This document shows, one piece after another, positions 1 through 64,000 of a stretch of DNA of 64,000 nucleotides. The position numbers were made by a program, and so were the translations under genes. The notes beneath the pieces were generated by a model, which searched no databases, was not told the origin of the DNA, and saw only the letters and a list, made by a program, of their open reading frames with translations. The stretch covers positions 1-64,000 of the forward strand of contig CASEVJ010000010.1 in NCBI GenBank assembly GCA_949291365.1. Reading direction: 5' to 3'. The stretch comes from an uncultured bacterium. GTDB lineage: Bacteria; Elusimicrobiota; Elusimicrobia; Elusimicrobiales; Elusimicrobiaceae. Position 1 is the first letter of the stretch; the number at the start of each line of letters is the position of its first letter.

Positions 1-40
1 AGATGCTTATGCTTAAAATAATCGATATTAGTTTGGTCAT
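1..40 (-). CDS. Possible start of a secreted protein, cut by window edge
   Basis: An ATG at 40 opens a reading frame that runs off the left edge. The thirteen visible codons read MTKLISIILSISI, which resembles the start of a signal peptide or membrane segment. There is no strong ribosome-binding site, only an A/G-rich stretch upstream. This is a tentative call because too little is visible. Confidence 0.25.
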   Translation of the reverse strand, partial: MTKLISIILSISI

Positions 41-103
41 AGGGTTCTCTTTACTTTAGGATCTCTTTAACTTTATTTTCGTTTTTTAAGGCATATAAAG
101 AAA

Positions 104-139
104 GGGCCAAAAGTCCTATTGGAAAGAGACTTTTGGCCC
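104..139 (-). terminator. Perfect 12-bp hairpin, terminator-like
   Basis: GGGCCAAAAGTC at 104-115 pairs with GACTTTTGGCCC at 128-139 around a 12-nt loop. Read on the minus strand it is followed by a T-rich run (TTTCTTTAT). No gene ends just upstream on that strand, so it may be an attenuator ahead of the possible gene at 40. Confidence 0.45.
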
Positions 140-280
140 TAAAAACATGATGATTAAAATGGATTAACAAAAAAATTTCCGTACCGATACCCCCGTTTAT
201 CCGGCGCTAACAGCGATAAACACATTGCTTTGCATTTCTGTACCATGTCTGGCACTCATCGCAAAACTATTTTATCTCCC

Positions 281-318
281 AAAAAAATTTGGGCCGCACC
301 AGCAAAGCCGTGCGGCCC
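281..318 (-). terminator. Rho-independent terminator of the flavin reductase gene
   Basis: A stem GGGCCGCAC/GTGCGGCCC (291-299 and 310-318) is followed on the minus strand by a T run (281-290). It lies about 100 nt beyond the stop codon at 418. Confidence 0.75.
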
Positions 319-417
319 GATTTGCCATAAAAACTAGAAACTGTTTCCCTCTGCTACATCCCCCCAAGCACTGGCCTGCCTCACTGTCAGATGCCGGCTG
401 CCGGAGGCAAATGCCTA

Positions 418-924
418 CTATTGGGTGATGTAAGAGGCGGTAATTTCCCCAAAATAAAAAGTATGGTAATCGCAGGGAACTTTGTCGTACCACTGTTCAC
501 GCGTTTGGGGCAATAACCCCTGCGACAGCATTTGGGTTTTGCAAAGCACTTTGCATTCGTATTGCAAAGCTTTGCACACAATCAGCGGCACAGAGACTGT
601 TTTGCCTGGGATTAAACTAAAATCGCATGCTTTTATTTTGTCTGTATCGCGGCCGGATTTAGTACCGCAAAAGGCCAGTTCTTTGCTCATATCTTCCTGC
701 GGGAGCGTGACGGTAAACTCCCCGTTTTTTTCCAACAGTTCATGGGTAAAGCGGTTGTGGCGCACCATGACGCCAAACACCGGCTTGCGCCAGGCCCAGC
801 CCAAATATCCCCAACCGATAGTCATGGTGTTGGTTTGTTCGCTGGCGCAGGTGGTTAAAAAGGCGCCCTGGCGCAAAATCTGCAGCACTTGGCGCGCCTG
901 CTCATCAAATTCCATTTCTTTCAT
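418..924 (-). CDS. Flavin reductase-like FMN-binding split-barrel protein
   Basis: This 168-residue protein resembles the flavin reductase-like family, whose members bind FMN in a split beta-barrel and reduce flavins or act as small oxidoreductases. The core is recognisable: a TTCASEQTN stretch near the start, an MTIGW segment and a central RHNRFTHELLEKN segment. I start at ATG 924 because AAGGAGG sits just upstream; an in-frame ATG at 963 has no such site. It stands alone between two terminators on the minus strand. The substrate cannot be told from sequence. Confidence 0.8.
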   Translation of the reverse strand: MKEMEFDEQARQVLQILRQGAFLTTCASEQTNTMTIGWGYLGWAWRKPVFGVMVRHNRFTHELLEKNGEFTVTLPQEDMSKELAFCGTKSGRDTDKIKACDFSLIPGKTVSVPLIVCKALQYECKVLCKTQMLSQGLLPQTREQWYDKVPCDYHTFYFGEITASYITQ

Positions 925-1007
925 GGACCCCTCCTTTTGGGCTATAGTAGCAAATTTTGGCATAAAAAGAGATATCTATGCCAATATTTGCCATGCCCCC
1001 TAAATGC

Positions 1008-1037
1008 AAAAACCGCCCGGCGATGCGAGCGGTTTTT
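1008..1037 (-). terminator. Terminator after trxB
   Basis: AAAAACCGC (1008-1016) pairs with GCGGTTTTT (1029-1037). It lies 18 nt past the trxB stop codon and ends in a T run on the minus strand. Confidence 0.75.
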
Positions 1038-1054
1038 GCGGCTGAAAAAACAAG

Positions 1055-1981
1055 TCAGCGGTGCAAATTCACATAAGCCGCCGCCGCAATACCGGCTTTG
1101 GCTCCGCTTCCGGCGGCCACAGCGGCTTGGCGGAACTCGCTTTCCGTGCAATCCCCGGCAGCGAACACGCCCTCTATATTGGTACGCTGGTGCGCGTCCA
1201 CTTTAACTAGGCCGCTTTCACTCATTTCCACCCCGCTGCCCTGCAGCCACGCCGTTTGCGGCACGGCGCCCACGGCTACAAAAATGCCAGAGCAAGGCAC
1301 TTCGGTTTTTTCCTGGGTTTGCACATTGCGCAGGACGGCGCCGGTTACAGTGTTTTGGCCCAGCACTTCGTCTACCACGCAGTTTAAGCGCATGGAAATA
1401 GCGGGTGTATTTTTCACTTTTTCCACCGTCACGGCATCTGCGCGGAACCCTTCGCGCCGGTGCACGAGCGTCACTTTAGGGCAAAACTGCGAAAGGAACA
1501 GCGCGTCCTCAAAAGCGGTATTTCCGCCGCCGACGACGATAACTTCTTTGCCTTTAAAGAAAAATCCGTCGCACGTGGCACAGGCCGACACACCATGTCC
1601 TTTCAGTGCCTCTTCCCCTTTCACGCCCAGCCAGCGCGCGCTGGCCCCGGCGGCAATAATGACGGCCGCGGCCTGATACTGTTCGCCGCCGGCCGTGGTC
1701 AGCGTAAACGGAGAGCGAACTCCTTCCAGTTTGACAATTTGGTCGCTGGTAATTTCCACCCCCAACCGTTTGCACTGTTTGTGCATATTGTCCATGAGTT
1801 CAAAACCGGGCACGGGATTTACAAACCCGGCATAATTTTCAATATCGTTCGTTTGCAGCAGCTGCCCGCCGGGCATAGCGCCGCCGGCAATAACCGTTTT
1901 CAGCCCGGCGCGCACCGCATAGATGGCGGCACTGCAGCCCGCAGGGCCAGCGCCAACGATAAGTAAATCTGTTTGCTTCAT
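1055..1981 (-). CDS. trxB: Thioredoxin reductase
   Basis: This 308-residue flavoenzyme passes electrons from NADPH to thioredoxin in the cytoplasm. The FAD-binding GAGPAG motif is at residues 10-15, the redox-active disulfide is CATC at 134-137, and a second nucleotide-binding glycine motif (GGGNTAFEDA) follows. A GDC motif near the C-terminus (AAGDCTE) completes the family pattern. Its ATG overlaps the TGA stop of maf as ATGA, so the two are probably translationally coupled. It is the last gene of a small minus-strand operon with maf and a membrane protein. Length and motifs are typical. Confidence 0.95.
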   Translation of the reverse strand: MKQTDLLIVGAGPAGCSAAIYAVRAGLKTVIAGGAMPGGQLLQTNDIENYAGFVNPVPGFELMDNMHKQCKRLGVEITSDQIVKLEGVRSPFTLTTAGGEQYQAAAVIIAAGASARWLGVKGEEALKGHGVSACATCDGFFFKGKEVIVVGGGNTAFEDALFLSQFCPKVTLVHRREGFRADAVTVEKVKNTPAISMRLNCVVDEVLGQNTVTGAVLRNVQTQEKTEVPCSGIFVAVGAVPQTAWLQGSGVEMSESGLVKVDAHQRTNIEGVFAAGDCTESEFRQAAVAAGSGAKAGIAAAAYVNLHR

Positions 1982-2532
1982 TTTTCAAACTCCTTGAGCA
2001 TTTGGGTAAACAATTCCACGGGGAACCCCACCACATTGCTGCGGCTGCCCCTTATTTTTTCTATAAATTGGTCATCTTTATCCTGAACAGCATAGGCGCC
2101 GGCCTTGTCCAGATGTTTGCCGGCCATTTCTTGAAGCTGGGACAAAGGCAGTTTACGCGCTTTGCAATAGGTCTTGGCCACGCCGCGCACACACTTTTTG
2201 CTTTGGGCGTGCACCAGTGTCATGCCGGTATACACGGTTTGCCAAGTGCCGTTTAGTTTGCGCAGAATGCGCAGGGCGTCCTTTTTGTCTTTCGGCTTGC
2301 CGATAACTTCCCCCCGGCAAAACACCAGCGTATCAGCACCGATGACCAGCGCACGCGGATATTTTTGCGCCGCTTCCAATGCCTTCTTGGCAGACAAATC
2401 CGCCACTTTCAGAAGCGGCCGCTTATAGGCAGTCTGCTCCGGCTTTACCGACGGACAAATCGTAAAATCATAGCCCAGCCCCTTCAGTATTTCTATACGG
2501 CGCGGGGAATGGGAAGCCAACACCAGTTTCAT
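1978..2532 (-). CDS. maf: Maf-family nucleotide pyrophosphatase
   Basis: This 184-residue protein belongs to the Maf/Ham1 superfamily, which hydrolyses non-canonical or modified nucleoside triphosphates (dTTP/UTP or modified forms in characterised members). The N-terminal signature LASHSPRR starts at residue 4, followed by the conserved GADTLV segment. I start at ATG 2532, where the signature begins two residues in, rather than at 2547. The start lies directly behind the stop of the small membrane protein gene, and the stop overlaps trxB. Confidence 0.92.
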   Translation of the reverse strand: MKLVLASHSPRRIEILKGLGYDFTICPSVKPEQTAYKRPLLKVADLSAKKALEAAQKYPRALVIGADTLVFCRGEVIGKPKDKKDALRILRKLNGTWQTVYTGMTLVHAQSKKCVRGVAKTYCKARKLPLSQLQEMAGKHLDKAGAYAVQDKDDQFIEKIRGSRSNVVGFPVELFTQMLKEFEK

Positions 2533-2533
2533 A

Positions 2534-2752
2534 CTATTTGCGCACAAACTTGGAAACGATAATATAGCCCAACACCAGCCCGATAGCCCCGCATATACTG
2601 ATATGCAAAGACAGCGGATGAATGCCTATCGGATAAACGCGGTTGAACATACCCGCCATTTGCGCCGGCAGCAGCGAGGCCAGCCACTCCAGCCCCAGGG
2701 CAATCAGCCCGGCCACCAACAGCGTCAAGACGGTAAACACAATTCCTCTCAT
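2534..2752 (-). CDS. Small membrane protein, DUF4321-like
   Basis: A 72-residue protein with two hydrophobic segments (about residues 5-30 and 48-68) and a basic C-terminus. A strong site (AAAGGAG) precedes the ATG at 2752. It is immediately upstream of maf. In Firmicutes the DUF4321 family also sits beside maf, and the size and topology fit, so I suggest that family, but no motif proves it. Function unknown. Confidence 0.6.
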   Translation of the reverse strand: MRGIVFTVLTLLVAGLIALGLEWLASLLPAQMAGMFNRVYPIGIHPLSLHISICGAIGLVLGYIIVSKFVRK

Positions 2753-2812
2753 ATTTTCTCCTTTCTTTTAATAGTAATATAAATTGGCCCCCGGGCGCAA
2801 AACCCGGCCCGA

Positions 2813-4060
2813 TTACTGCAGGGGAGCGGTGTCTTTTTTTACCGGAGCGGGAGCGGGAAAAAGGCCGTCTTCTTCGTCGGTCAAATCCCGCCGTAGGGCA
2901 TAAAACCCCCACCCGGCCAACAGCGCCGCCGCGCCCACCGCCAGCCACGGCCCGGGCAAATACAGCGGGGCCACATATTCCCCCAGCCACCCCGCCGCAA
3001 AAAACCCCAGCGAGGAGCCCATATTATAAAACACCATCAGCATCCCCAAATACCGCCCGCGCGTCTGCGCGGAGGCCATATTGGAGACCAGGGTCTGCTC
3101 CCCAGGGGCTACAATCAGCTCCCCCAGCGCCGCCAACAGCACCCCAAATGCAATAGGGGCAAAACTGCCAAAAAACCCCACCGACCCATACCCCACCGCA
3201 TACAGCGCACACCCCAACAGCATGGCCGACGTAAGACGCATACGCATCATTAGCCGTGTGGCGTGATACTGCAAAAACACCACCGCCAAGCCGTTAATGG
3301 TAAAAAACCAACCGATATAATTTTCCGGCATATGCAAATAGGTATTGCAATGCACCGAAAGCCCCACCACCAGCTGGGAATTGACCGCCGTAATCAGCAG
3401 TACATAGGCGCATATTTTCGCCAGCCGTTTGTCCCGCAAAGACACCAGCAAAGACACAAACTGTGGCCGGCGGCGCACACTGCGCGCGGGGGCCGCATCA
3501 TCGGCAATGATACGGTTTATATACCACACCCCCAACACAAAAGCCAGCGCCGTCAAATAAAACGCATAACTGTACGACCACCGCACCAAAAATCCGCCCG
3601 CCGCCGGCCCCAGCGCCCAGCCCAAATTGACCCCCACCCGGATAATGCCAAACGCTTCCACCCGCTGTTTGGGGGTAGTGTTGTCCGTTATCCAAGCATT
3701 GGAAACGGGCCGGAAAGTGGCCCCCAAAAACGTGGTAAGAAAATAAAACAAAAGCACCCAGCCAATAGGCGCTTTATATTCTATGCAGGCCGCCATAACA
3801 CACATAACCGCCACCTCCAGCGCAAGCCCCCACAGCATAATGCATTTGCGGCCCAGCGCGTCGGACAGTTCCCCCGCCAGCGCACTGGCAAAACTGCGGC
3901 TGAAGGCAGACAGCGCAATCACCAGCCCCGCCATAGCAGCAGAAAGCCCTTGCCGGCTGATTAAATAGACGGTAAAAAACGGCAAAGAAAGACCGTAGCC
4001 AAACAATAACAACCCATTGGCTACGGCTAATGAAATCATCGCGCGGCGCGTGCGGTTCAT
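2813..4060 (-). CDS. MFS transporter
   Basis: A 415-residue major facilitator superfamily permease with about twelve hydrophobic segments. The loop between helices 2 and 3 carries the MFS signature region as GELSDALGRKCIM. Drug or metabolite efflux is the usual role for this general type, but the substrate cannot be assigned. I start at ATG 4060 (MNRTRR), where the first helix follows at once; the upstream extension to 4192 is Arg/Cys-rich and unlike a transporter. There is no ribosome-binding site; a TACAAT hexamer at 4067-4072 lies six bases before the ATG, suggesting a leaderless mRNA. Confidence 0.88.
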   Translation of the reverse strand: MNRTRRAMISLAVANGLLLFGYGLSLPFFTVYLISRQGLSAAMAGLVIALSAFSRSFASALAGELSDALGRKCIMLWGLALEVAVMCVMAACIEYKAPIGWVLLFYFLTTFLGATFRPVSNAWITDNTTPKQRVEAFGIIRVGVNLGWALGPAAGGFLVRWSYSYAFYLTALAFVLGVWYINRIIADDAAPARSVRRRPQFVSLLVSLRDKRLAKICAYVLLITAVNSQLVVGLSVHCNTYLHMPENYIGWFFTINGLAVVFLQYHATRLMMRMRLTSAMLLGCALYAVGYGSVGFFGSFAPIAFGVLLAALGELIVAPGEQTLVSNMASAQTRGRYLGMLMVFYNMGSSLGFFAAGWLGEYVAPLYLPGPWLAVGAAALLAGWGFYALRRDLTDEEDGLFPAPAPVKKDTAPLQ

Positions 4061-4379
4061 GTATATATTGTAGTAAATTCCCCCGCGTGCGCGCTTCCCG
4101 CCGCCGCAGAGGCACCGGCGCGCCGCTTTGGCTGCGCAGGGGATATATGGGGGAAGCGCTTGACCGGCTAGCCCTGTCTGGCATGTATGCAAACACAGAA
4201 ACTAAAAATGTTTGCCGGCACGCCGCTATCCAAAGAAATTACTCTGCGCTAACACCAAACACAACGCTTCTCAAGGGGCCATGTTTCCTTTTCTATATAC
4301 TGGCGCTTGGGGCCCCCAGCGCAGAGAAAAAAACTTGCCGGATTTACATCCGGAACTATAGTAAAAGGTATATATAAAA
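4061..4379. other. Gene-free gap upstream of the MFS gene
   Basis: No convincing gene. It contains the MFS promoter at its left end, a short TTTGCCGG element near 4210 resembling repeats in other gaps, and a small hairpin (TTGCCGGATTTACATCCGG) near 4335. Confidence 0.5.
4067..4072 (-). promoter_or_regulatory. -10 hexamer, leaderless start of MFS gene
   Basis: TACAAT on the minus strand, followed by ATATAC and then the ATG. With the usual 6-7 nt from -10 to start of transcription, the mRNA would begin at or beside the start codon. Confidence 0.55.
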
Positions 4380-4408
4380 AATCCTGCCGGCTTAACACCG
4401 GCAGGATT
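4376..4408 (-). terminator. Terminator of the Cys-rich protein gene
   Basis: AATCCTGCCGG (4380-4390) pairs with CCGGCAGGATT (4398-4408), followed on the minus strand by a T run. It lies just past the stop at 4427. Confidence 0.8.
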
Positions 4409-4426
4409 GTATTAGCGCCAATATCC

Positions 4427-5512
4427 TTATCGGCAAGAATTCTGTGTTGTACCACAAGATTGCGTAGAAGGACACGTCCATTCATATTTTTCTCTTCGGC
4501 AAATCAGGACTCCAGCCAAACTATCGTAATAACCACTATAATTCGTCTGTACAGGGACAGCAAAAGAACAACGAAATTCTCCTTCAAATGTATCCCTATC
4601 AAACATATTATCGGCCATATCAGCACACGTTACAGCAGCTGCACTAGCGGCCTCATTCCTGTCGGAATAATTCGGGATAGAATATCCATCATGGTCACAC
4701 GCAGCTGCCCCAGATTCAGCAACAATATTAGATACAGAGCATGTACCTCCCTGATAATCAGGATAAGAATATTCATTTTCAGCATCATATAAGTGGCAGT
4801 TATATGCTTGTATATAAGATTGTTCCATCTCTCCATAAGCAGAGCAGGAGCGAACACACTGCGAGCCATTCCAAGAAACATTCTCTCCGGTGCAGCATTT
4901 TTGCTGATTAGGATTCTCTGTGCAGTCCTGCTCGGTAGATTCTTCCGTTCCGCAGGAGGCAAAGCCAAGTACTTTATAGGATTGGTTGTCGTCAGTTAGG
5001 CGGGTAACCCACTGCAAGCCCTGGCACTCGCTCGGAGCCGTGGGAATGGTATTGTTGCCCAGTACAAACCCGGAGATAGAGTTTCCATTGTAATCCGTAG
5101 TGGCTTCCCCAGATACTGACACTTGCCGCAAAGCCATTCTGTTGGCCTGCACACGCATAGAGGCCCCTATCATATTGCCAATTTGAGAGGTACCGCTGCC
5201 CACAAAAGAAGCGGGGCCGCTGCTATACAAGGTAGTCGTATTGAAATCCGTATTAGGCATATTCAGCGTGCCCTGCACTTCGGTTCTGTCCGCCTGATAA
5301 TTGCCGGCATTGTTGAAAGTGACCGTGCCGCCGGACTGCACCGTAACGGCCTGTGCAGAGATACCGCCTTTGCTGGTCAGGCCGCCGGAAATCTTCAGGT
5401 TTTCATAACGGCCCAAACGGGCGGGGTTGAACGAAACAGCGTCTATTGCTTCCGCTGCCGTCCACGTGGCGGCCAGAAAGACCGCCGCTACTAACAATAA
5501 GCATTTTTTCAT
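4427..5512 (-). CDS. Secreted Cys-rich protein of unknown function
   Basis: A 361-residue exported protein that I do not recognise. A signal peptide (MKKCLLLVAAVFLAATWTAA) is followed by about 150 residues rich in Gly, Ser, Thr and Asn in short beta-like repeats, then a C-terminal half with many cysteines, including CCTGENVSW, TCADMADNMF and closing CPSTQSC. The cysteines suggest disulfides, so an envelope or extracellular location. I start at ATG 5512, preceded by AAAGGGG, rather than 5557. The DNA of the C-terminal half is visibly more AT-rich than that of the N-terminal half, hinting at a domain of different origin. A surface adhesin-like role is only a guess. Confidence 0.75.
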   Translation of the reverse strand: MKKCLLLVAAVFLAATWTAAEAIDAVSFNPARLGRYENLKISGGLTSKGGISAQAVTVQSGGTVTFNNAGNYQADRTEVQGTLNMPNTDFNTTTLYSSGPASFVGSGTSQIGNMIGASMRVQANRMALRQVSVSGEATTDYNGNSISGFVLGNNTIPTAPSECQGLQWVTRLTDDNQSYKVLGFASCGTEESTEQDCTENPNQQKCCTGENVSWNGSQCVRSCSAYGEMEQSYIQAYNCHLYDAENEYSYPDYQGGTCSVSNIVAESGAAACDHDGYSIPNYSDRNEAASAAAVTCADMADNMFDRDTFEGEFRCSFAVPVQTNYSGYYDSLAGVLICRREKYEWTCPSTQSCGTTQNSCR

Positions 5513-5617
5513 AAAAGCCCCTTTACTGCTTGTATTTACACAAAAAAAATGTATCAAAAAAATAAATACGGGTCAAGACATTTTTGGCAAAAGCCCGTTT
5601 ATTTATTTTGTATATTA

Positions 5618-5623
5618 TATAGT
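5618..5623 (+). promoter_or_regulatory. -10 hexamer, leaderless start of DUF1189 gene
   Basis: TATAGT followed by ATAAAT and the ATG at 5630, with no ribosome-binding site between. Confidence 0.5.
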
Positions 5624-5629
5624 ATAAAT

Positions 5630-6373
5630 ATGATTCTCTTATTTTTCCAGTCCATTTTTTCATTTCGTTCATATCACCGCTTCAGCACGCTGGGGCCGTG
5701 GAAAACGGCCTTCTTTGTATTCTATATATGGCTGCTGGGGCTGCTGTGCTTTAATATCTGGTTTACGCTGCAGCTGCAGCAGCAGCTGCCCGCATTTTTA
5801 AAAACCGTCCCGGAGCTTTCCTTTGAAAAAGGCACGCTGACCGGGCCGGAGCAGGCCGTCACACTGGCTATCCCGCAGACGGGCATGTCCGTCGTGTTTG
5901 ACGCACACGCCCAGCGCACGCCCACCCGGGAAGATTTTATAAACCGCCAACTGCTGGCTTTTGTAACGCAAAACCGCATCTATACCGTTTCTTCTTTCGG
6001 GGTGCAATCCCAACAACTGCCGGCCAACTTTACCCTGCACATCACCCAAAGCTGGCTGCAGCAGAACATGGCTTCTATCCGCGGCGCATTACAAGGGGCG
6101 GGCTTTTTCGGCTCGGCACTAGCCATGGGTTTATTTCTGCTGTTCTCCTTTTTCCTGGCCGCCAGCTCCGTCTATTTATGGAGCGCGTGGAAACGCACCC
6201 TGCTGCCCCCGGGCACCGTGCTGCGCTGGGCGGCGTTTTTACAGGGGCCGGCGCTGGCGCTGTGGCTGGTAAACCTGCTGTGGGGCGTGCCGCTGTTTTT
6301 ATTTGGGTTGTTCATTTTGTATATGATTTACATACAGCAAATTTTTAATCTTATGCCCGAGAAAAAGAGGTAA
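5630..6373 (+). CDS. DUF1189-like membrane protein
   Basis: A 247-residue protein with one N-terminal transmembrane segment, a soluble middle of about 110 residues, and three or four C-terminal hydrophobic segments. The opening (FFQSIFSFRSYH) and this topology match my memory of the DUF1189 family, whose role is unknown. I choose ATG 5630 because the hydrophobic start follows directly and a -10-like hexamer lies six bases upstream; the upstream frame to 5549 covers the promoter. It is the first plus-strand gene and ends two bases before queD, so it likely shares that operon. Confidence 0.65.
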   Translation: MILLFFQSIFSFRSYHRFSTLGPWKTAFFVFYIWLLGLLCFNIWFTLQLQQQLPAFLKTVPELSFEKGTLTGPEQAVTLAIPQTGMSVVFDAHAQRTPTREDFINRQLLAFVTQNRIYTVSSFGVQSQQLPANFTLHITQSWLQQNMASIRGALQGAGFFGSALAMGLFLLFSFFLAASSVYLWSAWKRTLLPPGTVLRWAAFLQGPALALWLVNLLWGVPLFLFGLFILYMIYIQQIFNLMPEKKR

Positions 6374-6375
6374 CT

Positions 6376-6723
6376 ATGCTTTTAAAAATTATCCGCAAAT
6401 TCAGCTCCGCCCACCGCCTGCCGCACTATGACGGCCCCTGCCACCATTTGCACGGGCACACCTGGAAAGTGGTCTTTTTGATAGAAGGCCCCGTCCGGGC
6501 CGACGGCATGGTGGCGGATTTTAAACAATTAAAACCGCTGCTGGATGCCCAGCTGCCAGACCATTGCTATTTAAATGACTTGCTGGAAAATCCCACGGCG
6601 GAAAACCTGGCTCCGTATTTGTTTGACAAAGCCGCCGCCGCGCTAAAACCGCTGGGGCTGACGCTTAAAACGCTGGAACTGTGGGAAAACGAGAATGCCG
6701 CCGCCGTGTGGGAAGGCCAATAA
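6376..6723 (+). CDS. queD: 6-carboxy-tetrahydropterin synthase
   Basis: A 115-residue QueD/PTPS-family enzyme that converts dihydroneopterin triphosphate to 6-carboxytetrahydropterin for 7-deazaguanine (queuosine) synthesis. Zinc-binding histidines are H13, H26 and H28, and the catalytic cysteine C22 sits in the C-x3-H-G-H pattern typical of QueD. A conserved Glu lies near the C-terminus (LELWENE). GAGGT precedes the ATG. It opens the block queD-queE-folE, which draws on one GTP-derived pterin pool. A second, Cys-less family member lies at 8811. Confidence 0.93.
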   Translation: MLLKIIRKFSSAHRLPHYDGPCHHLHGHTWKVVFLIEGPVRADGMVADFKQLKPLLDAQLPDHCYLNDLLENPTAENLAPYLFDKAAAALKPLGLTLKTLELWENENAAAVWEGQ

Positions 6724-6750
6724 CCCGCCGCCGCGCCAAAACGCTATTTT

Positions 6751-7341
6751 ATGAACAACACGCTAAAGGTAAATGAAATTTTTTATTCCCTGCAGGGAGA
6801 AGGCCCGCATACCGGCATGGCGGCGGTATTTTTGCGCCTGGCCGGCTGCAGCATGAACTGCCCTTTCTGCGACACCCGCTACGCCTTTGCCCAAGGACAG
6901 GACATGACCTATGCAGAAATTATCAACAAGCTGGAGCAATACCCCTGCCGCAACGTCATTATCACCGGCGGGGAACCCACCGAGCAAGACTTTGCCCCGC
7001 TGGCGCGCCTGCTTAAACAGCGCGGATGGACGGTGCACATGGAAAGCAACGGGGCTCAAAACGCCGATGTATCTGATATAGATTTTTTGGTCATCTCCCC
7101 CAAAAAGCATGTCTGCCCAGACATGCTTGCCAAAGCCCACGCTATTAAAATTGTAGTCGGGCAGGATACCGATTTGGAAGAATTAAAAACGTATTTCCCG
7201 TATGCAAACGGCCGCACTGCCGTCTGCCTGCAGCCACAAAGCAACAAACAGGAGAACATAGATTTATGCGTAAAACTAATAAAACAAAATCCGTTTCTAA
7301 AGTTAAGTCTGCAAATGCACAAACTGGCACACATAAAATAA
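6751..7341 (+). CDS. queE: 7-carboxy-7-deazaguanine synthase
   Basis: A 196-residue radical SAM enzyme that ring-contracts 6-carboxytetrahydropterin to 7-carboxy-7-deazaguanine. The iron-sulfur cluster motif is C33-x3-C37-x2-C40, preceded by the family hallmark SLQGEG (13-18) and followed by an ITGGEP segment. The product would next need QueC, then QueF and Tgt to reach queuosine; none is in this window. There is no clear ribosome-binding site 27 nt after queD. Its 3' end overlaps folE by 76 nt in another frame. Confidence 0.93.
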   Translation: MNNTLKVNEIFYSLQGEGPHTGMAAVFLRLAGCSMNCPFCDTRYAFAQGQDMTYAEIINKLEQYPCRNVIITGGEPTEQDFAPLARLLKQRGWTVHMESNGAQNADVSDIDFLVISPKKHVCPDMLAKAHAIKIVVGQDTDLEELKTYFPYANGRTAVCLQPQSNKQENIDLCVKLIKQNPFLKLSLQMHKLAHIK

Positions 7342-7886
7342 CCCAGGAAAAAGTATTGCAAAACCTGCGGGAAATTTTAACCTATATTGGTGACGACCCC
7401 TCCCGCGAAGGCCTGCAGGAAACTCCCAAGCGCATTTTGCGCAGCTGGGACAAACTGTTCGGCGGATACAAAATGCGCCCGCAGGACGTGCTAAAAACAT
7501 TTACCGAAGGGTCTTGCGACGAAATGGTGGTGCTCAAAGACATTGAATTTTATTCCACCTGCGAACATCATTTGCAGCCGTTTTTCGGCTCTATCAGTAT
7601 TGGCTATCTGCCCAAAGGACGGGTGCTGGGCATTTCCAAGCTGGCGCGTTTGGTAGAAGTATTTGCCCGCCGCCTGCAGATACAGGAAAAACTGGTGGCC
7701 CAAATTGCCGACAGTTTAATGGAAACCCTAAAGCCGCACGGCGTAATGGTGGTGTGCAAAGCCAAACACATGTGCATCAGTTCGCGCGGCATTGAAAAGC
7801 ACAACGCCGTCATGGTCACCAGCGCCATACGCGGCGCATTTAAAAAAATGGAAGTGCGCAACGAATTTTTAGAGATGATAAAATAA
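7266..7886 (+). CDS. folE: GTP cyclohydrolase I
   Basis: A 206-residue type I GTP cyclohydrolase making 7,8-dihydroneopterin triphosphate, the branch-point compound for both queuosine (via QueD) and folate. Zinc ligands are seen in STCEHHLQPFFG and in a later MCISSRG segment, and SREGLQETPKRI is the N-terminal family block. A basic, low-complexity stretch of about 25 residues precedes the core. The ATG at 7266 lies 13 nt after AGGAG and within the end of queE, a 76-nt overlap. A TTG near the core is an alternative but would leave a short N-terminus. Confidence 0.93.
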   Translation: MRKTNKTKSVSKVKSANAQTGTHKITQEKVLQNLREILTYIGDDPSREGLQETPKRILRSWDKLFGGYKMRPQDVLKTFTEGSCDEMVVLKDIEFYSTCEHHLQPFFGSISIGYLPKGRVLGISKLARLVEVFARRLQIQEKLVAQIADSLMETLKPHGVMVVCKAKHMCISSRGIEKHNAVMVTSAIRGAFKKMEVRNEFLEMIK

Positions 7887-8019
7887 CCCACAGCCGGCAC
7901 CTGCACAGAAATATTAGGCCGCCGCTGCACGCACATTGCCCCGGCACACTGCCGCCGCGGCCCGGAAAGCGGGCCGCTAGCCACGGGCCCGGCGCCGCCC
8001 CAAACAGCGCCCATACATT
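7887..8019. other. GC-rich spacer between folE and folP
   Basis: 133 nt, very rich in G and C, with a local inverted repeat (GCCCGGAAAGCGGGC). No gene, clear terminator or ribosome-binding site is visible. Confidence 0.4.
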
Positions 8020-8814
8020 ATGCAAAAACAAATCATGGGCATCATTAATGCAACGCCCGACTCTTTTTATGACGGCGACCCACAGCATAACCTGGGCACA
8101 CTGCTGGACAAATGCGCCCGGCATATAGCTGACGGCGCAGACATATTAGATATCGGCGGGGAATCCACCCGCCCCGGCGCCACGCCGGTCAGCGCTGAAG
8201 AAGAATTGTCCCGCACGCTGGAGCTGATTAAACAAGCGCGCGTCCGCTGGCCGAAAATACTGATTTCCCAAGACACCTTTAAACTCCCGGTGGCTCTGGA
8301 AGGGCTAAAAGCCGGCGTCAAGATAATTAATGACGTCAGCGGTACGCCGGATACGGAAATGTTTAAACTGGTTAAAGACTTTGGCGCGCAGCTGGTCATC
8401 ATGCACAGCCGCGGCAACCCGCAAACCATGCAGAACATGACACAGTATGATGATTTATTGCAGGAAATCAAAGAGTTCCTTTCTGCTAAAATTGACCAAG
8501 CCCAACAATATGGCCTGACAAAAGAGCAAATCATCATAGACCCCGGCTTTGGCTTTGCCAAAACGCGGGAGCAAAATTATAAACTCTTGGCACACGCGGG
8601 CTTTTTTACTAATATGGGGGTACGGCTTTTGATTGGGCTTTCCCATAAAAAATTTTTAAGCCAGCCCGGCGAAAAGCCCCCCAAACGCAAAACACAAACC
8701 CTGTGCGCCAACTTTGCCTCACTGCAGGCCGGAGCAGACATTTTGCGCGTACACGACGTGAAAGAAACCAAGAAAGTCGTCAATTTCTTTTTGGAACTGG
8801 AGGCCAACTCATGA
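8020..8814 (+). CDS. folP: Dihydropteroate synthase
   Basis: A 264-residue TIM-barrel enzyme that joins p-aminobenzoate to hydroxymethyl-dihydropterin diphosphate. Family signatures are clear: GIINATPDSF at the start, DIGGESTRPGA for pterin binding, an INDVSG strand and IDPGFGFAKT. The ATG at 8020 has no strong ribosome-binding site but places the first signature correctly. Its TGA overlaps the ATG of the next gene (ATGA), so it is coupled to the PTPS-III-like gene. Confidence 0.95.
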   Translation: MQKQIMGIINATPDSFYDGDPQHNLGTLLDKCARHIADGADILDIGGESTRPGATPVSAEEELSRTLELIKQARVRWPKILISQDTFKLPVALEGLKAGVKIINDVSGTPDTEMFKLVKDFGAQLVIMHSRGNPQTMQNMTQYDDLLQEIKEFLSAKIDQAQQYGLTKEQIIIDPGFGFAKTREQNYKLLAHAGFFTNMGVRLLIGLSHKKFLSQPGEKPPKRKTQTLCANFASLQAGADILRVHDVKETKKVVNFFLELEANS

Positions 8815-9161
8815 GTAAAGTATATTTAACCCAAGCAGGGTCTTTTACTGCCATGCACAGCCACGACGGCACCCTGGCGGAACCCTTACACAAACATCTC
8901 TTCCACTATGAAGCTACTTTCTACGGAGACATCAACGAAGAACGCTTCCTGGTGGATTTCCGCCAAATCAGCCAAATGTTCAAAAATGAACTGGAAAAAA
9001 TGTTGGACGGCTCGGACTTAACAACCTTTCTGCCCTTTCCCACGGCGGAATCGCTGGCAATTTGGCTCTACGACCGCATTAAGGTCAAAATGCCCAAACT
9101 CTACAGCGTCAAAGTGGCTGAATCCGAAGACCGCTGGGTAGAATACCGGGGAGAAGAATAA
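8811..9161 (+). CDS. PTPS-III-type pterin lyase, likely FolB substitute
   Basis: A 116-residue 6-pyruvoyltetrahydropterin synthase family protein. Unlike the QueD at 6376 it has no catalytic cysteine; the metal site reads E24-P-L-H27-K-H29 with H16 or H18 upstream. Glu followed by H-x-H is the hallmark of PTPS-III, a group shown in Plasmodium and several bacteria to make 6-hydroxymethyl-dihydropterin, bypassing dihydroneopterin aldolase (FolB). Its place between folP and folK, with ATGA and TAATG overlaps on both sides and no folB in the cluster, supports that role. The start at 8811 is set by the folP overlap; the frame extends further upstream only inside folP. Confidence 0.82.
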   Translation: MSKVYLTQAGSFTAMHSHDGTLAEPLHKHLFHYEATFYGDINEERFLVDFRQISQMFKNELEKMLDGSDLTTFLPFPTAESLAIWLYDRIKVKMPKLYSVKVAESEDRWVEYRGEE

Positions 9162-9652
9162 TGCCCCTGGCCATTTTGGGGCTGGGCAGCAACCAAGGCA
9201 ATCCCAAGCAAAATTTAGACCTGGCCATAGAAGCCCTGGGCACGCTGGGCCAGGTCAAAGAAACAGCCCCCTATATCCTCTCTAAACCGGAAGGATACGA
9301 AGCACAGCCGGATTTTGTCAATACGGTGGTATTGCTCTCCACGCCGTATCAGCCGGCGGATTTGCTGCGCAAACTTAAAGAACTGGAAAGCAAGCTGGGC
9401 CGCGTGCCCACATTTAAAAACGGCCCGCGTGTAATTGACCTGGATATCTTGTTTTACGACGACCAAATTGTCTTTGATGATGAAGTAATGCTCTTTGTGC
9501 CGCACCCGCGGCTGCATGAGCGCGAATTTGTATTAAAACCGCTAAGCTATTTGCTGCCAGATTATGTACACCCTAAACTGGGCAAAACCATTACGGCCTT
9601 ATACCGCGAACTCATGCGCAAGAAAGGTGTTCCAAGCTGCAAAATTTTGTAA
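9161..9652 (+). CDS. folK: Hydroxymethyl-dihydropterin pyrophosphokinase
   Basis: A 163-residue enzyme that activates 6-hydroxymethyl-7,8-dihydropterin with ATP for FolP. The start LGLGSNQGNP and the block RVIDLDILFYDD with the following PHPRLHER are the family signatures. The ATG overlaps the preceding stop codon (TAATG). It closes the pterin cluster; the next gene has its own ribosome-binding site after a 37-nt gap. Confidence 0.95.
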   Translation: MPLAILGLGSNQGNPKQNLDLAIEALGTLGQVKETAPYILSKPEGYEAQPDFVNTVVLLSTPYQPADLLRKLKELESKLGRVPTFKNGPRVIDLDILFYDDQIVFDDEVMLFVPHPRLHEREFVLKPLSYLLPDYVHPKLGKTITALYRELMRKKGVPSCKIL

Positions 9653-9689
9653 AATAAGAAAATTAGGTGTATAGTAAGGAGATTTGAAC

Positions 9690-10118
9690 ATGAAAAAAAT
9701 TTGGCTGCTTTGCAGTGCAGTGCTGGTGCTGGCAGCGTGCCACACGGGCAATACACAGCCCGGCCGTGTAGGTCAAATGTACTTCTCCACCATCACTTTT
9801 GAAGTAAACGGCGATGAAATAGAAATGTCTTCGTACAAACTGATAGACGAAGCTGTAAAAGTATACCAAAAAGACCCTTCCGTCATTATGGAAGTGCGCG
9901 GATACACGGACTCCAGCGGCAACGCCAAGAGCAACTTGCGTCTGTCCCAAAAACGGGCCGACCGGGTGGCCAAGGCCTTGCAAATCCGCGGCGTACCTCA
10001 AAACCATATAAAAGCCAAAGGATACGGTTCGGAAAAACCTATCGCGTCCAACAATACGCCGGAAGGACGGCAAAAAAACCGCCGTGTGGAAATAGAGTTT
10101 CCTTATCCGGATAAATAA
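9690..10118 (+). CDS. OmpA-like (Pal-type) lipoprotein
   Basis: A 142-residue lipoprotein. The signal peptide ends in the lipobox LAAC, so it should be acylated and held in the outer membrane. Residues about 30-140 form an OmpA-like peptidoglycan-binding domain, with GYTDSSG and the NRRVEIE block that includes the conserved Arg. AAGGAG precedes the ATG. It is followed by a paralogue, and the pair ends at a strong terminator. Pal normally works with TolB; no tol genes are present here. Confidence 0.88.
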   Translation: MKKIWLLCSAVLVLAACHTGNTQPGRVGQMYFSTITFEVNGDEIEMSSYKLIDEAVKVYQKDPSVIMEVRGYTDSSGNAKSNLRLSQKRADRVAKALQIRGVPQNHIKAKGYGSEKPIASNNTPEGRQKNRRVEIEFPYPDK

Positions 10119-10191
10119 TATCCGTTGTGGATAGCAAAACAGTGTCTTTATTGTATTGCACCATTTGAAAATACTAATCAAGGAGAAACAA

Positions 10192-10659
10192 ATGAAAAAA
10201 TTAGCCGTCGTATGCTTGTTGCCTTTACTGTTGGCAGCTTGCCATCATGACAGGAGAAGCTCTGCTATGCCATGCTACGATGACCTGTGCACGGCTGAAG
10301 CGGCTCCTATCCAGTACATCATTACTTACAAAGACCCTATCCTCTTTCAGTTTGACAGCGCGGAGATTGCGCCGTCCTTCAATGAAAAGCTGGACATGTT
10401 GGCTGAAGCTATCCGCCAGGACGACAAAACCTCTGTCCGTCTGAACGGATACACGGATAATGTAGGCACCGACGCCTACAATATGGGCCTCTCCGCCCGC
10501 CGGGCGCAGGCCGTGGCTGATGCCTTGCTCAAACGTGGTATTTCCGCAGATAACATTGTTATTTCCGGATACGGCAAAGCCGACCCGATATCTTCCAATG
10601 ATACGGAAGAAGGCCGCCAGGAAAACCGCCGCGTAGAAATGGAGTTATTGGTCAAATAA
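10192..10659 (+). CDS. Second OmpA-like lipoprotein
   Basis: A 155-residue paralogue of the gene before it. It has a lipobox (LLAAC) and an OmpA-like domain with FQFDSAEI, GYTDNVG and ENRRVEMEL. A short linker with a pair of cysteines (MPCYDDLC) separates lipobox and domain, absent from the neighbour. AAGGAG sits seven bases before ATG 10192, which I prefer to the in-frame ATG at 10156. The tandem arrangement suggests duplication with some divergence in the tether. Confidence 0.88.
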   Translation: MKKLAVVCLLPLLLAACHHDRRSSAMPCYDDLCTAEAAPIQYIITYKDPILFQFDSAEIAPSFNEKLDMLAEAIRQDDKTSVRLNGYTDNVGTDAYNMGLSARRAQAVADALLKRGISADNIVISGYGKADPISSNDTEEGRQENRRVEMELLVK

Positions 10660-10673
10660 ACTATTTCGGCATA

Positions 10674-10706
10674 AAAAGCCCCGCTTATGTACAAGCGGGG
10701 CTTTTT
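10674..10706 (+). terminator. Terminator after the OmpA-like pair
   Basis: AAGCCCCGCTT pairs with AAGCGGGGCTT around a 6-nt loop, followed by a T run. Confidence 0.9.
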
Positions 10707-10996
10707 ATATTTCAAACGGCAGAGTTGCGCGTTTCAGATTATCAAAATATCCTTGCTAGGGCCAATAAACAAAGAGTATCCATCCTTAAAATCACACAAA
10801 CAAATATCCAGAAAGGGCACTGGGCAATAAACCTCTTATCTAATTCACCCCCCCTCAAGTAAAAGGTTTCCCGGATTATAATACCAATAAAAGCGTTTTT
10901 CTCTTCCGCTCTATCCGTACGACGCAAAGCCGATATTGCTCTGCGGCCCACAAAATAAGTAATAAAGCACAATTCCAAAGGTAAAATTATGGACGC
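10707..10996. other. AT-rich gap, no supported gene
   Basis: About 290 nt between two terminators. It is more AT-rich than its surroundings and includes a run of eight C residues near 10848. A 78-codon minus-strand frame exists but begins with TTG, has no ribosome-binding site and is not recognisable; it may be a decayed gene. Confidence 0.45.
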
Positions 10997-11028
10997 AAAA
11001 AACCCGCGTTTCTAATCAGAAACGCGGG
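10997..11028 (-). terminator. Terminator after the CBM48-like membrane protein gene
   Basis: CCCGCGTTTCT (11003-11013) pairs with AGAAACGCGGG (11018-11028); the A run at 10997-11002 is the T tail on the minus strand. Confidence 0.9.
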
Positions 11029-11047
11029 CTTGAAAACAGGGAAACAG

Positions 11048-11692
11048 TTATTCCACTACCAATACCGAGCGGCCGTCTTTCTCTTCCGCATACGGATCCA
11101 AGGTCTGCACCCCGTCCACGATATAGAGGAACTTATACGTTCCGGGAGCAATACCCAGCGTGGTCTCCCAATAGCCGTCTTTCTTTTTCAATGCGCGGGG
11201 TTTGGCCATCGTAAAACCGCTGACCACAGACACACTGTCTCCCTCGCCAAAATAGCGGAAGGTTACCTGGCGGTATTTGCTCTTGGGATTGGTTTTAATC
11301 AAAATACTTTCTTTCTTTTCCGTAGCTGAAGCCGGCTGCTCTTTGGCCGCTGTTTTAGCTTCGTCCGCGGCAGGAGCAGGTTCTTCCTGGGGCTGGGCGG
11401 CGGGCGCAGCTTCCGGCACAGACACCGCTACTTCCTCCACCACTATTTCTTCCAGCTGAGGTTGCTGTTCTGCAGCGCTTTCCGCTGCGGCCAGCGCAAC
11501 AGGAGCAGGATCGCCTTCCGTGGGCGCCAGCAGACGGGCGGAAAGGTTTTTATACAAGAAAAAACCAAACACGCACAAAAACACCACGTCCACGATAATC
11601 AGAAACAACCACACATCTTTATTGCCGCTGAAAGCGGGCATTTTGGCTTCAAACTCTGTAATTTCGGGAACGTCTTTGTTTTCTTCTGCCAT
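11048..11692 (-). CDS. Membrane-anchored protein with CBM48/AMPK-like glycogen-binding domain
   Basis: A 214-residue protein in three parts: a short cytoplasmic head, one transmembrane helix (about residues 29-47), a long Ala/Glu/Pro-rich linker, and a C-terminal domain of about 85 residues. That domain (VTFRYFGEGDSVSV, GYWETTLGIAPGTYKFLYIVDG) matches the early-set fold of AMPK-type glycogen-binding modules, and the final DPYAEEKDGRSVLVV fits the end of that fold. In the N-in orientation the domain lies outside the cytoplasmic membrane. The ligand is unknown; many stand-alone copies of this fold bind no glycogen. The ribosome-binding site is weak. It lies next to a tRNA gene. Confidence 0.75.
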   Translation of the reverse strand: MAEENKDVPEITEFEAKMPAFSGNKDVWLFLIIVDVVFLCVFGFFLYKNLSARLLAPTEGDPAPVALAAAESAAEQQPQLEEIVVEEVAVSVPEAAPAAQPQEEPAPAADEAKTAAKEQPASATEKKESILIKTNPKSKYRQVTFRYFGEGDSVSVVSGFTMAKPRALKKKDGYWETTLGIAPGTYKFLYIVDGVQTLDPYAEEKDGRSVLVVE

Positions 11693-11710
11693 AGGAAGTA
11701 CCTTAAAAAG

Positions 11711-11781
11711 AGCGGGCGAAGGGAATCGAACCCTCGTCTAGAGCTTGGGAAGCTCCCATTCTACCATTGAACCACGCCCGC
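11711..11781 (-). tRNA. tRNA-Gly (anticodon CCC)
   Basis: A full cloverleaf folds on the minus strand. The acceptor stem is GCGGGCG/CGCCCGC, the anticodon stem GGAGC/GCTCT encloses the loop TTCCCAA (anticodon CCC), and the T arm is GAGGG-TTCGATT-CCCTT. The discriminator base is T, usual for glycine. The CCA end is not encoded, so it needs the nucleotidyltransferase encoded 400 nt upstream. A short T run follows. Confidence 0.9.
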
Positions 11782-12156
11782 AAAAATTAGTTTCACGCTG
11801 CGTTTATATTATAGCAATTGTTGCGCTTTTTTTGCACTGGCTTCTGTGGCAGCGTCTTCAGCGCTCTGCCCTTGTGCCTTTTACCTTTCTTTCACTTTCT
11901 GTAATACACGGCACAAATAACGAAACAAAAACATCTCTTTTTGCCGTCGGGCAACGTCTGTTCCACATCTCCGCCCGGCACCGCCACCCCGCAAACACGT
12001 CTGTATATTCCCCCGCCAGGCGGATAGTGACGGAGCGCATGTCTTTCCGCCGCCCCGCAAATACCCCGGTGTATCCCCACCAAGCAAACCGGGGGCAAAA
12101 GGAGAGCATATCTTTTCTGTGTCGGAAGGCAGACGCCCCGCTGCTGGCTCTTATAA
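11782..12156. other. Gene-free gap with imperfect repeats
   Basis: No supported gene. It holds the tRNA promoter and two imperfect copies of a CCGCC(A/G)CCCCGCAAA element (about 11981-12000 and 12042-12063) that resemble elements in other gaps of this window. Confidence 0.45.
11808..11816 (-). promoter_or_regulatory. Extended -10 promoter of tRNA-Gly
   Basis: TGCTATAAT on the minus strand, about 27 nt before the 5' end of the mature tRNA. No good -35 hexamer is seen, consistent with an extended -10 type. Confidence 0.6.
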
Positions 12157-12178
12157 GCTGGCTCTTGCTAAAGCCAGC
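12157..12178 (-). terminator. Hairpin just after cca
   Basis: GCTGGCT (12157-12163) pairs with AGCCAGC (12172-12178), beginning four bases past the cca stop codon. The T tail is weak, so termination is uncertain. Confidence 0.4.
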
Positions 12179-12181
12179 GCC

Positions 12182-13738
12182 TTATTTGTGGGCGGGCTTT
12201 TTGGCCGTATTGACAGCAGCAGACACTTGCGGCGCATGGGCCGCAAATTTCCGGCGAACAAAATCCAGTGCCTCCGCCCGGCTGGACACTTCTCCTTCCA
12301 CCTGGGCCAAAGCCACCGCTTCCAAAATCTCCCCCACTTTAGGCGAAGGGGCAATACCCAAAGCGTCCATAATGTCACGCCCGTCCACTAGTTTGCTGGG
12401 TTTTATTTTTTTAGGAGAATCAAAATATTTTTTCAACAGCAACGACAATACTTGCATGTGCCGCAGCGTTTTGCCGACATTGGCTGTCTTTTTGGCTTTT
12501 TCTATACTCATCAACGTTTCGCCGCTTTTGGGCAAGATACGTTTAAGCTGTGCATCGGAAATATAACTGGTGTAATCGGCCCAGCACAACAGCAGCATGG
12601 GCAGGGCGGCCTCCCCTAAATCCCGGAAAAATTTATAGGCCCCGCGGTCGGTAATCACATCATTGCTGGCCAAATTGCTGGGGCGCAGATGCTCCCCAAT
12701 CATGGCGCAAATGAGGCGGCTTTCGGCTTTGCTGTAATGCAGGCGCTCCAAAATTTCGCGCGCCATGCACGCGCCTTTTTGCTCATGGTAAAAGAAACGC
12801 AGGCGTTCTCCCACCATTTTGGCAGTGGCGGGTTTAGCCACGTCATGCAAAAGCACCGCCATTTTAAACAGCGCTTTATCCTCCGCCACAGCGGCCAGTT
12901 TTTTATGATATTTGGGGAATGCTTTGTCCAAATTTTCCAGCAGCCACTCTTCCCGCTTCAAACAATCCAGCGTATGTTTGAGTACTCCTCCCTTGCCGTA
13001 GTAACATTCGGCACAGGTGCGCTGCGGCTCCAACTCCGGGAACAAGGCCGTTAAAAGACCCGTTTTCTCCATCAGCCGTATATTTTCATCTGCCCGCGGG
13101 GTATTAAAGAGGCGCTTTAACTCCTCCTGCACGCGCTCACCGGCGGAGCGGACAATAAGCGGAGCGTCTTTTTTTATCTGTTTCAAGACAGCTGGTGAAA
13201 CGGAAAATTTCAGCTCCGCCGCGTGGCGAAACACCCGCAGCATGCGCAGCGGATCTTCTGTAAACACACGCGGGCTATTTAGGCGTATCCGGCGGGCGGA
13301 CAAATCCGCCAGCCCGCCTTTTAAATCAATAAGGAACTTCTTCTGCAGGTTTTTCAGCCGGATTTGCGCTTTTTGCCCTTTGGCTGCTTTAATTTGCAAA
13401 GTAATGGGCGCCGTTACCGGATAGGCCAGCGCATTGCAGGTAAAATCGCGCCGCAGCAAATCTTCTTTTAGGTTTTTACCTTGAAAGGCGGTTAAATCTA
13501 TTTGCAGGTTTTCTTTACGCGTTACCAGCCGCCACACGCCAAACTGCGCGTCCATTTCAAATGCCGCGGCTTTAAGCGCTTTGGACAAGGCCAAAGCGGC
13601 GGGCTTGACGCGCTCTTTGGGCAAGGCCAAATCTATATCGCCGGAAGATTTTTTGAGTAAACTGTCGCGCACCGCGCCCCCCACATAATAGGCGTCCGGT
13701 ACGCTTTGGCGTAAAATATCCGCCAGCGCAGCTCCCAT
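12182..13738 (-). CDS. cca: CCA tRNA nucleotidyltransferase with HD domain
   Basis: A 518-residue class II nucleotidyltransferase that adds or repairs CCA at tRNA 3' ends. The polymerase head has YYVGGAVRDSLL and the catalytic GDIDLA, then RRDFTCNALAYP and EDPLRMLRVFRHA; the HD phosphohydrolase-like domain reads LLHDVAKPATAK. A basic Lys-rich tail is present. Poly(A) polymerase (PcnB) is related, but the HD domain and the lack of encoded CCA in the nearby tRNA favour the CCA enzyme. It starts one base after the stop of the acyl-CoA synthetase gene, so both are likely co-transcribed. Confidence 0.9.
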   Translation of the reverse strand: MGAALADILRQSVPDAYYVGGAVRDSLLKKSSGDIDLALPKERVKPAALALSKALKAAAFEMDAQFGVWRLVTRKENLQIDLTAFQGKNLKEDLLRRDFTCNALAYPVTAPITLQIKAAKGQKAQIRLKNLQKKFLIDLKGGLADLSARRIRLNSPRVFTEDPLRMLRVFRHAAELKFSVSPAVLKQIKKDAPLIVRSAGERVQEELKRLFNTPRADENIRLMEKTGLLTALFPELEPQRTCAECYYGKGGVLKHTLDCLKREEWLLENLDKAFPKYHKKLAAVAEDKALFKMAVLLHDVAKPATAKMVGERLRFFYHEQKGACMAREILERLHYSKAESRLICAMIGEHLRPSNLASNDVITDRGAYKFFRDLGEAALPMLLLCWADYTSYISDAQLKRILPKSGETLMSIEKAKKTANVGKTLRHMQVLSLLLKKYFDSPKKIKPSKLVDGRDIMDALGIAPSPKVGEILEAVALAQVEGEVSSRAEALDFVRRKFAAHAPQVSAAVNTAKKPAHK

Positions 13739-13739
13739 A

Positions 13740-15368
13740 TTACTCCGCCGCCTCTTCTTCGTGCGGCGCCGCGGCGGCGCGCTGTTTCATTTTTTCCAGT
13801 GCGTCCTCCCGCAGTTTGCGTTTGAGCACTTTGCGCAAGCTGTTTTTGGGCAGCTCGTCCATAAATTCAAAGTCGCGCGGGCGTTTGTAGTTGTCCAGAT
13901 TTTGCTTCAAAAATTTGCGGAATTGGTCATCAGTCAGCGTGGAACCTTCGGCCTTGACGGCATAGCACTTGATAAATTCGCCGCCCTTTCCGTCCGGCAC
14001 ACCGATAATGGCCGACTCTTCTATGCCGGGGCAGGAGTTGATAATCGCTTCCACCTGGGCGGAAAACACTTTCAGCCCCTTAATAATAATCATGTCTTTC
14101 TTGCGGTCTTTAATAAAGATAAAGCCGTCATCGTCCACCGACACGATATCTCCTGTTTTAAACCACCCGTCTTTTGTAAAGGCATCGCGCGTGGCCTGCG
14201 GGTTGCCAAAGTACCCGCGGAACACATTGGGGCCCTTTACGCACAGTTCCCCTTCGTGGTTGCGGGGCACTTCGTTACCCTCATCGTCCAGTACAATGGT
14301 GCTCACAGCGGGAATGGCCGGGCCGACAGATTTAATTTTCTGCAATTCTTCCGTATTTACGCTGACCACGGGGCTCGTTTCGGTCAGCCCGTATCCTTCC
14401 AAAATCTTCACGCCGATTTTTTGTTCAAAGCGGTCTTTGATTTCCTGCGTCAGCGGAGCGGCGCCGGAAACGGCAAAACGCACATTTTTAAACGGCCAGA
14501 ACTGCAGGTAGAGCCGTTTGAACCCTTTGGCCTCCTTGGACAGCACTGCCAAAATCTGCGGCACGGCTAAAATCAGCGTTACTTTTTCGCTGCCCATGGC
14601 AGAAAGCCAGGTTTTGGCCGGCATTACATTGGCCACAATGACCACCTTTAAATTTAAATACAGCGGAATGACCACACAAGTCGTCCAGGCAAAAGAGTGG
14701 AACATCGGCAAGAGGCAAAGGAAGCAGTCATCGTCATTAATTTTAAAAATCTGCGCGCAGGATATCACGTTGCTGGCTAAATTGCCGTGCGTCAAAATGG
14801 CGCCTTTGGGCTGACCGGTGGTGCCGGAGGTATAGAGAATAAACGCATCATCTTCGGTGCGGGCGCAGGGGCCGGCGGTTTCATCGTGATAGGTGGACTG
14901 CTCTATCTGTTCCCAAAATTTCTGCACGAAAGGTTTATCCTGGGCAGACTCGGGGATAGTATCGGTAGAAAAGATGTATTTCAAATCCGGCAAAGACGGC
15001 TGGGCTTTAAGGTAATGGCGGATAAATTCACTTTGCGTGACAACGGCTTTTGCACCGGAGTTGTTTAAAATAAACTGGATTTCTTCCTGCTTGGTGACCA
15101 TAAAGTTCATCGGAATACACACCGCCCCGATTTTGTACAGCCCGTAGCTGGCCACCACCACGTCTATAGCGTTGCGGTGGACAATAGCCACGCGGTCTCC
15201 TTTGCGGATACCGTGCTCCCAAAACATGTCCGCCGCGCGGTCTACCTGCATAAGCAAGTCCAAATACGTCAGTTTTTTGCCGGTGGCCGCCTCCACCAAA
15301 GCCACCTTTTGCGGAAAGCGGTAGGCGCTGTCACTTAAGGAAGTATATAAATCTTTTCTGCGTATCAT
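13740..15368 (-). CDS. Long-chain acyl-CoA synthetase (AMP-binding)
   Basis: A 542-residue adenylate-forming enzyme that activates fatty acids with ATP and CoA. The P-loop-like signature ILYTSGTTGQPKGA, the LEGYGLTETSPVVS block, and the hinge region GWFKTGDIVSVDDDG with DRKKDMIIIKG are all intact. Chain-length preference cannot be read from sequence. I start at ATG 15368 (GAGGT upstream) rather than the TTG at 15383. The C-terminus is rich in Ala and Glu. It lies between oppC and cca on the same strand with short gaps. Confidence 0.9.
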   Translation of the reverse strand: MIRRKDLYTSLSDSAYRFPQKVALVEAATGKKLTYLDLLMQVDRAADMFWEHGIRKGDRVAIVHRNAIDVVVASYGLYKIGAVCIPMNFMVTKQEEIQFILNNSGAKAVVTQSEFIRHYLKAQPSLPDLKYIFSTDTIPESAQDKPFVQKFWEQIEQSTYHDETAGPCARTEDDAFILYTSGTTGQPKGAILTHGNLASNVISCAQIFKINDDDCFLCLLPMFHSFAWTTCVVIPLYLNLKVVIVANVMPAKTWLSAMGSEKVTLILAVPQILAVLSKEAKGFKRLYLQFWPFKNVRFAVSGAAPLTQEIKDRFEQKIGVKILEGYGLTETSPVVSVNTEELQKIKSVGPAIPAVSTIVLDDEGNEVPRNHEGELCVKGPNVFRGYFGNPQATRDAFTKDGWFKTGDIVSVDDDGFIFIKDRKKDMIIIKGLKVFSAQVEAIINSCPGIEESAIIGVPDGKGGEFIKCYAVKAEGSTLTDDQFRKFLKQNLDNYKRPRDFEFMDELPKNSLRKVLKRKLREDALEKMKQRAAAAPHEEEAAE

Positions 15369-15419
15369 AGAAACCTCAACCAATAAGATAAAGAGTCCTT
15401 TCTTTCATTGTAACTTAAA

Positions 15420-16292
15420 TCAACCCTGCCGGGGGTCTAATATGTCCCGGAAACCATCTCCCAGCAAGTTCCAGCCCAATACAAACAAAAAAATAACTCC
15501 ACCCGGCACCACCACGGTATACCAATAGGCAAACGTATTGGTGCCGCTGCCCAGCACCCAGTTGCGCGCCATGGCAATCAGCTGTCCCCAATCGGCTGTG
15601 CCCGGCTGCGCGCCCAACCCTAAAAAGGACAAAGACGCCGCCGTCAGCACAATATACCCTATATCCAAACTGGCTACTACAATAGAGGGATAAATGGAAT
15701 TAGGCAAAATATGTTTTAACAGCAGCCGCGGCCCGCGCGCACCCAACGCACGCGACGCCGTCACAAAATCCCGCCGTTTCACGGACAGAACATCCCCACG
15801 CACTAATCGCGCATATGAGGGCCAGGCCACCGCCGTCAGCGCAATCATCATATTTTGTATATCCGGCCCCAGCATAGCGGCAATCACCATGGCTAACACC
15901 AACGAAGGCACGGCAAACACCACATCGGTAAAGCGCATAATCACTTCATCTATCATACCGCCGAAATACGCCGCCGCAGACCCTAGAAACAGCCCTATCA
16001 AAAACGCAAAAAACGTAACCGTAATCCCTATCTTAAATGCCAAGCGCGTGCCCCACACCACCCCATAATACAAATCATACTGTTGCTCCGTCGTGCCAAA
16101 AATGTGTTCGGCGGAAGGCGGCTGCGGGGTGACATTATAGCTGCTTTGCGGCAGCTGATACGGATTATGCGGGTTATGCGCCGGGGCCAGCAGCGGGGCC
16201 AGCAGCGCCACCAGCGCAAACAAGGCCACCAGCACAAAGCCGGCCAAAGATGCTTTATTTTGCAAAATCCGTTTAAAAATACGGTTATTCAC
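15420..16292 (-). CDS. oppC: Peptide ABC transporter permease, OppC/DppC type
   Basis: A 290-residue inner-membrane permease with the family's N-terminal helix and long periplasmic loop, then five more helices. The EAA-like loop reads RALGARGPRLLLKHILPNS, which contacts the ATPases. The start is GTG at 16292, eight bases inside the end of oppB, so the two are coupled. With OppB and the OppD/OppF ATPases it forms an oligopeptide or dipeptide importer; no substrate-binding protein is encoded here. Confidence 0.92.
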   Translation of the reverse strand: MNNRIFKRILQNKASLAGFVLVALFALVALLAPLLAPAHNPHNPYQLPQSSYNVTPQPPSAEHIFGTTEQQYDLYYGVVWGTRLAFKIGITVTFFAFLIGLFLGSAAAYFGGMIDEVIMRFTDVVFAVPSLVLAMVIAAMLGPDIQNMMIALTAVAWPSYARLVRGDVLSVKRRDFVTASRALGARGPRLLLKHILPNSIYPSIVVASLDIGYIVLTAASLSFLGLGAQPGTADWGQLIAMARNWVLGSGTNTFAYWYTVVVPGGVIFLFVLGWNLLGDGFRDILDPRQG

Positions 16293-17313
16293 TTAATTTA
16301 ATCCTTGGGTCTACCGCCGTATACAATACGTCGGAAAGTAAATTGCCCAGCACAAACAGTACCGCCACCATCAGCGAAAAGCCCATTATGCCGGCTATAT
16401 CCAGCTGCTGGGCCGCCGTTACGCCAAAGCGGCCTATGCCCGGATAATCAAAAATCGTTTCCACAATTACCGTTCCGCCCAGCAGACGGATAAACTGTAT
16501 GCCCGCCAGCGTAATGACAGGGATAATAGCGTTCTTGCCCGCATGCCGGTACACAACGGCATGCTCCGGCAGGCCTTTGGCCCGGGCGGTACGCACATAA
16601 TCTTTGCCCAATTCTTCCAGCATGGAAGAGCGCATTACCCGCACCATCAGCGCAAAAGAGCCGATACACAGCGTTACCGCCGGCAAGACCAAATGGCGCA
16701 GCACGTCCCAAAATACGGTCATGTTTCCATTCAGCAAAGCATCAATCAACAAAAATCCCGTATAGGGATGAAAAGAAGGGGAATGGACAATCACATCTGT
16801 AGATACCGAATAGCCCCCGGGTGGAAACCAGCCCAGTTTGCCGTAAAACAACATTAACAGCAACAGCCCCAGCACAAAAATAGGAAGCGAAAACCCCCCT
16901 ACCGACAGCAGCCGGGCACAAACGTCCTGCCATTTGTCTTTTTTAACCGCAGACACCACCCCAAACCACACGCCGAAAAACACCACCAGCACTATCGTTA
17001 CCACCGCCAGCTGCACTGTGGCGGGTAAATACTCTTTAATAGCTTGGGCCACCGGCATATTGGCGCTCTGGCTATAGCCCAAATCCCCGTGCAACGCACT
17101 GGAAAGCCAGCGCCCGTATTGTTTAAACACATTATCACGCAGGCCATATTTCTCAATGACTTCTTCCAGCGCACCCATCTGGCGCGGATCTTTGATGTAC
17201 AAAGAGGCGCGCATCTCCGGGCTTAAGCGCTGGGTGAGAAAAAACAATAAAAATGTTACACCCAGCGCCACCAGCGGCAGTAAAAGAAGTCTTCGCAAAA
17301 TATAACGCAGCAT
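16285..17313 (-). CDS. oppB: Peptide ABC transporter permease, OppB/DppB type
   Basis: A 342-residue permease with an N-terminal helix (MLRYILRRLLLLPLVALGVT) and five further membrane segments. The EAA-like loop is RTARAKGLPEHAVVYRHAGKN. I start at ATG 17313; the frame extends upstream to 17478 but that part lies in the peptidase gene and is not membrane-like. It begins 27 nt after the peptidase stop. No good ribosome-binding site is visible; a weak TAGATT lies seven bases before the ATG. Confidence 0.92.
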   Translation of the reverse strand: MLRYILRRLLLLPLVALGVTFLLFFLTQRLSPEMRASLYIKDPRQMGALEEVIEKYGLRDNVFKQYGRWLSSALHGDLGYSQSANMPVAQAIKEYLPATVQLAVVTIVLVVFFGVWFGVVSAVKKDKWQDVCARLLSVGGFSLPIFVLGLLLLMLFYGKLGWFPPGGYSVSTDVIVHSPSFHPYTGFLLIDALLNGNMTVFWDVLRHLVLPAVTLCIGSFALMVRVMRSSMLEELGKDYVRTARAKGLPEHAVVYRHAGKNAIIPVITLAGIQFIRLLGGTVIVETIFDYPGIGRFGVTAAQQLDIAGIMGFSLMVAVLFVLGNLLSDVLYTAVDPRIKLSE

Positions 17314-17339
17314 AATGTGTAATCTACAACAAGCCGTCC

Positions 17340-18491
17340 TTATTTCCCATAAGCCAGCACCGTGTCTAACACAACGGCGGCGGCCAAATAATAATCTTTC
17401 ACGTCCAAATATTCTTCCGTGGTGTGGCATTTTTGCACACCCAGCCCCAAATTGGGCATCAGCAGTCCGTGCTGGCACATCACATTGGCGTCACAGCCGC
17501 CGCCGGAAGCCACCAGCTTCAGGGCCAGCCCGTTCTTTTTCGCCGCCGCCTGCACCAGTTTCACGCTTGGGGCGTTTTTCGGCACCCGGAGGGTACCGTA
17601 GCGGCGCGGGGTTTCAATAGTGATTTGCGGTTTTATGACTTTGCCGTCCACCCGTTTGGTAAAGCATTTGGCCGCCTTGGCAAAGCAATCTTTCATGTGC
17701 TTGATTTGCTTTTCCAATTTTTTAGGACATAAACTGCGCACTTCCCCTTTCAGCTCCAGAAGCGGCATGACCACATTGGTCGCCCCGCCGCCCTGCACTA
17801 TCCCAAAATTGCAGACCGTTTCCTTGTCAATACGGCCGATTTTCATCAGAGAAAGCGCCTTGGCCGCCACTTCCAGCGCAGAAATTCCTTTCTCCGGGCA
17901 AACGCCGGCATGGGCAGCCACGCCTTTGATAGAAACTTTAAAATCGCTTACTTCCGGCCCCTGTATCAACAAATCATGCACGCTCTCATTGTCCAAAATC
18001 AATCCGTCACGGCCTTTAATTTTGCGGTAGTCCAAATTTTTGGCTCCCGCCATACCGTTTTCTTCATTGAGCGTAAATATTACCTGTATAGGGCCGCACT
18101 CCGGCTTATTTTCCTGAAGCGTATGCAAGATTTCCAAAATAAGGGCCAAGCCGGATTTATCGTCCGCGCCCAAAATGGTGGTACCGTCGCTGGTAATACG
18201 GTTGTTTTTTAGGCAGGGCTTGACCCCTTTACCGGGTTTGACCGTATCCATGTGTGCCGAAAGCAAAAAGGGCTTCCCGGCGCGGGTGCCTTTAAAAGTG
18301 GCGATAATATTGCCCTGTGCGTCAGAGCCGATTTTTTTGCCGGCTTTATCCACCACAACACTGCAGCCGAGCTTTTTTAGTTCTTCTGCCAAATATTTCT
18401 GTATAGTTCCCTCATGCCAGGATTCGCTGTCTATGCGAACCAGCTTTAAAAAGGTGTCTAAAAGTCTTTTTTCATTAATTTTTATACTCAT
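17340..18491 (-). CDS. M20 family peptidase, PepT-like
   Basis: A 383-residue cytosolic zinc aminopeptidase of the M20 (peptidase T-like, YqjE-type) family. Metal-site motifs are in order: SAHMDTVKPG, GADDKSGLA and TLNEENGMAGA, then GVAAHAGVCPEKG in the dimerisation domain and a C-terminal metal-binding histidine region. Its position between oppF and oppB suggests that it trims imported peptides. AAGGAGG precedes ATG 18491. A TATAAT sequence overlaps the end of oppF just upstream and could act as an internal promoter. Confidence 0.9.
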   Translation of the reverse strand: MSIKINEKRLLDTFLKLVRIDSESWHEGTIQKYLAEELKKLGCSVVVDKAGKKIGSDAQGNIIATFKGTRAGKPFLLSAHMDTVKPGKGVKPCLKNNRITSDGTTILGADDKSGLALILEILHTLQENKPECGPIQVIFTLNEENGMAGAKNLDYRKIKGRDGLILDNESVHDLLIQGPEVSDFKVSIKGVAAHAGVCPEKGISALEVAAKALSLMKIGRIDKETVCNFGIVQGGGATNVVMPLLELKGEVRSLCPKKLEKQIKHMKDCFAKAAKCFTKRVDGKVIKPQITIETPRRYGTLRVPKNAPSVKLVQAAAKKNGLALKLVASGGGCDANVMCQHGLLMPNLGLGVQKCHTTEEYLDVKDYYLAAAVVLDTVLAYGK

Positions 18492-18505
18492 GTATTCCTC
18501 CTTCA

Positions 18506-19501
18506 TTATACCGCGTAACGGCTTTTTTCTTTTTTAAACGGCAGACGTGCACAAGCGCAAAAATGACCCTCCCCCCCGGAAGCAGCCGGCACTTCCCGGT
18601 TACACTGCGAGGCCGCATAATAACGGCAGCGCGGCGCATACGGACAAGGGCCCCCGGCATGGATGAGTTCTGATTTCAAAGACACCGGTTCGCGGCTTTT
18701 TTGCAACAGCGGATCCGGTACGGGCACTGCAGACAACAGCGCCTCCGTATACGGATGCTGCGGATTATGCAACAACTGCTCGGTAGGGGCGATTTCCAAA
18801 ATCTGCCCCTGATACATGACCGCAATGCGGTCGCACAAAAAACGGGCTACGGCAAAATCATGTGAGACAAACAACATGCCCAGTGCGCGCGTACGGCTGA
18901 TATCTTTAAGCAAATTTAATATTTGCGCCTGCACAGACACGTCCAACGCAGACACCGGCTCATCGGCCACCAGCAGTTTAGGCGCCAACGCCAGCGCGCG
19001 TGCAATCGCAATGCGCTGGCGCTGTCCGCCAGAAAACTCATGCGGCCAGCGGTCTAAATGCGCGCTGTCCAGTCCGACGCAACGCACCAAAGAACGCAGC
19101 TTTTGGGCCCGTTCCTCTTTGTTTTTATACAAGCCGTGTATATCCCACGGCTCACAGAGGATTTGCCGCACCGTCTGGCGCGGATCTAAACTGGAATACG
19201 GATTCTGAAAGACCACTTGCACTTGTCTGCGCAATTTTTTAAATCCGGCTTTGCTTAACTCTTTTAGTTCCAAGCCGTTTATTTTTACTGATCCGGCCTG
19301 GTAGCTTTCCAACCCCAGCAATACTTTGGCCAGTGTGGTCTTTCCGCAGCCGGATTCCCCCACCAGCCCCACTATTTCCCGCTCCCCTACATGCAGAGTT
19401 ACGTTATGCAGGACGGTCTTGGCTTGCTGCTTGCTCCCAAACCATGCACCGCGCCGCGGGTAACTTTTGTACAAATGATTAATTTTCACGGGGTTTTTCA
19501 T
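18506..19501 (-). CDS. oppF: Peptide ABC transporter ATPase, OppF/DppF type
   Basis: A 331-residue ABC ATPase. Walker A is GESGCGKTT, the signature is [15 protein letters not shown], and Walker B is LLVADEPVSALD. The C-terminal oligopeptide-transporter domain has several cysteines (CPYAPRCRYYAASQC), the pattern that can bind an iron-sulfur cluster in this family. I start at ATG 19501, 22 nt inside oppD, with GGTGG upstream; the longer frame to 19603 has a Cys/Arg-rich head not seen in the family. Confidence 0.92.
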   Translation of the reverse strand: MKNPVKINHLYKSYPRRGAWFGSKQQAKTVLHNVTLHVGEREIVGLVGESGCGKTTLAKVLLGLESYQAGSVKINGLELKELSKAGFKKLRRQVQVVFQNPYSSLDPRQTVRQILCEPWDIHGLYKNKEERAQKLRSLVRCVGLDSAHLDRWPHEFSGGQRQRIAIARALALAPKLLVADEPVSALDVSVQAQILNLLKDISRTRALGMLFVSHDFAVARFLCDRIAVMYQGQILEIAPTEQLLHNPQHPYTEALLSAVPVPDPLLQKSREPVSLKSELIHAGGPCPYAPRCRYYAASQCNREVPAASGGEGHFCACARLPFKKEKSRYAV

Positions 19502-20474
19502 TTTCTTCCACCAGCCAGCAGCGCACTTTGCGGCCGTCTTTCTCAAACAAAGAGGGCAACTCCGCCCGACACTTTTCCCACGCATGCGGACAGCGCGGCG
19601 CAAATGGGCAGCCCTCTTCGGGAGTGCCCGGAGCAGGGGGATACCCTTCTATAGCGGGCAACCGTTCGTCTTTTCGTTTCAGCGACACCAGCGAGCCCAA
19701 CAGCCCTTGCGTATACGGATGCAACGGCTGGGCGAACAAACTTTTCACCTCCGCCTGCTCCACGCAGTAGCCGCCGTAAAGCACCAGCACCTCATCTGCA
19801 ATATCCGCCACAATGGCTAAATTATGCGTAATAAATACGGCGGACATGCCGTTTTGCCCCTGCAAATTCTTAATAAGTTTTAAAATTTGGGCCTGAATAG
19901 TTACGTCCAGTGCCGTGGTGGGCTCATCGGCAATCAACACCGTAGGACGCAGGCATAACGCCATGGCAATCATAATACGCTGGCGCTGCCCGCCGGAAAA
20001 TTGAAAAGGATATTCATTTATCCGCTGGCGGGGATTCTCTATCCCTACTTTTTTAAGCAGGCGCAGCATGCGGGCCTGGGCGCGGCGTTTGGAAACGGTA
20101 GAGTGTGCCTCTATGGTCTCCATAATTTGCTTGCCGATAGTGCGTATCGGGTTCAAGCTGGTCATGGGATCCTGAAAAATCATGGACATACCCGCCCCGC
20201 GCAATTTACGCAAAGATTCTTGCGGCATGGACAGCACGTCCCGCCCCCGGTACAAAATGCGTCCGCCTGTAATTTCCCCACCGGGAGGAAGCAGTTTTAA
20301 CAGCGAAAGCGCGTGTACGGTTTTGCCGCAGCCGGATTCCCCCACCACCGCTAGCACTTTGCCTTTTTGCAAACAATAACTCAACCCCCGGAGCACTTCC
20401 GTTTTGCCTTGTTCATTGGAAAAGCAAACCCGCAAGTCCTCTACCTGGAGCACCGTATCTTCGCACGCGTTCAT
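19479..20474 (-). CDS. oppD: Peptide ABC transporter ATPase, OppD/DppD type
   Basis: A 331-residue ABC ATPase, first gene of the Opp operon. Walker A is GESGCGKTV, the signature is [15 protein letters not shown], and Walker B is [12 protein letters not shown]; the C-terminal domain has the CPFAPRC cluster. I start at ATG 20474. No ribosome-binding site is seen; TATAAT lies six bases upstream, preceded by TGC, predicting a leaderless mRNA for the head of the operon. The longer frame to 20564 runs through this promoter. Confidence 0.92.
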
Positions 20475-20480
20475 GTTATT

Positions 20481-20489
20481 ATTATAGCA
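20481..20489 (-). promoter_or_regulatory. Extended -10, leaderless start of oppD
   Basis: TGCTATAAT on the minus strand, then AATAAC and ATG. The start of transcription would fall at the ATG. Confidence 0.6.
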
Positions 20490-20798
20490 ATTTGGGCCTT
20501 TCTGCTCCCAGTAAACTCCGCTCCGCCCACCCATTTCCTCCCCGGCAAACAGGGTTGCAGACAAGTTAGCCCAGTTTAAGTACGAACGCTATAGCTATTT
20601 CCGCCCCGGCAAACGGCAGAGCCGTGTAAGCTCCACATACGCGCAGCACGCCGGGCCGCTATGTGTATGGCGGCCTTTGCTCTATACAGAACAGGCGGGG
20701 CAAACTCTGTCACATTAGTCATATATGCATTATGTGAGCGGTGTAGACCAGCGCTGGAACGCGGTTGTTTCAAACTGCGCCGCGTACGGCGCAGTATT

Positions 20799-20807
20799 TG
20801 CTAAACT
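20799..20807 (+). promoter_or_regulatory. Extended -10, leaderless start of DUF192 lipoprotein gene
   Basis: TGCTAAACT, then ATATAC and the ATG at 20814. No ribosome-binding site lies between. Confidence 0.5.
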
Positions 20808-20813
20808 ATATAC

Positions 20814-21275
20814 ATGAAAAAAATCTTTTCTATCTGCATGCAGCTGCCTTTGGCGGCGGCAATATTATTTTTAGCCGCGTGCAATGACTACCAAACGACA
20901 GATGTCACCTTGCCCGACGGGGCCGTCATACACGCCCGCATTGCAGATACACCGCAAAAAACGGAAAAAGGGCTTATGTTTGTCAAACACTTGCCGGAAA
21001 ACGAGGGCATGCTGTTTGTGTTTGAGCAAGAGGATCAGCAATATTTTTGGATGAAAAACACACTGATAGATTTAGACATTCTTTTTTTAAATCCCGATGG
21101 CAAAATTAACGCCTTGTATGAGCGGGTGCCGCACACATACACCTATACGCCAGATACACAAATCCCCGTCGTACAGGGCCCGGCGCAATATGTGCTGGAA
21201 GCGGCGGCGGGCACTATCTCCCGCCACCGGTTACAAGCCGGGGACGTGCTGCATTTTACGTTGGATATCCCATGA
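20814..21275 (+). CDS. DUF192 lipoprotein
   Basis: A 153-residue lipoprotein with signal peptide and lipobox (FLAAC), then a DUF192 domain marked by EKGLMFVKHLPENEGMLFVF and FWMKNTLIDLDILFL. DUF192 proteins are small beta-rich, often exported proteins without a firmly known function. The gene overlaps the following M20 peptidase gene by ATGA, so the two are made together. A second, cytoplasmic-looking DUF192 protein lies at 27536. Confidence 0.88.
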   Translation: MKKIFSICMQLPLAAAILFLAACNDYQTTDVTLPDGAVIHARIADTPQKTEKGLMFVKHLPENEGMLFVFEQEDQQYFWMKNTLIDLDILFLNPDGKINALYERVPHTYTYTPDTQIPVVQGPAQYVLEAAAGTISRHRLQAGDVLHFTLDIP

Positions 21276-22780
21276 AAAAAATTCTTCTGCTGGGTGCATT
21301 GGCTTTGTTTGGCGTGCCGGCGGCGGCACAGACCTTTGACGGCCTGACCGCCGTGGACATGGACGAAATCTACGCCCGGGCCAAAAACTATTTAATCCAT
21401 TTAATCAACATAGACACTTCCCAGCCCGAACCAAACGAAACCGCCGCCGTACGCTATATTTACAAAGAGTTAAACAAACACCATATTGACTGGGACTATC
21501 TCTCCCCTCGCAAAGGGTCTGCCAATTTGCTGGCCCGCCTGCCGGGCACAGACCCTGATGCCAAGCCGTTGCTGCTTATCTCGCACATAGACACCCAGGC
21601 CGCCGCAGAGGGCTGGACGTATCCGCCCTTTAAAGCCACGCTGGAGGACGGACGCATTTACGGGCTGGGCTCCACCGACGCTAAAAATTATACGGCTATG
21701 CACCTAGCGCTTTTTACATATTTGAAAGACAAAGCGCTCACCCCGCAGCGGGATATTTTGTTTTTGGTAACCTCCGGAGAAGAAGCCGGCAGTGATACCG
21801 GACTGAAATGGCTGGCAGAAACCCTGTGGGACAAAATAAATGCCGGTTACGCGTTAAACGAAGGCGGCGGAGTCATTAAAGACGAGCCGCGCGGCACAAC
21901 CGTGCTTTTTGCCGAGGCCGGCACAAAAATGTATATGGACGTTAAAATCACCGCTTCCGGGGAGGCCGCACACTCTTCTGTACCCGTGCCGGACAATGCC
22001 GTGTACCGGCTCTCGCAGGCATTAGCGCGGCTGCCGCAGTTTAATCCCCCGGCCCGGCTGACCCCGGCTACCAAAGAGTTTTTCCGCCGCATCGCGCCGC
22101 TGCAGGATGAAGACGGACAGACCACTATCCGCCTGCTCCTTTCCAATGACTCCCACTCCCAGCAGATGGCGGCAGATATTATGGCCCAAGATCCCTTTTT
22201 CCGCACCCAGCTAAAAGACACGATAAACCCCGTCAATATTTCTTCCGGCACAGACACCGGCGCCGCCGCGGCGGAAGCATCGGCCATTATTAACGTACGT
22301 TTGCTGCCGGGCACAGACCCGGACAGCTTTTTTGAAGAGCTGCGCACATTTTTAGACGGAGAAGACCATTTATCGCTGGAAATTTTGGAACGGCCGCAGC
22401 TGCCTTTCCCGGCTACGATGGACGGATCAGACGATTTATTTGCCGCCTTGGCTCAAACGGCCAGAGAGATGTGGCCCGGGGCGGTAACGGTGCCAGGCAT
22501 GAGTCCGGCTTCCGGAGACGGAGAGTTTTTGAGGCGCATGGGCGTAATTACCTATGGGCTGGGCCCGGCTATGAACTCCCAGGGGCCGGCGGCCTCCCCC
22601 CACGCGCCGGACGAATATATTTCTGAAAAAGATTATCAGGAGCAGATTGCTTTTTTCACGGCTGTAGTCTACCGTTTTGCCTTGGGGCAGGATATACTGC
22701 CGCAGCAAACAGTTGCCTCAGACGTAAGCCCGCAGCTTCCTGCGGTGCAGCCACCACAGACACTGGAAAAAGCGGAGTAA
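21272..22780 (+). CDS. Secreted M20 family metallopeptidase
   Basis: A 502-residue exported zinc peptidase. A signal peptide (MKKILLLGALALFGVPAAA) precedes the M20 core: ISHIDTQ, LGSTDAKNY, TSGEEAGSD, and a dimerisation domain with GEAAHSSVPVPDNA. The acidic active-site pair EE and the flanking metal residues are present. A short Pro/Gln-rich tail ends the protein. It should act in the periplasm, possibly on peptides before uptake, though M20 enzymes also include deacetylases. Translationally coupled to the DUF192 lipoprotein. Confidence 0.88.
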   Translation: MKKILLLGALALFGVPAAAQTFDGLTAVDMDEIYARAKNYLIHLINIDTSQPEPNETAAVRYIYKELNKHHIDWDYLSPRKGSANLLARLPGTDPDAKPLLLISHIDTQAAAEGWTYPPFKATLEDGRIYGLGSTDAKNYTAMHLALFTYLKDKALTPQRDILFLVTSGEEAGSDTGLKWLAETLWDKINAGYALNEGGGVIKDEPRGTTVLFAEAGTKMYMDVKITASGEAAHSSVPVPDNAVYRLSQALARLPQFNPPARLTPATKEFFRRIAPLQDEDGQTTIRLLLSNDSHSQQMAADIMAQDPFFRTQLKDTINPVNISSGTDTGAAAAEASAIINVRLLPGTDPDSFFEELRTFLDGEDHLSLEILERPQLPFPATMDGSDDLFAALAQTAREMWPGAVTVPGMSPASGDGEFLRRMGVITYGLGPAMNSQGPAASPHAPDEYISEKDYQEQIAFFTAVVYRFALGQDILPQQTVASDVSPQLPAVQPPQTLEKAE

Positions 22781-22786
22781 AAAACT

Positions 22787-23656
22787 ATGGATAAACAAAC
22801 ACAACTAAACTTACTTGCATTTCAACGGGCCGAATTGACCGAAAGCGTCATTTACGGCAAACTGGCCGAATATGAAACCAACCCAGACAATGCACAAGTA
22901 CTGCGCGGTATCGCTGGGGCGGAGACCCGCCATCATGACATTATTGCCAAACACACCGGCCAGCAGGCCACCCCGAACCGCTGGAAAATACATTGGTATT
23001 TGTTTTTAGCGCGTGCGCTGGGGCTGACCTTTGCCGTCAAACTGATGGAAAACAATGAAGGCCAGGCCGCCGCCGCTTATTTTAAATACAGCGATTTACC
23101 CGAAATCCAAAAATTATCTATGGAAGAAGAAGAGCATGAAAATGCACTTTTGGGTTTAATCAATGAAGAAAAATTAAACTATATGGGCTCTGTGGTACTG
23201 GGCTTAAGTGACGCCTTGGTGGAATTTACCGGCGCGCTGGCCGGCTTTACCTTTGCCCTGCAAAACCCCAAACTGGTCGCTTTAACAGGGGCCATTACCG
23301 GTATTGCGGCGGCGTTGAGCATGGGTTCGTCCGAATATCTTTCCTCTAAAACGGAAAAAGAAAAAGGAAAGCACCCCATTAAAGCCGCCATCTACACGAC
23401 CGGGGCTTATCTGTTAACCGTGGCACTGCTGGTGGCCCCGTATGCGCTGTTAAACAATGTATTTGTCGCATTAGGGCTTATGCTGTGCTGTGCGCTGCTT
23501 GTTATTGCGGCGTTTACATTTTACTATTCTGTAGCCAAAGAAGAAAACTTCAAACACCGCTTTTTGGAAATGGCGGGTTTAAGCTTTGGGGTGGCAGCGG
23601 TAAGTTTCTGTATTGGCTATCTGCTTCAGGCCCTTACCGGCATACAGGCCGGCTGA
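22787..23656 (+). CDS. Rubrerythrin-VIT1 fusion (MbfA-like iron exporter)
   Basis: A 289-residue fusion. The first 130 residues form a ferritin-like/rubrerythrin domain with iron-binding Glu and His residues (E-x2-E pairs, AETRHHD, EEEEHENAL). The rest is a VIT1/CCC1 domain with about five membrane helices (VVLGLSDALVEFTGALAGF, a family hallmark). MbfA proteins with this design export iron and protect against oxidative stress. The gene starts six bases after the M20 stop and ends in a terminator. Confidence 0.87.
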   Translation: MDKQTQLNLLAFQRAELTESVIYGKLAEYETNPDNAQVLRGIAGAETRHHDIIAKHTGQQATPNRWKIHWYLFLARALGLTFAVKLMENNEGQAAAAYFKYSDLPEIQKLSMEEEEHENALLGLINEEKLNYMGSVVLGLSDALVEFTGALAGFTFALQNPKLVALTGAITGIAAALSMGSSEYLSSKTEKEKGKHPIKAAIYTTGAYLLTVALLVAPYALLNNVFVALGLMLCCALLVIAAFTFYYSVAKEENFKHRFLEMAGLSFGVAAVSFCIGYLLQALTGIQAG

Positions 23657-23698
23657 TAAATGCCTCCGCATACAATTTCTGCGGCAAATCTACAACTT

Positions 23699-23726
23699 AA
23701 AAGGACGCCCTCGGCGTCCTTTTTAT
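23699..23726 (+). terminator. Terminator after the VIT1-type gene
   Basis: AAGGACGCC (23701-23709) pairs with GGCGTCCTT (23713-23721), followed by a T run. Confidence 0.85.
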
Positions 23727-23873
23727 TATGCAGCACCCCTCGTCCTTGCCACGGGCACCAGGTACGGCCCTTTCCCCGGCAAAACCTGGCAGCCGGCCCG
23801 CCAAAAATTGCCGCGTAACAATCACTTGCCGCCCCGGCAGATACTGGGCGGGAGCGGCTAGAAAGGAAGCGAT

Positions 23874-24644
23874 TTATAAATCTGCCGTAATAGCTATGGG
23901 GCAGTGGTCTGACCCCATAACATCAGAGAGCATAGAAGCGCTTTTAAGTTTGGCTACGGACGGTGTGTCTATAAAGAAATAATCAATCCGCCAGCCCACA
24001 TTCCTTTTGCGCGCGCCGGTCTTGTAATCCCACCAGCTGTAATGGCCGCCGTCTTTGACGAAATGGCGGAAGGTATCACTATACCCTTCCGCAAAAAAGC
24101 GGTCCAGCCATGCGCGTTCCTCTGGCAGAAAGCCGGTGTTTTTTTCATTTTCTTTGGGGCGGGCCAAATCTATGGGTTGGTGGGCGGTGTTTACGTCTCC
24201 GCAGACAATCACCGTTTTGCCTGTTTTAAAAAGTTCTTTGCTTTTTTTCAAAAACAAATCATAAAAACGCAGTTTAAAATCAATGCGCTGCGGGCCCTGT
24301 CCACCATTAGGAAAATAGATATTTAAAAAGAAAAAAGAAGGATATTCCAATATCAGCGTACGGCCTTCACAGTCAAATTCTTCGTCGCCCAGCCCGTACT
24401 GCACCTGAAGCGGCTCCCGGCGGGTATACACCGCCACCCCGCTATATCCTTTGCGTTCGGCCGAAGCAAAATAGCTATGCCAGCCCTGCGGGGCCCGCAA
24501 AGCGTCGGAAAGTTGCTCCGGGACGGCTTTTGTTTCCTGCAGGGCCAAAATGTCAGCTCCGCAACTATGCAAAAAATTGGTAAATCCTTTTTTCTCCACG
24601 GCACGCAGGCCGTTTACATTCCATGAAATTAGTTTGGTCAACAC
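23874..24644 (-). CDS. xthA: Exodeoxyribonuclease III
   Basis: A 256-residue AP endonuclease/3'-5' exonuclease of DNA repair. The catalytic blocks are in place: SWNVNGLRA, LQETK, GYSGVAVYTR, CGDVNTAH, WWDYKTGARKRNVGWRIDYF and SDHCPI. The likely start is GTG 24644, eight bases after AAGGAG; a TTG at 24641 or a GTG at 24653 are alternatives. Its promoter is divergent from that of metK. Confidence 0.93.
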   Translation of the reverse strand: MLTKLISWNVNGLRAVEKKGFTNFLHSCGADILALQETKAVPEQLSDALRAPQGWHSYFASAERKGYSGVAVYTRREPLQVQYGLGDEEFDCEGRTLILEYPSFFFLNIYFPNGGQGPQRIDFKLRFYDLFLKKSKELFKTGKTVIVCGDVNTAHQPIDLARPKENEKNTGFLPEERAWLDRFFAEGYSDTFRHFVKDGGHYSWWDYKTGARKRNVGWRIDYFFIDTPSVAKLKSASMLSDVMGSDHCPIAITADL

Positions 24645-24659
24645 GGGCAGCACTCCTTA

Positions 24660-24685
24660 AATAGTATAATAGGTATTATAATAAA
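24660..24685. promoter_or_regulatory. Overlapping divergent promoters of xthA and metK
   Basis: Two A/T-rich -10-like hexamers lie close together: TATACT on the minus strand (24663-24668) serves xthA, and TATAAT on the plus strand (24677-24682) serves metK. -35 elements are not evident. Confidence 0.5.
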
Positions 24686-24718
24686 TTGACCGCCAGCGGC
24701 CTTTTTTAGGAGTATATT

Positions 24719-25882
24719 ATGATTAAACAAGGCAAATGTTTTTTTACTTCGGAATCCGTTTCCAAAGGACACCCCGACAAAATATGCGACCAGATTTCCG
24801 ATTTAATTTTAGATGAAATTTTGAAAAAAGACCGTACCGCCCGCGTGGCTTGTGAAACTTACATCACCCGCGGATTGGTGGTAGTGGGCGGAGAAATCAC
24901 TACCAAAACGTGGGTGGACGTGGAACATCTGGTACGCGGCCTGCTAAAAGATATTGGCTACACCGATGCCCAATATGGCTTTAATGCAGATACCTGTGCG
25001 GTAGTCAACGTTATTGGCAAACAATCGCCGGATATCAGCCAGGGAGTAGACGTGGGCGGCGCGGGCGACCAGGGGCTTATGGTCGGCTATGCGGTAGATG
25101 AAACCATGGAATATATGCCACTGCCCTTGGTGCTGGCCAATGATATCTTGAAAAATTTGGAACGGGCCCGCAAAACCAAAACCCTGCCTTACATCGGCCC
25201 GGACGCCAAAAGCCAGGTAACCGTAGAATACCAAGACGGAGAACCCGTACGCGTGGATACGGTAGTGGTCTCCACCCAGCATACAACCGATATTTTAGAC
25301 CGCTCCGGCACAAAAATTACCGATAAATCCAAAAAAGAAATTGAAGCGATAGCCATTATCCCCGCCATTAAAAAATGGATGGACAAAGATACTAAAGTGT
25401 TAATCAATCCCACCGGCAAATTTGTCATCGGAGGCCCGCAGAGCGATACCGGCATGACAGGACGCAAAATTATCGTAGATACCTATGGCGGACGCTGCCC
25501 GCACGGCGGCGGCGCTTTCTCCGGCAAAGACCCCACCAAAGTAGACCGCTCCGCCGCGTACATGGCGCGCTATATTGCCAAAAATATTGTAGCCGCCAAA
25601 CTGGCTAAAGAATGCACCGTGCAAATTGCTTATGCCATAGGCAAAGAAGACCCCGTCGGCTTTTATGTAGACACGGACGGAACAGGCAAAATAGCCGACG
25701 AAAAACTGGCCGAAATTGCACGTAAGATTTTTCCGCTTACACCGCGTGGCATTATTGAGCAGTTCAAACTGCGCAGTCCTATTTATCTGCAAACGGCCGC
25801 TTATGGGCATTTTGGCCGCAAAGAACTGCCCTGGGAAGCCACCGACAAAGTGAAGCTTTTACAGGCAGCAGCCGCCAAATAA
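24719..25882 (+). CDS. metK: S-adenosylmethionine synthetase
   Basis: A 387-residue enzyme that makes S-adenosylmethionine from methionine and ATP. The signature regions are complete: [30 protein letters not shown] and [23 protein letters not shown] precedes the ATG. No SAM riboswitch is visible; the leader after the TATAAT is only about 30 nt. A terminator follows. It supplies the cofactor used by QueE, RsmA and RsmI in this window. Confidence 0.96.
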
Positions 25883-25892
25883 ACATCTTCAT

Positions 25893-25930
25893 AAAAGCTC
25901 CCTCTGTTCAGCCATAGGGGGAGCTTTTTA
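25893..25930 (+). terminator. Terminator after metK
   Basis: AAAAGCTCCC pairs with GGGGAGCTTTT around a loop of about 16 nt, followed by T residues. Confidence 0.8.
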
Positions 25931-26014
25931 TAGCTATAAAGCACAGGGTCAGTGCACTGTATGCCCGTCTTTTGGGGTGCCTTGTCCATTAAATAAGGGC
26001 TACTACACCGCCAT

Positions 26015-26045
26015 AAAAAACCCCGCTCTTTATTAGAGCGGGGTT
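26015..26045 (-). terminator. Terminator after the gene ending at 26063
   Basis: AACCCCGCTCT pairs with AGAGCGGGGTT (26019-26045), with a T run on the minus strand. Confidence 0.88.
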
Positions 26046-26062
26046 GGGTGTAAAAAGAAGAG

Positions 26063-26647
26063 TTACCTCGCGCCAAAAATCTGCTGAAAAAACGCTTCAT
26101 CTCCATACTGCAATTGCTGCAAAAGCTGATACACCTCATTCATGGACTGCTGGCAAAGTTTATTAAATTTTTTCCAATCTTTTACCATTGGATAGGCCGC
26201 CGCGTCATAGCGGAACCTCCCGCAATAGTCCGATGAAAAAAACAATACAAAAGCACAGGCCAAAGCATGCTGTTGCCGCAGCTGGCGATTTGAAAGCTCA
26301 CGGCAGGGACGGCCGGACGCTTTGTCCTGCTCCGCACAAATCCAACCGCGGGTTTTCCCAAAATAATTCCATAAGCCGTCTACCACGTCCCGCACGTCCA
26401 TGTTGTCATAGCCGGCTTTATGCAAACGCAACAATATCCTGTTCAGCAGGCCCGGTATATCCTCCATTTGTGCCACCATGACTGTGGTATCCTCCTGCTC
26501 CACAGAAACCGGGCGGGCCGCCGCGCGGGCTTTTAAAATAGCTATTTCCAACGCTTTCTCTATCTGTTCGGAAGATACATTAGCAAAAACAAAAGCAGGA
26601 CTAAAAAGCAATACAGCCATTAGCAGACATCTTTTCTGAAAACGCAT
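26063..26647 (-). CDS. Secreted protein of unknown function
   Basis: A 194-residue protein I do not recognise. It has a signal peptide (MRFQKRCLLMAVLLFSPAFVFA) and a mostly helical mature part with a central stretch rich in Val, Glu and Gln, four cysteines in the second half, and a Gln-rich end (VYQLLQQLQYGDE). GGAG precedes ATG 26647; an earlier in-frame ATG at 26677 would put a charged segment before the signal peptide. It stands alone with its own terminator. Confidence 0.65.
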   Translation of the reverse strand: MRFQKRCLLMAVLLFSPAFVFANVSSEQIEKALEIAILKARAAARPVSVEQEDTTVMVAQMEDIPGLLNRILLRLHKAGYDNMDVRDVVDGLWNYFGKTRGWICAEQDKASGRPCRELSNRQLRQQHALACAFVLFFSSDYCGRFRYDAAAYPMVKDWKKFNKLCQQSMNEVYQLLQQLQYGDEAFFQQIFGAR

Positions 26648-26733
26648 TGCTTGCTCCGGATACAGCTTTCTGTTCACTTCTACCTAAAAAACCCGCTGCC
26701 GTATCGGTGCGAGTCTTTGGTAAAAATCGTTTT

Positions 26734-27483
26734 TTAAAAACGCAAGGAAAGCGAGGCCTCTGCCCCTAATCCATAATAGGCATAGTTCGCCGCCAAGCTT
26801 AAATCTAAATAAGAAGGCAGTTTAAAATTAAAACCGGCTGTAGCGCGCGCCGTAGCAGCGTATTCGTTGGCCCCTTCCAGTTCGGGGGCGCTATCGGCTT
26901 GGTTAATGTGCAGGGTGGTATAATCCACGCCGCCTCCGATATACGGCACAAAATATTTAAATTTCATGGAAAGCACCAAGCTGGCATTATAATGCGTGGC
27001 GGAAAAATCCCGCGCACTGGCACTATGCCCCGAAATGACCAGCATGGGCTGGAACGAGCCCAACATTTCATTAGGCCGTGTAATCCCCCAACGCAGCCCG
27101 CCGCCGGCAATCGTCATGCCTTGGTAGCTGCTGGCGCGGATAAACCCGTCTAACCGAAACGGCATGCCGATATCGGCCTGCAGCCACGGATAGAACACTT
27201 CGCCCACGTCTTCCCGCTCGCCCAGCGCGGTATGAGTGGTATCGTTGAGCCCTTTGCTCATTTTAAAAATCATGGTGCCGCGCGGGCCAATTTGAAACCC
27301 CCCCCAGCCCAACACGCGCCCGGTGGTATAAGTGCCCGAGCCGATTAATCCGCCCAAATCCTTGGTAAATGCACGCACATTATCCTGCGATACATTGGCG
27401 GAAAAATCGTCCCAAATATTACGTGCCTGCGCCGGCAGGCATAAGGCAGCAGCGGCCAATATTGTCAAAAATAGTTTTTTCAT
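26734..27483 (-). CDS. Predicted outer-membrane beta-barrel protein
   Basis: A 249-residue exported protein. After a signal peptide (MKKLFLTILAAAALCLPAQA) come alternating hydrophobic and polar strands with aromatic girdles (YFVPYIGGGVDY, LDLSLAANYAYYGLGAE), and the last residue is Phe in SLSLRF, the usual BamA recognition end. This supports a small barrel in the outer membrane. The family is not recognised. ATG 27483 is chosen because GAGG directly abuts the earlier ATG at 27489. A position near 27483 shows no strong -35. Confidence 0.72.
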   Translation of the reverse strand: MKKLFLTILAAAALCLPAQARNIWDDFSANVSQDNVRAFTKDLGGLIGSGTYTTGRVLGWGGFQIGPRGTMIFKMSKGLNDTTHTALGEREDVGEVFYPWLQADIGMPFRLDGFIRASSYQGMTIAGGGLRWGITRPNEMLGSFQPMLVISGHSASARDFSATHYNASLVLSMKFKYFVPYIGGGVDYTTLHINQADSAPELEGANEYAATARATAGFNFKLPSYLDLSLAANYAYYGLGAEASLSLRF

Positions 27484-27535
27484 GTGCATCCTCTTATATT
27501 CAGTATAACCTGTATACGCCCCGCGCGCAAGTTAT

Positions 27536-27871
27536 TTATTTAAAATCCACGCGGCGGCCTACCTGCACGCGTCCTTTAAGCGTGCCGGCGGGCAGCTCCA
27601 GCGTCTGTACGGCATGGGGAATAATCGGGCTCATGCGCCAGGGCTTCATATTCTCTTTTACATACAGCGCCGTTCCGTCCTCGGCTATAAAAATTACGTC
27701 AATGGCAAAACGCATAAAGCAGGTATGTATCTGCGGGCACGGAGCCAACAGCAATGCCTGCCCCGGCGGCAAAGACGGGCGGAACATCAGTCCTTTTAAA
27801 CGCTTAAAAAAGCTAAAAGCCGGTTCCACCTCTTGTGCCAAAACGGTGCCGTCGTCCAACACACATTTCAT
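27536..27871 (-). CDS. DUF192 protein
   Basis: A 111-residue DUF192 protein without a signal peptide. The family blocks are RLKGLMFRPSLPPGQALLL and HTCFMRFAIDVIFIAEDG. Compared with the lipoprotein at 20814 it lacks the export signal, although the gene before it encodes one and the two overlap by ATGA. Function unknown. It is the last gene of the peptidase-efp operon. Confidence 0.88.
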   Translation of the reverse strand: MKCVLDDGTVLAQEVEPAFSFFKRLKGLMFRPSLPPGQALLLAPCPQIHTCFMRFAIDVIFIAEDGTALYVKENMKPWRMSPIIPHAVQTLELPAGTLKGRVQVGRRVDFK

Positions 27872-28320
27872 AAAGTTCGCTCCGCCAAACGGATTAAGTA
27901 GTTGTTAACTTGCTTTTGCAGTTTCTTGTCTTTAAAAACCGCCTCGGCAGGTGCCTTGACGGAAAAACCGTCTTTGTTTTTAAACACCAGAAACGTCAAC
28001 GCCACTTCCCCGTTAAAATCTACATCCGCTATCAGCAGCCGTTCATTGGTAAACGCCTTACGGTAATCCGCCGATACAAAATGCACTTCGTCCGTCGGGT
28101 AGCGGCAGTCTTTTTTGCATTGCAGCAGGAAATCATATACGTCTTTTTCCAACACTTTTACGTTTTTGTATTTCCCGCCGGAAAGCGGCAACATCAGCAC
28201 GCCGTTTTCCAATTTTACGTCTTTTACGTCAAACACATCCCCGTAGGAAAAAGTAAAAGCGCACGCCGGCACTGCACAAAGCAACCACATCAGCACCGGC
28301 GCACGCTTAAGCCAAAACAT
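27868..28320 (-). CDS. Small secreted protein of unknown function
   Basis: A 150-residue protein with a signal peptide (LMWLLCAVPACAFTF) that I do not recognise. The mature part is rich in Lys, Val and Asp with short strands, and has a paired CKKDC motif that could form a disulfide. A conserved-looking LIADVDFNGEVALTFLVF segment lies in the second half. It starts on the efp stop codon (TAATG) and ends in an ATGA overlap with the DUF192 gene, so it is firmly part of that operon. Confidence 0.7.
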   Translation of the reverse strand: MFWLKRAPVLMWLLCAVPACAFTFSYGDVFDVKDVKLENGVLMLPLSGGKYKNVKVLEKDVYDFLLQCKKDCRYPTDEVHFVSADYRKAFTNERLLIADVDFNGEVALTFLVFKNKDGFSVKAPAEAVFKDKKLQKQVNNYLIRLAERTL

Positions 28321-28892
28321 TATTTGGGCTCCACCACGCGCTCCACATAAGCGCCGGTGCGGGTATCCACCAAGATTTTGTCGCCTTCGTTAATAAAAAG
28401 CGGCACTTTGATTTCCGCCCCCGTTTCCAACGTGGCCATTTTGGTCATATTAGCCACGGTGTCGCCTTTTACGCCAGGCACGGTGGAAGCAATGGTGAGG
28501 GGCACCTTAATAGGCAGCTCCATATTAAGCAGTTGGCCGTTGATATAAATGCCCGTCGTTTCCATATTGTCTTTTAAATATTTTTTCTGATCTTTAAGTT
28601 TCTCTATGGGCACAGACACCTGCTCATAGTTTTCACTGTTCATAAATACGGCCATGTCCCCTTCGTCATACAGATAGGTGAACGGGCGTTTTTCCACTTC
28701 CACTTCTTTAAATTTATCTTCGGGCCGGTAGGCCGTTTCAATCAAAGAACCGGTGTGAATATTGCGCAGTTTTACGCGCACCACGGCGCGGGCCTGGCTT
28801 TTGCGGTGATGCTGAAACTCAATAATTTCAACAATCTGTCCGTTTTCATCTTCAAAAATCAGTCCGTCGTGGAACTGGGTGGTGTTGATCAT
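28320..28892 (-). CDS. efp: Elongation factor P with unusual tip loop
   Basis: A 190-residue EF-P, which helps ribosomes form bonds at polyproline stretches. Three domains are present and the C-terminal signature (KVPLFINEGDKILVDTRTGAYV) is normal. The domain I loop reads EFQHHRKSQARAVVRVKLR where most EF-Ps have a PGKG core. Aligning from the RVKLR anchor puts Gln33 at the position of the lysine that is usually modified. GAGGT precedes the ATG. It lies downstream of two Xaa-Pro peptidases, the common pepQ-efp arrangement. Confidence 0.93.
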   Translation of the reverse strand: MINTTQFHDGLIFEDENGQIVEIIEFQHHRKSQARAVVRVKLRNIHTGSLIETAYRPEDKFKEVEVEKRPFTYLYDEGDMAVFMNSENYEQVSVPIEKLKDQKKYLKDNMETTGIYINGQLLNMELPIKVPLTIASTVPGVKGDTVANMTKMATLETGAEIKVPLFINEGDKILVDTRTGAYVERVVEPK

Positions 28893-28931
28893 AACTTGTA
28901 CCTCTTTGCGGGCGGCCTTGCGGCAAGCCCG

Positions 28932-29987
28932 TTAATTTTTCGTCAAATTTTTGCTGCCGGTTTTGCTCACCAAATAGCTGTCTTCCAAGCGTACGCCGAA
29001 TTTGCCCGGCAAATAAATACCCGGCTCTACGGTAACGACATAATTTTCTTCCAATTCGCCCACCGCCCCGGCACGCTCTATCGGGGCTTCATGCACTTCC
29101 AGCCCAATGGCATGGCCGGTGGTATGAATATAGTAAGGGCCATAACCGGCGTCTTCAATCACGTCACGGGCGGCTTTGTCCACTGCCGCCACGGGCAGCC
29201 CGGCGCGCAGCAAGCCGCTGGCGGCTTCTTTTGCCATAGCCACAATATGCCAAATTTTTTGGTATTCGGCAGGTTCTTTGTCCCCGTGCCACCAGCTGCG
29301 GGTAATATCGGAGCAATACCCTTTGTAGAAACAGCCAAAATCCATCAGTACAGCGTCGTTCTTTTTCAGTTTGCGTTTTTCTGAAGGGGTATGATGGCAG
29401 TCGGCGCAGTTTTCCCCAAAACAAACAATGTTGAAAGGAACGCTGTCAGCGCCGCGCTTAATCATAGCCAGCGCCATCAGCACGCGCACGTCTTCCTCGC
29501 TCATACCGGTTTTAATTTGGGGTTTTACTTCTTCAAATGCTTCCGCGGCAATGCGGCAGGATGTTTTGATTAAATCCATTTCGTCGGCATATTTTACTTT
29601 GCGCATTTCCGCCACGCCGCCTTCCAGGCGGCTTAATCCGGCGCGGGCCAGTTTTTCCCCGCGGGCAAAATCCGCCGTTTGCGGGTCAAACGCCAAGCGG
29701 GTCAATTTATGCTGGGCAGCCGTTTCCAACGCGGCGGCCAGCATATCCCCCGGCACGGCTTTTACGGTAAAAAAACCGGCGGCTGGCGCCATTTTGGGCA
29801 CCATCATTTTTTTGGTCAGGCAATAGGCCTTGCGCGGCGTAAGCAGAAACACCGCCTCTTCCGCGTCCAATTCTATGCCGGAAAAATAACGCAGTTCCAG
29901 CGCACTTAAGCAGATATAGCCGTCTAACTGCGCGTTTTTTAAAAATTTCTGGAAATCTTTGAGCCGTTGGTTGCTTATGTTTTTCAT
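28932..29987 (-). CDS. Xaa-Pro peptidase (M24 family), copy 2
   Basis: A 351-residue metallopeptidase with a creatinase-like N-terminal domain and a pita-bread C-terminal domain. The five metal ligands are visible: two Asp in VLMDFGCFYKGYCSDITRSWW, His in TTGHAIGLEVHE, and Glu in VTVEPGIYLPG and GVRLEDSYLV. It probably cleaves peptides with proline in second position. No ribosome-binding site is seen; the ATG follows the previous stop by three bases, so reinitiation is likely. It is a paralogue of the preceding gene. Confidence 0.9.
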   Translation of the reverse strand: MKNISNQRLKDFQKFLKNAQLDGYICLSALELRYFSGIELDAEEAVFLLTPRKAYCLTKKMMVPKMAPAAGFFTVKAVPGDMLAAALETAAQHKLTRLAFDPQTADFARGEKLARAGLSRLEGGVAEMRKVKYADEMDLIKTSCRIAAEAFEEVKPQIKTGMSEEDVRVLMALAMIKRGADSVPFNIVCFGENCADCHHTPSEKRKLKKNDAVLMDFGCFYKGYCSDITRSWWHGDKEPAEYQKIWHIVAMAKEAASGLLRAGLPVAAVDKAARDVIEDAGYGPYYIHTTGHAIGLEVHEAPIERAGAVGELEENYVVTVEPGIYLPGKFGVRLEDSYLVSKTGSKNLTKN

Positions 29988-29990
29988 AAA

Positions 29991-31052
29991 TTATTTACGG
30001 GTTAAAATGTCGGCCCCCGTATCCGTAATCACGGTGGTATCCTCTAACCGCACGCCGAATTTGCCCGGCAGGTAAATGCCTGGCTCTACGGTAATAACAT
30101 TGCCTTTTTTCAATACCGCTGCCGTAGTTTGGTCGTTGCAGGGCTCTTCGTGTATTTCCATACCTACGCCATGGCCCAGCCGATGCGTAAAATATTCACC
30201 GTAGCCCGCATCGGTAATAATCCCGCGGGCCGTAGCGTCCACTTTTTGCGCCGCCACGCCGGGTTTCTCGGAGGAAATACCGCTTTGGCGGGCTTTGTCT
30301 ACAATATGCCAAATTTTGGTATATTCTTCCGGCTCTTTGTCCCCGTGCCACCAGCTGCGGGTGATATCGGAGCAATAGCCGTTGTAAATACAGCCGAAAT
30401 CCATCAGCACCGCTTCATTGTCTTTGAGTTTGCGGTGGGAAGTTTCATGATGGGGGTTAGCCGTGTTTTCACCAAAGGCAATAATAGTCAGAAAAGAAGT
30501 GGCGGACGCGCCTTTTATGCGCATAAACTTTTCCATTTCCGCCGCTACTTCAAATTCACTTACGCCTGTTTTAAGAAGCGGTTTTATGTATTCGTAGGTT
30601 TCAAACGCGATACGGCAGCTCTCGCGCAGGACGGATATTTCATGCTCGTCTTTGGTCTGGCGCAGGACAGATATGTGGCTTTCCGTCTCCACAAACCCAG
30701 ATGCCTTAAACAAACTGCCCGCCATATAGCTTTCTTTTTCAGCGTCAAAGCCGACCCGCTTAAGCCCCAGACGGGCCGCTTCAGCCACTGCGGCAGCAGT
30801 CATTTGTTTGTCCTGGCCGAACACCTGCATAAAAGGATATTTCGCTTTCACGGGCTCCACATACAGCTGGCGTGTAAAACACACCAAACCGCCTTCATGC
30901 AATAAAAGCACGGTTTCTGCCGGGTAAAAATAAAAATCCAACATATAAAACTGGTCAATATTGTTTGTTATTACCAGTCCGTCCAACCCGTCCTGCTGCA
31001 TCCGTTTTTTTAATGCGGATATTTTTTCTAAAATTCTTTGTTGCAAAGCCAT
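29991..31052 (-). CDS. Xaa-Pro peptidase (M24 family), copy 1
   Basis: A 353-residue paralogue of the following gene, with all five metal ligands: VLMDFGCIYNGYCSDITRSWW, RLGHGVGMEIHEEP, TVEPGIYLPGKFGVRLEDT. AAGGAG precedes the ATG. It heads the operon M24-M24-efp-secreted protein-DUF192. Two tandem copies suggest a duplication, perhaps with different peptide lengths as substrates. Confidence 0.92.
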   Translation of the reverse strand: MALQQRILEKISALKKRMQQDGLDGLVITNNIDQFYMLDFYFYPAETVLLLHEGGLVCFTRQLYVEPVKAKYPFMQVFGQDKQMTAAAVAEAARLGLKRVGFDAEKESYMAGSLFKASGFVETESHISVLRQTKDEHEISVLRESCRIAFETYEYIKPLLKTGVSEFEVAAEMEKFMRIKGASATSFLTIIAFGENTANPHHETSHRKLKDNEAVLMDFGCIYNGYCSDITRSWWHGDKEPEEYTKIWHIVDKARQSGISSEKPGVAAQKVDATARGIITDAGYGEYFTHRLGHGVGMEIHEEPCNDQTTAAVLKKGNVITVEPGIYLPGKFGVRLEDTTVITDTGADILTRK

Positions 31053-31244
31053 AACCGTCCGCTCCTTATTTTCTTTTTATATGATATCACTTTTGCCCCT
31101 GCAGCGGCAATGCAAAACTCCGCACAGCGCCCCGCCTAATCCGCGTAAGCCGCGCCAGTGCAAGCCAGGGCTGATTTTTCTTGCTTTTTCCGCCGGAGAA
31201 TTATATATAATAAATTATATTGTGTCCCTAAACGGGCCTTATAT

Positions 31245-32819
31245 ATGAAACAGCTTCTGATTGCTTTACTGCTATGCTGTGCCGGCGCAGTTGATGCGGC
31301 GGTTTTCACCTCCCAGGACGGACGGTTTACCATAGACCTGCCTTCCGGGTGGTCTGTGGCCCAAAAACCGGCGGCCCAGTCCGTATTATCAGTGGTAAAA
31401 GGGTCGGCCCGCATAGACATCAAAGCCGTACCGGAATGCAAAAATGAAGCGTGCATTGAACAAAAAACACAAGCGGACTTGCAGGAAGTAAAAAGCAAAC
31501 AAATGCAAGTGGTGGGCAACACCTACACCGGAGAAGAAATCAAACGCATTGACTTTTCCACCGGGGAACCTTTCTTTTATATCAGCTTCTTTACCGCCAA
31601 GAATGATTTCAGCTCCGGCTATTTTATTATCAACGGACATGCCTATTCCGTCTTAGCCAAAGACCTTTCTTACGCGCAAACGGATTTGTTGTTTTCCCTT
31701 ATTTCCCCGGTACAAAATGTTCCCCCGCAAGCCCCTACCCTGGAAATGGATATTGCCGATGAACGCGCCTATGACATAGAAGCCATGCCCAGCGTTTCCC
31801 AGGAAGTTTTGTTAACCGAGCAGCCGCTCCAGCCCGTACAAATAGCCCCGGCGGAGCAAGCAGTGCCTGCCGCATCCAAGCCGGCTGCAGCTACTCCCGC
31901 CCGCCCTCATACGCTGGTCACGGATAATATGCCTCCTTATATCCAGCAGCTGGGGCACGGGTTTGACGCTATAGTCATTTTACTGTTCCTTTTTGTGCTG
32001 GTGCAGGCAGCGGCTTTGGTGACACGGCTGTTTATCAAAACTGAAAATGCTCCCCAGCAGGTAAACCCCCATTCCCCGTATCCCATTCATTTCCGCCGTC
32101 TCTACGGCACGCCGTCTTTGATTTACCGGGCGCGGGATAATCAGGGCAATGTGTTGCTTTCCCTGTCCGGGCGGTGGGACAGTTTGTTTCTTTTCGGCGG
32201 GCTGATACTGATTGTGTCTGCAGTGCTGGTAATGGCCTTTACAGGCATATTGGAAAGCACGCATTTTATGCATATCAGCGCATTTACCTACAACACCATA
32301 TATTCGGCTGTTTCGCTGATCATTCCTTTGGGATTTGTTATTTTTATTTGCGGCATTCTGTGGTCACAGCTGGTGCTGCGCCAATTTGCACTTTATGATG
32401 CCAAAGGACATAAAGCCGTGTATGTCATGCAAAGAGGGTTTGGGCTGAAAAAAGAATGCTATGTGGCCTATTTTGTTAAATCCAAGGAAATACTGCTCCT
32501 GGAACGCAAACGTTTTTCCTATTTGCGGAAATGGCAGCTGCTCGATAAACAGCGCCATGTATTGGCCCACATTATAGAAAGCAACCCGACACACGCTATT
32601 CTGCGCAAGCTCATAGGCCATTTATGGGGCTTTTTACGCGCCGATTATACAATTGAGGGCCCTATGGAAAGCAAAGGCGCCATTGAAAGCACCCATGCTC
32701 CGTTTAACCGTTTTACCTGCAATATGGACAAGCCGCAGGCACTTTCCGCCAGGGATTTATTGGTAGCGGCACTGATTATTAATATACGCGACCGTGATAA
32801 ATGGTATCCGTGGTTTTAA
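31245..32819 (+). CDS. Multi-domain membrane protein of unknown function
   Basis: A 524-residue protein in four parts: signal peptide; a periplasmic domain of about 150 residues whose start (FTSQDGRFTIDLPSGWSV) recalls DcrB/PsbP-like folds; a Pro/Ala/Glu-rich linker; and two or three membrane helices (about residues 245-270 and 320-385) joined to a C-terminal region. The latter has repeated aromatic-rich strands (FALYDAKGHKAVYVM, WQLLDKQRHVLAHI, CNMDKPQALSARDLLVAALII) reminiscent of LURP-one/tubby-like folds. Both similarities are impressions only. The start at 31245 gives the signal peptide; the frame extends further upstream without one. A terminator follows. Confidence 0.7.
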   Translation: MKQLLIALLLCCAGAVDAAVFTSQDGRFTIDLPSGWSVAQKPAAQSVLSVVKGSARIDIKAVPECKNEACIEQKTQADLQEVKSKQMQVVGNTYTGEEIKRIDFSTGEPFFYISFFTAKNDFSSGYFIINGHAYSVLAKDLSYAQTDLLFSLISPVQNVPPQAPTLEMDIADERAYDIEAMPSVSQEVLLTEQPLQPVQIAPAEQAVPAASKPAAATPARPHTLVTDNMPPYIQQLGHGFDAIVILLFLFVLVQAAALVTRLFIKTENAPQQVNPHSPYPIHFRRLYGTPSLIYRARDNQGNVLLSLSGRWDSLFLFGGLILIVSAVLVMAFTGILESTHFMHISAFTYNTIYSAVSLIIPLGFVIFICGILWSQLVLRQFALYDAKGHKAVYVMQRGFGLKKECYVAYFVKSKEILLLERKRFSYLRKWQLLDKQRHVLAHIIESNPTHAILRKLIGHLWGFLRADYTIEGPMESKGAIESTHAPFNRFTCNMDKPQALSARDLLVAALIINIRDRDKWYPWF

Positions 32820-32826
32820 TCTCTGA

Positions 32827-32852
32827 AAACCTCGCTTAAAAGCGGGGTTTTT
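32827..32852 (+). terminator. Terminator after the multi-domain membrane protein gene
   Basis: AAAACCTCGCTT pairs with AAGCGGGGTTTT with one G-T pair, followed by T residues. Confidence 0.75.
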
Positions 32853-33013
32853 AATTTGGCCCTTTGTGAATTTGGCGGCTGTTGAATAGAAATGCCACAC
32901 CGCCTAGAAGCTATTCCCCCCAGACATATTTTATACAGCCACTGCCAAATCCCCCAGCGGCCGCTGGCTCAAACGAGGGCAGCCCTACACCCTTTCTTTG
33001 CTGCAAACAAGTT

Positions 33014-33022
33014 TGCTATCCT
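33014..33022 (+). promoter_or_regulatory. Extended -10 ahead of dacB
   Basis: TTGCTATCCT places TATCCT nine bases before the ATG at 33032, with TGC in front. The leader would be at most a few bases and holds no ribosome-binding site. Confidence 0.4.
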
Positions 33023-33031
33023 TATATATAT

Positions 33032-34495
33032 ATGCGTGCTGTTTTACTGGTATTATCCCTGTTTTTCTATTCGTTTGCCGCAGGGACGGAACTAACTGAC
33101 CGCGTCCTAACCCTGGCCCAACAGCGGCAGGTGCTCAACGGAGCTTCCTGGGCGGCTGTTGCCCAATATACGGACGGGGAGCCCCTGTTTGCCATTGAGC
33201 CGCACTTGCGCCTGGCCCCGGCCTCCACACTCAAGCTGCTCACTTCGGCGGCGGCGCTGGAAACGCTGGGCCCTATGTACCGTTTTGAAACTCCGGTTTA
33301 CGCAGATGCCTTGCCCGATGCTGACGGCACATTGGACGGCAATCTCTATATCCGCGGCAGTGCAGACCCTACCCTGGGCTCAGACCGCGTCAGCGGCAGT
33401 CTTTCTGCGCAGCAGCTTTTGCAAAGCTGGAGCCGGCAAATCCGGGATTTAGGTATCCGCAAAATCACCGGTCACATTTACGCCGACACTTCTTTGTTTT
33501 CCGGCCCTTCCCTGCCCGATAAAACAAATTGGCAAAACATGGGCAACTATTTTGCCGCTCCGGCCACGGCGCTGGCTTTCCATGACAATTCGTTTGAAAT
33601 CGCCTTTGCCCCCCAAGCCAAAGACGGAGCGCCGGTAGCTGTTCAATCCGTCTGGCCGGAAACGGAAGGACTCAAAATCCGCTCCTTTGTTACCGCTAGC
33701 GCCAAAGACAAGCGCGATAACGCCTACGTTTACGCCGCTCCGGGCCAATATGATTTGGAAATTTACGGCACTGTGCCCGTTACCCGCCTGCGCGGCCAGC
33801 GCATTCAGGCCGCCTTGCCCGACGCACCGCAGCTGTTGGCGGACATGCTGCTGCAGCAGCTGGAAAAGGACGGAGTATCGGTAGGAGGCGGGGCTATTTT
33901 GTTGGAAAACGCACCCGATTATACGGCCATGCACCTGCTTTTTGCACACCATTCTCCGCCGCTGAAAGACATTATTTATGTATTAAACAAACGCAGCTTT
34001 AATTTCTATGCCGAAATGCTGCTGCGCATGCTGGCGGTGCAAGCCGGGCAGAGCGGAAGCGTGGCGGAAGGGATTAAACAACTGTATGCTTTTTTACAGG
34101 CAAACGGCATTTCTACCCACGATTTGGTACTCTACGACGGAAGCGGCCTCTCCCGCGACAATCAGCTCCCGGCCCAAACACTGCTGGAAGTATTGGTGTT
34201 TATGTCCACGCGGCCGAACTTTCCCTATTATTATGACTCTTTGGCTACACTGGACGACCGCGGGGATTTATTGCTGCTGCGCTATTTTCTCCACCCGTTC
34301 AAACGTACGCAGGACGTCCATGTAAAGGGCGGCACTATTGACGGGGTCAAAGCACAGGCCGGCTATGCCAAAGACCGAAACGGCCGGCTGATTGCCTTTG
34401 CGTTTATTGCCAACAATTTGCTGGATAAAGACGAAAGCATTAACCGCTTTTATGAAGACGTATTAAAATTGTTGCTGCAGCTGCCGCAGCCATAA
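33032..34495 (+). CDS. dacB: D-alanyl-D-alanine carboxypeptidase/endopeptidase (PBP4)
   Basis: A 487-residue exported S13 serine peptidase that trims peptidoglycan cross-links. After a signal peptide, the SxxK motif is APASTLKLL, the SxN region is DGSGLSRDN, and the third motif is KGGTIDG, where many members have KTG. The large insertion typical of PBP4 lies between the first two motifs. I start at ATG 33032, where the signal peptide begins; the frame to 32882 lacks one. No ribosome-binding site is visible. Confidence 0.9.
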   Translation: MRAVLLVLSLFFYSFAAGTELTDRVLTLAQQRQVLNGASWAAVAQYTDGEPLFAIEPHLRLAPASTLKLLTSAAALETLGPMYRFETPVYADALPDADGTLDGNLYIRGSADPTLGSDRVSGSLSAQQLLQSWSRQIRDLGIRKITGHIYADTSLFSGPSLPDKTNWQNMGNYFAAPATALAFHDNSFEIAFAPQAKDGAPVAVQSVWPETEGLKIRSFVTASAKDKRDNAYVYAAPGQYDLEIYGTVPVTRLRGQRIQAALPDAPQLLADMLLQQLEKDGVSVGGGAILLENAPDYTAMHLLFAHHSPPLKDIIYVLNKRSFNFYAEMLLRMLAVQAGQSGSVAEGIKQLYAFLQANGISTHDLVLYDGSGLSRDNQLPAQTLLEVLVFMSTRPNFPYYYDSLATLDDRGDLLLLRYFLHPFKRTQDVHVKGGTIDGVKAQAGYAKDRNGRLIAFAFIANNLLDKDESINRFYEDVLKLLLQLPQP

Positions 34496-34838
34496 CTGTC
34501 CCAAATACTCCCTCGGGGCCCTGGGCTCTCTGTCCGCCTTCGCCCCGGCCGTAAACGCAGGGATTGCAGACAAATCCCCAATTTCATTTCGGCGTTCTTG
34601 GTGCCAACCTGCCGTTTGGTTTACTGAAGCCGTCGTCTCTCCCGGCAGAGCTTTCCCTCCGGGAAACAATGTTTTTGTATCCGCCGGGTGAATTTATCCG
34701 CCGCCAAAACACGTTTATCAGGGCCAGCTTCCCTCTGCCGCCCGGCCCGCTTTGGCACATGGCTTAAAGTCGCGTCTTACACCAATAAAAAAGAGCCGCT
34801 ACACGCAGCTCTTTTATCAAACGGTTTGCAAGTAATTT
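34496..34838. other. Gap between convergent dacB and histidine kinase genes
   Basis: No supported gene. A stretch at 34541-34574 resembles one at 20540-20567, and the kinase terminator (34785-34815) is at the right end. It also holds CCTCCGGG/CCCGGAGG-like pairs near 34635-34665. Confidence 0.45.
34785..34815 (-). terminator. Terminator of the histidine kinase gene
   Basis: AAAAGAGCCGC pairs with GCAGCTCTTTT with one mismatch, with a T run on the minus strand. Confidence 0.75.
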
Positions 34839-35792
34839 TCACACACTGAAAGAAGCCGGCTCCACCGGGATATGAAACCAAAATAAAGAGCCATACCCCA
34901 GCCCCGGGCTCTCTACCCCGATTTCCCCATTATGGGCATTAATAATTTCCTGGGCGATAGACAGCCCCAGCCCCCACCCTTGTTTACGGCCGGAGCGATC
35001 GTTGTCAGATTGGTGAAATTTCTGGAAAATTTTATTCTGTTCATCATAAGCAATGCCGGGGCCTTCGTCACTTACATAGCATACCAGACGGCTGTTTTGT
35101 ATAAAATAACGTATTTCTATACGTCCGCCCTGCGGAGAAAACTTGATGGCATTGCCAAGCAAATTATTCAGCACCTGTGAAATGCGGAAGCGGTCTGCAT
35201 AAATTGTAACATCGTTGGGATACTCATATTTAGCCAAGAAAATCCCCTTTTTCTGCGCGTTGACCTGTTGCAGCGAAAAAACATCGTTCAGCAGCTGGTT
35301 AAAATTAAAATTTTTGAAATCCATTTTAAACTTGCCCGACTCTATCATGGAAATATCCATCAAATCCGCCATCAGCTGGTTCATATTGTCGGTCGCTTTC
35401 AAAATGTTATTGAGCGCCATTTGTTCGTTGTTGCCGCCCCCTTGCGGGCTGTCCATCATCAACACAGAAGTAAAGCCCTGAATAGAAGTCAGCGGCTGGC
35501 GCAAATCATGCGCCACGATGGACATGAATTTGGAACGGATTTCGCTCAATCGGTTCAGCTCCTGGTTAGAAAGTTTCAGTTTTTCCACCATGCTTTCCAG
35601 CATACTTACCTTGCCCGAAAGCTGCATTTGTAAAGAGGCAATCTGCTGCTGGTAATTATGTTCGGCTTTCATCACCACGCGTTTCATCTTGCGCATGGCA
35701 TAACGGCGCGCTATCCAAAAGGTCAATAACAAAAGCGCCACCGTTAAAGCGGTGTAATAAAGGGGATAACTTAAATAGCTCACTATTGGCAT
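34839..35792 (-). CDS. Membrane-bound sensor histidine kinase
   Basis: A 317-residue kinase with one N-terminal membrane helix, a coiled-coil stretch, a HisKA domain (SIVAHDLRQPLTSIQGF, phospho-acceptor His) and a HATPase domain with NNLLGNAIKFSP, DEGPGIAYDEQ and GWGLGLSIA. No periplasmic sensor domain is visible, so it may sense at the membrane or through the coiled coil. No response regulator is adjacent; a lone receiver protein is encoded at 62544. The start has a TATAAT six bases upstream and no ribosome-binding site. Confidence 0.9.
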   Translation of the reverse strand: MPIVSYLSYPLYYTALTVALLLLTFWIARRYAMRKMKRVVMKAEHNYQQQIASLQMQLSGKVSMLESMVEKLKLSNQELNRLSEIRSKFMSIVAHDLRQPLTSIQGFTSVLMMDSPQGGGNNEQMALNNILKATDNMNQLMADLMDISMIESGKFKMDFKNFNFNQLLNDVFSLQQVNAQKKGIFLAKYEYPNDVTIYADRFRISQVLNNLLGNAIKFSPQGGRIEIRYFIQNSRLVCYVSDEGPGIAYDEQNKIFQKFHQSDNDRSGRKQGWGLGLSIAQEIINAHNGEIGVESPGLGYGSLFWFHIPVEPASFSV

Positions 35793-35798
35793 AAAAGT

Positions 35799-35804
35799 AT
35801 TATA
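35799..35804 (-). promoter_or_regulatory. -10 hexamer, leaderless start of histidine kinase gene
   Basis: TATAAT, then ACTTTT, then ATG on the minus strand, the same ACTTTTATG junction as at rsmI. It lies in the tail of tsaC. Confidence 0.6.
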
Positions 35805-35805
35805 A

Positions 35806-36438
35806 CTATTTTATGGCTCTTGCCAGTGTTTTTTCCAAATCTGCGCGGGAAATGGCTTGCTCACGCAACAAACGGGGCTGCGGGCCCGTCAGGTCAAGCA
35901 CAGACGAGGCCTTGGCCCTCAGCGTGCCGCCCATGAAAATAATGTCCGCCTTCCCATCAAAAAATGCTTCTAGCTCTTGCTCATCGGTAAACACGGGCTG
36001 CCCATGCAGATTGGCGCTGGTGGAAGCCAACGGATTTTTTAGTTTGCTTAACAGCCGTGCCAAAGCCGGGTGTGCCGGTACGCGCAAGCCAAGCCCTTCA
36101 AAGCCGCGGCGCAACGGCAGGCCTTTTTCATTGGGGCGCAAAATCATCGTCAGCGCTCCCGGCCAGTATGCCCGGGCCAGTATTTCCGCCTCGTCGCTCC
36201 ATTGCACAATGTCTTGCGCCTGGGCTACACTGCCCACCAAAATCTGCAGAGCCGACGAAGCCGGACGCTGTTTCATGTCATAAATCCGCCCAATGGCCTC
36301 TTCATCAAACGCATTAGCACCAATGCCATACACCGTATCCGTGGGATATACCGTTACGGCTCCGGCGTCTATCCGTTCAGCCGCTTCTTGCAGCTGGCTG
36401 TCTGTGAGGGTATTAATAAGGTAAATCCGGCTCTTCAT
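35806..36438 (-). CDS. tsaC: L-threonylcarbamoyladenylate synthase
   Basis: A 210-residue TsaC/Sua5-family (YrdC-fold) enzyme for the t6A modification of ANN-decoding tRNAs. YPTDTVYGIGAN near residue 30 is the signature, with KQRP following and LRVPAHPALARLLSKL further on. It is of the shorter TsaC/YwlC type without the Sua5 C-terminal domain. AAAGGAAG precedes the ATG, which lies 26 nt inside rsmI. TsaB, TsaD and TsaE are not in this window. Confidence 0.92.
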   Translation of the reverse strand: MKSRIYLINTLTDSQLQEAAERIDAGAVTVYPTDTVYGIGANAFDEEAIGRIYDMKQRPASSALQILVGSVAQAQDIVQWSDEAEILARAYWPGALTMILRPNEKGLPLRRGFEGLGLRVPAHPALARLLSKLKNPLASTSANLHGQPVFTDEQELEAFFDGKADIIFMGGTLRAKASSVLDLTGPQPRLLREQAISRADLEKTLARAIK

Positions 36439-37117
36439 GTTCTTCCTTTGTTTCGGGCAAACCGATAATGATTACAAATTCCCCCTGCACTTTTTTGCGT
36501 TTGCGCAGCTCCTCTGCCAGGGATTGGGCCGTGCCGCGCAGCCATTCTTCATATACTTTAGACAGTTCCCGCGCGGCCACCACCGGGGTATCGGCAGATA
36601 ATGCAGCGGCAATGAGCTCCAACAATTTAATCACCCGAAACGGCGACTCATACACCACCACCGGGTGTTTCAGCGCATACGCAGCACCAAGCAATTTGGC
36701 GGCTTTGCCGCTTTTACGCGGCAAAAAACCCAAAAACGTAAAAGCCCCTCCGGTAAAACCGGCACCGGCCAATGCACACGCCACTGCACTGGGGCCCGGA
36801 AGGGACGTAAGCGGCAGCCCTTCCTGGGCGGCGGCCTTGACCAGCTTCCAGCCCGGGTCGGAAATACACGGCGTGCCGCAGTCCGACACCAAAGCGCAAT
36901 GTTTGCCCTGTTTTAAAAGCTCCAAACAGCGCCGCACGGAAAAATCATCGTTTTCATTGTAGCGCACCGTCGGTTTGGAAATACCGAAGTGCGTCAGTAA
37001 AATCTGGGTGCGGCGCGTGTCCTCACACAAAACAAAATCCGCGTTTTTGAGGGTATCCAATGCGCGCAACGTTATATCCTGCAAATTCCCCAGCGGGGTA
37101 GGCACTATAGAAAGCAT
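36413..37117 (-). CDS. rsmI: 16S rRNA 2'-O-ribose C1402 methyltransferase
   Basis: A 234-residue SAM-dependent methyltransferase. The N-terminal PTPLGNLQDITLRALDTL, the CEDTRRT motif and SDCGTPCISDPG are the family signatures, with PGPSAVACAL in the second half. It is shorter than the roughly 280 residues usual for RsmI, with a reduced C-terminal region, as seen in some phyla. TATACT lies six bases before the ATG with no ribosome-binding site. RsmA, which modifies the same decoding region, is encoded at 48465. Confidence 0.92.
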   Translation of the reverse strand: MLSIVPTPLGNLQDITLRALDTLKNADFVLCEDTRRTQILLTHFGISKPTVRYNENDDFSVRRCLELLKQGKHCALVSDCGTPCISDPGWKLVKAAAQEGLPLTSLPGPSAVACALAGAGFTGGAFTFLGFLPRKSGKAAKLLGAAYALKHPVVVYESPFRVIKLLELIAAALSADTPVVAARELSKVYEEWLRGTAQSLAEELRKRKKVQGEFVIIIGLPETKEEHEEPDLPY

Positions 37118-37123
37118 AAAAGT

Positions 37124-37129
37124 AGTATA
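37124..37129 (-). promoter_or_regulatory. -10 hexamer, leaderless start of rsmI
   Basis: TATACT, then ACTTTT, then ATG. No ribosome-binding site is present. Confidence 0.6.
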
Positions 37130-37214
37130 TAAAATTACGTTCCCGGCCGGCGCGGGGTTTTGTATAGTAAAAAATGCCTAAAAATGCTATGCTGGTATAT
37201 ATATTTGAGAAGAG

Positions 37215-37814
37215 GTGTCTATGGATAAAAAAGAAATTGCCTTTCTGGCCGCCCGCTATGCAGATGAAAAAAAGGCCGAACATATTAAAGTGATTGATTT
37301 AAACGGCCTGTCTTCTCTGTGTGATTATATCGTGCTGGCCACCGTAACGTCTAAACCGCATATGGAAGCGGTGGAAGATGAGATAAGCACCCAACTCAAA
37401 AAAATCGGGGTCTATAAATCCAACCGCGACGGCGGAGAAAGCATGATTTGGCGCGTGTCTGACTATGGGTCTTTTCTGGTACACATCATGACCCAGGAAG
37501 CGCGCGATTTTTATGCCCTGGACAAAATTTTCAGCTTTGGGACGGAACTGAATTATAAGAAGCCCAAAACCTTCAAGAAAAAACCGGCTCGAAAAGCTTC
37601 CGCTTCCAAAGCAAAAGCCGCCTCTAAAAAGACGGCCCTCAAAAAGACTGCCCTCAAAAAGACTGCCGCTACAAAAACAGCTAAAAAACCCGCAGCCAAA
37701 AAGACTGCAACCAAAGCGGCGGTCAGAACAACAGCCAAAACTTCCTCCCGCAAAGCGGCACCTAAAAAGACCGCTAAAACGACGAAGAAATCTATAGAGA
37801 AAGGTGCCAAATAA
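37215..37814 (+). CDS. rsfS: Ribosomal silencing factor with Lys/Ala-rich tail
   Basis: RsfS binds ribosomal protein L14 and stops subunit joining when nutrients run low. Residues 1-110 form the usual domain (LNGLSSLCDYIVLATVTS, NRDGGESMIWRVSDYG, HIMTQEARDFYALDKI). Residues about 112-199 are an extra tail made almost only of Lys, Ala and Thr, with repeats such as KKTALKKTA and PAAKKTA, like bacterial histone H1-like tails. Such a tail is absent from typical RsfS (about 105-130 residues). GAGAAGAGGTG precedes the ATG. argS follows after two bases. Confidence 0.92.
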   Translation: MSMDKKEIAFLAARYADEKKAEHIKVIDLNGLSSLCDYIVLATVTSKPHMEAVEDEISTQLKKIGVYKSNRDGGESMIWRVSDYGSFLVHIMTQEARDFYALDKIFSFGTELNYKKPKTFKKKPARKASASKAKAASKKTALKKTALKKTAATKTAKKPAAKKTATKAAVRTTAKTSSRKAAPKKTAKTTKKSIEKGAK

Positions 37815-37816
37815 AC

Positions 37817-39409
37817 ATGTTTGACCATTTAAAAAAAGAAATTGAACTCAAACTCTCCAGCGCGCCCGCTTTTGCCGGCGCGGCCTTGCCCCCGGCAGAA
37901 TTTTCGCCCGCGCCGGAACATACCGGAGCGGATTTGTCTTTAAACTGGGCTATGTCCGCCGCCAAAGTATTGCGCAAAAACCCGATGGAAATAGCCAAGC
38001 AGGCCGCCGTATTGCTGCGTGAAGTAAACGGTATAGAAGACGCTGCAGCGGCCGCCCCCGGGTTTATTAACATAAAACTGGAAGAGCCCTTTATTATCGC
38101 CGCCGCCAAAGACCGCCGCATTAAAGAAAACAGCCATGGCTACGGCGCCAAAAATAAAATTTTAATTGAATTTGTCTCCGCCAACCCCACCGGCCCGCTG
38201 CATGTGGCCTCCGGCCGCGGCGCGGCGCTGGGCGACAGCTTGGTGCGCATTCACCGCGCGCTGGGCTATTTGTGCGACAGCGAGTATTACGTCAACGACG
38301 CCGGCAACCAGGCCCAGCTGCTGGCCGAATCTTTAAAGGCCCGCATTGAGGGCAAAGAACCGCCGGAGAACGGCTACCACGGCTCTTATCTAATTGACAT
38401 GGCCAAAAAAGCGCCCAAAGATTTGCAGGAAAAAGACTATGGCAAGTGGGCCATGGAATACCTGATAAAAACCCAGCAGGAAGATATGGAGGCCTTCCGC
38501 GTCCAGTTTACGCGCTGGTTCCGGGAGTCGGAACTGCACCAGGAAGGCGCTGTGGAAGCGGCGCTGAAAAATCTGGAAGAAAACGGCTACGCTTATAAAA
38601 AAGACGATGCCGTTTGGTTCGGCTCCACCCAGGACAAAGAAGCCAAAGACGACAAAGACCGCGTCTTGGTACGCACCGATGGACGCCCAACCTATTTTTT
38701 GGCCGACATTGCCTACCATAAAAATAAATATGACCGCGGATACAGCACGCTGGTGGACATTTTAGGGGCCGACCACCACGGCTATGTACCCCGCATGAAA
38801 GCGGCGGTGCACGCGCTGGGTAAAGAAGAAAATTCTTTTGTACCCATTATTCACCAGCTGGTGCATTTGCTTGACAACGGCGAACAGGTCAAAATGTCCA
38901 AACGCGCCGGCAAATTCATCACTTTGCGGGAACTGGTGGACGATGTGGGGGCAGACGCCTGCCGTTTCTTCTTCGCCAGCCGTACGCCCAATGCGCAGAT
39001 GACCTTTGACATTGAACTGGCGAAAAAACAATCTAATGAAAACCCAGTGTACTATGTGCAGTATGTGCACGCGCGTATCCATTCCATTTTCGCCGCCGCG
39101 GCGGAAAAAGGGCTGCAGCCAGATGACATCATTACACCGCTGGCCCCGCAGGAACGTGCCTTACTGCTTAAACTGGTGTGGTTCAAGCCCGTATTGCAAA
39201 ACTGCTTGCGCGATATGAGCCCGCACCACCTGACCACCTATCTGACGGAGCTGGCGGGGCTGTTCCATTCTTTCTATGACAGCTGCCGTGTCATTGACGA
39301 GAATAATCTGCCGCAAACGCGCTCCCGTCTGTTCATCTGCCAGCGGGTGGCGGAACGGATTAAGAAAGGATTGGAATTTTTGGGTGTGAGCGCGCCGGAA
39401 AAAATGTAA
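37817..39409 (+). CDS. argS: Arginyl-tRNA synthetase
   Basis: A 530-residue class I synthetase charging tRNA-Arg. The N-terminal Add1-like domain is followed by SANPTGPLHVASGRGAALGD, where HVAS stands for the usual HxGH signature, then KMSKRAG as the KMSKS motif, and a C-terminal DALR anticodon-binding domain. The second signature is intact, unlike in many ArgRS. The ATG lies two bases after the rsfS stop, so the genes are co-transcribed. A terminator follows. Confidence 0.95.
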   Translation: MFDHLKKEIELKLSSAPAFAGAALPPAEFSPAPEHTGADLSLNWAMSAAKVLRKNPMEIAKQAAVLLREVNGIEDAAAAAPGFINIKLEEPFIIAAAKDRRIKENSHGYGAKNKILIEFVSANPTGPLHVASGRGAALGDSLVRIHRALGYLCDSEYYVNDAGNQAQLLAESLKARIEGKEPPENGYHGSYLIDMAKKAPKDLQEKDYGKWAMEYLIKTQQEDMEAFRVQFTRWFRESELHQEGAVEAALKNLEENGYAYKKDDAVWFGSTQDKEAKDDKDRVLVRTDGRPTYFLADIAYHKNKYDRGYSTLVDILGADHHGYVPRMKAAVHALGKEENSFVPIIHQLVHLLDNGEQVKMSKRAGKFITLRELVDDVGADACRFFFASRTPNAQMTFDIELAKKQSNENPVYYVQYVHARIHSIFAAAAEKGLQPDDIITPLAPQERALLLKLVWFKPVLQNCLRDMSPHHLTTYLTELAGLFHSFYDSCRVIDENNLPQTRSRLFICQRVAERIKKGLEFLGVSAPEKM

Positions 39410-39440
39410 GCGCACGCACGCCTGAATCTTTGACAAAACA

Positions 39441-39482
39441 AAAAATCTCTTATACGCCTGCAGGCGGGAAGAGATTTTTTGT
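39441..39482 (+). terminator. Terminator after argS with palindromic loop
   Basis: AAAAATCTCTT (39441-39451) pairs with AAGAGATTTTT (39469-39479). The loop contains the self-complementary CGCCTGCAGGCG. It lies only 25 nt before the macroglobulin start codon, so it may limit read-through into that gene. Confidence 0.75.
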
Positions 39483-39507
39483 CTTACAGGGAAATGAGGG
39501 AGGAAGC

Positions 39508-42500
39508 ATGAAAAAAATTATTTTACTGGCTCTTTGTCTGCTGCCGACGGCCGTCTGGGCGCAAAACCGTCAAGCGGCAGACGCCGCCTACGAAAACGGC
39601 GACTTTGCCCAAGCACAGCAATATTATCAGCAGGAACTTAAAACCGCTAAAGGAGAAAATCTCTATGAGGCGCAGTTGCGTCTGATTGCCAGCCAATATA
39701 TGCAGGGTAAATATCAGACTGCCGCAGAAAGCGCTTTTACGTTTGAACTGCCCAAAAATCCGCTGTGGAAAGCACGCTTTCTGCTTTACCGCGCACAGAC
39801 GGCCCAGCGCGTGAGCGAAATTTATTCCCCCATTTTACCCGATGCCCAGGAAGAGGATGCATCTTTCCCCCAATTAAGCAAAAGCCAGTGGAATGAAAAA
39901 ATAGACCAATGCTACGAACAACTTTGGGATTTACGCACGTTTTTGGTGAATGCCCCCATAGAAAAAGAAACCCTGATTCTCAATTTGCAGGATACGGACA
40001 CGAAAGCCATTCCCACGCTGTTTGACTTTACGGTACTGCGCTGGAAAGAACGTCTGTTGGCTTCGCCGGTCGCTGTTCCGCTGCGCGCCGCAGACGTGCT
40101 GACCGCAGACTACAAAAGCCCCTCCCAGGCCAAAAATGATGCCCAAAAAGCTGTCTCTCTTTTAGCAGACGCCGCCGATTTAGGGGGCAAAGGGCGCACC
40201 AATGCCCGCATTATCTGGCAGGCACAGCGCCTGACATTGCCGTTTGAATACCCCCATTTATTTAGTTTTGAAGACAAAGGAAAACAAACCGTCCAGGCCG
40301 CCCAGCTGCTGCAGGAGCTGGCCGGCTACTCCCAGGAAAAGAAAAGTTTTTTGGCTAAAATCAGCCAGGCCCTGCTCTCCAGCGGCGCGCCGTACGGCAA
40401 AGCATACGCGGCGCTGCAGGCGGCTTATTTGTTAAACCAAGCGGAAGAATATGACCAAGCCGTCTGCGTGTGTGACTATGCCGCCGAAGAAATCAACGGC
40501 GGGTATTACAGCCAGGCCTGTGCGGAATTTGCCCAAGGCATACGGGAGCCGTCGCTGCAGGTACAGCCGCTGGCCTCCAGCCAAAACCTGGCGGAAGGGA
40601 AAATTGCTTTTACCGCACGCAACATAGACCAGGTATATGCCCGTATTTATTCCGCCAGCGAGGCGGACTTGCGCAAATGGTACAAAGCCGAACATACGGG
40701 CACAATCAATTCCTGGCGCTATTTAATGACGGTGCCGGCCTCTCAAATCCCGCAGATTTTACAGCGCACCCCCGTCGGAGAAGCGCATTCTCCCGTCAGT
40801 TATCCCAAACCGCACGCTTTCCAAAAAGGGGAACTCCAGCTGCCCGCTTTGAATAAACGCGGTTTTTATGTGGCGCTGCTCTCGCACGAGCCCAACTTTG
40901 ACACCGCCAAATCCCCTGTGCAGGCTCTCGTGCTCAATAATACGGAGCTGGCTCTGTTTGCTTCTTCAGCCATAGAAGGCAACCCTGCCGACTATCGTAC
41001 CCGGGCCAACAAAACATTTACCCCCAATGTATTCCGCATCTACGCGCTGAACCTGAAAACCGGCGAACCGGTGCCCGGGGCAGACATTACCTATTATACC
41101 GACTGGAAAGGCCAGACGGAAAACGGCCAAACCAATGAAAACGGCTTGCTGACGCTGCAACGTAAAATACAAATAAACGCTAACAAATCCAACAACTATT
41201 TCATTTTGCCCAAGGCCGTTAAAGATGACAGCACGGCGTTTATGCCCTCTGCCATTTACTTTAACTATTATCCCTCTTCTCCTTTCTCGCTCTATGCAGA
41301 AACCGACCGCGCCATTTACCGTCCCGGCCAGAAAGTGCAGCTGGCGGTATATGGATTTGAAAAAACAGGCCGCGGCCTGCAAACCATGGAGCAGGGCGCA
41401 CCGCTGCAGCTTATTGTGCGCGACGCCAATTACGACAAAGTGCATGAGGCCAACTTAACCCTTAACACATACGGCACCGCACAGGATACGTTCACCTTGC
41501 CCGATACCGGCCTGCTGGGGTATTACACGGCGGAAATGACCTACAAATCTTCCGGCAAAAACATCCGCACCTATGCCAATTTCCGCGTAGACGAATATAA
41601 ACGTCCGGAATACCAAATCACGTTGTCAGACGCCGCCCAGCTCCAATATGACAAAGAAGCCACCTTGCAGGGCAGCGCCCACTACTATTTTGGCGCTCCG
41701 CTGGAAAAGGCCGCCGTAACCTATACCGTGCACCGCACCTATTTCCGTCCGCCGTTCTGGTGGTGGCGCAGCGGCAGTTTCCCGGTGGGAAATGAATTTA
41801 TAGCAGAAGGGAAAACCACTACTGACAAAAACGGAAACTTTGAAATTAAATTCACCCCCCTCCCCGGGCAGGATAACGGTTTCCCCAGTGTATTTACCGT
41901 ACACGCCTCGGTGATGGACGCTTCGGGCCGCGTCATAGAAACCCAACACGCCTATAAAGCCAGCCGCAATGGGGCCTTCTTCCAGGTGTCCTTTGATAAA
42001 GGGTTTTATGATGCCCAAACCCCCAGCCCGCTGGCCCAAATCAAGCTGACCGATGTTAACGGACAAAGCACTGGGGGCAAATTCACGGCTGAAATTTACG
42101 AGCTGGAAAACAAACTGGCTCCGGCAGACAATCTCTCCGCCGACATGCCGGCTTTCGGCAAAACGGATTTGGAAACGCTGTACGCCCAAAACAAAGAGCT
42201 GCGCCGGGTGTCCAAACAGTCGTTCTCCCTGAAAAAAGATGAAGACGCCGCCCTGCGCATAGACGCCCTGCCGGAAGGCATTTATAAATTAAAACTGCAA
42301 GGCAAAAATGCAGACAATGTGGAACTGGTGTTTCTGGTGGCGGACAAACAATCCCATTTGCAGCTGCCCGCCGTAGCTATTGCCCAGCAAAACAGCTATT
42401 ACCCGGGCACGCAAGCCAAAGTGCTTATCGGCGCCCAGGCCTTAACGGGCGCAAAACGCATTGAAGTATACAATGACGGCAATTTCTTGGCTACCCGCGA

Positions 42501-45447
42501 GCTGATAGGCCCCGGAGCGGGCATCTATGCGCTGCCTATTCAAAATGAATGGCGCGGCGGCGTATATCTGCGCTGGTTTGGTGCCGGAGATTACCGCTTT
42601 TATACTGCGCAGACGTTCATTGACGTCCCGTTTGACAACAAAGAACTTTCGTTAACTGCGGCTATCCCCGCCGAGGTCAAACCCGGGCAAAAAGTGTCAT
42701 GGGAACTCTCGGCCAAAAATGCTTCCGGCGCGCCGGTGCAGGGGCAGGCCTCCGTGCGTATTTATGATAAATCGCTGGACTATTACGCGTCCTCTGCCCA
42801 AAGCGTCTTATCTTTAGACAAGCTCTATCCGTCCCCGGCTTTTGGGGCGCAATTGACAGACAGCGGGTTTAGCGTCTACTCCACCGCCTTATACCAACCG
42901 CCAGAAAAACCTCAAACGCGCGATCTCTCTGCTCCTATATTGCCGCAGCTGAATCTGCAGCCGCGTTTCTTTGCCTATAATGCCATGGCCCGCGGCGGCG
43001 GCCCCGCCATGCAAAAAGCCCTGTCGGCAGCCGCCCCGATGGCAAACAGCATGATAGCGCGCGACGCTGTGGCGGAAGAAGAATCCGCCGTAACCATGGC
43101 CACAGCAGGAGCCAGTGCTGACAGCGCTTCTGCGGCGGAAAGCGGAGCGTCCGCTTCCGAAGCGGCGGCCCCGCGCACCGACTTTTCCGAAACGGCTTAT
43201 TTCAACCCCATGCTGCCGCTGCAAAGCGGAAAAGGCAAGCTCTCTTTTACGCTGCCGCAAAGCTTGACCGAGTGGAACATCGTGGCTTTCGCCCTCACAA
43301 AAAATGCTGATTTCGGCTCCTACACCGCCCAAACAGTCACTCGAAAAGAGTTGATGGTGCGTCTGGCACTGCCACGCTTTTGGCGTGAAGGAGACAGCAG
43401 TACTTTGGTGGCCCAGGTGACCAATCTGACAGATAAAAAACGTTCCACCGAGGTCACGTTGGATATTTTGCTTAACAACCAAGACGCCGCGGCACAGCTG
43501 GGTATTGAAAAACGCACGCAAAGCGTCACTGTCCCGGCAGGCGGCACAGCGGAGGTATCCTGGCCAGTGACCTTGCCGAAAGGCGTAGGCATTTTTAGCA
43601 TAACGGCCACCGTGCGCTCCGGCCAAGAGGCAGACGCGGAAAACCGCCAAATCCCCCTCCTGCCCGCACAAGAACGCTTATCCGAAAGCACCACCGTGGC
43701 GCTGGAAAGCGGACGCGAAACGCTAAAGCTGGAGAACCTGCTTACACCGGACGCCAGCCGGCAGGTTTCCTCCGTTACGCTGCGCGTGGATCCGGGGTTA
43801 CTGCTTTCTGTATTTGAAGCCATGCCGCAATTGTTAAAACCGTATCACAATGACGCGTTGAGCATAGCCGACCGCTATGTACCGCTGGCCGTGGTCAACG
43901 GTTTTTACAAAACCTATCCCATGCTGCAAAACGCTGTGGAAGAATTGCCCAAACGTTCCACCCAAAAACCCGCGTGGGACAACCAAGACCCTTCCCGGCT
44001 GATGCTGGCAGAAGAAACCCCCTGGCTGCAAGAAGCCCGGGGCGGCGCAGAGCGGGAGGCGTTCCTGACGGATTTGTTCAATCCTTCCGCGGTGGCTAAA
44101 GCCCGCGCAACGGCTGAAAAAGAGCTGGCGAAATACCAAACCGCCGCGGGCGGATATACTTGGATGCCCGGCGGCCAGCCCAGTGAATACATTACCCTGC
44201 GCCTGCTGGCGGCATACGCAGAGGCCTTGCGCTACGGCGGGCAAATTCCGCAACAGGCGGCGCAAAAAGCGTTAAGCTGGCTGGGCCCGCGCATTGAAAA
44301 AAATCTGCAGGAAGCCGACGCTTCCGCCGCCACCGTATCGCAGGCATTATACGCCGCATATGTGTTTACCGCGTTCCCGCAGGACTGGAAAGAAATTAAA
44401 CAAACGCCCGTTCAAAACTGGCTGGATTATGCAGACCGCCATTCCCGCTACATGACGCCGCTGGGGCAAACGTATGCGGCGGCGGCCTATTCCCGCTTGG
44501 GCAAAGGCACCAAAGCGCAAAATTATTTGGACGTCGTACTGTCCCAGATGAAAACCGATCCTGTTACCGGCTCTTACTTTGCACCGGAGGCGCAAAGCTG
44601 GCTGTGGTACAACGACACGCTGGCCACCCAAACCGCTACGCTGCGCACCTTGTTGGAAATACGCCCGGAATCAGACAAAGCGGAAGGTTTGGTAAAATGG
44701 CTGCTCTTTAACCGCCAGGCCCAAGTGTGGGACAGCTCCGCCGCCACGGCAGATGCCGTATATGCGCTGCTGGACTACATGAAACGCAATGGCCTTTTGG
44801 ACGACCCTGCCGAATATACGCTCAACTGGGGCGACACCAAAAAGACCTTCCATTTTGAGCCCTTTGACTGGAGCGAACAGCTGGCATGGACAGAGCAGGC
44901 CCAAAATGTGGACAGCCGCTATTACAGCGCCACCGTTACCAAGCGCGGCGGCCTGACCGGGTTTGTTACGCTTGACGCGGTATACACCACCGCCAATGCC
45001 CAGCCCTCTGCCAAAGGAGTGCTGAATATCCAGCGCGACTACCTGCTGAAATATACCGAAGGCGGCCAGGAAAAAGTGCGTCCGCTGCAGCCCGCAGAAG
45101 CAGTGCCTGTAGGCAGTGAAGTGGAAGTACTCTTGACGCTGGAGGCCTCGTCCGCGTTTGACTTTGTCGTGCTGTCCGACCCCAAACCCGCCGGCTTTGA
45201 AAGTACTGACCTGTTAAGCGGCTGGAGCCGCGACGTCTTAAGCGTATACCGTGAAAACCGCGACGCCGCCACCAACTTCTTTTTAGACCGCGTGCCTGCC
45301 GGCACCTATACACTGCGCTATAGTTTGCGCCCCACCTTGAGCGGGGACTATCATGCCCTGCCCGCGCAGGTGCAGTCCATGTATGCGCCGCAATTTTCAG
45401 CGCATACGGGCTCTGCCCAGCTGAAGGTTTCCCCGTTGCAAGACTAA
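39508..45447 (+). CDS. Giant alpha-2-macroglobulin-like protein lacking the thioester
   Basis: A 1979-residue exported protein. After a signal peptide without a lipobox, residues about 20-110 look like TPR repeats. The MG2 block (TDRAIYRPGQKV) is near residue 600, a low-complexity Ala/Ser/Glu stretch near 1190-1225 may be the bait region, and the A2M domain (LPQSLTEWNIVAFAL) is near 1260. Where protease-trapping members have the thioester CxEQ, near residue 1440, this protein reads KPYHNDALSIADRY, so it cannot form the covalent trap. The alpha-helical toroid domain follows. A periplasmic or surface protease-inhibiting role is a family-based inference. GGGAGGAAG precedes ATG 39508. No pbpC is next to it. 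Confidence 0.88.
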   Translation: MKKIILLALCLLPTAVWAQNRQAADAAYENGDFAQAQQYYQQELKTAKGENLYEAQLRLIASQYMQGKYQTAAESAFTFELPKNPLWKARFLLYRAQTAQRVSEIYSPILPDAQEEDASFPQLSKSQWNEKIDQCYEQLWDLRTFLVNAPIEKETLILNLQDTDTKAIPTLFDFTVLRWKERLLASPVAVPLRAADVLTADYKSPSQAKNDAQKAVSLLADAADLGGKGRTNARIIWQAQRLTLPFEYPHLFSFEDKGKQTVQAAQLLQELAGYSQEKKSFLAKISQALLSSGAPYGKAYAALQAAYLLNQAEEYDQAVCVCDYAAEEINGGYYSQACAEFAQGIREPSLQVQPLASSQNLAEGKIAFTARNIDQVYARIYSASEADLRKWYKAEHTGTINSWRYLMTVPASQIPQILQRTPVGEAHSPVSYPKPHAFQKGELQLPALNKRGFYVALLSHEPNFDTAKSPVQALVLNNTELALFASSAIEGNPADYRTRANKTFTPNVFRIYALNLKTGEPVPGADITYYTDWKGQTENGQTNENGLLTLQRKIQINANKSNNYFILPKAVKDDSTAFMPSAIYFNYYPSSPFSLYAETDRAIYRPGQKVQLAVYGFEKTGRGLQTMEQGAPLQLIVRDANYDKVHEANLTLNTYGTAQDTFTLPDTGLLGYYTAEMTYKSSGKNIRTYANFRVDEYKRPEYQITLSDAAQLQYDKEATLQGSAHYYFGAPLEKAAVTYTVHRTYFRPPFWWWRSGSFPVGNEFIAEGKTTTDKNGNFEIKFTPLPGQDNGFPSVFTVHASVMDASGRVIETQHAYKASRNGAFFQVSFDKGFYDAQTPSPLAQIKLTDVNGQSTGGKFTAEIYELENKLAPADNLSADMPAFGKTDLETLYAQNKELRRVSKQSFSLKKDEDAALRIDALPEGIYKLKLQGKNADNVELVFLVADKQSHLQLPAVAIAQQNSYYPGTQAKVLIGAQALTGAKRIEVYNDGNFLATRELIGPGAGIYALPIQNEWRGGVYLRWFGAGDYRFYTAQTFIDVPFDNKELSLTAAIPAEVKPGQKVSWELSAKNASGAPVQGQASVRIYDKSLDYYASSAQSVLSLDKLYPSPAFGAQLTDSGFSVYSTALYQPPEKPQTRDLSAPILPQLNLQPRFFAYNAMARGGGPAMQKALSAAAPMANSMIARDAVAEEESAVTMATAGASADSASAAESGASASEAAAPRTDFSETAYFNPMLPLQSGKGKLSFTLPQSLTEWNIVAFALTKNADFGSYTAQTVTRKELMVRLALPRFWREGDSSTLVAQVTNLTDKKRSTEVTLDILLNNQDAAAQLGIEKRTQSVTVPAGGTAEVSWPVTLPKGVGIFSITATVRSGQEADAENRQIPLLPAQERLSESTTVALESGRETLKLENLLTPDASRQVSSVTLRVDPGLLLSVFEAMPQLLKPYHNDALSIADRYVPLAVVNGFYKTYPMLQNAVEELPKRSTQKPAWDNQDPSRLMLAEETPWLQEARGGAEREAFLTDLFNPSAVAKARATAEKELAKYQTAAGGYTWMPGGQPSEYITLRLLAAYAEALRYGGQIPQQAAQKALSWLGPRIEKNLQEADASAATVSQALYAAYVFTAFPQDWKEIKQTPVQNWLDYADRHSRYMTPLGQTYAAAAYSRLGKGTKAQNYLDVVLSQMKTDPVTGSYFAPEAQSWLWYNDTLATQTATLRTLLEIRPESDKAEGLVKWLLFNRQAQVWDSSAATADAVYALLDYMKRNGLLDDPAEYTLNWGDTKKTFHFEPFDWSEQLAWTEQAQNVDSRYYSATVTKRGGLTGFVTLDAVYTTANAQPSAKGVLNIQRDYLLKYTEGGQEKVRPLQPAEAVPVGSEVEVLLTLEASSAFDFVVLSDPKPAGFESTDLLSGWSRDVLSVYRENRDAATNFFLDRVPAGTYTLRYSLRPTLSGDYHALPAQVQSMYAPQFSAHTGSAQLKVSPLQD

Positions 45448-45471
45448 CGCCGGCGCAGCACCCGCAAATTC

Positions 45472-45501
45472 AAAATCCCCGGCCCAAAGGCCGGGGATTT
45501 T
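45472..45501. terminator. Bidirectional terminator between macroglobulin and MATE genes
   Basis: AAAATCCCCGGCC pairs with GGCCGGGGATTTT around a 4-nt loop, with A and T tails on both sides. Confidence 0.9.
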
Positions 45502-45551
45502 AGTTATATTTCCGACAACAAAAAAATCCGTGCAACTTTTATACGGGCAAA

Positions 45552-46952
45552 TTAGGAAGCGGTCACCCGAATATGCTTCCATTTCCCCAGCCAAAAACGC
45601 CACACCATAAATACCGCCGTCAGCGCGGCGTAAAACGTCAGCCAGCTCCACACCGCAAACACGCTGCCGTGCCATTTATACACAATCAGCCAGGTTCCTG
45701 GAATAAGTAAAAACCAAGCGCAGAAAATCATCACAAACATATAGAATTTGGTGTCGCCCGCGCCGCGGATTGCTTCACCAAAGATTAAATAGGTCGCATC
45801 AAAAATGACAAAACAGCTCACCAGCTTCATCAGCGGATAGGTTTTCTGAGCAATCAGCTCCGCGTCCGGAGAAGAAGCCGGAATAAATAACCCTACAAAA
45901 AACGGCGCCAGGAAAAAGAAGCTCAATCCCACGGCCCCCGCATAGCTATACCCTATTTTACAGGCGTTTTTAACCACTTGCACCGTCAAATCAGGCCTAT
46001 TGAGCCCCTGATATTTGCTCACCAAAATCTGTATGCCAATCCCCAACCCCAAAATGACCGTGAACACCACCGGCTGCAATGACATCACCACATTGCTGGC
46101 CTGCAAGGACAGCACGTCAATATTGCCCACCATAAACGTAAAGAGAGTAAAAGACATCACATCCATCAAAAACCCAAACCCGTTGGGCACGCCAAAGCGC
46201 AGCAAACGCGAAAATACCGGCTTGTAAAACCCTGCCAAGCGCGCTACCTTAAAGCGTTTGCGCACACGGCCGGCAAATATCAGCCCGGTAAATACCAGCG
46301 TCATGGACGCCGCCCCCAGCACCGTAGACCAGGCCGCTCCTGCTATCCCCATTTCCGGAAAGCCCAGCTTGCCAAAAATCATGATGTAATTTAAAAAGAT
46401 ATTGATAATATTGCCGCCCAAAGACACATACATAGGCACTTTGGTCTTGCCACGCCCGCTGAAAAAGCTGGCCAGCGCATTGTTAATGACGGCAAATCCG
46501 CCAAATAAATTTAAAATGCCGAAATATTTCAGTTCCAGCGGAGTTACCGAAGCGCCATGGTCAAAGAGCCGTATAATCCAATTCCCCAGCGGCGTAAGCG
46601 AAGCCAATACGCAGGCAGACAACAGCGCCAGCAAGATACCCTGCCACAAAGAAATGGTAACAGAAGCGTATTTTTTCTGTGCGTAATACTGCGAAATAAA
46701 CACGCTGGTATAGCTGGCCAGCCCCATAAACAAAGAGCCAAACGTCATGGCCAGCACCCCCGCCGGCACACAGGCCGCCAGCGCGTCGTGGCTGTACCAC
46801 GCCAAAAACATACGGTCTGCAAACTGCATGACCACCTGGGAGGCCATTGTCACAATCAACGGATAAGACAACAGCCACAGCTCTGACAAAGACGCCTCTT
46901 TAATTTTCTTTTTTACCGCCGCTTCTTTTACTGCCACTTCTTGTACCTCCAT
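45552..46952 (-). CDS. MATE family efflux transporter
   Basis: A 466-residue membrane protein with twelve predicted helices, in two related halves, of the MATE family that exports cationic compounds using sodium or proton gradients. Helix-loop segments such as IVTMASQVVMQFADRMF and GFGFLMDVMSFTLFTFM are typical. The start is uncertain: ATG 46952 has no good site, while a GTG at 46937 lies eight bases after GGAGG. The N-terminus is Glu/Lys/Val-rich in either case. It follows the cold-shock gene but behind a terminator. Confidence 0.9.
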   Translation of the reverse strand: MEVQEVAVKEAAVKKKIKEASLSELWLLSYPLIVTMASQVVMQFADRMFLAWYSHDALAACVPAGVLAMTFGSLFMGLASYTSVFISQYYAQKKYASVTISLWQGILLALLSACVLASLTPLGNWIIRLFDHGASVTPLELKYFGILNLFGGFAVINNALASFFSGRGKTKVPMYVSLGGNIINIFLNYIMIFGKLGFPEMGIAGAAWSTVLGAASMTLVFTGLIFAGRVRKRFKVARLAGFYKPVFSRLLRFGVPNGFGFLMDVMSFTLFTFMVGNIDVLSLQASNVVMSLQPVVFTVILGLGIGIQILVSKYQGLNRPDLTVQVVKNACKIGYSYAGAVGLSFFFLAPFFVGLFIPASSPDAELIAQKTYPLMKLVSCFVIFDATYLIFGEAIRGAGDTKFYMFVMIFCAWFLLIPGTWLIVYKWHGSVFAVWSWLTFYAALTAVFMVWRFWLGKWKHIRVTAS

Positions 46953-46957
46953 ACACT

Positions 46958-46987
46958 AAAAAACCCACGCCCTGAAGCGCGGGTTTT
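46958..46987 (-). terminator. Terminator of the cold-shock gene
   Basis: AAAACCCACGC pairs with GCGCGGGTTTT with one mismatch, and A residues give a T tail on the minus strand. It sits between the cold-shock and MATE genes. Confidence 0.85.
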
Positions 46988-47010
46988 GAAAAGTCTAAAA
47001 AAATAAAAAT

Positions 47011-47214
47011 TTATTTTTTAACGACTTTCACGGCTTTCGGGCCTTTTTCGGATTCAACGATTTCGAATTCCACTTCCTGGCCTTCAGCTAAGGTTTTGAA
47101 ACCATCGCCCTGGATTTCCTGGTAGTGCACAAAGAGATCTTTAGAACCGTCTTCGGGGGTAATGAAACCATAACCTTTCTGGTCGTTAAACCACTTCACT
47201 TTTCCGTTTGCCAT
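47011..47214 (-). CDS. Cold-shock domain protein
   Basis: A 67-residue single-domain nucleic acid chaperone of the CspA family. RNP1 is [11 protein letters not shown] and RNP2 is DLFVHYQEI; both are complete. AAGGAAG precedes the ATG. The nearest -10 (TATAAT, 47239-47244) implies a leader of only about 18 nt, far shorter than the regulatory leaders of enteric cspA genes, so cold-responsive control by the leader is unlikely. Confidence 0.95.
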
Positions 47215-47238
47215 TTTACTTTTTACTTCCTTATATTA

Positions 47239-47244
47239 ATTATA
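47239..47244 (-). promoter_or_regulatory. -10 hexamer of the cold-shock gene
   Basis: TATAAT on the minus strand, about 25 nt before the start codon and upstream of the ribosome-binding site. Confidence 0.5.
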
Positions 47245-47348
47245 TAAGATACCTAAACTTAATAGGTATCTATATGTATTATAGCAAAACTTTTTTAAAA
47301 TCACACATTTTTACATCATATTTTATTTTTTGGAAACGGCTTTTGCGC

Positions 47349-47354
47349 TATAAT
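47349..47354 (+). promoter_or_regulatory. -10 hexamer, leaderless start of formiminotransferase gene
   Basis: TATAAT, then AAATTT, then the ATG at 47361. There is no ribosome-binding site. Confidence 0.6.
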
Positions 47355-47360
47355 AAATTT

Positions 47361-48323
47361 ATGCAATTGATAGAATCCGTGCCCAATGTGTCCGAAGGGC
47401 AAAACACCGCTGTGCTAAACGCGCTGGCAGAATGTCTGCGCGCCGCCCCCGGCGTGCGCCTGCTGGGACTGGACGCCAACCCCTCTGCCAACCGCACCGT
47501 ATTTACACTTTTGGGCCAGCCGGAAAATGTGACCCAGGCCCTGTTTGATTTTATTGCTTTGTCCGGCCGGCTGATTGACATGCGCAAACAGCGCGGCGCG
47601 CACCCGCGGCTAGGAGCGGTGGACGTGTGCCCGCTGGTACCGCTTAAAAACATCACACTGGCGCAAACTGCCGTGTTGGCGCGCCAATTAGCCGCGCGCA
47701 TAGGGCAAGAGCTGGGCATTCCCGTCTATCTCTATGAAGCCGCAGCCAGTGCGCCGCCGCGGCAAAACCTGGCCTTTATTCGCCGGGGAGAATATGAAAA
47801 TTTGGCTCAAAAACTACAAGCTCTGCCGCCGGATTTTGGGCCGAATTCTCTTACCCCGCGCGCGGTACAAACGGGGGCGTGTGTAATTGGGGCGCGAAAT
47901 ATTTTAATTGCGTTTAATGTCAATTTAAACACCCAAGACCCTGCCCCCGCCAAAATAATTGCCGCCAAAATACGCCAAAGCGGCGGCGGCATGCCCGGCG
48001 TAAAAGCCATTGGGTGGTATATGCAAAATTTCTGCCGTGCACAAGTGTCCTGCAATATTACGGACTTTCACTCCGCGCCCCTGCACGCCGTTTATCAGGC
48101 CTGCCAACAGGAAGCCGCCGCACTGGGATATAAAGCCACCGGCTGTGAACTGGTAGGGCTGGCCCCGCTTGAGGCCTTGCTGGACGCCGGGCGCCACTAC
48201 TCCCCCCACCAAACAGACGAAACTCTTCTGGTGCAGAGTGCCGTGAAAGGACTACATCTAAACGAGGTAAAAGCTTTTGTAGCCCAAGAACAAATTTTGG
48301 AATGGAAAGCAGGACTTGTTTAA
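47361..48323 (+). CDS. Glutamate formimidoyltransferase
   Basis: A 320-residue enzyme moving the formimino group from N-formimino-glutamate to tetrahydrofolate, the last steps of histidine breakdown. The start ESVPNVSEGQN and the active-site region GAHPRLGAVDVCPLVPL are diagnostic; only the transferase is present, without a cyclodeaminase domain. The leaderless start at 47361 is chosen over the upstream frame, whose first 51 residues are Phe/Tyr-rich and intergenic. It links amino-acid use to the folate pool made by the cluster at 7 kb. Confidence 0.9.
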   Translation: MQLIESVPNVSEGQNTAVLNALAECLRAAPGVRLLGLDANPSANRTVFTLLGQPENVTQALFDFIALSGRLIDMRKQRGAHPRLGAVDVCPLVPLKNITLAQTAVLARQLAARIGQELGIPVYLYEAAASAPPRQNLAFIRRGEYENLAQKLQALPPDFGPNSLTPRAVQTGACVIGARNILIAFNVNLNTQDPAPAKIIAAKIRQSGGGMPGVKAIGWYMQNFCRAQVSCNITDFHSAPLHAVYQACQQEAAALGYKATGCELVGLAPLEALLDAGRHYSPHQTDETLLVQSAVKGLHLNEVKAFVAQEQILEWKAGLV

Positions 48324-48429
48324 TCTATACCTCTGCAGAGCCAAGGCCACTTTTTGGTATGTAATACACGCGTCTTGGTAGTTGCGAAATATCCTATCAG
48401 AAACTTTTTGTTGCCAAACAGTCCATGTT

Positions 48430-48465
48430 AACCCGCTTTGCCGATGTGGGCGTAAAAGGCGGGTT
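48430..48465. terminator. Possible hairpin between convergent genes
   Basis: AACCCGC (48430-48436) can pair with GCGGGTT (48459-48465), just touching the rsmA stop codon. The loop is long and no T tail is clear. Confidence 0.3.
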
Positions 48466-49229
48466 TACGGATAGAGAAAGGTCTGCAGCTGTAAAAATTT
48501 ATCTAGCGTAATTTGTTCCGCGCGGACGGTGGGTATTATATCTGCCTGGCGCAGTGCGCTGTCCGTTTTTTCTTTGTCATAGCCGGATAAAATAAGCGAG
48601 TTATACAGCGTCTTTCTTTTATGGGCAAATGCGGCCTTCACCAGCCGTGCAAACGAAGCATATTGCGGCGGGGGAAGCGGATTTTCTTTGCGCTTAAACG
48701 TCAGCACCACGCTCTGCACTTTAGGAGGCGGGTTAAAACACGCCTTGCCTACGCGCAATAACAGCCGCGGCTGGGCACGCAGCTGGGTCAAAATGCTTAA
48801 CGGGCCGTACCCTTCGGCTCCTGGCTGGGCCAAAATACGCTGGCCCTGCTCCTTTTGAAACATAAATACTGCCCCGTCAAAATAAGGCCAGGAAAGCACT
48901 TTATCCAAAATATCCGCTGCGTCAATATAGGGCAAATTGCTGACAAAAAAAGTGGGCTCCTGCGGCAGTGTACCTAGGTCAAAACGCAAAAAATCTGCCA
49001 ACATTACTTTGCCCTGCAACGCAGGAAAATGCCCCAGCAGGAAATCCCGCATTTGCGGGTCTATTTCCACAGCGGCAAAAGAAACAACGTTTTTTTCCAG
49101 CAGTTTCTGCGTCAGGGCCCCGCGTCCGGGGCCTATCTCCACCACGTTTTGCGCCGCGGCGGGTATGGAGGCCACAATGGCGTCTATGATACGTTCATTG
49201 ACTAGAAAATGCTGTCCGTATTTTCTCAT
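48465..49229 (-). CDS. rsmA: 16S rRNA A1518/A1519 dimethyltransferase
   Basis: A 254-residue KsgA/RsmA enzyme dimethylating two adenines near the 3' end of 16S rRNA, a late step in small-subunit assembly. The start YGQHFLVNE, the SAM site EIGPGRGALTQKL and the catalytic FVSNLPY are standard. It overlaps the upstream TPR gene by four bases (ATGA), so it depends on that gene's promoter. Confidence 0.95.
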   Translation of the reverse strand: MRKYGQHFLVNERIIDAIVASIPAAAQNVVEIGPGRGALTQKLLEKNVVSFAAVEIDPQMRDFLLGHFPALQGKVMLADFLRFDLGTLPQEPTFFVSNLPYIDAADILDKVLSWPYFDGAVFMFQKEQGQRILAQPGAEGYGPLSILTQLRAQPRLLLRVGKACFNPPPKVQSVVLTFKRKENPLPPPQYASFARLVKAAFAHKRKTLYNSLILSGYDKEKTDSALRQADIIPTVRAEQITLDKFLQLQTFLYP

Positions 49230-50908
49230 TCCTGCTCCAGCACGCCGATATTGCGCTTGGCGGTTTTGTTGCCGGGGTCTTTGGCCAGGGCCTCTTTGTA
49301 ATAGGACACGGCCGCAGCGTCATCATCTGCCATGACCGAAGCCGTTCCCAACCCCAACAGCGGAAGCGGGTCGGAAGGGGCTTTGTCGCGCGCCCGTTCA
49401 AAACTTTGCGCCGCCGCCGAAGCATTGCCCGCCAGCAAACCCGCTAACCCCTGCAAAGATAGATACAAAGGCGTAGGCGTTTGGGCCACCTGCTCATCTA
49501 AATCCATGCCAATTTCATCTACATAACGCACCCAGGTTTTGCCCATCACCCACAGCCCCATATCATTACCCACAATGCGCGGGTCGTAGACGGCTTTGGG
49601 CGGGGCGGTACGGTTCTGCGTCAAGGCGGAAGGAGAAGCATAATCCATCGTGCGCCCCTGCAAGGTCATATTAACATCATATTTATCTGCCCCGATGTTC
49701 ACGGCGCGTTCCAATTCAGCCACCAGCTCTTCCACCTGGGCCTCCCGCTCCTGAACAGAAGAAGCGTTTAATACAAAACTGCGCTTAAAAGACATGGGAG
49801 AGGCCGCCTCTGCCCCCGCCGTCAACGGCGAAGGCGCCCGCAGGGAGGCGTAGGCCTCGGCAAAGCGGCTGTCGGATTCGCTTGGCGGCTGGGGCTGGGA
49901 AAGCGGATTAAAATCCAACGACACTTCCACATTCACATCTTTGGAAGCGGGCACTTTAAGCAAATTGTCTTTAAATTTTTCAATCTGTTTACGAAACGTT
50001 TCCCCGCCCCGTCCGCTGGCGCGGTACACGGCGTTTAAGGCCAACCCGTCGGCCTTAAACTGCACAATAGAAAATGCTTCTTCCAACACTTCCCGCGCTT
50101 TATTTTGTTCTCCCATACGCATCAGCAAATACGCATAGCGCAGGCGGGCCACATAGTCGCCGGGTTTGGTTTTGACGGCTTTTTTATAATACTTCAGCGC
50201 GTCTTTATAGTTTTCCCGCTTTTCATACAAGGCCGCCAGCGCCAGCTGGGCGTCCTCGTACTGATAGAAAAATTTGAGGGCTTTTTTATACGCTTCTTCG
50301 GCCTGGTCGTCACGGCCCATAAAATCATACAGCGTGCCCAGCTGGTAGTGGTAAAGAGGTTCCCGCGGGGCCAGTTCCACGGCACGGCGGTATTCGTCCA
50401 GCGCTTTGTCAAACTTTTTTTGGGCCGCATAGGTGGAGCCCAAATTCATGTGGGTATCGGCCTTATTGGGGTCTAAACGGCTGGCGGTTTCAAAATTCTC
50501 CTGTGCCTGGGCAATATCGCCTTTCCACCCCCAGGCAATGCCTAAAAGCTGGTAGCCCATAGCATTGCGCGGGTCTAAACGCAGGGCCTCGCGGTATTCG
50601 CTCATAGCATCGTCCACCTTGCCGCTCCAGTACAAAGAAGCCCCATACAAAAGGTGCGGCAGCGGGTCTTGGGCATTTTTAATGATGGCTTTGGCAAAGG
50701 AATTGGACGCGTCTTTATAGCGCGCCATAGACATTTCCCCCATTCCCCGGCGCATATCGGAAATGGACTGATCCAGCATGATTCTATCCCATACGGTTTG
50801 GGAATAATCTGTTTTTACTTCTTCCTTGCCAAATGAAAACGGGAAAAAGGCCCTTGCTCCCGGCGCGGCCCATAAGACAATAAATAAAAACAAAACCGTC
50901 TTTCTCAT
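49226..50908 (-). CDS. Exported TPR-repeat protein
   Basis: A 560-residue protein with a signal peptide (FLFIVLWAAPGARA) followed by about seven TPR repeats (for example PHLLYGASLYWSGKVDDAM, ADTHMNLGSTYAAQKKFDKAL) over residues 60-300. A middle part includes FNPLSQPQP and FKRSFVLNASSVQER, and a C-terminal TPR (SAAAQSFERARDKAP, AAVSYYKEALAKDPGN) closes it. TPR proteins build multi-protein assemblies; the partners are unknown. ATG 50908 has TACAAT seven bases upstream and no ribosome-binding site. Confidence 0.85.
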   Translation of the reverse strand: MRKTVLFLFIVLWAAPGARAFFPFSFGKEEVKTDYSQTVWDRIMLDQSISDMRRGMGEMSMARYKDASNSFAKAIIKNAQDPLPHLLYGASLYWSGKVDDAMSEYREALRLDPRNAMGYQLLGIAWGWKGDIAQAQENFETASRLDPNKADTHMNLGSTYAAQKKFDKALDEYRRAVELAPREPLYHYQLGTLYDFMGRDDQAEEAYKKALKFFYQYEDAQLALAALYEKRENYKDALKYYKKAVKTKPGDYVARLRYAYLLMRMGEQNKAREVLEEAFSIVQFKADGLALNAVYRASGRGGETFRKQIEKFKDNLLKVPASKDVNVEVSLDFNPLSQPQPPSESDSRFAEAYASLRAPSPLTAGAEAASPMSFKRSFVLNASSVQEREAQVEELVAELERAVNIGADKYDVNMTLQGRTMDYASPSALTQNRTAPPKAVYDPRIVGNDMGLWVMGKTWVRYVDEIGMDLDEQVAQTPTPLYLSLQGLAGLLAGNASAAAQSFERARDKAPSDPLPLLGLGTASVMADDDAAAVSYYKEALAKDPGNKTAKRNIGVLEQE

Positions 50909-50915
50909 ATAGTTT

Positions 50916-50924
50916 ATTGTAGCA
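50916..50924 (-). promoter_or_regulatory. Extended -10, leaderless start of the TPR gene
   Basis: TGCTACAAT, then AAACTAT, then ATG on the minus strand. Confidence 0.55.
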
Positions 50925-50942
50925 ATTCTGCCCAATTCCCCC

Positions 50943-50975
50943 AAAAAATCCCGCGTCTTGGTTAAGACGCGGGAT
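50943..50975 (-). terminator. Terminator after the PPC-domain gene
   Basis: ATCCCGCGTCTT pairs with AAGACGCGGGAT around a 4-nt loop, with a T run on the minus strand. Confidence 0.9.
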
Positions 50976-50992
50976 ACACCGTTAATAAGCCC

Positions 50993-51421
50993 TTATCCCC
51001 ACAAGGCCACTTTGGTCACTTTGTCCATGCGGCGCACTTTGGGTTCGCCCACCAGCTCCTGGATATACGCCTCGGCAATAAAGATTTTGGTGCCGGGCAG
51101 CAAATGCCCGCCAAACACGTTATATTCTTTATTGGAAAATATGACATGCGCATGCACGCAGGGGCGGTTATCCTGGATACTAATGTTGCCGGTCAGAGAA
51201 ACGATTTCCATCGGCTCGGCAATCACTTTTTTATCGTATTTCTTTTTGGCTTGGTCAAAAATGCTGATAGTGGCATTTTCCACGGCACCAATCACATTGA
51301 CTATGCCGCATTTGACCTGATTGTCATGGCAAAAATCCGCCAGCGACTCCAGCAAATCTTTGCCTTTGGGCAATCTAAAGATATAGGTTCTTCCGGTTAA
51401 GTAGGGTTTTTCTTCTGCCAT
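50993..51421 (-). CDS. PPC/DUF296-domain protein
   Basis: A 142-residue single-domain protein of the PPC (DUF296) family, related to plant AT-hook proteins' second domain. The conserved HAHVIFSNKEYNVFGGHL block includes the metal-binding histidines of bacterial members. It is mostly described as DNA-binding by annotation, but bacterial single-domain forms are of unproven function. AAGGAG precedes ATG 51421, 20 nt after the transketolase stop; it ends the operon. Confidence 0.85.
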   Translation of the reverse strand: MAEEKPYLTGRTYIFRLPKGKDLLESLADFCHDNQVKCGIVNVIGAVENATISIFDQAKKKYDKKVIAEPMEIVSLTGNISIQDNRPCVHAHVIFSNKEYNVFGGHLLPGTKIFIAEAYIQELVGEPKVRRMDKVTKVALWG

Positions 51422-51440
51422 GTTATTCTCCTTAATATCG

Positions 51441-53789
51441 TTAGCGCCAAGAGCCCTGCTTGCGCAGCGCCAGGTATTCTCTGACGGCGCGCAGCTGGCT
51501 GGCTGCGTCCATTGCCGCTTCCTCATATACTTTTTCCGCGCTGCCGCTGCCTAAAAAGCCGCCTTTGTGTGGCCAGAGCGCACAGGCGCGGCCTGTATCG
51601 CTGTGCAGCCAGCAATCCATGGTGGGAAGCGTAAAATCGGTAATAGCCGTGGCTATGGTTTTCCAGGCGGCAGGCACCAGCTGTTCCTGCTGCTCTATAG
51701 GGAGCTGTTCAAACAGCTCGCGGCTGGTGACATAAATTACCGCCACGTTGGCGTTTTCTTTCTCCAGCTGCGGCAATACCCCCTCTGCAAAAATACGCCC
51801 GGCACCGGCCCCCTGCACAAAAATTACGCCGTCGGGCTCTCCCTGCGGTTTTCTGAAATAATATACGCCCTGAACCGCTTTTTGCGCCGGATCTAACCCC
51901 AAGGCCGCTCTGTCCAAACATTTATAAGACGGGCGCACCACGAACGGGCTTAGTACCGCCGGACGCAGCTGCAAAGCGCGCACGACCAGCGGCCATATTT
52001 CATCTACCTCCAGCGGGGTCAGCGTAATGCTGCTTCCTTTCGGGAAATTATCCTGCAGCAGTTGCAGGGCCTGCGGGTCGGCATGGGTAGGGCCGTCCTC
52101 TCCGGTGGGCAGCCCCGCATGCCCGTTAAACAGCACCAGCGTATTGGGCTGTGCGCCGGCTTCTTTAGCGGCCTGATAGCCAATAGCATGCAACCGCGCC
52201 GCCACATGGGCAAACGCCACAAACGCCGCGTATGAAGACCATACGCCAATGTGTTTGCCAAACGAAGAAATCCCGCTGCAAATGCCCGCCAGCCCGTCTT
52301 CGCAAATACCGCCGGCGGAAAGCTCGCGGCTGAAGGGGTTGGTCACGGTATTATAAAATCCTTTCGGGAAATCTTTGGCTATTTTGCCGGCATTGGTAGA
52401 GCCGTACAAATCAGCCGACCCGGTCAGAATACAGCCGCCGCTTTGTTTATTCAGGTAAGCCAACACCTGGGCCAGCACCCCGCGGGTGGTATAGCTTTCA
52501 CCGGGGGTAAAGGCAAATTCCGCCGGCACGTTTTCCAGGGTAAAAGCCGTATAAATTTGTTGCACATCCCCCAGTCCTTCGCGCACCGCGCGGCCCAGAG
52601 CTTTCAATTTTTCGGCCCGTTGCTGCAGACAACGGGCGGCAAAAGCGGCTGCGGTTTTTTCTTTTTCTAACGCCTGGCGCACAGTCAGCAACGTCTGCCA
52701 ATAATTTTTCTCTATATTTTCAGGTGTTTTTTCTCCTTCAAACCGCGGAAACGTTACGCCGAAAACTTTTTCCGCCTCGGCCAAAGCGCCGTAAAACTCC
52801 GGCGAGCAAAATTTATGTCCCGCCCCGTGTGAGGCGCGGCCTTCTATGCCGTATTTCCACCCTTTAACCGTGCGGTATACGATAGCGGTGGGCTGGTGTG
52901 CAGCTAAATCCTGCGCCAGCTTTTGGGCGGCATAAATTTGGTCAAAGTCATGCCCGTTGGGTACAAAAATAACATTAAAGTCATGTATGCGGAACAATTC
53001 TGCCGGCGTCCACTGCACATAATCGCCGGGATTTTGTCCGTCATTGGTTACGCGGTCGCTTTCAATAGAGGCCTCGTTCCAATCCACATGAAACACCACG
53101 TTTTTCAGCTGTGCCGTAGAGGCCGCCGCCAGCGCCTCGCTCACGCGCCCGGCAGAAAGGCCGCCTTCCCCTTCCACAATATTGACCACTGGGCAGTTGG
53201 CTCCGTATGTATCCGCCGCCGCCAGCGCCAACCCTATAGCAGAGGCGTCCCCCACGCCGCTGGCCCCTGTGCTGGTACGCACAAACGGCACCACCGGCTC
53301 CGGATGTCCGCCCAGCGCTTTAATGTGAAATTGTTTAAACAGCGGCGTGCCCTGTACTTTGTTATGCCGGAACCCCAGCAAATCTTCCAGCCGCAGCTGG
53401 TCTTGCTCTTTGCGGGCCAACAAATCCGGACGCGCAATACGCGCACATTCATTGCGCAGCGCCCACAATGCATACAGCCCCAACGCTTTATGTCCGGCGG
53501 CATAGGAAATAATATCCGCGTCCAGCCGGTGCGGGGCGGCCAGCTCATAGGCCATCATTTCATACAACAGCGTTTGCACAATACGCCCCGAAGAAATGCT
53601 GCCGCCCGGATGGCCGGAAGTGGGCACAAAGTTATACAAAACCGCCACCAACGCGCGGTACATAACGTCCAGCTTCTCCAGCTGTTCTTTCTGCTCTTGG
53701 GGCAGACGGTATTTTGGATCCTGCAAATAATCGGTAACAGTTACATATACGGAACGTTTGGAAGACAACTCAAAAGCAGTATTTTTCAT
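51441..53789 (-). CDS. Divergent transketolase-family enzyme
   Basis: A 782-residue thiamine-diphosphate enzyme, longer than typical transketolases (about 650-680). The N-terminal TSGHPGGSISSG block, the cofactor site (GEGGLSAGRVSEA...DWNEASI), LFNGHAGLPTGEDGPTHADPQ in the pyrimidine domain and a transketolase C-terminal domain are recognisable. The usual GDG of the cofactor motif reads GEG. Its substrate could be sugars, as in the pentose phosphate pathway, or a 2-oxo acid; the sequence alone does not settle this. It begins one base after the M42 stop, behind AAAGGA. Confidence 0.8.
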   Translation of the reverse strand: MKNTAFELSSKRSVYVTVTDYLQDPKYRLPQEQKEQLEKLDVMYRALVAVLYNFVPTSGHPGGSISSGRIVQTLLYEMMAYELAAPHRLDADIISYAAGHKALGLYALWALRNECARIARPDLLARKEQDQLRLEDLLGFRHNKVQGTPLFKQFHIKALGGHPEPVVPFVRTSTGASGVGDASAIGLALAAADTYGANCPVVNIVEGEGGLSAGRVSEALAAASTAQLKNVVFHVDWNEASIESDRVTNDGQNPGDYVQWTPAELFRIHDFNVIFVPNGHDFDQIYAAQKLAQDLAAHQPTAIVYRTVKGWKYGIEGRASHGAGHKFCSPEFYGALAEAEKVFGVTFPRFEGEKTPENIEKNYWQTLLTVRQALEKEKTAAAFAARCLQQRAEKLKALGRAVREGLGDVQQIYTAFTLENVPAEFAFTPGESYTTRGVLAQVLAYLNKQSGGCILTGSADLYGSTNAGKIAKDFPKGFYNTVTNPFSRELSAGGICEDGLAGICSGISSFGKHIGVWSSYAAFVAFAHVAARLHAIGYQAAKEAGAQPNTLVLFNGHAGLPTGEDGPTHADPQALQLLQDNFPKGSSITLTPLEVDEIWPLVVRALQLRPAVLSPFVVRPSYKCLDRAALGLDPAQKAVQGVYYFRKPQGEPDGVIFVQGAGAGRIFAEGVLPQLEKENANVAVIYVTSRELFEQLPIEQQEQLVPAAWKTIATAITDFTLPTMDCWLHSDTGRACALWPHKGGFLGSGSAEKVYEEAAMDAASQLRAVREYLALRKQGSWR

Positions 53790-53790
53790 A

Positions 53791-54825
53791 TCAGTTCAGT
53801 CCTTTTAGTCCTTTTTCTAAAACGGCACACAACAAATCCACCGCCGCCTGCAAATCCTTTTTATCCACCACTTCCACATTGGAATGGATATTGCGCGTAG
53901 GAATAGACAGCGCACAGGAGGCAATCCCCGTGCGGGAACGGTGAATGGCTCCGGCGTCATTTCCGCCGCGCGGGGCAATGCGCACCTGATGACGTATATT
54001 TTGCTGCGCACACAAATCGGTCAGCGCGCCAAACAGCCACTGCGGCGTAATAGTAGCCGCATCTATGGCGCTGATAGCCACCCCGCCGCCCAGCCGGGTA
54101 ATATAATCCTGCGGACGGCAAAGCGGGATATCGGCCGCGCCCGTAGCATCAATGGCCAGCGCCGCATCTGCTTCCAAACCAAAGGCCGCCACGCTGGCAC
54201 CGCGCAGTCCCACTTCTTCCTGTGCGGAAAATACGATATGCACCCCGTATACCGGGTTTTTTACCTGTTTTAACGCCTCCAACAGACAAAAACAACCGGC
54301 CCGGTCGTCAAATGCTTTGGAACAAAAACGCTCTTCCCCCAGCGGTATAAATTCCCGCTCCAAGGTTACAAAATCCCCCAGCGCCACCTGCGCCGCGGCC
54401 TGCTCGCCCGTGAGCCCCACGTCAATAAACAAATCATGCAGCGGCACGGCTTTGCCGCGCTCGGCTTCCTGGGTGATATGGGCCGGCTTAGTGCCGATGA
54501 CCCCTTTGAGCGGCCCGCCGGCCGTATGTACGGTGACCCGTTGGGCCAGCAGTGTGCGCGGGTCTATGCCCCCCACGGTCACAAAGGACAAAAACCCTTC
54601 TGGGGAGATGTATTTTACCATCAGCCCCACTTCGTCCATGTGCGCACATAAAATAATTTGGCGCGGGCTGGAGCCCGGTTTAAAAGAAATCAAATTGCCT
54701 AAAGCGTCGGTACGGGCCGGGAGGCCCAAATCTTGCAGTTGGCGGGCAATTTCATGACGGACGGCCTCTTCTCTGCCGGAAACACCGTCTAATTGCGTTA
54801 GTTTTTGTAGGTTGGCAAAATCCAT
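53791..54825 (-). CDS. M42 family aminopeptidase
   Basis: A 344-residue metal-dependent aminopeptidase of the M42 (glutamyl aminopeptidase/FrvX) type, normally a tetrahedral dodecamer in the cytoplasm. Metal and catalytic residues are seen in LCAHMDEVGL, AFDDRAGC, FSAQEEVGLRG, IDATGA and GGNDAGAIHRSRTGI. GAGGAG precedes the ATG. It heads an operon with the transketolase and PPC-domain genes; a peptidase tied to a carbon-metabolism enzyme fits growth on peptides. Confidence 0.92.
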   Translation of the reverse strand: MDFANLQKLTQLDGVSGREEAVRHEIARQLQDLGLPARTDALGNLISFKPGSSPRQIILCAHMDEVGLMVKYISPEGFLSFVTVGGIDPRTLLAQRVTVHTAGGPLKGVIGTKPAHITQEAERGKAVPLHDLFIDVGLTGEQAAAQVALGDFVTLEREFIPLGEERFCSKAFDDRAGCFCLLEALKQVKNPVYGVHIVFSAQEEVGLRGASVAAFGLEADAALAIDATGAADIPLCRPQDYITRLGGGVAISAIDAATITPQWLFGALTDLCAQQNIRHQVRIAPRGGNDAGAIHRSRTGIASCALSIPTRNIHSNVEVVDKKDLQAAVDLLCAVLEKGLKGLN

Positions 54826-54964
54826 GTATCTCCTCGTACACGCGCGTAATGTATATTACATTATACTCACAAACCCCCTTTTTGGCAAGCGTTTAGCGGC
54901 ATTAGGGCCTTGCCCAAATGCCTTTTGGCCATAAGTTGGGCTGACCGCACGCGCGGAAAAATTG

Positions 54965-54970
54965 TAGAAT
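54965..54970 (+). promoter_or_regulatory. Probable -10 of the fba gene
   Basis: TAGAAT about 35 nt before the start codon, giving a short leader with the AGGAGG site. Confidence 0.4.
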
Positions 54971-55005
54971 ACTGGTGATAAGTATATTTTTTAGGAGGAC
55001 GTTTT

Positions 55006-55983
55006 ATGACCGTGTCTTACAAAGAGTTGGGTCTGGTTAACACCAGAGAGATGTTCAAAGACGCTATGGCCGGCGGATACGCCATACCGGCTTATAACTT
55101 CAACAACATGGAACAGCTGCAGGCCATCGTAACCGCCTGCGTGCAGACCGGTTCTCCGGTAATTTTGCAAGTATCCAGCGGCGCCCGCAAATATGCCAAC
55201 GCCACCCTCTTGCGCTGGATGGCCCGCGGCGCGGTGGAAATGATGAAAGAAATCGGCAAGCCCGTCCCGCTCTGCCTGCACCTTGACCACGGTGATACGT
55301 TTGAATTGTGCAAAGACTGCATTGACAACGGTTTCTCTTCCGTGATGATTGACGGCTCCCACCTGCCGTATGAAGAAAACGTCGCTTTGACCAAAAAAGT
55401 GGTGGATTATGCCCACCAGCACGATGTGACGGTAGAAGGCGAATTGGGCGTATTGGCCGGTATTGAAGATGAAGTTTCCGCCGAACACCACACCTACACC
55501 GACCCGGCCCAAGTGGAAGATTTCGTAAAACGCACCGGCGTGGATTCGTTGGCTATTTCCATCGGCACCAGCCACGGCGCTTACAAATTCAAAGTTAAAC
55601 CCGGCGAAAAACTGCCCGAGCTGCGCTTTGACATTTTGGAAGAAGTTTCCAAACGTCTGCCCGGCTTCCCCATTGTATTGCATGGCTCTTCCAGCGTACC
55701 GCAGTGGGCTGTAAAACAAATCAACGAATATGGCGGCAAAATTGAAGACGCCGCCGGCGTGCCGGAAGAACAACTGCGCAAAGCCGCCAAAATGGCTGTG
55801 TGCAAAATCAATGTGGACAGCGACGGCCGCCTGGTAATGACCGCTACCATCCGCAAAATCTTTGCCACCAAACCCAGCGAATTTGACCCGCGCAAATACC
55901 TGGGCCCGGCCCGCGAAGAACTGATTAAAATGTATGCCGAAAAGAACCAGAACGTTTTCGGTTCCGCCGGCCGCGTAAAATAA
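55006..55983 (+). CDS. fba: Class II fructose-bisphosphate aldolase
   Basis: A 325-residue zinc aldolase of glycolysis and gluconeogenesis. The metal ligands appear in LHLDHGDTFE, VEGELGVLAG, SHGAYKF and VLHGSSSVP, the catalytic Asp within DHGD. A strong AGGAGG site precedes the ATG, and codon use and site suggest high expression. A terminator follows. The longest unbroken conserved stretches are near the zinc site, and length is normal for the family. Confidence 0.95.
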   Translation: MTVSYKELGLVNTREMFKDAMAGGYAIPAYNFNNMEQLQAIVTACVQTGSPVILQVSSGARKYANATLLRWMARGAVEMMKEIGKPVPLCLHLDHGDTFELCKDCIDNGFSSVMIDGSHLPYEENVALTKKVVDYAHQHDVTVEGELGVLAGIEDEVSAEHHTYTDPAQVEDFVKRTGVDSLAISIGTSHGAYKFKVKPGEKLPELRFDILEEVSKRLPGFPIVLHGSSSVPQWAVKQINEYGGKIEDAAGVPEEQLRKAAKMAVCKINVDSDGRLVMTATIRKIFATKPSEFDPRKYLGPAREELIKMYAEKNQNVFGSAGRVK

Positions 55984-55997
55984 GTTTTACAATCAGC

Positions 55998-56026
55998 AAA
56001 ACCCCCGCTCAAAGGCGGGGGTTTTT
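55998..56026 (+). terminator. Terminator after fba
   Basis: AAAACCCCCGC pairs with GCGGGGGTTTT, followed by T residues. Confidence 0.9.
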
Positions 56027-56027
56027 A

Positions 56028-56386
56028 TTTGTGGTGCTATTCCAAATATTGCACCCGGCGCGCCTTGCACAGGGATATGCTTCCAGACGGAATACCGCAC
56101 CCGGCGCGCTTGGCGCGGGAATATGTCTGCGGCTGGATTACAAACGCCATATTCTACAGTCAAACGATATCTGCCTGCTGCTAAAATAAGCCCCAGCTCC
56201 GGCAAAAGCCGCGCTTTTCCGGCCAAAAATATTTTCTGCCGGCGGCATTTCCGCTCCCAGACAAACATCTCTTTTTATAGGCCGGGGAAACAGCCCGTAT
56301 CTTCTGTAAATGCGGTCGTTCCAAAAACAAAACACAAGCGCGGCTACTTCTTGGGGAAATTCCCCCCGCCGGAAATTTGAGCAAAC
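56028..56386. other. Gene-free gap with tandem imperfect repeat
   Basis: No supported gene. It holds a near-tandem repeat of 29 nt (56051-56079 and 56097-56125) and a GCCGGGGAAA element near 56280 resembling those in other gaps. Confidence 0.5.
56051..56125. repeat. Two imperfect direct repeats, 46-nt period
   Basis: The copies at 56051-56079 and 56097-56125 both begin GCACCCGGCGCGC and end ATATG, matching at about 24 of 29 positions; flanking bases are weakly similar. No function is apparent. Confidence 0.7.
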
Positions 56387-56420
56387 AAAAGCCGGCCCGT
56401 TTGTCTGCGGGCCGGCTTTT
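56387..56420 (-). terminator. Terminator of the mucin-like gene
   Basis: AAAAGCCGGCCCG pairs with CGGGCCGGCTTTT around an 8-nt loop, with a T-rich tail on the minus strand. Confidence 0.88.
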
Positions 56421-56435
56421 AGAATATGTTTGATA

Positions 56436-57110
56436 TTACTGCATATTGGACAAGACAGATTTCACATTATCGGGAAGTTGTGTATTTTTCAGAACGTCCT
56501 CTGTAGAAACCTGGCTGCTCATGGCCTTGCTGACCTGGGTAGAGCGGGCATCGGCTTCTTTCTGGGAAGCGTTGGGATCTGTTATGCCCAGCCCGGCGGC
56601 CTCTGCAGCGGCGGTGGCGGTAATATTTTTCGCCGCCGTAGCGGAAAGGTCTTTGGCTTGTTTATAAGAAGGGGTATAGCTTCCGGAAGAAGCGGAACTG
56701 CTGGCGGTAGCCGTCTTGGCTGCTGTGGCCGGCTTACTGGAAGAAGCCGAAAAAGACGGCACATAAGAAAGCCCTTTCTCCCCCGGTCGTTTCACCGTAA
56801 CCGACGTGGTGGGGCGCGTAACAGTTGCAGTCGTAGTCGGACGTGTGACCGCCACGGAAGTGGTGGGACGGGTAACAACAGCAGTTGTAGTCGGGTGCGT
56901 CACGGTAGCAGTCGTGGTTGGACGAGTCGCGACGGCAGTAGTAGCCGGACGCGTCACAGTGGCGGTCGTGGTCGGATGGGTGACCGGGGCCGCCGTGGTA
57001 GGATAGACCACCGGAGCCGACGTGGTCGGACGCGTGACCGGGGCCGTAGTAACCGGGGCCGCGGCGGCAGGCACGCTCCCCATCAAAACGAATAATAAAA
57101 GGTATTTCAT
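56436..57110 (-). CDS. Secreted Thr/Pro-rich repeat protein (mucin-like)
   Basis: A 224-residue protein with a signal peptide (MKYLLLFVLMGSVPAAAA). Residues about 23-108 are nine to ten copies of a 9-residue unit of the form A-x-V-T-R-P-T-T-T. After a short Lys/Gly piece come Ser/Ala-rich and helical segments (QKEADARSTQVSKAMSSQVS). Thr-Pro repeats make an extended, possibly glycosylated stalk, so a surface or periplasm-spanning role is plausible. No anchor (lipobox, LPxTG or C-terminal helix) is visible. AGGAG precedes ATG 57110, preferred to 57125. Own terminator. Confidence 0.75.
   Translation of the reverse strand: MKYLLLFVLMGSVPAAAAPVTTAPVTRPTTSAPVVYPTTAAPVTHPTTTATVTRPATTAVATRPTTTATVTHPTTTAVVTRPTTSVAVTRPTTTATVTRPTTSVTVKRPGEKGLSYVPSFSASSSKPATAAKTATASSSASSGSYTPSYKQAKDLSATAAKNITATAAAEAAGLGITDPNASQKEADARSTQVSKAMSSQVSTEDVLKNTQLPDNVKSVLSNMQ
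56787..57044 (-). repeat. 27-nt coding repeats in the mucin-like gene
   Basis: Nine to ten direct repeats of 27 nt that encode the 9-residue Thr/Pro unit. Units differ at synonymous and some non-synonymous sites, so the array is not a recent perfect expansion. Confidence 0.85.
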
Positions 57111-57170
57111 ATATTCTCCTGTCATTTATAGTATACGGTGCAAAAAAATCTTGTCAAGCAGGGCTGGGAA

Positions 57171-58343
57171 TTAGTGACGGCTGAAAATTTCCGTTACCCG
57201 CTCAAAAATATCGCTGCACCAGGCAATCGTCATGCCGTAGTTGCTCACCGCTACCCCGGCTTCCGCCAGCCGATGCACGCGCGATAATATTTGCGCACGC
57301 GTCACCATGCAGCCGCCGCATTGCACCGCCAGTTTGTACGCAGACAAATTTTGCGGCAGCGGGTCTAAACTGGCTATAACCTCAAATTGCAGTTTTTTGC
57401 CAGTCTTTTTTTGCAGCCACGCCGGGATTTTTACCCGTCCGATATCATCACACTTATTGACGCTGTGGGAGCAGGACTCTAAAATAAGTACCTTGTCTCC
57501 CTCTTGCAAATCGTCAATTTTCGGGGTACTTTGCAAAAACAAATCAAAATCTCCTTTCAGCCGGGAAAACAAAATGCTGAAACTGGTCAGCGCCACGTCA
57601 GCCGGCACCACGGAACTGACATATTTAAACGCCTGGGAGTCCGTTACCACCAATTTAGGCGTATGTTTGGCCAGCCACCCGGGCAGCTGCGGCGGCTGCA
57701 AACAAATGCCCACGGCGCGGCCGTCCAATAGTCCGCGCAGGGTCTGCACCTGCGGCAAAATCAGGCGGCCTTCCGGCGCGGAAGCGTCTATGGGGATGAC
57801 CAGTACCACCTCATCCTTTTCTTTCACAAAACCGCCAAAAATATCATCGTGCGCATAGGCATTGACCGGTAAATAGCGTTTAATGGCTTCCAATAGCGGT
57901 TTATTTTCTTTTTTTACGCAGGAAAAAGCCACCACCTCTACCCCGTCCCATTCAGCGGCGGAGGCAGGATATAAATCGGTTTTGTTCTGCACAAAGAAAA
58001 ACGGCACTTTTTTGGCGCGGCACAGTGCGGCTAATTCTTTTTCGTATGAGGAAATCTCTGCGGTAAAAACGATGATGGCTAAATTGACTTGGTCTAAAAC
58101 TTCCCGGGTTTTGGCAATGCGCTGCGGCCCCAGCTGTGATGTATCGTCCAGTCCTGCCGTATCAATAAGCGTCACGGGCCCGACGTCCAAAATCTCCATG
58201 ATTTTGCGCACAGGGTCTGTGGTCGTGCCCGGCACAGCAGCCACCACCGCCGTATCCTGCCCGGTTAATACATTGACCAGCGAGCTTTTGCCCGCGTTCA
58301 TTCTGCCAAAAATGCCGATATGCGGCCTGTTAAGTTTTACCAT
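57171..58343 (-). CDS. hydF: [FeFe]-hydrogenase maturation GTPase
   Basis: A 390-residue HydF, the scaffold on which the hydrogenase H-cluster precursor is assembled. The GTPase domain has G1 (GRMNAGKSS), DTAGLDD and NKTD; the cluster domain has C291-S-H293 and then C342-G-G-C345. In most HydF proteins a His precedes the second pair (HCxxC); here it is Gln341, at the normal spacing. HydE, HydG and hydrogenase genes are outside the window. TATAAT lies six bases before the ATG with no ribosome-binding site. Confidence 0.92.
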   Translation of the reverse strand: MVKLNRPHIGIFGRMNAGKSSLVNVLTGQDTAVVAAVPGTTTDPVRKIMEILDVGPVTLIDTAGLDDTSQLGPQRIAKTREVLDQVNLAIIVFTAEISSYEKELAALCRAKKVPFFFVQNKTDLYPASAAEWDGVEVVAFSCVKKENKPLLEAIKRYLPVNAYAHDDIFGGFVKEKDEVVLVIPIDASAPEGRLILPQVQTLRGLLDGRAVGICLQPPQLPGWLAKHTPKLVVTDSQAFKYVSSVVPADVALTSFSILFSRLKGDFDLFLQSTPKIDDLQEGDKVLILESCSHSVNKCDDIGRVKIPAWLQKKTGKKLQFEVIASLDPLPQNLSAYKLAVQCGGCMVTRAQILSRVHRLAEAGVAVSNYGMTIAWCSDIFERVTEIFSRH

Positions 58344-58349
58344 AGTGTT

Positions 58350-58355
58350 ATTATA
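58350..58355 (-). promoter_or_regulatory. -10 hexamer, leaderless start of hydF
   Basis: TATAAT, then AACACT, then ATG on the minus strand. Confidence 0.6.
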
Positions 58356-58449
58356 TCTTTTCTAAAACCGGCCCGTCCGGCGCATTGTGGCACCAGTCAA
58401 GAATACATACCGCCCGCATGCCACTCTGCCGCAAACGGCGGGCATTATG

Positions 58450-58455
58450 TATAAT
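58450..58455 (+). promoter_or_regulatory. -10 hexamer of the ispA-dxs operon
   Basis: TATAAT about 28 nt before the start codon, giving a short leader that carries GAGGTGG. Confidence 0.5.
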
Positions 58456-58482
58456 AAAATAAATACCCTTTTAGAGGTGGTT

Positions 58483-59529
58483 ATGACCAAATCTGTCCGT
58501 GCCGCACAAAAAAATCAAACACTGGATTTTAACGCGTACCTAAAACAGCGTGCCAAACTGGTGGAAAAAAACCTTGCTAAATTTACAGCCAAAATTCCCA
58601 ACGCACCTAAAATTCTAACCGACGCCATGGATTATTCGCTCCAGGCCGGCGGAAAGCGTGTGCGCCCCATACTGGCCATGGCCACCGCCGAAGCATTTGG
58701 CAAAAAAGCCGCCGATGTCATGCCCGCGGCCTGCGCGCTGGAAATGCTGCACACCTATTCTTTAATTCACGATGATTTGCCCTGTATGGACAATGACGAT
58801 TTGCGCCGGGGTAAGCCCACCAATCATAAAGTATTTGGCGAAGATTTGGCCCTGCTGGCAGGAGACGCGCTGCTGACTTATGTGTTTGAAGTGTTTGCCC
58901 AAAACGGCAAAGTTAAATCCATCGGCGCCGAAAACACCCTGGCTGCCCTGCAGAATTTTGCCCATCGCGCCGGGGCGTCCGGCATGGTAGGCGGTCAAAC
59001 CGCAGACGTATACGCCGAAGGCATGGGCACGCAGGACGCGTCCAGCGTGCGGGCGGAAAAAATTAAAAAATCTTCCAAAAAACTATCAGACAAGAGCTTG
59101 CATTATTTTCTGCTGCCCCCCTCCGTCAAAGAGACCACGCCGGAAAATGTGCTGCGCTATATCCACGCCAACAAAACAGGCGCTCTTATCTGTGCCAGTG
59201 TGGAAACGGGGGCTTTATTGGCCGGAGCAAAAGGGGCGGATTTAAAACATATACAGAAATACGCCGAATGTATTGGGCTGGTGTTTCAAATCGTGGACGA
59301 TATTTTAGACGTTACGTCCTCTGCGGCCCAGTTGGGCAAATCCAACAGCGACACCGAAAACGGAAAACTGACTTTTGTCAGTTTGTTTGGCTTGGAAGGC
59401 AGCCGAAAACACGCCCAACTGCTAATTGCCAAAGCACAAAAATCGTTGGATTTGCTCAAAAATATTAAACGCAAAAACCTGGCCCCGCTTTATGCCATGG
59501 CTGAATTTTTCAAGACCCGTACCTATTAA
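58483..59529 (+). CDS. ispA: Polyprenyl diphosphate synthase (farnesyl/geranylgeranyl type)
   Basis: A 348-residue trans-prenyltransferase. The first Asp-rich motif is HDDLPCMDNDD and the second QIVDDILD, with GGKRVRP near the start. Product length (C15 or C20) is not decided. Compared with E. coli IspA (about 299 residues) it has an insertion of about 30 residues (around ASSVRAEKIKKSSKKLSDKS) before HANKTGALI. GAGGTGG precedes ATG 58483. dxs follows after nine bases, a classical isoprenoid pair. Confidence 0.9.
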   Translation: MTKSVRAAQKNQTLDFNAYLKQRAKLVEKNLAKFTAKIPNAPKILTDAMDYSLQAGGKRVRPILAMATAEAFGKKAADVMPAACALEMLHTYSLIHDDLPCMDNDDLRRGKPTNHKVFGEDLALLAGDALLTYVFEVFAQNGKVKSIGAENTLAALQNFAHRAGASGMVGGQTADVYAEGMGTQDASSVRAEKIKKSSKKLSDKSLHYFLLPPSVKETTPENVLRYIHANKTGALICASVETGALLAGAKGADLKHIQKYAECIGLVFQIVDDILDVTSSAAQLGKSNSDTENGKLTFVSLFGLEGSRKHAQLLIAKAQKSLDLLKNIKRKNLAPLYAMAEFFKTRTY

Positions 59530-59538
59530 GGAGTTTTC

Positions 59539-61392
59539 ATGAAAGTATTGCCCACCGTTAAAACCCCCGCTGATTTACGCAACATTAAGCGCGAGCTGTT
59601 GCCGCAGCTATGCCAGGAAATCCGGGAAGAAATTATCAAAACTACCAGCAAAAACGGCGGCCATTTGGGCTCCAGTTTAGGCGCAGTAGAAATTATTACC
59701 GCTCTGCATTATGTATTTGATACTCCCAAGGATAAACTGGTATTTGATACCGGTCACCAGGCCTATGCGCATAAGTTGCTTACCGGGCGGCAAAGCAAAT
59801 TCCACACCATTCGCACCAAAGGGGGATTGAGTGGGTTTCCCAAACGCAGCGAAAGCAAATATGACGAATTTGGCGTGGGACACGCCAGCACGGCCTTATC
59901 GGCGGCGCTAGGCATGGCGATTGCACGCGATCAGAAAAACTCCGACGCCAAAGTCATCGCCTTGGTGGCAGACGGCGCCCTAACGGGCGGCATGGCTTAT
60001 GAAGCCATGCAAAATGCCGGCCTGCTGGCTACCGATATGCTGGTCATCTTAAATGACAACCAGATGTTCATTTCTAAACGTGTCGGCGCATTGGGTCAGT
60101 TTTTAACTAAACTGTTAACCAGAAAATACGTACAGCTGGCGGAAGAAAAGGCGGCCAATTTTTTAAAACGTTTTGACGAGGTCGGCAATAATGCCGCCAA
60201 ACTGGCTAAAAAGGCACGTTCCATTTTATTTCCTGGCACGATTTTTGAAGAAATGGGCTTCCGCTATTTCGGCCCCGTAAACGGCAACGACATAAACGCC
60301 ATGGTGGACGTGCTGGAAAACGTCAAAAAAGTAAAAGGCCCCGTTTTGTTGCATGTAGTGACCAAAAAAGGCAAGGGCTATGCCCCCGCCGAAGAGAAAC
60401 CGACTAAATTCCACGGTATTGGCATGTTTGACGCAGACACCGGCGACACGATTGGCAAAAGCAACTGCATTACCTTTACCAAAGCTTTTTCAGATGCATT
60501 GGTCAAGCTGGCCAAAGCCGACAAAAAAATTAACGCCATCACCGCCGCCATGCCTGAAGGTACCGGGCTGGACGAATTCCGCCACACGTTCCCTCAGCGC
60601 TTTTTTGACGTGGGCATTGCCGAAGAGCACGCCGCTACGTTTGCCGCCGGGATGGCTGCAGAAGGGTTAAAACCAGTTGTCGCAGTCTATTCTTCTTTTG
60701 CTCAACGCTGTTACGACCAAATTGTGCATGACATTGCCCTGCAAAACCTGCCGGTGGTGTTTGCCTTGGACAGAGCCGGGCTGGTGGGAGAAGACGGCCC
60801 CACCCATCACGGCGCTTTTGATTTAAGTTTTCTGCGCAGTACGCCCAACCTGATTATCGCCGCACCGGCTGATGAAAACGAATTGGGCCACCTGCTTAAA
60901 ACCGCGCTGGAAAGCAACAAACCCTTTGTACTGCGCTATCCCCGCGGAGCCGGGTTTAATGTAGAGGTAGACAAAGAACTTAAAACATTCCCTATTGGCA
61001 AAGGCGTATGGCTAAAAAAAGGAAAAGATGTAACTATAATAGCCATCGGCAACCGCGTTCACCCGGCCTTGGAAGCGGCCGAAATATTAAAAGAAAAAGG
61101 CATTAATGCCGCTGTGATTAATGCGCGTTTTGTTAAGCCGCTGGATACGGAAATACTGGCCCAGGCCCTTAAAAATTCCCCGGCTGTTGTGACCGTGGAA
61201 GACAATGCCCTGTGCGGCGGCTTTGGGTCGGCCGTGGCGGAGTATCTGACCAGTCAGGACAAACCCTTCCGCCTGCTGCGTTTAGGGTTGCCCGATGAAT
61301 TTGTGGAACATGGAAAGTCCGCCCAGCTTTACGAACAGCTGGGGCTGACAGCCCAAAAAATCGCAGAACAAATCCTGCAGTGGAGCAAATAA
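59539..61392 (+). CDS. dxs: 1-deoxy-D-xylulose-5-phosphate synthase
   Basis: A 617-residue thiamine-diphosphate enzyme of the non-mevalonate isoprenoid pathway. HLGSSLGAVEI, VFDTGHQAYAHKLL and the cofactor motif VADGALTGG...LNDNQM are standard, then GEDGPTHHGAFDLSF and FAAGMAAEGLKPVVAVYSSF in the second domain. AAGGAG precedes the ATG. It draws glyceraldehyde-3-phosphate from the pathway containing Fba. Confidence 0.96.
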   Translation: MKVLPTVKTPADLRNIKRELLPQLCQEIREEIIKTTSKNGGHLGSSLGAVEIITALHYVFDTPKDKLVFDTGHQAYAHKLLTGRQSKFHTIRTKGGLSGFPKRSESKYDEFGVGHASTALSAALGMAIARDQKNSDAKVIALVADGALTGGMAYEAMQNAGLLATDMLVILNDNQMFISKRVGALGQFLTKLLTRKYVQLAEEKAANFLKRFDEVGNNAAKLAKKARSILFPGTIFEEMGFRYFGPVNGNDINAMVDVLENVKKVKGPVLLHVVTKKGKGYAPAEEKPTKFHGIGMFDADTGDTIGKSNCITFTKAFSDALVKLAKADKKINAITAAMPEGTGLDEFRHTFPQRFFDVGIAEEHAATFAAGMAAEGLKPVVAVYSSFAQRCYDQIVHDIALQNLPVVFALDRAGLVGEDGPTHHGAFDLSFLRSTPNLIIAAPADENELGHLLKTALESNKPFVLRYPRGAGFNVEVDKELKTFPIGKGVWLKKGKDVTIIAIGNRVHPALEAAEILKEKGINAAVINARFVKPLDTEILAQALKNSPAVVTVEDNALCGGFGSAVAEYLTSQDKPFRLLRLGLPDEFVEHGKSAQLYEQLGLTAQKIAEQILQWSK

Positions 61393-61395
61393 CCC

Positions 61396-62226
61396 ATGAA
61401 AAAGAACACGAAAAAAGAAGCTACAGCCAGCATTGAACATGAGGACTCTTATATCCGGGCCTATGAAGATATTGAATTGTTAAACAAGCCCGTCATGCGT
61501 CCGGTACGCATTGAGCTGGAGGTCATGAAACCGGAGCTGTATTTGCAAGCCCTTAATATTACGCAAAGCATTGTTTGCTTTGGCTCGGCGCGCGTAAAAC
61601 CGCAAAAGGAAGCCAAAGCCGCCGTAGAAGCCGCCCAAAAAGCTTTGGCCCAAAAACCTAAAAGCAAAGCCCTGCAGGAACGACTTAGCGAAGCCCAAGG
61701 GTTGCTCTCCCTTTCCAAATATTATGAAGTGGGACGGGAATTTGCCAAGCTGGTCGTTAAAAAAGGCAAAAACCGCTTTGCCGTAGTTACCGGCGGCGGC
61801 CCGGGGCTGATGGAAGCGGCCAACCGCGGCGCCTTTGAAAACGGCGGCAAAAGCGTGGGCTTTAACATCACCCTGCCGCATGAACAGCACCCTAATCCGT
61901 ATATCACCAAAAATCTGGCGTTCTTATTCCATTATTTTGCCATACGCAAGCTGCATTTGGTCATGCGCTCGCGTGCGTTTGTGGTATTTCCGGGCGGGTT
62001 TGGCACCTTTGACGAACTGTTTGAAATTTTGACGTTGGTCAAAACCGGCAAAAAAGAGGAAATCCCCATCATTTTAATCGGCAAGGAATTTTGGAACTCC
62101 GTTGTTAATTTCAAGGCGCTGGCTTCTTACGGCGTCATTGACAATGACGAAGCCCGCACCTGCTATATTGTAGATACGGCACAGGAAGCGTGGGATATTA
62201 TTGCCAAGTTCTATAAGATTAAATAG
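61396..62226 (+). CDS. LOG-family (TIGR00730) protein
   Basis: A 276-residue Rossmann-fold protein of the LOG/lysine decarboxylase-like family, whose studied members are nucleoside-5'-monophosphate phosphoribohydrolases. GGGPGLMEAANRGA and FPGGFGTFDELFEILTL are the motifs. The first 65 residues are an extra region rich in Lys and Glu. It starts three bases after dxs, so it shares that operon; a terminator follows. The bacterial role is unclear. Confidence 0.88.
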   Translation: MKKNTKKEATASIEHEDSYIRAYEDIELLNKPVMRPVRIELEVMKPELYLQALNITQSIVCFGSARVKPQKEAKAAVEAAQKALAQKPKSKALQERLSEAQGLLSLSKYYEVGREFAKLVVKKGKNRFAVVTGGGPGLMEAANRGAFENGGKSVGFNITLPHEQHPNPYITKNLAFLFHYFAIRKLHLVMRSRAFVVFPGGFGTFDELFEILTLVKTGKKEEIPIILIGKEFWNSVVNFKALASYGVIDNDEARTCYIVDTAQEAWDIIAKFYKIK

Positions 62227-62243
62227 ACAGAACACAAACTATT

Positions 62244-62269
62244 AACCCCCGGCCCAGCCGGGGGTTTTT
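62244..62269 (+). terminator. Terminator after the LOG-family gene
   Basis: AACCCCCGGC pairs with GCCGGGGGTT around a 3-nt loop, followed by T residues. Confidence 0.9.
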
Positions 62270-62496
62270 ATATGCACTAAAACTCCTCTAGCGGCAATCA
62301 GGATTTTATTTTTAACTCCGCACACACTGTGTTTAATTTTAGCACGCTGTTTGATTTCAACACGCTGCAAAAATATTTATCAGGACGTTTCTTTTGGGGA
62401 GAGGTTTCCCATATCATTCCCCGGGCGCACGCCCGAAATTGGCAGGAGAGTTATTATACATATTCTCCAGCCAGTACAGAGCCATTTATGCACAAC

Positions 62497-62526
62497 AAAA
62501 GCCCCGGGCACTGGCCCGGGGCTTTT
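62497..62526 (-). terminator. Terminator of the receiver gene
   Basis: AAAAGCCCCGGGC pairs with GCCCGGGGCTTTT around a short loop, with A/T tails on both sides. Confidence 0.88.
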
Positions 62527-62543
62527 GAAAAAACAGATACGAA

Positions 62544-62903
62544 CTATAATCCCACTTGTTTTACAGCGTTGAGCAAATCATCGGTATCAAAGGGCTTATA
62601 CAAAATACCGTCCGCCCCCAGACGTTTGGCTTCCTCGGCAATGGTTTCCTGTTTCAGCCCGGTTACCATCAGCACTTTAAGCTGGGGATATTGTTTCTTG
62701 ACGCGGGCCAGCATATCCAGTCCGTTCTCCGTTGGGAAAAACACGTCCAGCAAAATCAAAGAAGGCGTAATTTTTTCCAATTTTTCAAAAAGCTCTTTAG
62801 AGCTGCCCGCTTCCAGCACAATCTCAAACCCTGACGATTCCAACACATTTTTTATGGCAGAGCGCAAAATAACCGAATCGTCCACCAATGCAATTTTTAA
62901 CAT
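62544..62903 (-). CDS. Single-domain response regulator (CheY-like)
   Basis: A 119-residue receiver domain without an output domain. The acidic pocket LVDDSV, the phosphorylated Asp in LILLDVFFPTE, the Thr in VMVTGL and the Lys in LYKPFD are all present. It probably relays phosphate or binds a partner. The only histidine kinase in the window is at 34839; a link is possible but unsupported. GGGGAG precedes the ATG, eight bases after the phosphohexomutase stop, so the two share an operon. Confidence 0.92.
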   Translation of the reverse strand: MLKIALVDDSVILRSAIKNVLESSGFEIVLEAGSSKELFEKLEKITPSLILLDVFFPTENGLDMLARVKKQYPQLKVLMVTGLKQETIAEEAKRLGADGILYKPFDTDDLLNAVKQVGL

Positions 62904-62911
62904 AATCTCCC

Positions 62912-64000
62912 CTACTTAATATATTGTACGACCAACTTCTCGCCAAAATCCAACAACAGCTGTGTATCTTTCTTTGTGGCTGTTTCCGCATATATCCGCA
63001 CCAACGGCTCCGTGCCGGAGGGGCGCATTAACAGCCATTCGTCATTCTCAAAATAAATTTTCAATCCGTCCGCCGCAGACACATCAGCCACTTTGAACGC
63101 GCTTATTTTTTTAGGCAGTTTTTTGCGTAGTTTCTCCACAAAAGAGGCCTTGTCTATCGGCTTGGCGGCAGGCAAATCCCGGCGTAAATACACCGAAGCA
63201 CCGTATTCTTTGCACACTTCATCGCATAGTTCCGAAATTTTCTTTTTTGTCACGGCCATAATTTCCAAACAGGCCAACGCCACCGCCAGTCCGTCACGGT
63301 CTGTCGGTCCGCCTTTCCAGGCATAGCCGCCGGCTTCTTCCACGCCAAAAGCCACTTCTTCCAAAGCCATACGTTCGGCTACATTTTTAAAACCGACCGG
63401 CACTTCTTCATACGCCAATCCCTGCTTGCGCGCAATACGTTTGGGCAAATAGCCCATGGACAGGGTCTGCACTACTTTTCCTTGTAGTTTTTTGGTCTTG
63501 ACCAAATGGTTCAGCAAAATTCCCGCCAGCAAGCAAGGCGTGACATAGTTGCCTTTCTCATCCACCAAGCCAAAGCGGTCTCCGTCTCCGTCAAAGGCAA
63601 ATCCCGCCAGGGCCTTTTTTGCCAATACGGTCTTTTTCAGTTCCGTCAGATTTTTCAAAGACGGGTCTGGCTGCAGCCCGCGGAAGGTGGGGTCATGCTC
63701 TTCATGCAACGCCACTATTTTGGCAGAGGGAAGCAGTTTTTTCAGCCAGCCGGATGTTACCCCATACATATAATCAGCCACAATTGTCCCCTTCAGCGCG
63801 GCGATTTTTTTCAGATTGACCGTCCCAGCTAATGATTTCTGGTACAAATCGGTCAGGTTTTTCTGTTCGGCTTTTTGCCCGTATAAGAAGAGCACCGGGT
63901 TAGCGTCTATAAGCTGCTCAATTTCCCGCGTTTCGCGCGACGGAGCCGAACAGCCCGCCCATTTTACTTTAACCCCGTTATACTGGGCCGGATTATGGCT
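62912..64000 (-). CDS. Phosphomannomutase/phosphoglucomutase, 5' part missing
   Basis: The C-terminal 362 residues of an alpha-D-phosphohexomutase; the gene runs off the right edge. The visible start, SHNP, is the active-site phosphoserine loop. FDGDGDRFGLVDEKG is the metal-binding loop, EEAGGYAWKGGPTDRDGLAV the sugar-binding loop, and MRPSGTEPLVRIYAET the phosphate-binding loop. It converts hexose-6- and hexose-1-phosphates; mannose or glucose preference is not decided. It lies eight bases upstream of the receiver gene. Confidence 0.92.
   Translation of the reverse strand, partial: SHNPAQYNGVKVKWAGCSAPSRETREIEQLIDANPVLFLYGQKAEQKNLTDLYQKSLAGTVNLKKIAALKGTIVADYMYGVTSGWLKKLLPSAKIVALHEEHDPTFRGLQPDPSLKNLTELKKTVLAKKALAGFAFDGDGDRFGLVDEKGNYVTPCLLAGILLNHLVKTKKLQGKVVQTLSMGYLPKRIARKQGLAYEEVPVGFKNVAERMALEEVAFGVEEAGGYAWKGGPTDRDGLAVALACLEIMAVTKKKISELCDEVCKEYGASVYLRRDLPAAKPIDKASFVEKLRKKLPKKISAFKVADVSAADGLKIYFENDEWLLMRPSGTEPLVRIYAETATKKDTQLLLDFGEKLVVQYIK

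What the first reader, a model, noticed from the sequence alone, without database searches (positions are those of the whole stretch)
4427..5512. Mosaic secreted Cys-rich protein
An exported protein of no family I recognise. Its N-terminal half is Gly/Ser/Thr/Asn-rich and GC-rich in DNA, while the C-terminal half carries most of the cysteines and is more AT-rich. Such a join suggests that a conserved export-stalk part was fused to a variable tip. Related genes with the same head and different tails may exist elsewhere in the genome.
Basis: partly seen in the sequence, partly recalled or inferred. Interest (0 to 1): 0.52.

Follow-up and report, generated by a model that had tools for sequence, protein, structure and literature searches.

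The report
Exported protein with exchangeable cysteine-rich tail
In this gut-bacterium lineage, exported proteins keep nearly the same front part while their cysteine-rich tails are replaced wholesale by recombination, which looks like a way to change what the cell surface recognises.

Summary
The gene (minus strand, 5512-4427, 361 aa) has a conserved head (about residues 1-188), a small Cys-rich hinge (197-223) and a Cys-rich tail (224-361). GC3 is 0.61 before codon 190 and 0.31 after; the best change point is codon 223. Head and tail travel separately: the head profile hits 73 of 90 family genomes, this tail 7 of 90, five of them on a different head ('MVTYFPVPYA'). Of 16 pairs with head DNA identity above 0.70, 13 have tails at 0.21-0.53 identity and 3 keep them. 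In two species, heads at the same locus are 65-83% identical, yet a 1.2 kb block covering the head's end, the tail and the 3' flank is 95-100% identical. Some other tails are shared with type IV pilins. A single-contig genome has five near-identical heads with different tails, so this is not just an assembly artefact. Best explanation: a recognition module whose tail is swapped by homologous recombination. Modularity and exchange are shown; surface location, disulfides and binding are inferred. No family library searched explains head or tail.

The parts
4427..5512 (-). CDS, 361 aa, exported head-hinge-tail protein
   Evidence: Open frame with signal peptide; head relatives in 73 of 90 family genomes
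5453..5512 (-). signal peptide, residues 1-20 (cleavage after A20 inferred from conserved A20-E21)
   Evidence: Translation; A20 and E21 invariant in 16 heads
4949..5452 (-). conserved mature head, residues 21-188
   Evidence: Alignment A1; natural head-only proteins stop 1-13 residues after the last conserved Cys region
4844..4924 (-). hinge, residues 197-223, C-x-x-NPNQ-x-KCC...WNG-x-x-C plus CVRSC
   Evidence: Alignment A2 of 17 copies; in 20 of 90 genomes; on both head types and on pilins
4430..4843 (-). variable Cys-rich tail, residues 224-361, low GC3
   Evidence: GC3 change point at codon 223; relatives in 7 of 90 genomes, five on the other head
4380..4408 (-). terminator-like stem-loop after the stop codon
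   Evidence: 12 pairs then T-rich tail; consensus match only
2813..4192 (-). downstream flank gene (transporter-like by eye, label recalled), part of the conserved locus
   Evidence: tblastn of window flank proteins: found beside the head gene in 7 of 17 named loci
5549..9652 (+). upstream flank genes (QueD/QueE/FolE/FolP/FolK-like, labels recalled), part of the conserved locus
   Evidence: tblastn: found beside the head gene in 6 of 17 named loci

Best explanation
The gene encodes a Sec-exported protein made of two interchangeable modules: a lineage-conserved head that places the protein, and a Cys-rich tail that recognises something outside the cell (probably adhesion to glycans or to other cells). 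The tail is replaced as a unit by homologous recombination; the 3' end of the head and the conserved DNA downstream act as arms, and donors are sibling copies or related species. Tail families are shared among three carriers: this head, the 'MVTYFPVPYA' head and type IV pilins. SHOWN: the module boundary, different tails on near-identical heads, the same tail family on different carriers, and a tract that fits a recent transfer between two species. INFERRED: surface display, disulfides, ligand binding, and DNA uptake as the route.
For: Head in 73 of 90 genomes, this tail in 7 of 90, five of the seven on the second head. Of 16 pairs with head DNA identity above 0.70, 13 have tails at 0.21-0.53, including all ten same-genome pairs. 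L005 and L044, one genome: 97.1% over 552 nt of head, tails unrelated. L052/L053: 95-100% block over the tail between less similar head and flanks. 22 cross-carrier tail links among 73 tails after masking the hinge; 91 such pairs unmasked against 0 in five Cys-fixed shuffles. Same pattern in a single-contig genome and in tandem pilins. Same chromosomal locus in 8 of 17 named loci. Head-only proteins exist. ComEC-family match in the genome.
Against: Three of the 16 pairs keep related tails, so tails are also inherited vertically. The window gene's own tail has only distant relatives (24-38% identity), so no recent swap is seen for this gene itself. Its own genome has no second copy of this head and no spare copy of this tail. 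No experiment or reliable fold supports a surface or binding role. Only 3 of the 22 masked links involve pilins, and one of those is 45 residues long.
Confidence: 0.6

Rival explanations
1. Polymorphic toxin (CDI/Rhs-like): a conserved export part with swappable toxic C-terminal domains, each with a small immunity gene behind it.
For: Same gene design: conserved N-terminal part, replaceable C-terminal part, tandem copies.
Against: Open frames in tandem arrays are only 113-271 nt apart (from coordinates), which leaves little room for an immunity gene; tails are Cys-rich, no tail matches a Pfam, NCBIfam or PHROGs domain above cut-off in the few proteins scanned. No systematic immunity-gene search and no PADLOC scan was run.
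Confidence: 0.12
2. The tails do not bind a target but are decoys or variable coats: they vary to escape phages or host immunity, or are secreted inhibitors, without surface recognition.
For: Extreme tail diversity on a constant head; no anchor motif was identified.
Against: The same tail families occur on type IV pilin-like ORFs, which argues for display with a job at a filament; this is indirect.
Confidence: 0.2
3. Assembly artefact: chimeric contigs join repeated heads to unrelated 3' sequence.
For: Many records are metagenome assemblies and contigs often end inside the repeated head.
Against: Same pattern in a single-contig 1.64 Mb genome and in tandem pairs inside long contigs; Cys positions are conserved within the tail family.
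Confidence: 0.03

Closest known systems
PilV shufflon of IncI plasmids (R64, TP114; PMC9045228, passages read)
   Same: Constant N-terminal part, exchangeable C-terminal ends that act as adhesins; type IV pilus link.
   Different: PilV ends are exchanged by a tyrosine recombinase at short sites among promoterless cassettes. Here the copies are full genes, breakpoints fall in long homologous DNA, the window head is not a pilin, and tails are shared by three carriers. A recombinase was not searched for.
CDI/Rhs polymorphic toxins (recalled, no call)
   Same: Conserved export part and displaceable C-terminal tails.
   Different: No toxin domain recognised and little room for immunity genes in tandem arrays.
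Campylobacter fetus S-layer and Neisseria pilE/pilS variation (recalled, no call)
   Same: Homologous recombination in a conserved part gives new displayed ends.
   Different: Unrelated proteins; here copies have their own start and signal sequence, and the same tails occur on different carriers.

Membership tests
Type IV pilin / pseudopilin | N-terminal methylation motif (PF07963) in the same protein | tested here: not met
   No match in the window protein; two pilin-like ORFs with Cys-rich tails, L105 and L043, do match above cut-off
PilV shufflon | constant N-terminal part with different C-terminal ends | tested here: met
PilV shufflon | promoterless inverted cassettes and a site-specific recombinase beside them | not tested
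   No recombinase or invertible-site search was run; the copies seen are full genes
Diversity-generating retroelement target | reverse transcriptase in the genome | tested here: not met
   PF00078: 0 matches in the window genome, control genomes ring; genome is 93% complete
Polymorphic toxin (CDI/Rhs) | immunity gene directly behind each tail | tested here: inconclusive
   Gaps of 113-271 nt between open frames in tandem arrays; no direct search
Surface adhesin | outer-surface display and ligand binding | not testable with these tools
   No reliable fold; needs experiment

The most novel reading that the evidence does not exclude
Elusimicrobiaceae run a shared pool of disulfide-rich recognition tails that moves among three different carriers (two head families and type IV pilins), within genomes and between species, by homologous recombination after DNA uptake: a combinatorial surface-recognition system without a dedicated recombinase.
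Probability: 0.45. Interest if true: 0.8.

Novelty: new variant of a known kind. Interest (0 to 1): 0.62.

Why it matters
It gives a little-studied gut lineage a concrete candidate system for changing its surface, with sharp, testable boundaries, and it links pilins and non-pilin exported proteins through shared tails. If the tails bind host or microbial glycans, they are a natural library of recognition modules. Because contigs tend to end inside the repeated heads, the tail repertoire is probably under-counted in metagenome assemblies. Five literature searches listed no paper that appears to describe it; I read passages of two of the listed papers, and the 2009 Elusimicrobium minutum genome paper (recalled) is not held, so earlier notice there cannot be excluded.

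Tried and rejected
Diversity-generating retroelement: no reverse transcriptase match in the window genome. Phage origin: no match in 50,697 phage records at E 0.01, no PHROGs hit for the window protein and its paralogue. Spare tail copies in the window genome: none found. Chance similarity from Cys richness: rejected by five shuffles with Cys positions fixed and by masking the hinge. Structure: two AlphaFold2 jobs gave mean pLDDT 44.7 and 50.9, so no fold search was run. PDB sequence searches: none for the protein and the tail profile, one chance-level hit for the head profile (4ato_A, E 0.12). Pfam gave DUF7619 at E 0.086, below its cut-off. The single-protein genome-contig scan found nothing; the head alignment found 17 loci.

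Rows dropped before counts. One search removed identical ORFs and ORFs contained in others (131 to 128: 45 head-1, 38 head-2, 45 pilin). One search kept only proteins with a tail of at least 60 aa and pairs with head identity above 0.70 over more than 150 aligned bases; the number of pairs examined was not printed. Its tail identities are forced global alignments without an unrelated-pair baseline, so values such as 0.44, 0.47 and 0.53 may hide some homology; the L025 pair is again 70-87% identical near its 3' end. One search compared 35 of 45 head-1, 30 of 38 head-2 and 42 of 45 pilin ORFs, those with long enough pieces; related sequences are not independent, so its p values are optimistic. 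One search counts leave out pairs with the four unclassified fragment ORFs. One search printed a cut list, from which I used only lines I saw. The ten head-only ORFs were chosen by me; other short heads run off contig ends. Fourteen comparison genes were chosen by me.

Full report
What is there. The gene runs on the minus strand from 5512 to 4427 and encodes 361 aa with a signal peptide. A terminator-like hairpin follows the stop. It has 17 cysteines, fourteen of them from residue 197 on; GC3 is 0.61 in codons 1-190 and 0.31 in 191-361, with a change point at codon 223 that none of 1000 permutations matched. Fourteen other window genes have GC3 0.53-0.68, and the window shows the largest head-tail drop among 35 head-1 ORFs. 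Lower GC3 after the head is general: 28 of 35 head-1, 25 of 30 head-2 and 32 of 42 pilin ORFs. The genome is a 1.39 Mb assembly in 12 contigs, 93% complete. Named relatives are Candidatus Avelusimicrobium and other Elusimicrobiales, Elusimicrobiaceae or unnamed gut assemblies.

Head. Sixteen heads align with invariant M1, A20, E21, N29, P30, R32, G34, L39, G99, L151, G152, C163, V181 and L182. The head profile hits 73 of 90 genomes of the family and 73 of 340 of the phylum; one of the latter lies outside the family, a 40-position hit at E 5e-4. A second head type, 'MVTYFPVPYA' (alignment A3), has a profile that also finds the window gene at E 4.7e-10, so the two are probably related; it is in 80 of 90 genomes. 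Ten short ORFs were read past their stop: eight stop 1-13 residues after the last conserved Cys of the head, L051 (a distant member) stops one residue after a Cys, and L018 has a TGA followed in frame by Cys-rich sequence. The head can therefore exist without a tail.

Tail and hinge. Residues 224-361 have relatives in 7 of 90 genomes. Five (G006, G019, G038, G039, G043) are on the second head and two (the window and G021) on the first; the G006 frame lacks the start of its head. The hinge, C-x-x-NPNQ-x-KCC...WNG-x-x-C, is in 20 of 90 genomes, on both head types and on type IV pilin-like ORFs; a 1617-aa ORF cut by a contig end holds four matches to it.

Exchange. With the hinge masked and heads trimmed, 22 cross-carrier tail links remain at E <= 1e-4 among 73 tails: 19 head-1/head-2, two head-2/pilin and one head-1/pilin. 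The strongest are L022/L143 (2e-44), L009/L043 pilin (1e-27) and L150/L043 pilin (7e-27). Unmasked there are 91 such pairs at E <= 0.01, against none in five shuffles that keep Cys positions. At the DNA level 16 pairs share more than 0.70 identity in the head: 13 have tails at 0.21-0.53 and 3 keep related tails (0.68, 0.71, 0.99). All ten same-genome pairs (G006 six, G010 two, G014 one, G062 one) are among the 13. In the tandem pairs of L148, L025 and L140 identity falls from 93-100% to 27-70% within one or two 30-nt bins at the head end. L005 and L044, in one genome, have 97.1% identical heads over 552 nt and tails at 0.32.

Transfer between species. Eight of the 17 named loci share flank genes with the window: five on both sides, one upstream only (contig end), two downstream only; nine show no flank match. 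In L052 versus L053, records of two species in a one-genome-per-species collection, the upstream flank is 67-96% identical, the first 450 nt of the gene 65-83%, and the downstream flank beyond the block mostly 73-93%. From about nt 450 of the gene to about nt 1650, past its end at 1308, identity is 95-100%. That fits a recent recombination tract carrying the tail. Both are metagenome bins (E27 and BRZ_AF). A control against this being universal: window versus L055 and L053 versus L060 show no such block, and L056/L060 keep a related tail.

Not an assembly effect. A single-contig genome of 1,643,562 bases (G067; the length fits my recollection of Elusimicrobium minutum, not verified) has five genes with the second head, two tandem pairs and one alone. 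Between 60 and about 540 nt their heads are 80-100% identical, most 60-nt bins 92-100%; then identity drops to about 25-60%, with a few short bins up to 87%. G014 has three tandem second-head genes with 85-100% identical heads; one pair of them keeps similarity for about 200 nt more before diverging. Tandem pilins in G014 are 90-100% identical from nt 60 to about 780 and then diverge; two pilin genes at contig ends in the window's own genome have 88-100% identical 5' parts in unrelated surroundings.

Mechanism. Most likely the head positions the protein and the tail recognises something outside, with tails exchanged by homologous recombination that uses the head and the downstream flank as arms. 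The genome has a ComEC-family match, which fits DNA uptake but does not show it. Surface display, disulfides and ligands are not shown. Both structure predictions are too weak to use.

Comparison. It works like the PilV shufflon, where a constant N-terminal part carries exchangeable adhesin C-termini (PMC9045228, passages), but membership is not claimed: the window protein has no pilin motif and no recombinase was searched for. The retroelement reading fails a defining test. The polymorphic-toxin reading is only weakened, by short gaps in tandem arrays. No library searched describes head or tail. Literature searches on Elusimicrobium minutum with pilin, Avelusimicrobium, Elusimicrobi with type IV pil and with cysteine-rich, and a general one on conserved N-terminal and hypervariable C-terminal proteins listed no paper that appears to describe it.

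Noticed in passing
L041:417-5267 (minus): A 1617-aa open frame with 199 Cys, cut by a contig end, holding four hinge matches and many repeated Cys-rich segments.
   Followed up: partly
G000:C9:103045 and C1:62287 (L103, L104): Two pilin genes run into contig ends; their 5' parts are 88-100% identical inside unrelated surroundings, so their tails are missing from the assembly.
   Followed up: partly
window genome, 35 places: 35 matches to a pilin N-terminal profile at E <= 0.1 in a 1.39 Mb genome; one (C12:31907, L105) has a 473-aa frame with a long Cys-rich tail.
   Followed up: partly
L018:676-1905 (minus): Head followed by one in-frame TGA and then a Cys-rich continuation; both copies in that genome show a TGA.
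   Followed up: no
L204 / G046:C53:15485-17984: Two second-head genes face each other with related tails, an arrangement in which inversion between heads could swap tails.
   Followed up: no
window 56436-57125 (minus): 229-aa ORF with many Thr/Pro/Val-rich short repeats.
   Followed up: no
window 39430-45447 (plus): 2005-aa ORF that looks like a bacterial alpha-2-macroglobulin-type protein (label recalled, not searched).
   Followed up: no

What the first reader, a model, noticed from the sequence alone, without database searches (positions are those of the whole stretch)
8811..9161. PTPS-III protein as the missing FolB
The folate cluster has folE, folP and folK but no dihydroneopterin aldolase. 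A pterin-lyase family protein with Glu-x2-His-x-His in place of the catalytic Cys lies between folP and folK with overlapping start and stop codons on both sides. Glu at that position marks PTPS-III proteins, known to produce hydroxymethyl-dihydropterin directly. QueD, with its Cys, lies in the same operon, so both specialised paralogues are side by side.
Basis: partly seen in the sequence, partly recalled or inferred. Interest (0 to 1): 0.6.

Follow-up and report, generated by a model that had tools for sequence, protein, structure and literature searches.

The report
Unusual PTPS-III enzyme replacing FolB
In these gut bacteria (Elusimicrobiota) the usual vitamin-B9 enzyme FolB is missing, and a small glutamate-bearing relative of QueD that sits (sometimes fused) next to the following enzyme almost certainly does its job; the swap itself is known from other organisms, but this version breaks the published recognition motif.

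Summary
ORF 8811-9161 (+, 116 aa) is a PTPS-family protein. It overlaps folP (ATGA) and folK (TAATG), and has Glu24 in E-x2-H-x-H and no active-site Cys. No FolB (or archaeal MptD) is found in the genome, and no FolB in any sampled member of its family or order. The tree does not put it with QueD, although its placement is unresolved. Comparative genomics adds three lines of evidence. (1) folP-gene-folK order is near universal in relatives, and also occurs in a second phylum. (2) Several relatives fuse it to FolK. (3) In a 150-genome phylum sample, the Glu next to the PTPS Cys is present in 81/81 single-PTPS genomes with HPPK and no other FolB substitute, and absent from all PTPS/QueD of genomes with FolB or this protein. 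The likely function is direct cleavage of dihydroneopterin triphosphate to 6-hydroxymethyl-dihydropterin. It is not a textbook PTPS-III: HGH is HxH, the Asp-His dyad is gone, the Zn-His-to-Glu loop is 2 residues shorter, and an extra His is invariant. A new variant of a known kind; it could be PTPS-VI, whose motif I could not check.

The parts
8811..9161 (+). PTPS-III-like protein ('P3', 116 aa), proposed FolB replacement
   Evidence: Pfam PTPS E 2.9e-16; AlphaFold2 pLDDT 95.3, Foldseek best 2oba TM 0.90
8880..8882 (+). codon of Glu24, proposed catalytic base (C+1 position)
   Evidence: invariant in 72/72 distinct orthologues (the search pattern itself required Glu, but the tblastn-derived alignment A2, did not and is also invariant)
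8856..8864 (+). codons of His16 (first Zn ligand) and the extra invariant His18
   Evidence: invariant in A2; QueD and hybrids have no His at the second place
8889..8897 (+). codons of His27 and His29 (Zn ligands), with Lys28 instead of the usual Gly
9120..9122 (+). codon of Glu104, the conserved pterin-binding Glu of the family
   Evidence: invariant column; role from knowledge of rat PTPS
8020..8814 (+). folP, dihydropteroate synthase
   Evidence: TIGR01496 E 5e-86
9161..9652 (+). folK, HPPK
   Evidence: TIGR01498 E 1.4e-35
7266..7886 (+). folE, GTP cyclohydrolase I, makes the proposed substrate
   Evidence: TIGR00063 E 7.5e-69
6751..7341 (+). queE
   Evidence: TIGR04322 E 1.8e-36, below its cut-off
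6376..6723 (+). queD (PTPS-I type, CHHLHGH, no Glu after Cys)
   Evidence: TIGR03367 E 5e-22, below its cut-off; PF01242 95.9 bits

Best explanation
The protein is a PTPS-family lyase that supplies the FolB step. [quoted passage not shown] Inferred mechanism: a zinc held by His16, His27 and His29 orients the side chain, Glu24 acts as the base in place of Cys for the retro-aldol-like cleavage, and Glu104 holds the pterin. QueD in the same operon keeps the Cys reaction for queuosine. Shown here: family, fold, active-site residues, operon context, fusions, absence of FolB, and the phylum-wide Glu/FolB trade-off. Inferred: the reaction, the substrate (tri- or monophosphate) and the residue roles.
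For: Family and fold. Overlapping genes. FolB absent from the genome, from all sampled f1 and f2 genomes, MptD absent; folE/folP/folK/folC present. folP upstream in 104/109 and folK downstream in 107/109 loci, duplicates included. P3-FolK fused ORFs in at least five distinct genomes, Pfam PTPS+HPPK in one chain. Glu rule in the phylum: 81/81 single-PTPS HPPK+ genomes without FolB or P3 carry CExxHGH; 0/19 QueD of P3 genomes and 0/9 PTPS of FolB genomes do; 9/12 HPPK-negative rows lack it. On a tree built without that column there are 5 changes, 5/5 independent pairs agreeing. Precedent: Plasmodium PTPS with Glu38 makes the FolK substrate, E38C does not (PMC2229834); bacterial PTPS-III (PMC5041015).
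Against: No biochemistry on any member of this clade. The strict signature ExxHGH is not met (HKH), and the Asp-His dyad is missing in 24/24 P3 rows, while QueD and hybrid rows all have it. The assembly is 93% complete, so absence in this genome alone is not proof. Five independent pairs cannot reach p<0.05 (p=0.0625). Three HPPK-negative genomes still carry the Glu (likely incomplete assemblies). G061 fits the rule only if its weak FolB hit (22.8 bits, under the cut-off) is real.
Confidence: 0.88

Rival explanations
1. It is a second QueD-like or biopterin-type PTPS (PTPS-I/II activity), and FolB is simply unrecognised or lies in the missing 7% of the assembly.
For: Same Pfam family; NCBIfam's best weak hit is QueD; plasmid tblastn hits are QueD; assembly 93% complete.
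Against: No Cys at the active site in any of 72 distinct orthologues and no Asp-His dyad, so the Cys chemistry is not available. FolB is absent from every sampled genome of the family and order. Context and fusions are folate, not queuosine.
Confidence: 0.05
2. It supplies 6-hydroxymethyl-dihydropterin but from dephosphorylated dihydroneopterin or its monophosphate rather than the triphosphate, i.e. it works as a true FolB analogue.
For: The altered loop, extra His18 and lost Gly/Asp-His could mean another phosphate site. Archaeal PTPS-III may use the monophosphate (PMC5041015).
Against: The characterised Plasmodium Glu-type PTPS uses the triphosphate (PMC2229834). No pterin phosphatase was recognised in this operon.
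Confidence: 0.2
3. It is a catalytically dead PTPS kept as a structural partner of FolP/FolK.
For: Missing Cys and Asp-His dyad; FolK fusions.
Against: Zn-ligand His16/27/29, Glu24 and Glu104 are invariant in the alignment that spans both phyla, and no other FolB is found.
Confidence: 0.04

Closest known systems
PTPS-III (COG0720; Pyrococcus PF1278, Plasmodium PTPS, Rickettsia ptpS)
   Same: Glu two residues before His-x-His, no Cys, folate gene context, FolB absent
   Different: ExxHxH with variable middle residue instead of ExxHGH; no Asp-His dyad (P. horikoshii PH0634 keeps it); Zn-His-to-Glu span 9 instead of 11; extra invariant His; invariant Arg after DF
PTPS-I/III hybrid (CExxHGH), the single PTPS of most sampled Elusimicrobiota
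   Same: Glu at the same position
   Different: keeps Cys, HGH and Asp-His; predicted to serve both pathways; here the two jobs are split between two genes
QueD (PTPS-I, CxxxHGH)
   Same: fold, zinc site, same operon
   Different: no Cys here; folate instead of queuosine context
FolB (PF02152)
   Same: proposed product
   Different: PF02152 does not match the protein
PTPS-VI (validated folate enzyme, named in PMC5041015)
   Same: PTPS-family folate enzyme
   Different: motif not given in the text I could read, so identity could not be tested

Membership tests
PTPS superfamily (PF01242) | profile match above the curated cut-off, three Zn-binding His, PTPS fold | tested here: met
   60 bits vs 22.4; invariant His16/27/29; TM 0.90 to 2oba
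PTPS-III | Glu in place of the catalytic Cys | tested here: met
   Glu24 invariant in A2; 0/72 Cys at the Cys position
PTPS-III | strict signature ExxHGH | tested here: not met
   EPLHKH; Gly in 2 of 72
PTPS-III | folate gene clustering and absence of FolB | tested here: met
PTPS-III | groups with PTPS-III in a tree | tested here: inconclusive
   83/80 with canonical L104; with PH0634 AU p 0.47; origin from the family's QueD also not rejected, p 0.29
PTPS-III | makes 6-hydroxymethyl-dihydropterin from dihydroneopterin triphosphate | not testable with these tools
   needs enzyme assay
QueD / PTPS-I | CxxxHGH | tested here: not met
   no Cys
PTPS-VI | its own signature motif | not tested
   motif not in the held papers
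FolB (PF02152) | profile match | tested here: not met
   not among Pfam hits; none in genome

The most novel reading that the evidence does not exclude
A previously unnamed PTPS subfamily (AxHxH...ExxHxH), present in at least two phyla and almost always between folP and folK, does the FolB step with a rebuilt active site: both the Cys and the Asp-His pair that activates it are gone, and an extra invariant His takes over proton transfer. This accompanied a split of an ancestral two-job enzyme's functions into a queuosine and a folate specialist.
Probability: 0.35. Interest if true: 0.6.

Novelty: new variant of a known kind. Interest (0 to 1): 0.45.

Why it matters
FolB replacement by Glu-type PTPS is established, so the assignment is expected. 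What is added is a clade that motif-based annotation (ExxHGH) would miss, and a phylum-wide natural experiment in which one residue tracks whether a genome needs a FolB substitute. The P3-FolK fusions also offer a single-protein assay. G034, whose size fits the cultured Elusimicrobium minutum, carries it, so a cultured test organism probably exists.

Tried and rejected
(a) FolB elsewhere: PF02152 and PF04038 found nothing. (b) Recent tandem duplication of the operon's QueD: the tree puts P3 on its own 100/100 branch of length 1.52; the duplication is not rejected by AU (p 0.29) but not supported either. (c) Restriction to Elusimicrobiota: refuted by L165 (genome G167) and six more genomes of that other phylum. 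FolB is rare there anyway (1 of 20 tested), so its absence is weak evidence in that phylum. (d) Plasmid search: the listed hits with an annotation are QueD. (e) Pribat et al. 2009 (from memory the paper that defines bacterial PTPS-III) is not held. (f) DHFR not found, not pursued.

Full report
The observation. The ORF at 8811-9161 is real: its start overlaps the folP stop (ATGA) and its stop overlaps the folK start (TAATG). It matches Pfam PTPS with 60 bits. Its active-site stretch reads FTAMHSHDGTLAEPLHKH: zinc-binding His16, His27 and His29, Glu24, and Ala where QueD has its Cys. Strictly, the Glu aligns one residue after the Cys, the same place as in the known CExxHGH hybrids.

Organism. 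Related loci from named records are almost all Elusimicrobia(les/aceae), largely gut and rumen MAGs. The window's own assembly is 1.39 Mb and 93% complete. The organism name is inferred from relatives. G034, a single 1,643,562-base contig, fits the size I remember for the cultured Elusimicrobium minutum Pei191.

FolB. PF02152 finds nothing in this genome and nothing in any f1 or f2 genome of a 150-genome phylum sample. It does find FolB in other families of the same class and in 10 of 14 control genomes, so the search works. The archaeal DHNA family PF04038 is absent. folC is present.

Context. In 109 loci (some genomes occur twice) folP lies directly upstream in 104 and folK directly downstream in 107; the exceptions are contig ends and the genus of G034 and its likely relatives (L162, L169), where P3-folK is found without folP beside it. 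In at least five distinct genomes the protein is fused to FolK; Pfam finds PTPS plus HPPK in one chain in the one checked. In G127, a relative with one PTPS, the same operon reads PTPS(CEALHGH)-queE-folE-folP-folK with no gene between folP and folK.

A test across the phylum. If the Glu does the FolB step, it should be kept where HPPK is present and no other enzyme does the step, and free to vanish elsewhere. Combining the PTPS, FolB and HPPK searches with the sequences gave: 81 of 81 single-PTPS genomes with HPPK and without FolB or P3 have CExxHGH. Of the three apparent exceptions, G053 and G101 have a separate ADEPLHGH PTPS-III, and G061 has a weak, divergent FolB hit. None of 19 QueD in P3 genomes and none of 9 PTPS in FolB genomes has the Glu; 9 of 12 HPPK-negative rows lack it (G129 is counted twice there). 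Within genus g10, G057 (no HPPK) has CANLHGH while four HPPK-bearing relatives have CENLHGH. On a tree without that column both traits change five times and all five independent pairs agree; the sign test cannot go below 0.0625.

What kind of PTPS. Across 72 distinct sequences from two phyla, the Cys position is never Cys and the middle of HxH is Gly in only two; the Zn-His-to-Glu span is 9 in all, against 11 in 63 of 63 QueD/hybrid rows (that set was picked by a pattern that required the Glu and the His residues and allowed a span of 8 to 10). Independently of that pattern, Glu24 and His18 are invariant in the tblastn-derived alignment of 54 sequences. The Asp-His pair that activates the Cys is present in all QueD and hybrid rows and in no P3 row. 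The second phylum was reached through L165, a MAG labelled Deltaproteobacteria; seven genomes there have the protein, all between folP and folK, and none of the seven has FolB, though FolB is rare in that sample.

Structure and tree. AlphaFold2 gives a confident model (pLDDT 95.3) with the PTPS fold. In a 94-row tree the proteins form one 100/100 group on a long branch. They group with the class's canonical PTPS-III at 83/80, which is not decisive, and a PH0634 grouping or an origin from the family's QueD is not rejected either.

How it works. Plasmodium PTPS with Glu38 makes 6-hydroxymethyl-dihydropterin, and changing the Glu to Cys abolishes this (PMC2229834). Bacterial PTPS-III is established (PMC5041015). 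The simplest reading is that this protein does the same with Glu24 as base, leaving QueD to queuosine. Loss of the Asp-His dyad follows naturally once the Cys it activates is gone (inference).

Limits. No activity has been measured. The substrate phosphate state, the role of His18 and the subfamily name (PTPS-III variant or PTPS-VI) remain open.

Noticed in passing
window 7266-7341: queE and folE overlap by about 76 nt on the same strand, and relatives keep a similar overlap; either a conserved long overlap or a misplaced folE start.
   Followed up: no
order-level relatives G030, G087, G105, G109, G113, G119, G121, G143: HPPK lies in open frames of 545-617 aa, suggesting a fusion with another enzyme.
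   Followed up: no
phylum of G167: G440, G439, G409, G395, G398, G381, G382: Two PTPS-family genes lie side by side, possibly another case of split functions.
   Followed up: no
whole genome G000: No DHFR (PF00186) found although folE/folP/folK/folC are present.
   Followed up: no
window 39430-45447: 2005-aa bacterial alpha-2-macroglobulin-like protein downstream of argS.
   Followed up: no
window 4427-5557 (-): 376-aa Cys-rich ORF with a signal-peptide-like start and no Pfam match.
   Followed up: no

What the first reader, a model, noticed from the sequence alone, without database searches (positions are those of the whole stretch)
28774..28820. EF-P with Gln at the normally modified loop position
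The loop between EF and RVKLR reads QHHRKSQARAVV. Counting back from the RVKLR anchor puts Gln33 where E. coli EF-P has Lys34, and the usual PGKG is absent. The loop instead has Arg30, Lys31 and Arg35. Either an unmodified loop works here, or another residue is modified by an unknown enzyme. The rest of the protein is normal.
Basis: partly seen in the sequence, partly recalled or inferred. Interest (0 to 1): 0.58.

Follow-up and report, generated by a model that had tools for sequence, protein, structure and literature searches.

The report
Glutamine-tipped EF-P of Elusimicrobia
A bacterial protein that helps ribosomes read proline-rich stretches carries a glutamine where nearly all its relatives carry the lysine or arginine that gets chemically modified, and a whole group of little-studied bacteria shares this remodelled loop, probably using it without modification.

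Summary
The gene at 28320-28892 (-) encodes a 190-aa EF-P, the only one found in this genome. An ungapped alignment and an AlphaFold2 model put Gln33 at position 4 of 7 of the beta3-beta4 loop (R30-K-S-Q-A-R-A36), where relatives have K-P-G-K-G-G-A.

It is a lineage trait, not a local oddity. In Elusimicrobiota 86 of 125 EF-Ps read have this tip; R30, S32 and Q33 are invariant in all 86 despite varied synonymous codons, while K31 and R35 vary. On a tree built without the loop the Gln-type is one clade (weak support) inside Lys-type EF-Ps, often at the same genomic place. ValRS keeps its proline triplet, so polyproline is still translated.

No EpmA (0 of 198 over cut-off) and no EarP (0 of 198, control silent) were found. 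A deoxyhypusine-synthase homologue tracks the Gln-type, but scores as a polyamine enzyme (caldomycin synthase) and is absent from some Gln-type genomes.

Best reading: a functional EF-P with a re-engineered, probably unmodified loop. An unknown modification of R30, S32 or Q33 stays open. Gln tips were already counted in print (0.6% of 1,166), and E. coli K34Q is inactive, so this is a new, well-delimited variant of a known kind.

The parts
28320..28892 (-). efp, elongation factor P, 190 aa, KOW-like + OB + C-terminal domains
   Evidence: the only PF01132 place in this genome
28785..28805 (-). beta3-beta4 loop, residues 30-36, RKSQARA
   Evidence: AlphaFold2 strand boundaries, coordinates, alignment
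28794..28796 (-). Gln33 codon (CAG), fourth of the seven loop residues, at the normally modified position
28932..29987 (-). M24 metallopeptidase (Xaa-Pro peptidase-like) just upstream of efp; a conserved neighbour used to show that Lys- and Gln-type genes share a locus
   Evidence: Pfam PF00557; neighbourhood count
29991..31052 (-). second M24 metallopeptidase in tandem
   Evidence: Pfam PF00557

Best explanation
This is the ordinary, single EF-P of an Elusimicrobiaceae bacterium, with a loop rebuilt from KPGKGGA to R[KM]SQ[AS][RAK]A. [quoted passage not shown] It probably does this without a modified side chain: Gln33 would reach the CCA end, and the invariant Arg30 and Ser32 plus changes next to the loop (Trp25 lost; Lys56 and Phe55 replaced) would shape or stiffen the loop. 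Shown here: identity, loop position, conservation, nesting inside the Lys-type, absence of EpmA over cut-off, retention of a proline triplet in ValRS. Inferred: lack of modification, contacts on the ribosome, retained activity.
For: R30, S32 and Q33 invariant in 86 of 86 Gln-type genomes with 6 Arg, 6 Ser (both AGY and TCN) and 2 Gln codons in use, i.e. selection on the protein; these sites are among the 25 of 190 positions at least 98% conserved in 62 Gln-type proteins. Gln-type is one side of one branch in a tree without loop columns. M24 gene upstream in 35 of 37 Lys-type and 50 of 55 Gln-type loci of families f1 and f2. ValRS PPPN[VI]TG kept in 42 of 42 readable rows, 30 of them Gln-type; three PPP motifs in window ORFs. 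EpmA 0 of 198 over cut-off; EarP 0 of 198. EF-Ps that work unmodified exist: EfpL.
Against: E. coli K34Q is inactive, so Gln alone does not replace modified Lys; here the whole loop differs, but no activity of any such loop has been measured to my knowledge. Invariance of Q33 fits a modification target just as well. Known modifiers were searched by family, so an unknown enzyme would be missed. Support for one origin of the Gln clade is only 67, and two Lys-type genomes (G088, G204) nest among Gln-type ones on the ValRS tree.
Confidence: 0.6

Rival explanations
1. The loop is modified at Q33, R30 or S32 by an enzyme not yet known, specific to this lineage.
For: These three residues are the only absolutely invariant ones between residues 30 and 36 in 86 genomes. 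Known active EF-Ps mostly need a modification, and E. coli K34Q is dead.
Against: No candidate gene lies beside efp: the recognised neighbours are M24 peptidases, a DUF192 protein and a likely outer-membrane protein; one small ORF matches no Pfam family. No whole-genome phylogenetic profiling was possible. The Gln methyltransferase PrmC shows one place over cut-off per genome in both types, so no extra paralogue was seen.
Confidence: 0.25
2. The deoxyhypusine-synthase homologue present in most Gln-type genomes modifies EF-P (for example Lys31 or another loop residue).
For: Strong homologue in 62 of 74 Gln-type genomes read and 0 of 26 Lys-type ones.
Against: [quoted passage not shown] that enzyme couples agmatine (PMC10981699, abstract and passages). 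6 of 74 Gln-type genomes have no homologue and 6 only a divergent one, loops unchanged. Four genomes with the strong homologue have Met31. It lies beside glyA, not efp. Gain in one clade explains the co-occurrence.
Confidence: 0.06
3. The protein has lost the polyproline role and the loop is drifting or serves another function.
For: Loop unlike any characterised one; E. coli K34Q inactive.
Against: The loop is among the most conserved parts of the protein, EF-P is single-copy here, and ValRS keeps its PPP.
Confidence: 0.06
4. Misalignment: another residue (Arg30, Lys31 or Arg35) really sits at the tip, making this an Arg-type or Lys-type EF-P.
For: Model confidence in residues 31-40 is moderate (about 77).
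Against: Same loop length as Lys-type relatives with no gap; same 7-residue loop in the Lys-type control model; Lys31 and Arg35 not conserved.
Confidence: 0.03

Closest known systems
Gln-tip EF-Ps counted by Volkwein et al. 2019 (PMC6544042; section 19 part 1, section 21 and passages read)
   Same: Gln at the tip, no proline two residues before it
   Different: There only a count (0.6% of 1,166 sequences) with no lineage or motif in the text I read; here a defined clade with an R[KM]SQ motif and its Lys-type relatives
Lys-type EF-P (E. coli, EpmA-modified; B. subtilis type)
   Same: Fold, three domains, 7-residue loop, flanking strands, efp locus
   Different: No Pro two before the tip, Gln instead of Lys, no EpmA over cut-off
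Arg-type EF-P (EarP-rhamnosylated)
   Same: No Pro two before the tip
   Different: Gln instead of Arg; no EarP found, with a silent control
EfpL/YeiP (PMC11611912, passages)
   Same: Works with an unmodified tip
   Different: EfpL has a loop two residues longer with Arg at the tip; the window protein scores far below both EfpL/YeiP cut-offs
Actinobacterial EF-P with a stiff unmodified loop (reference 79 in PMC11611912; that paper not read)
   Same: Presumed unmodified function through loop composition
   Different: That group keeps a lysine at the tip (recalled)

Membership tests
EF-P (TIGR00038) | KOW-like, OB and C-terminal domains; score over cut-off | tested here: met
   213.4 bits, cut-off 185.8
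Lys-type, EpmA-modified EF-P | Lys at the loop tip and Pro two residues before | tested here: not met
   Gln33, Lys31 in place of Pro
Lys-type, EpmA-modified EF-P | EpmA in the genome | tested here: not met
   0 of 198 over cut-off; own best 205.8 bits in a 516-aa frame of LysRS size; control rang over cut-off in 2 of 14
Arg-type, EarP-modified EF-P | Arg at the loop tip | tested here: not met
Arg-type, EarP-modified EF-P | EarP in the genome | tested here: inconclusive
   0 of 198, but the control rang in none of 14 genomes
EfpL/YeiP | Loop longer than 7 residues with Arg at the tip; score over model cut-off | tested here: not met
   117.7 of 216; 108.7 of 264.05; 7 residues
Gln-tip EF-P (as counted in PMC6544042) | Gln at the tip without Pro two before | tested here: met
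Deoxyhypusine synthase (the PF01916 homologue of this genome) | Score over the deoxyhypusine synthase cut-offs | tested here: not met
   TIGR00321 230.8 of 304.25; over cut-off only for NF002699, caldomycin synthase
EF-P active without modification | Native protein carries no modification and relieves polyproline stalling | not testable with these tools
   needs mass spectrometry and a stalling assay

The most novel reading that the evidence does not exclude
The invariant R-x-S-Q loop is the substrate of an undescribed post-translational modification (on Gln33, Arg30 or Ser32), a further independent solution to activating EF-P, evolved when one branch of Elusimicrobia gave up the KPGKG loop.
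Probability: 0.25. Interest if true: 0.75.

Novelty: new variant of a known kind. Interest (0 to 1): 0.47.

Why it matters
EF-P is a textbook case of a factor whose tip residue must be modified, yet more than half of bacteria lack known modifying enzymes (stated in PMC6544042). This lineage offers a before-and-after pair: Lys-type and Gln-type EF-Ps in one phylum, in many genomes at one locus, with a handful of linked changes. It makes directly testable how an EF-P can work without a charged, modified tip, or else points to a new modification.

Tried and rejected
Deoxyhypusine synthase as modifier: looked striking (62 of 74 Gln-type against 0 of 26 Lys-type), set aside because the protein scores as caldomycin synthase, is missing in 6 Gln-type genomes, and Lys31 is not conserved. 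It is kept as a rival.

PrmC-like Gln methylation: no extra copy over cut-off in Gln-type genomes (81 of 89 genomes over cut-off); this neither shows nor excludes it.

Loss of polyproline translation: a first regular expression seemed to show ValRS motif loss in Elusimicrobiaceae; that was the expression's fault (NITG instead of NVTG).

First ValRS tree held wrong-strand reading frames and was redone. In one search, 5 of 47 rows gave no motif: three misframed (G078, G042, G179; the first two show PPP), one a different synthetase (G057), one cut at its N-terminus (G215). The tree still holds G057 as a very long branch and leaves out G078, G042 and G179. The AU test of the Gln group there did not finish, nor did the f24+f27 test.

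Gln-type loop in other phyla: a degenerate pattern hit 3 of 395 and 2 of 398 genomes from the phyla of a Desulfonauticus and a Ruminococcus genome; none of the 5 lies in an EF-P gene. The pattern misses some Gln-type loops (for example those ending RST), so this is a partial test, and other phyla could not be reached.

The second DHS subtype was scanned with N-terminally cut sequences, all below cut-offs. YmfI was not searched; it acts on lysine (recalled).

Full report
What is there. The finding lies in a 190-aa ORF at 28320-28892 on the minus strand. All three EF-P domains score over Pfam cut-offs and the protein passes the EF-P equivalog model TIGR00038 (213.4 bits, cut-off 185.8) while falling far short of EfpL/YeiP. 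It is the only PF01132 place in the 1.39-Mb genome. Close named relatives are Elusimicrobiaceae, e.g. Candidatus Avelusimicrobium.

Loop position. Four printed alignments to solved EF-Ps are ungapped through the loop and set RKSQA against KPGKG, Gln33 against the lysine; the Lys-type relative of the same class does the same. AlphaFold2 gives strand 20-29, loop 30-36, strand 37-44 (mean pLDDT 87.5; block 31-40 about 77). The Lys-type control gives strand to 28, loop 29-35, strand from 36. In both, the residue in question is the fourth of seven. Foldseek finds EF-P structures best (e.g. 6s8z, TM 0.90). Seven residues is the canonical loop length in PMC6544042 (abstract in the listing) and PMC11611912. 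So Gln33 is at the tip.

How widespread. 191 of 198 genomes drawn from the phylum have an EF-P match; a class search added genomes (82 of 89 matched). Counting both draws, 217 different genomes matched, and I read the loop in 125 of them: 86 Gln, 37 Lys, 2 Ala. Gln: all read members of families f1 (40), f2 (15), f5 (4), f7 (21), f24 (2), f26 (1) and 3 of 4 of f8. Lys: f3, f4, f6, f27, one f8 (G088) and every family read outside the class. Ala (KMAAEEA): f9 and f25. Of 80 loci from a named collection, the 38 Elusimicrobiota ones are Gln-type, and the other 42 are Lys-type. The unread genomes are mostly further f10 (Endomicrobia-like, a label from recall) and own-genus members.

Selection. In 86 Gln-type genes R30, S32 and Q33 never change, although Arg uses 6 codons, Ser both AGY (32) and TCN (54), and Gln CAG (60) and CAA (26). 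Lys31 is Met in 14; residue 35 is Arg in 65, Ala in 18, Lys in 3. In a dereplicated set of 62 Gln-type proteins these loop sites are among 25 positions conserved in at least 98%. The trait is therefore kept by selection on the protein, and Lys31 and Arg35 are poor candidates for an essential modified residue.

History. A tree of 107 EF-Ps built without the loop columns needs two changes for the three tip types. The Gln-type is one side of one branch (SH-aLRT 67, not strong), nested among Lys-types with Lys at the outgroup; the Ala-type is a separate pair (99). Outside the loop, Trp25 is present in 36 of 36 Lys-type and 0 of 62 Gln-type proteins, and residues 55 and 56 switch almost completely. 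The M24 peptidase gene lies upstream in 35 of 37 Lys-type, 50 of 55 Gln-type (f1 and f2), 2 of 31 other Gln-type and 2 of 2 Ala-type loci, which fits change in place for the window's order; the other Gln-type families have a different neighbourhood. Against a simple story: on a ValRS tree (44 rows used, some poorly placed) Lys-type G088 nests in Gln-type f8/f7 and Lys-type G204 with Gln-type f24, and six changes are needed. Holding all f8 EF-Ps together is not rejected (p 0.54). Reversal, gene replacement or a second origin are open.

Modification enzymes. EpmA: every genome matches the model, at best through proteins of LysRS length, but 0 of 198 exceed the cut-off, while 2 of 14 controls do. 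EarP: 0 of 198; no control genome rang, so absence is not proven. Deoxyhypusine synthase family: 86 of 198 over cut-off. Among genomes of that draw whose loop I read, a strong homologue is in 62 of 74 Gln-type and 0 of 26 Lys-type; 6 Gln-type have only a divergent one and 6 none, with unchanged loops. [quoted passage not shown] In Thermus thermophilus that enzyme couples two agmatines on the way to homospermidine (PMC10981699, abstract and passages). It sits beside glyA, near dnaX and recR (gene names by recall from their sequences). I read it as polyamine metabolism inherited by the same clade. PrmC shows no second copy over cut-off.

Is EF-P still needed? ValRS keeps PPPN[VI]TG in all 42 rows in which the motif could be read, 30 of them Gln-type (5 of 47 rows gave no motif). 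Window ORFs of at least 120 aa hold 30 PP and 3 PPP in 18,826 residues. So polyproline is translated, and a working EF-P is the simplest supposition; ABCF factors could contribute and were not tested.

Literature. Volkwein et al. (PMC6544042; section 19 part 1, section 21 and passages) count tips in 1,166 EF-Ps: Lys 81.11%, Arg 14.75%, Asn 2.23%, Met 0.77%, Gln 0.6%, Ala 0.51%; Gln never with Pro two before; E. coli K34A, M, N and Q all inactive. PMC11611912 (passages) again lists Gln among tips and shows EfpL working unmodified. Searches for EF-P together with Elusimicrobi-/Elusimicrobium gave 0 papers and 1 paper with a single mention of elongation factor P, which I did not open; a broader search on tip residues returned only papers already seen or off the point by their listing. 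Bailly and de Crecy-Lagard (PMC2821294, passages) note that translation can adapt to lack of EF-P modification. I therefore do not claim that Gln tips are new; the clade, its motif, its nesting in the Lys-type and its enzyme profile I did not find described.

Verdict. Most likely a functional EF-P whose loop was rebuilt so that an unmodified Gln tip suffices (0.6). A new modification of R30, S32 or Q33 is the main rival (0.25).

Noticed in passing
L146:2584-3138 (G122, f9) and L257 (G199, f25): EF-P with loop KMAAEEA: Ala at the tip, two Glu and no Pro two before it, whereas Ala tips in print always come with that Pro. A separate clade.
   Followed up: partly
L151 (G088, f8), L260/L261 (G204, G201, f27): Full Lys-type EF-P (KPGKGGA; Trp25 in G088 and G204) in genomes of families that ValRS places among Gln-type ones (G088 and G204 tested): reversal, replacement or second origin.
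   Followed up: partly
L185-L189, L276, L279: Second, divergent EF-P-like genes with loops such as HTGGGKTGAM or HKATAKMGSM in G004, G061, G156, G173, G189, G201, G208.
   Followed up: partly
L224:7017-8099 (G000 C8) and homologues: Caldomycin-synthase-like member of the deoxyhypusine synthase family, found only in Gln-type families among the genomes read; absent from some Gln-type members.
   Followed up: yes
L234:6420-7337, L235:5900-6814, L236:6266-7177: A second, divergent deoxyhypusine-synthase subtype (about 140 bits to PF01916) below every NCBIfam cut-off; function unassigned.
   Followed up: no
window 28932-31052: Two tandem M24 Xaa-Pro-type peptidases directly upstream of efp, an M24 neighbour being conserved in many Lys- and Gln-type genomes.
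   Followed up: partly
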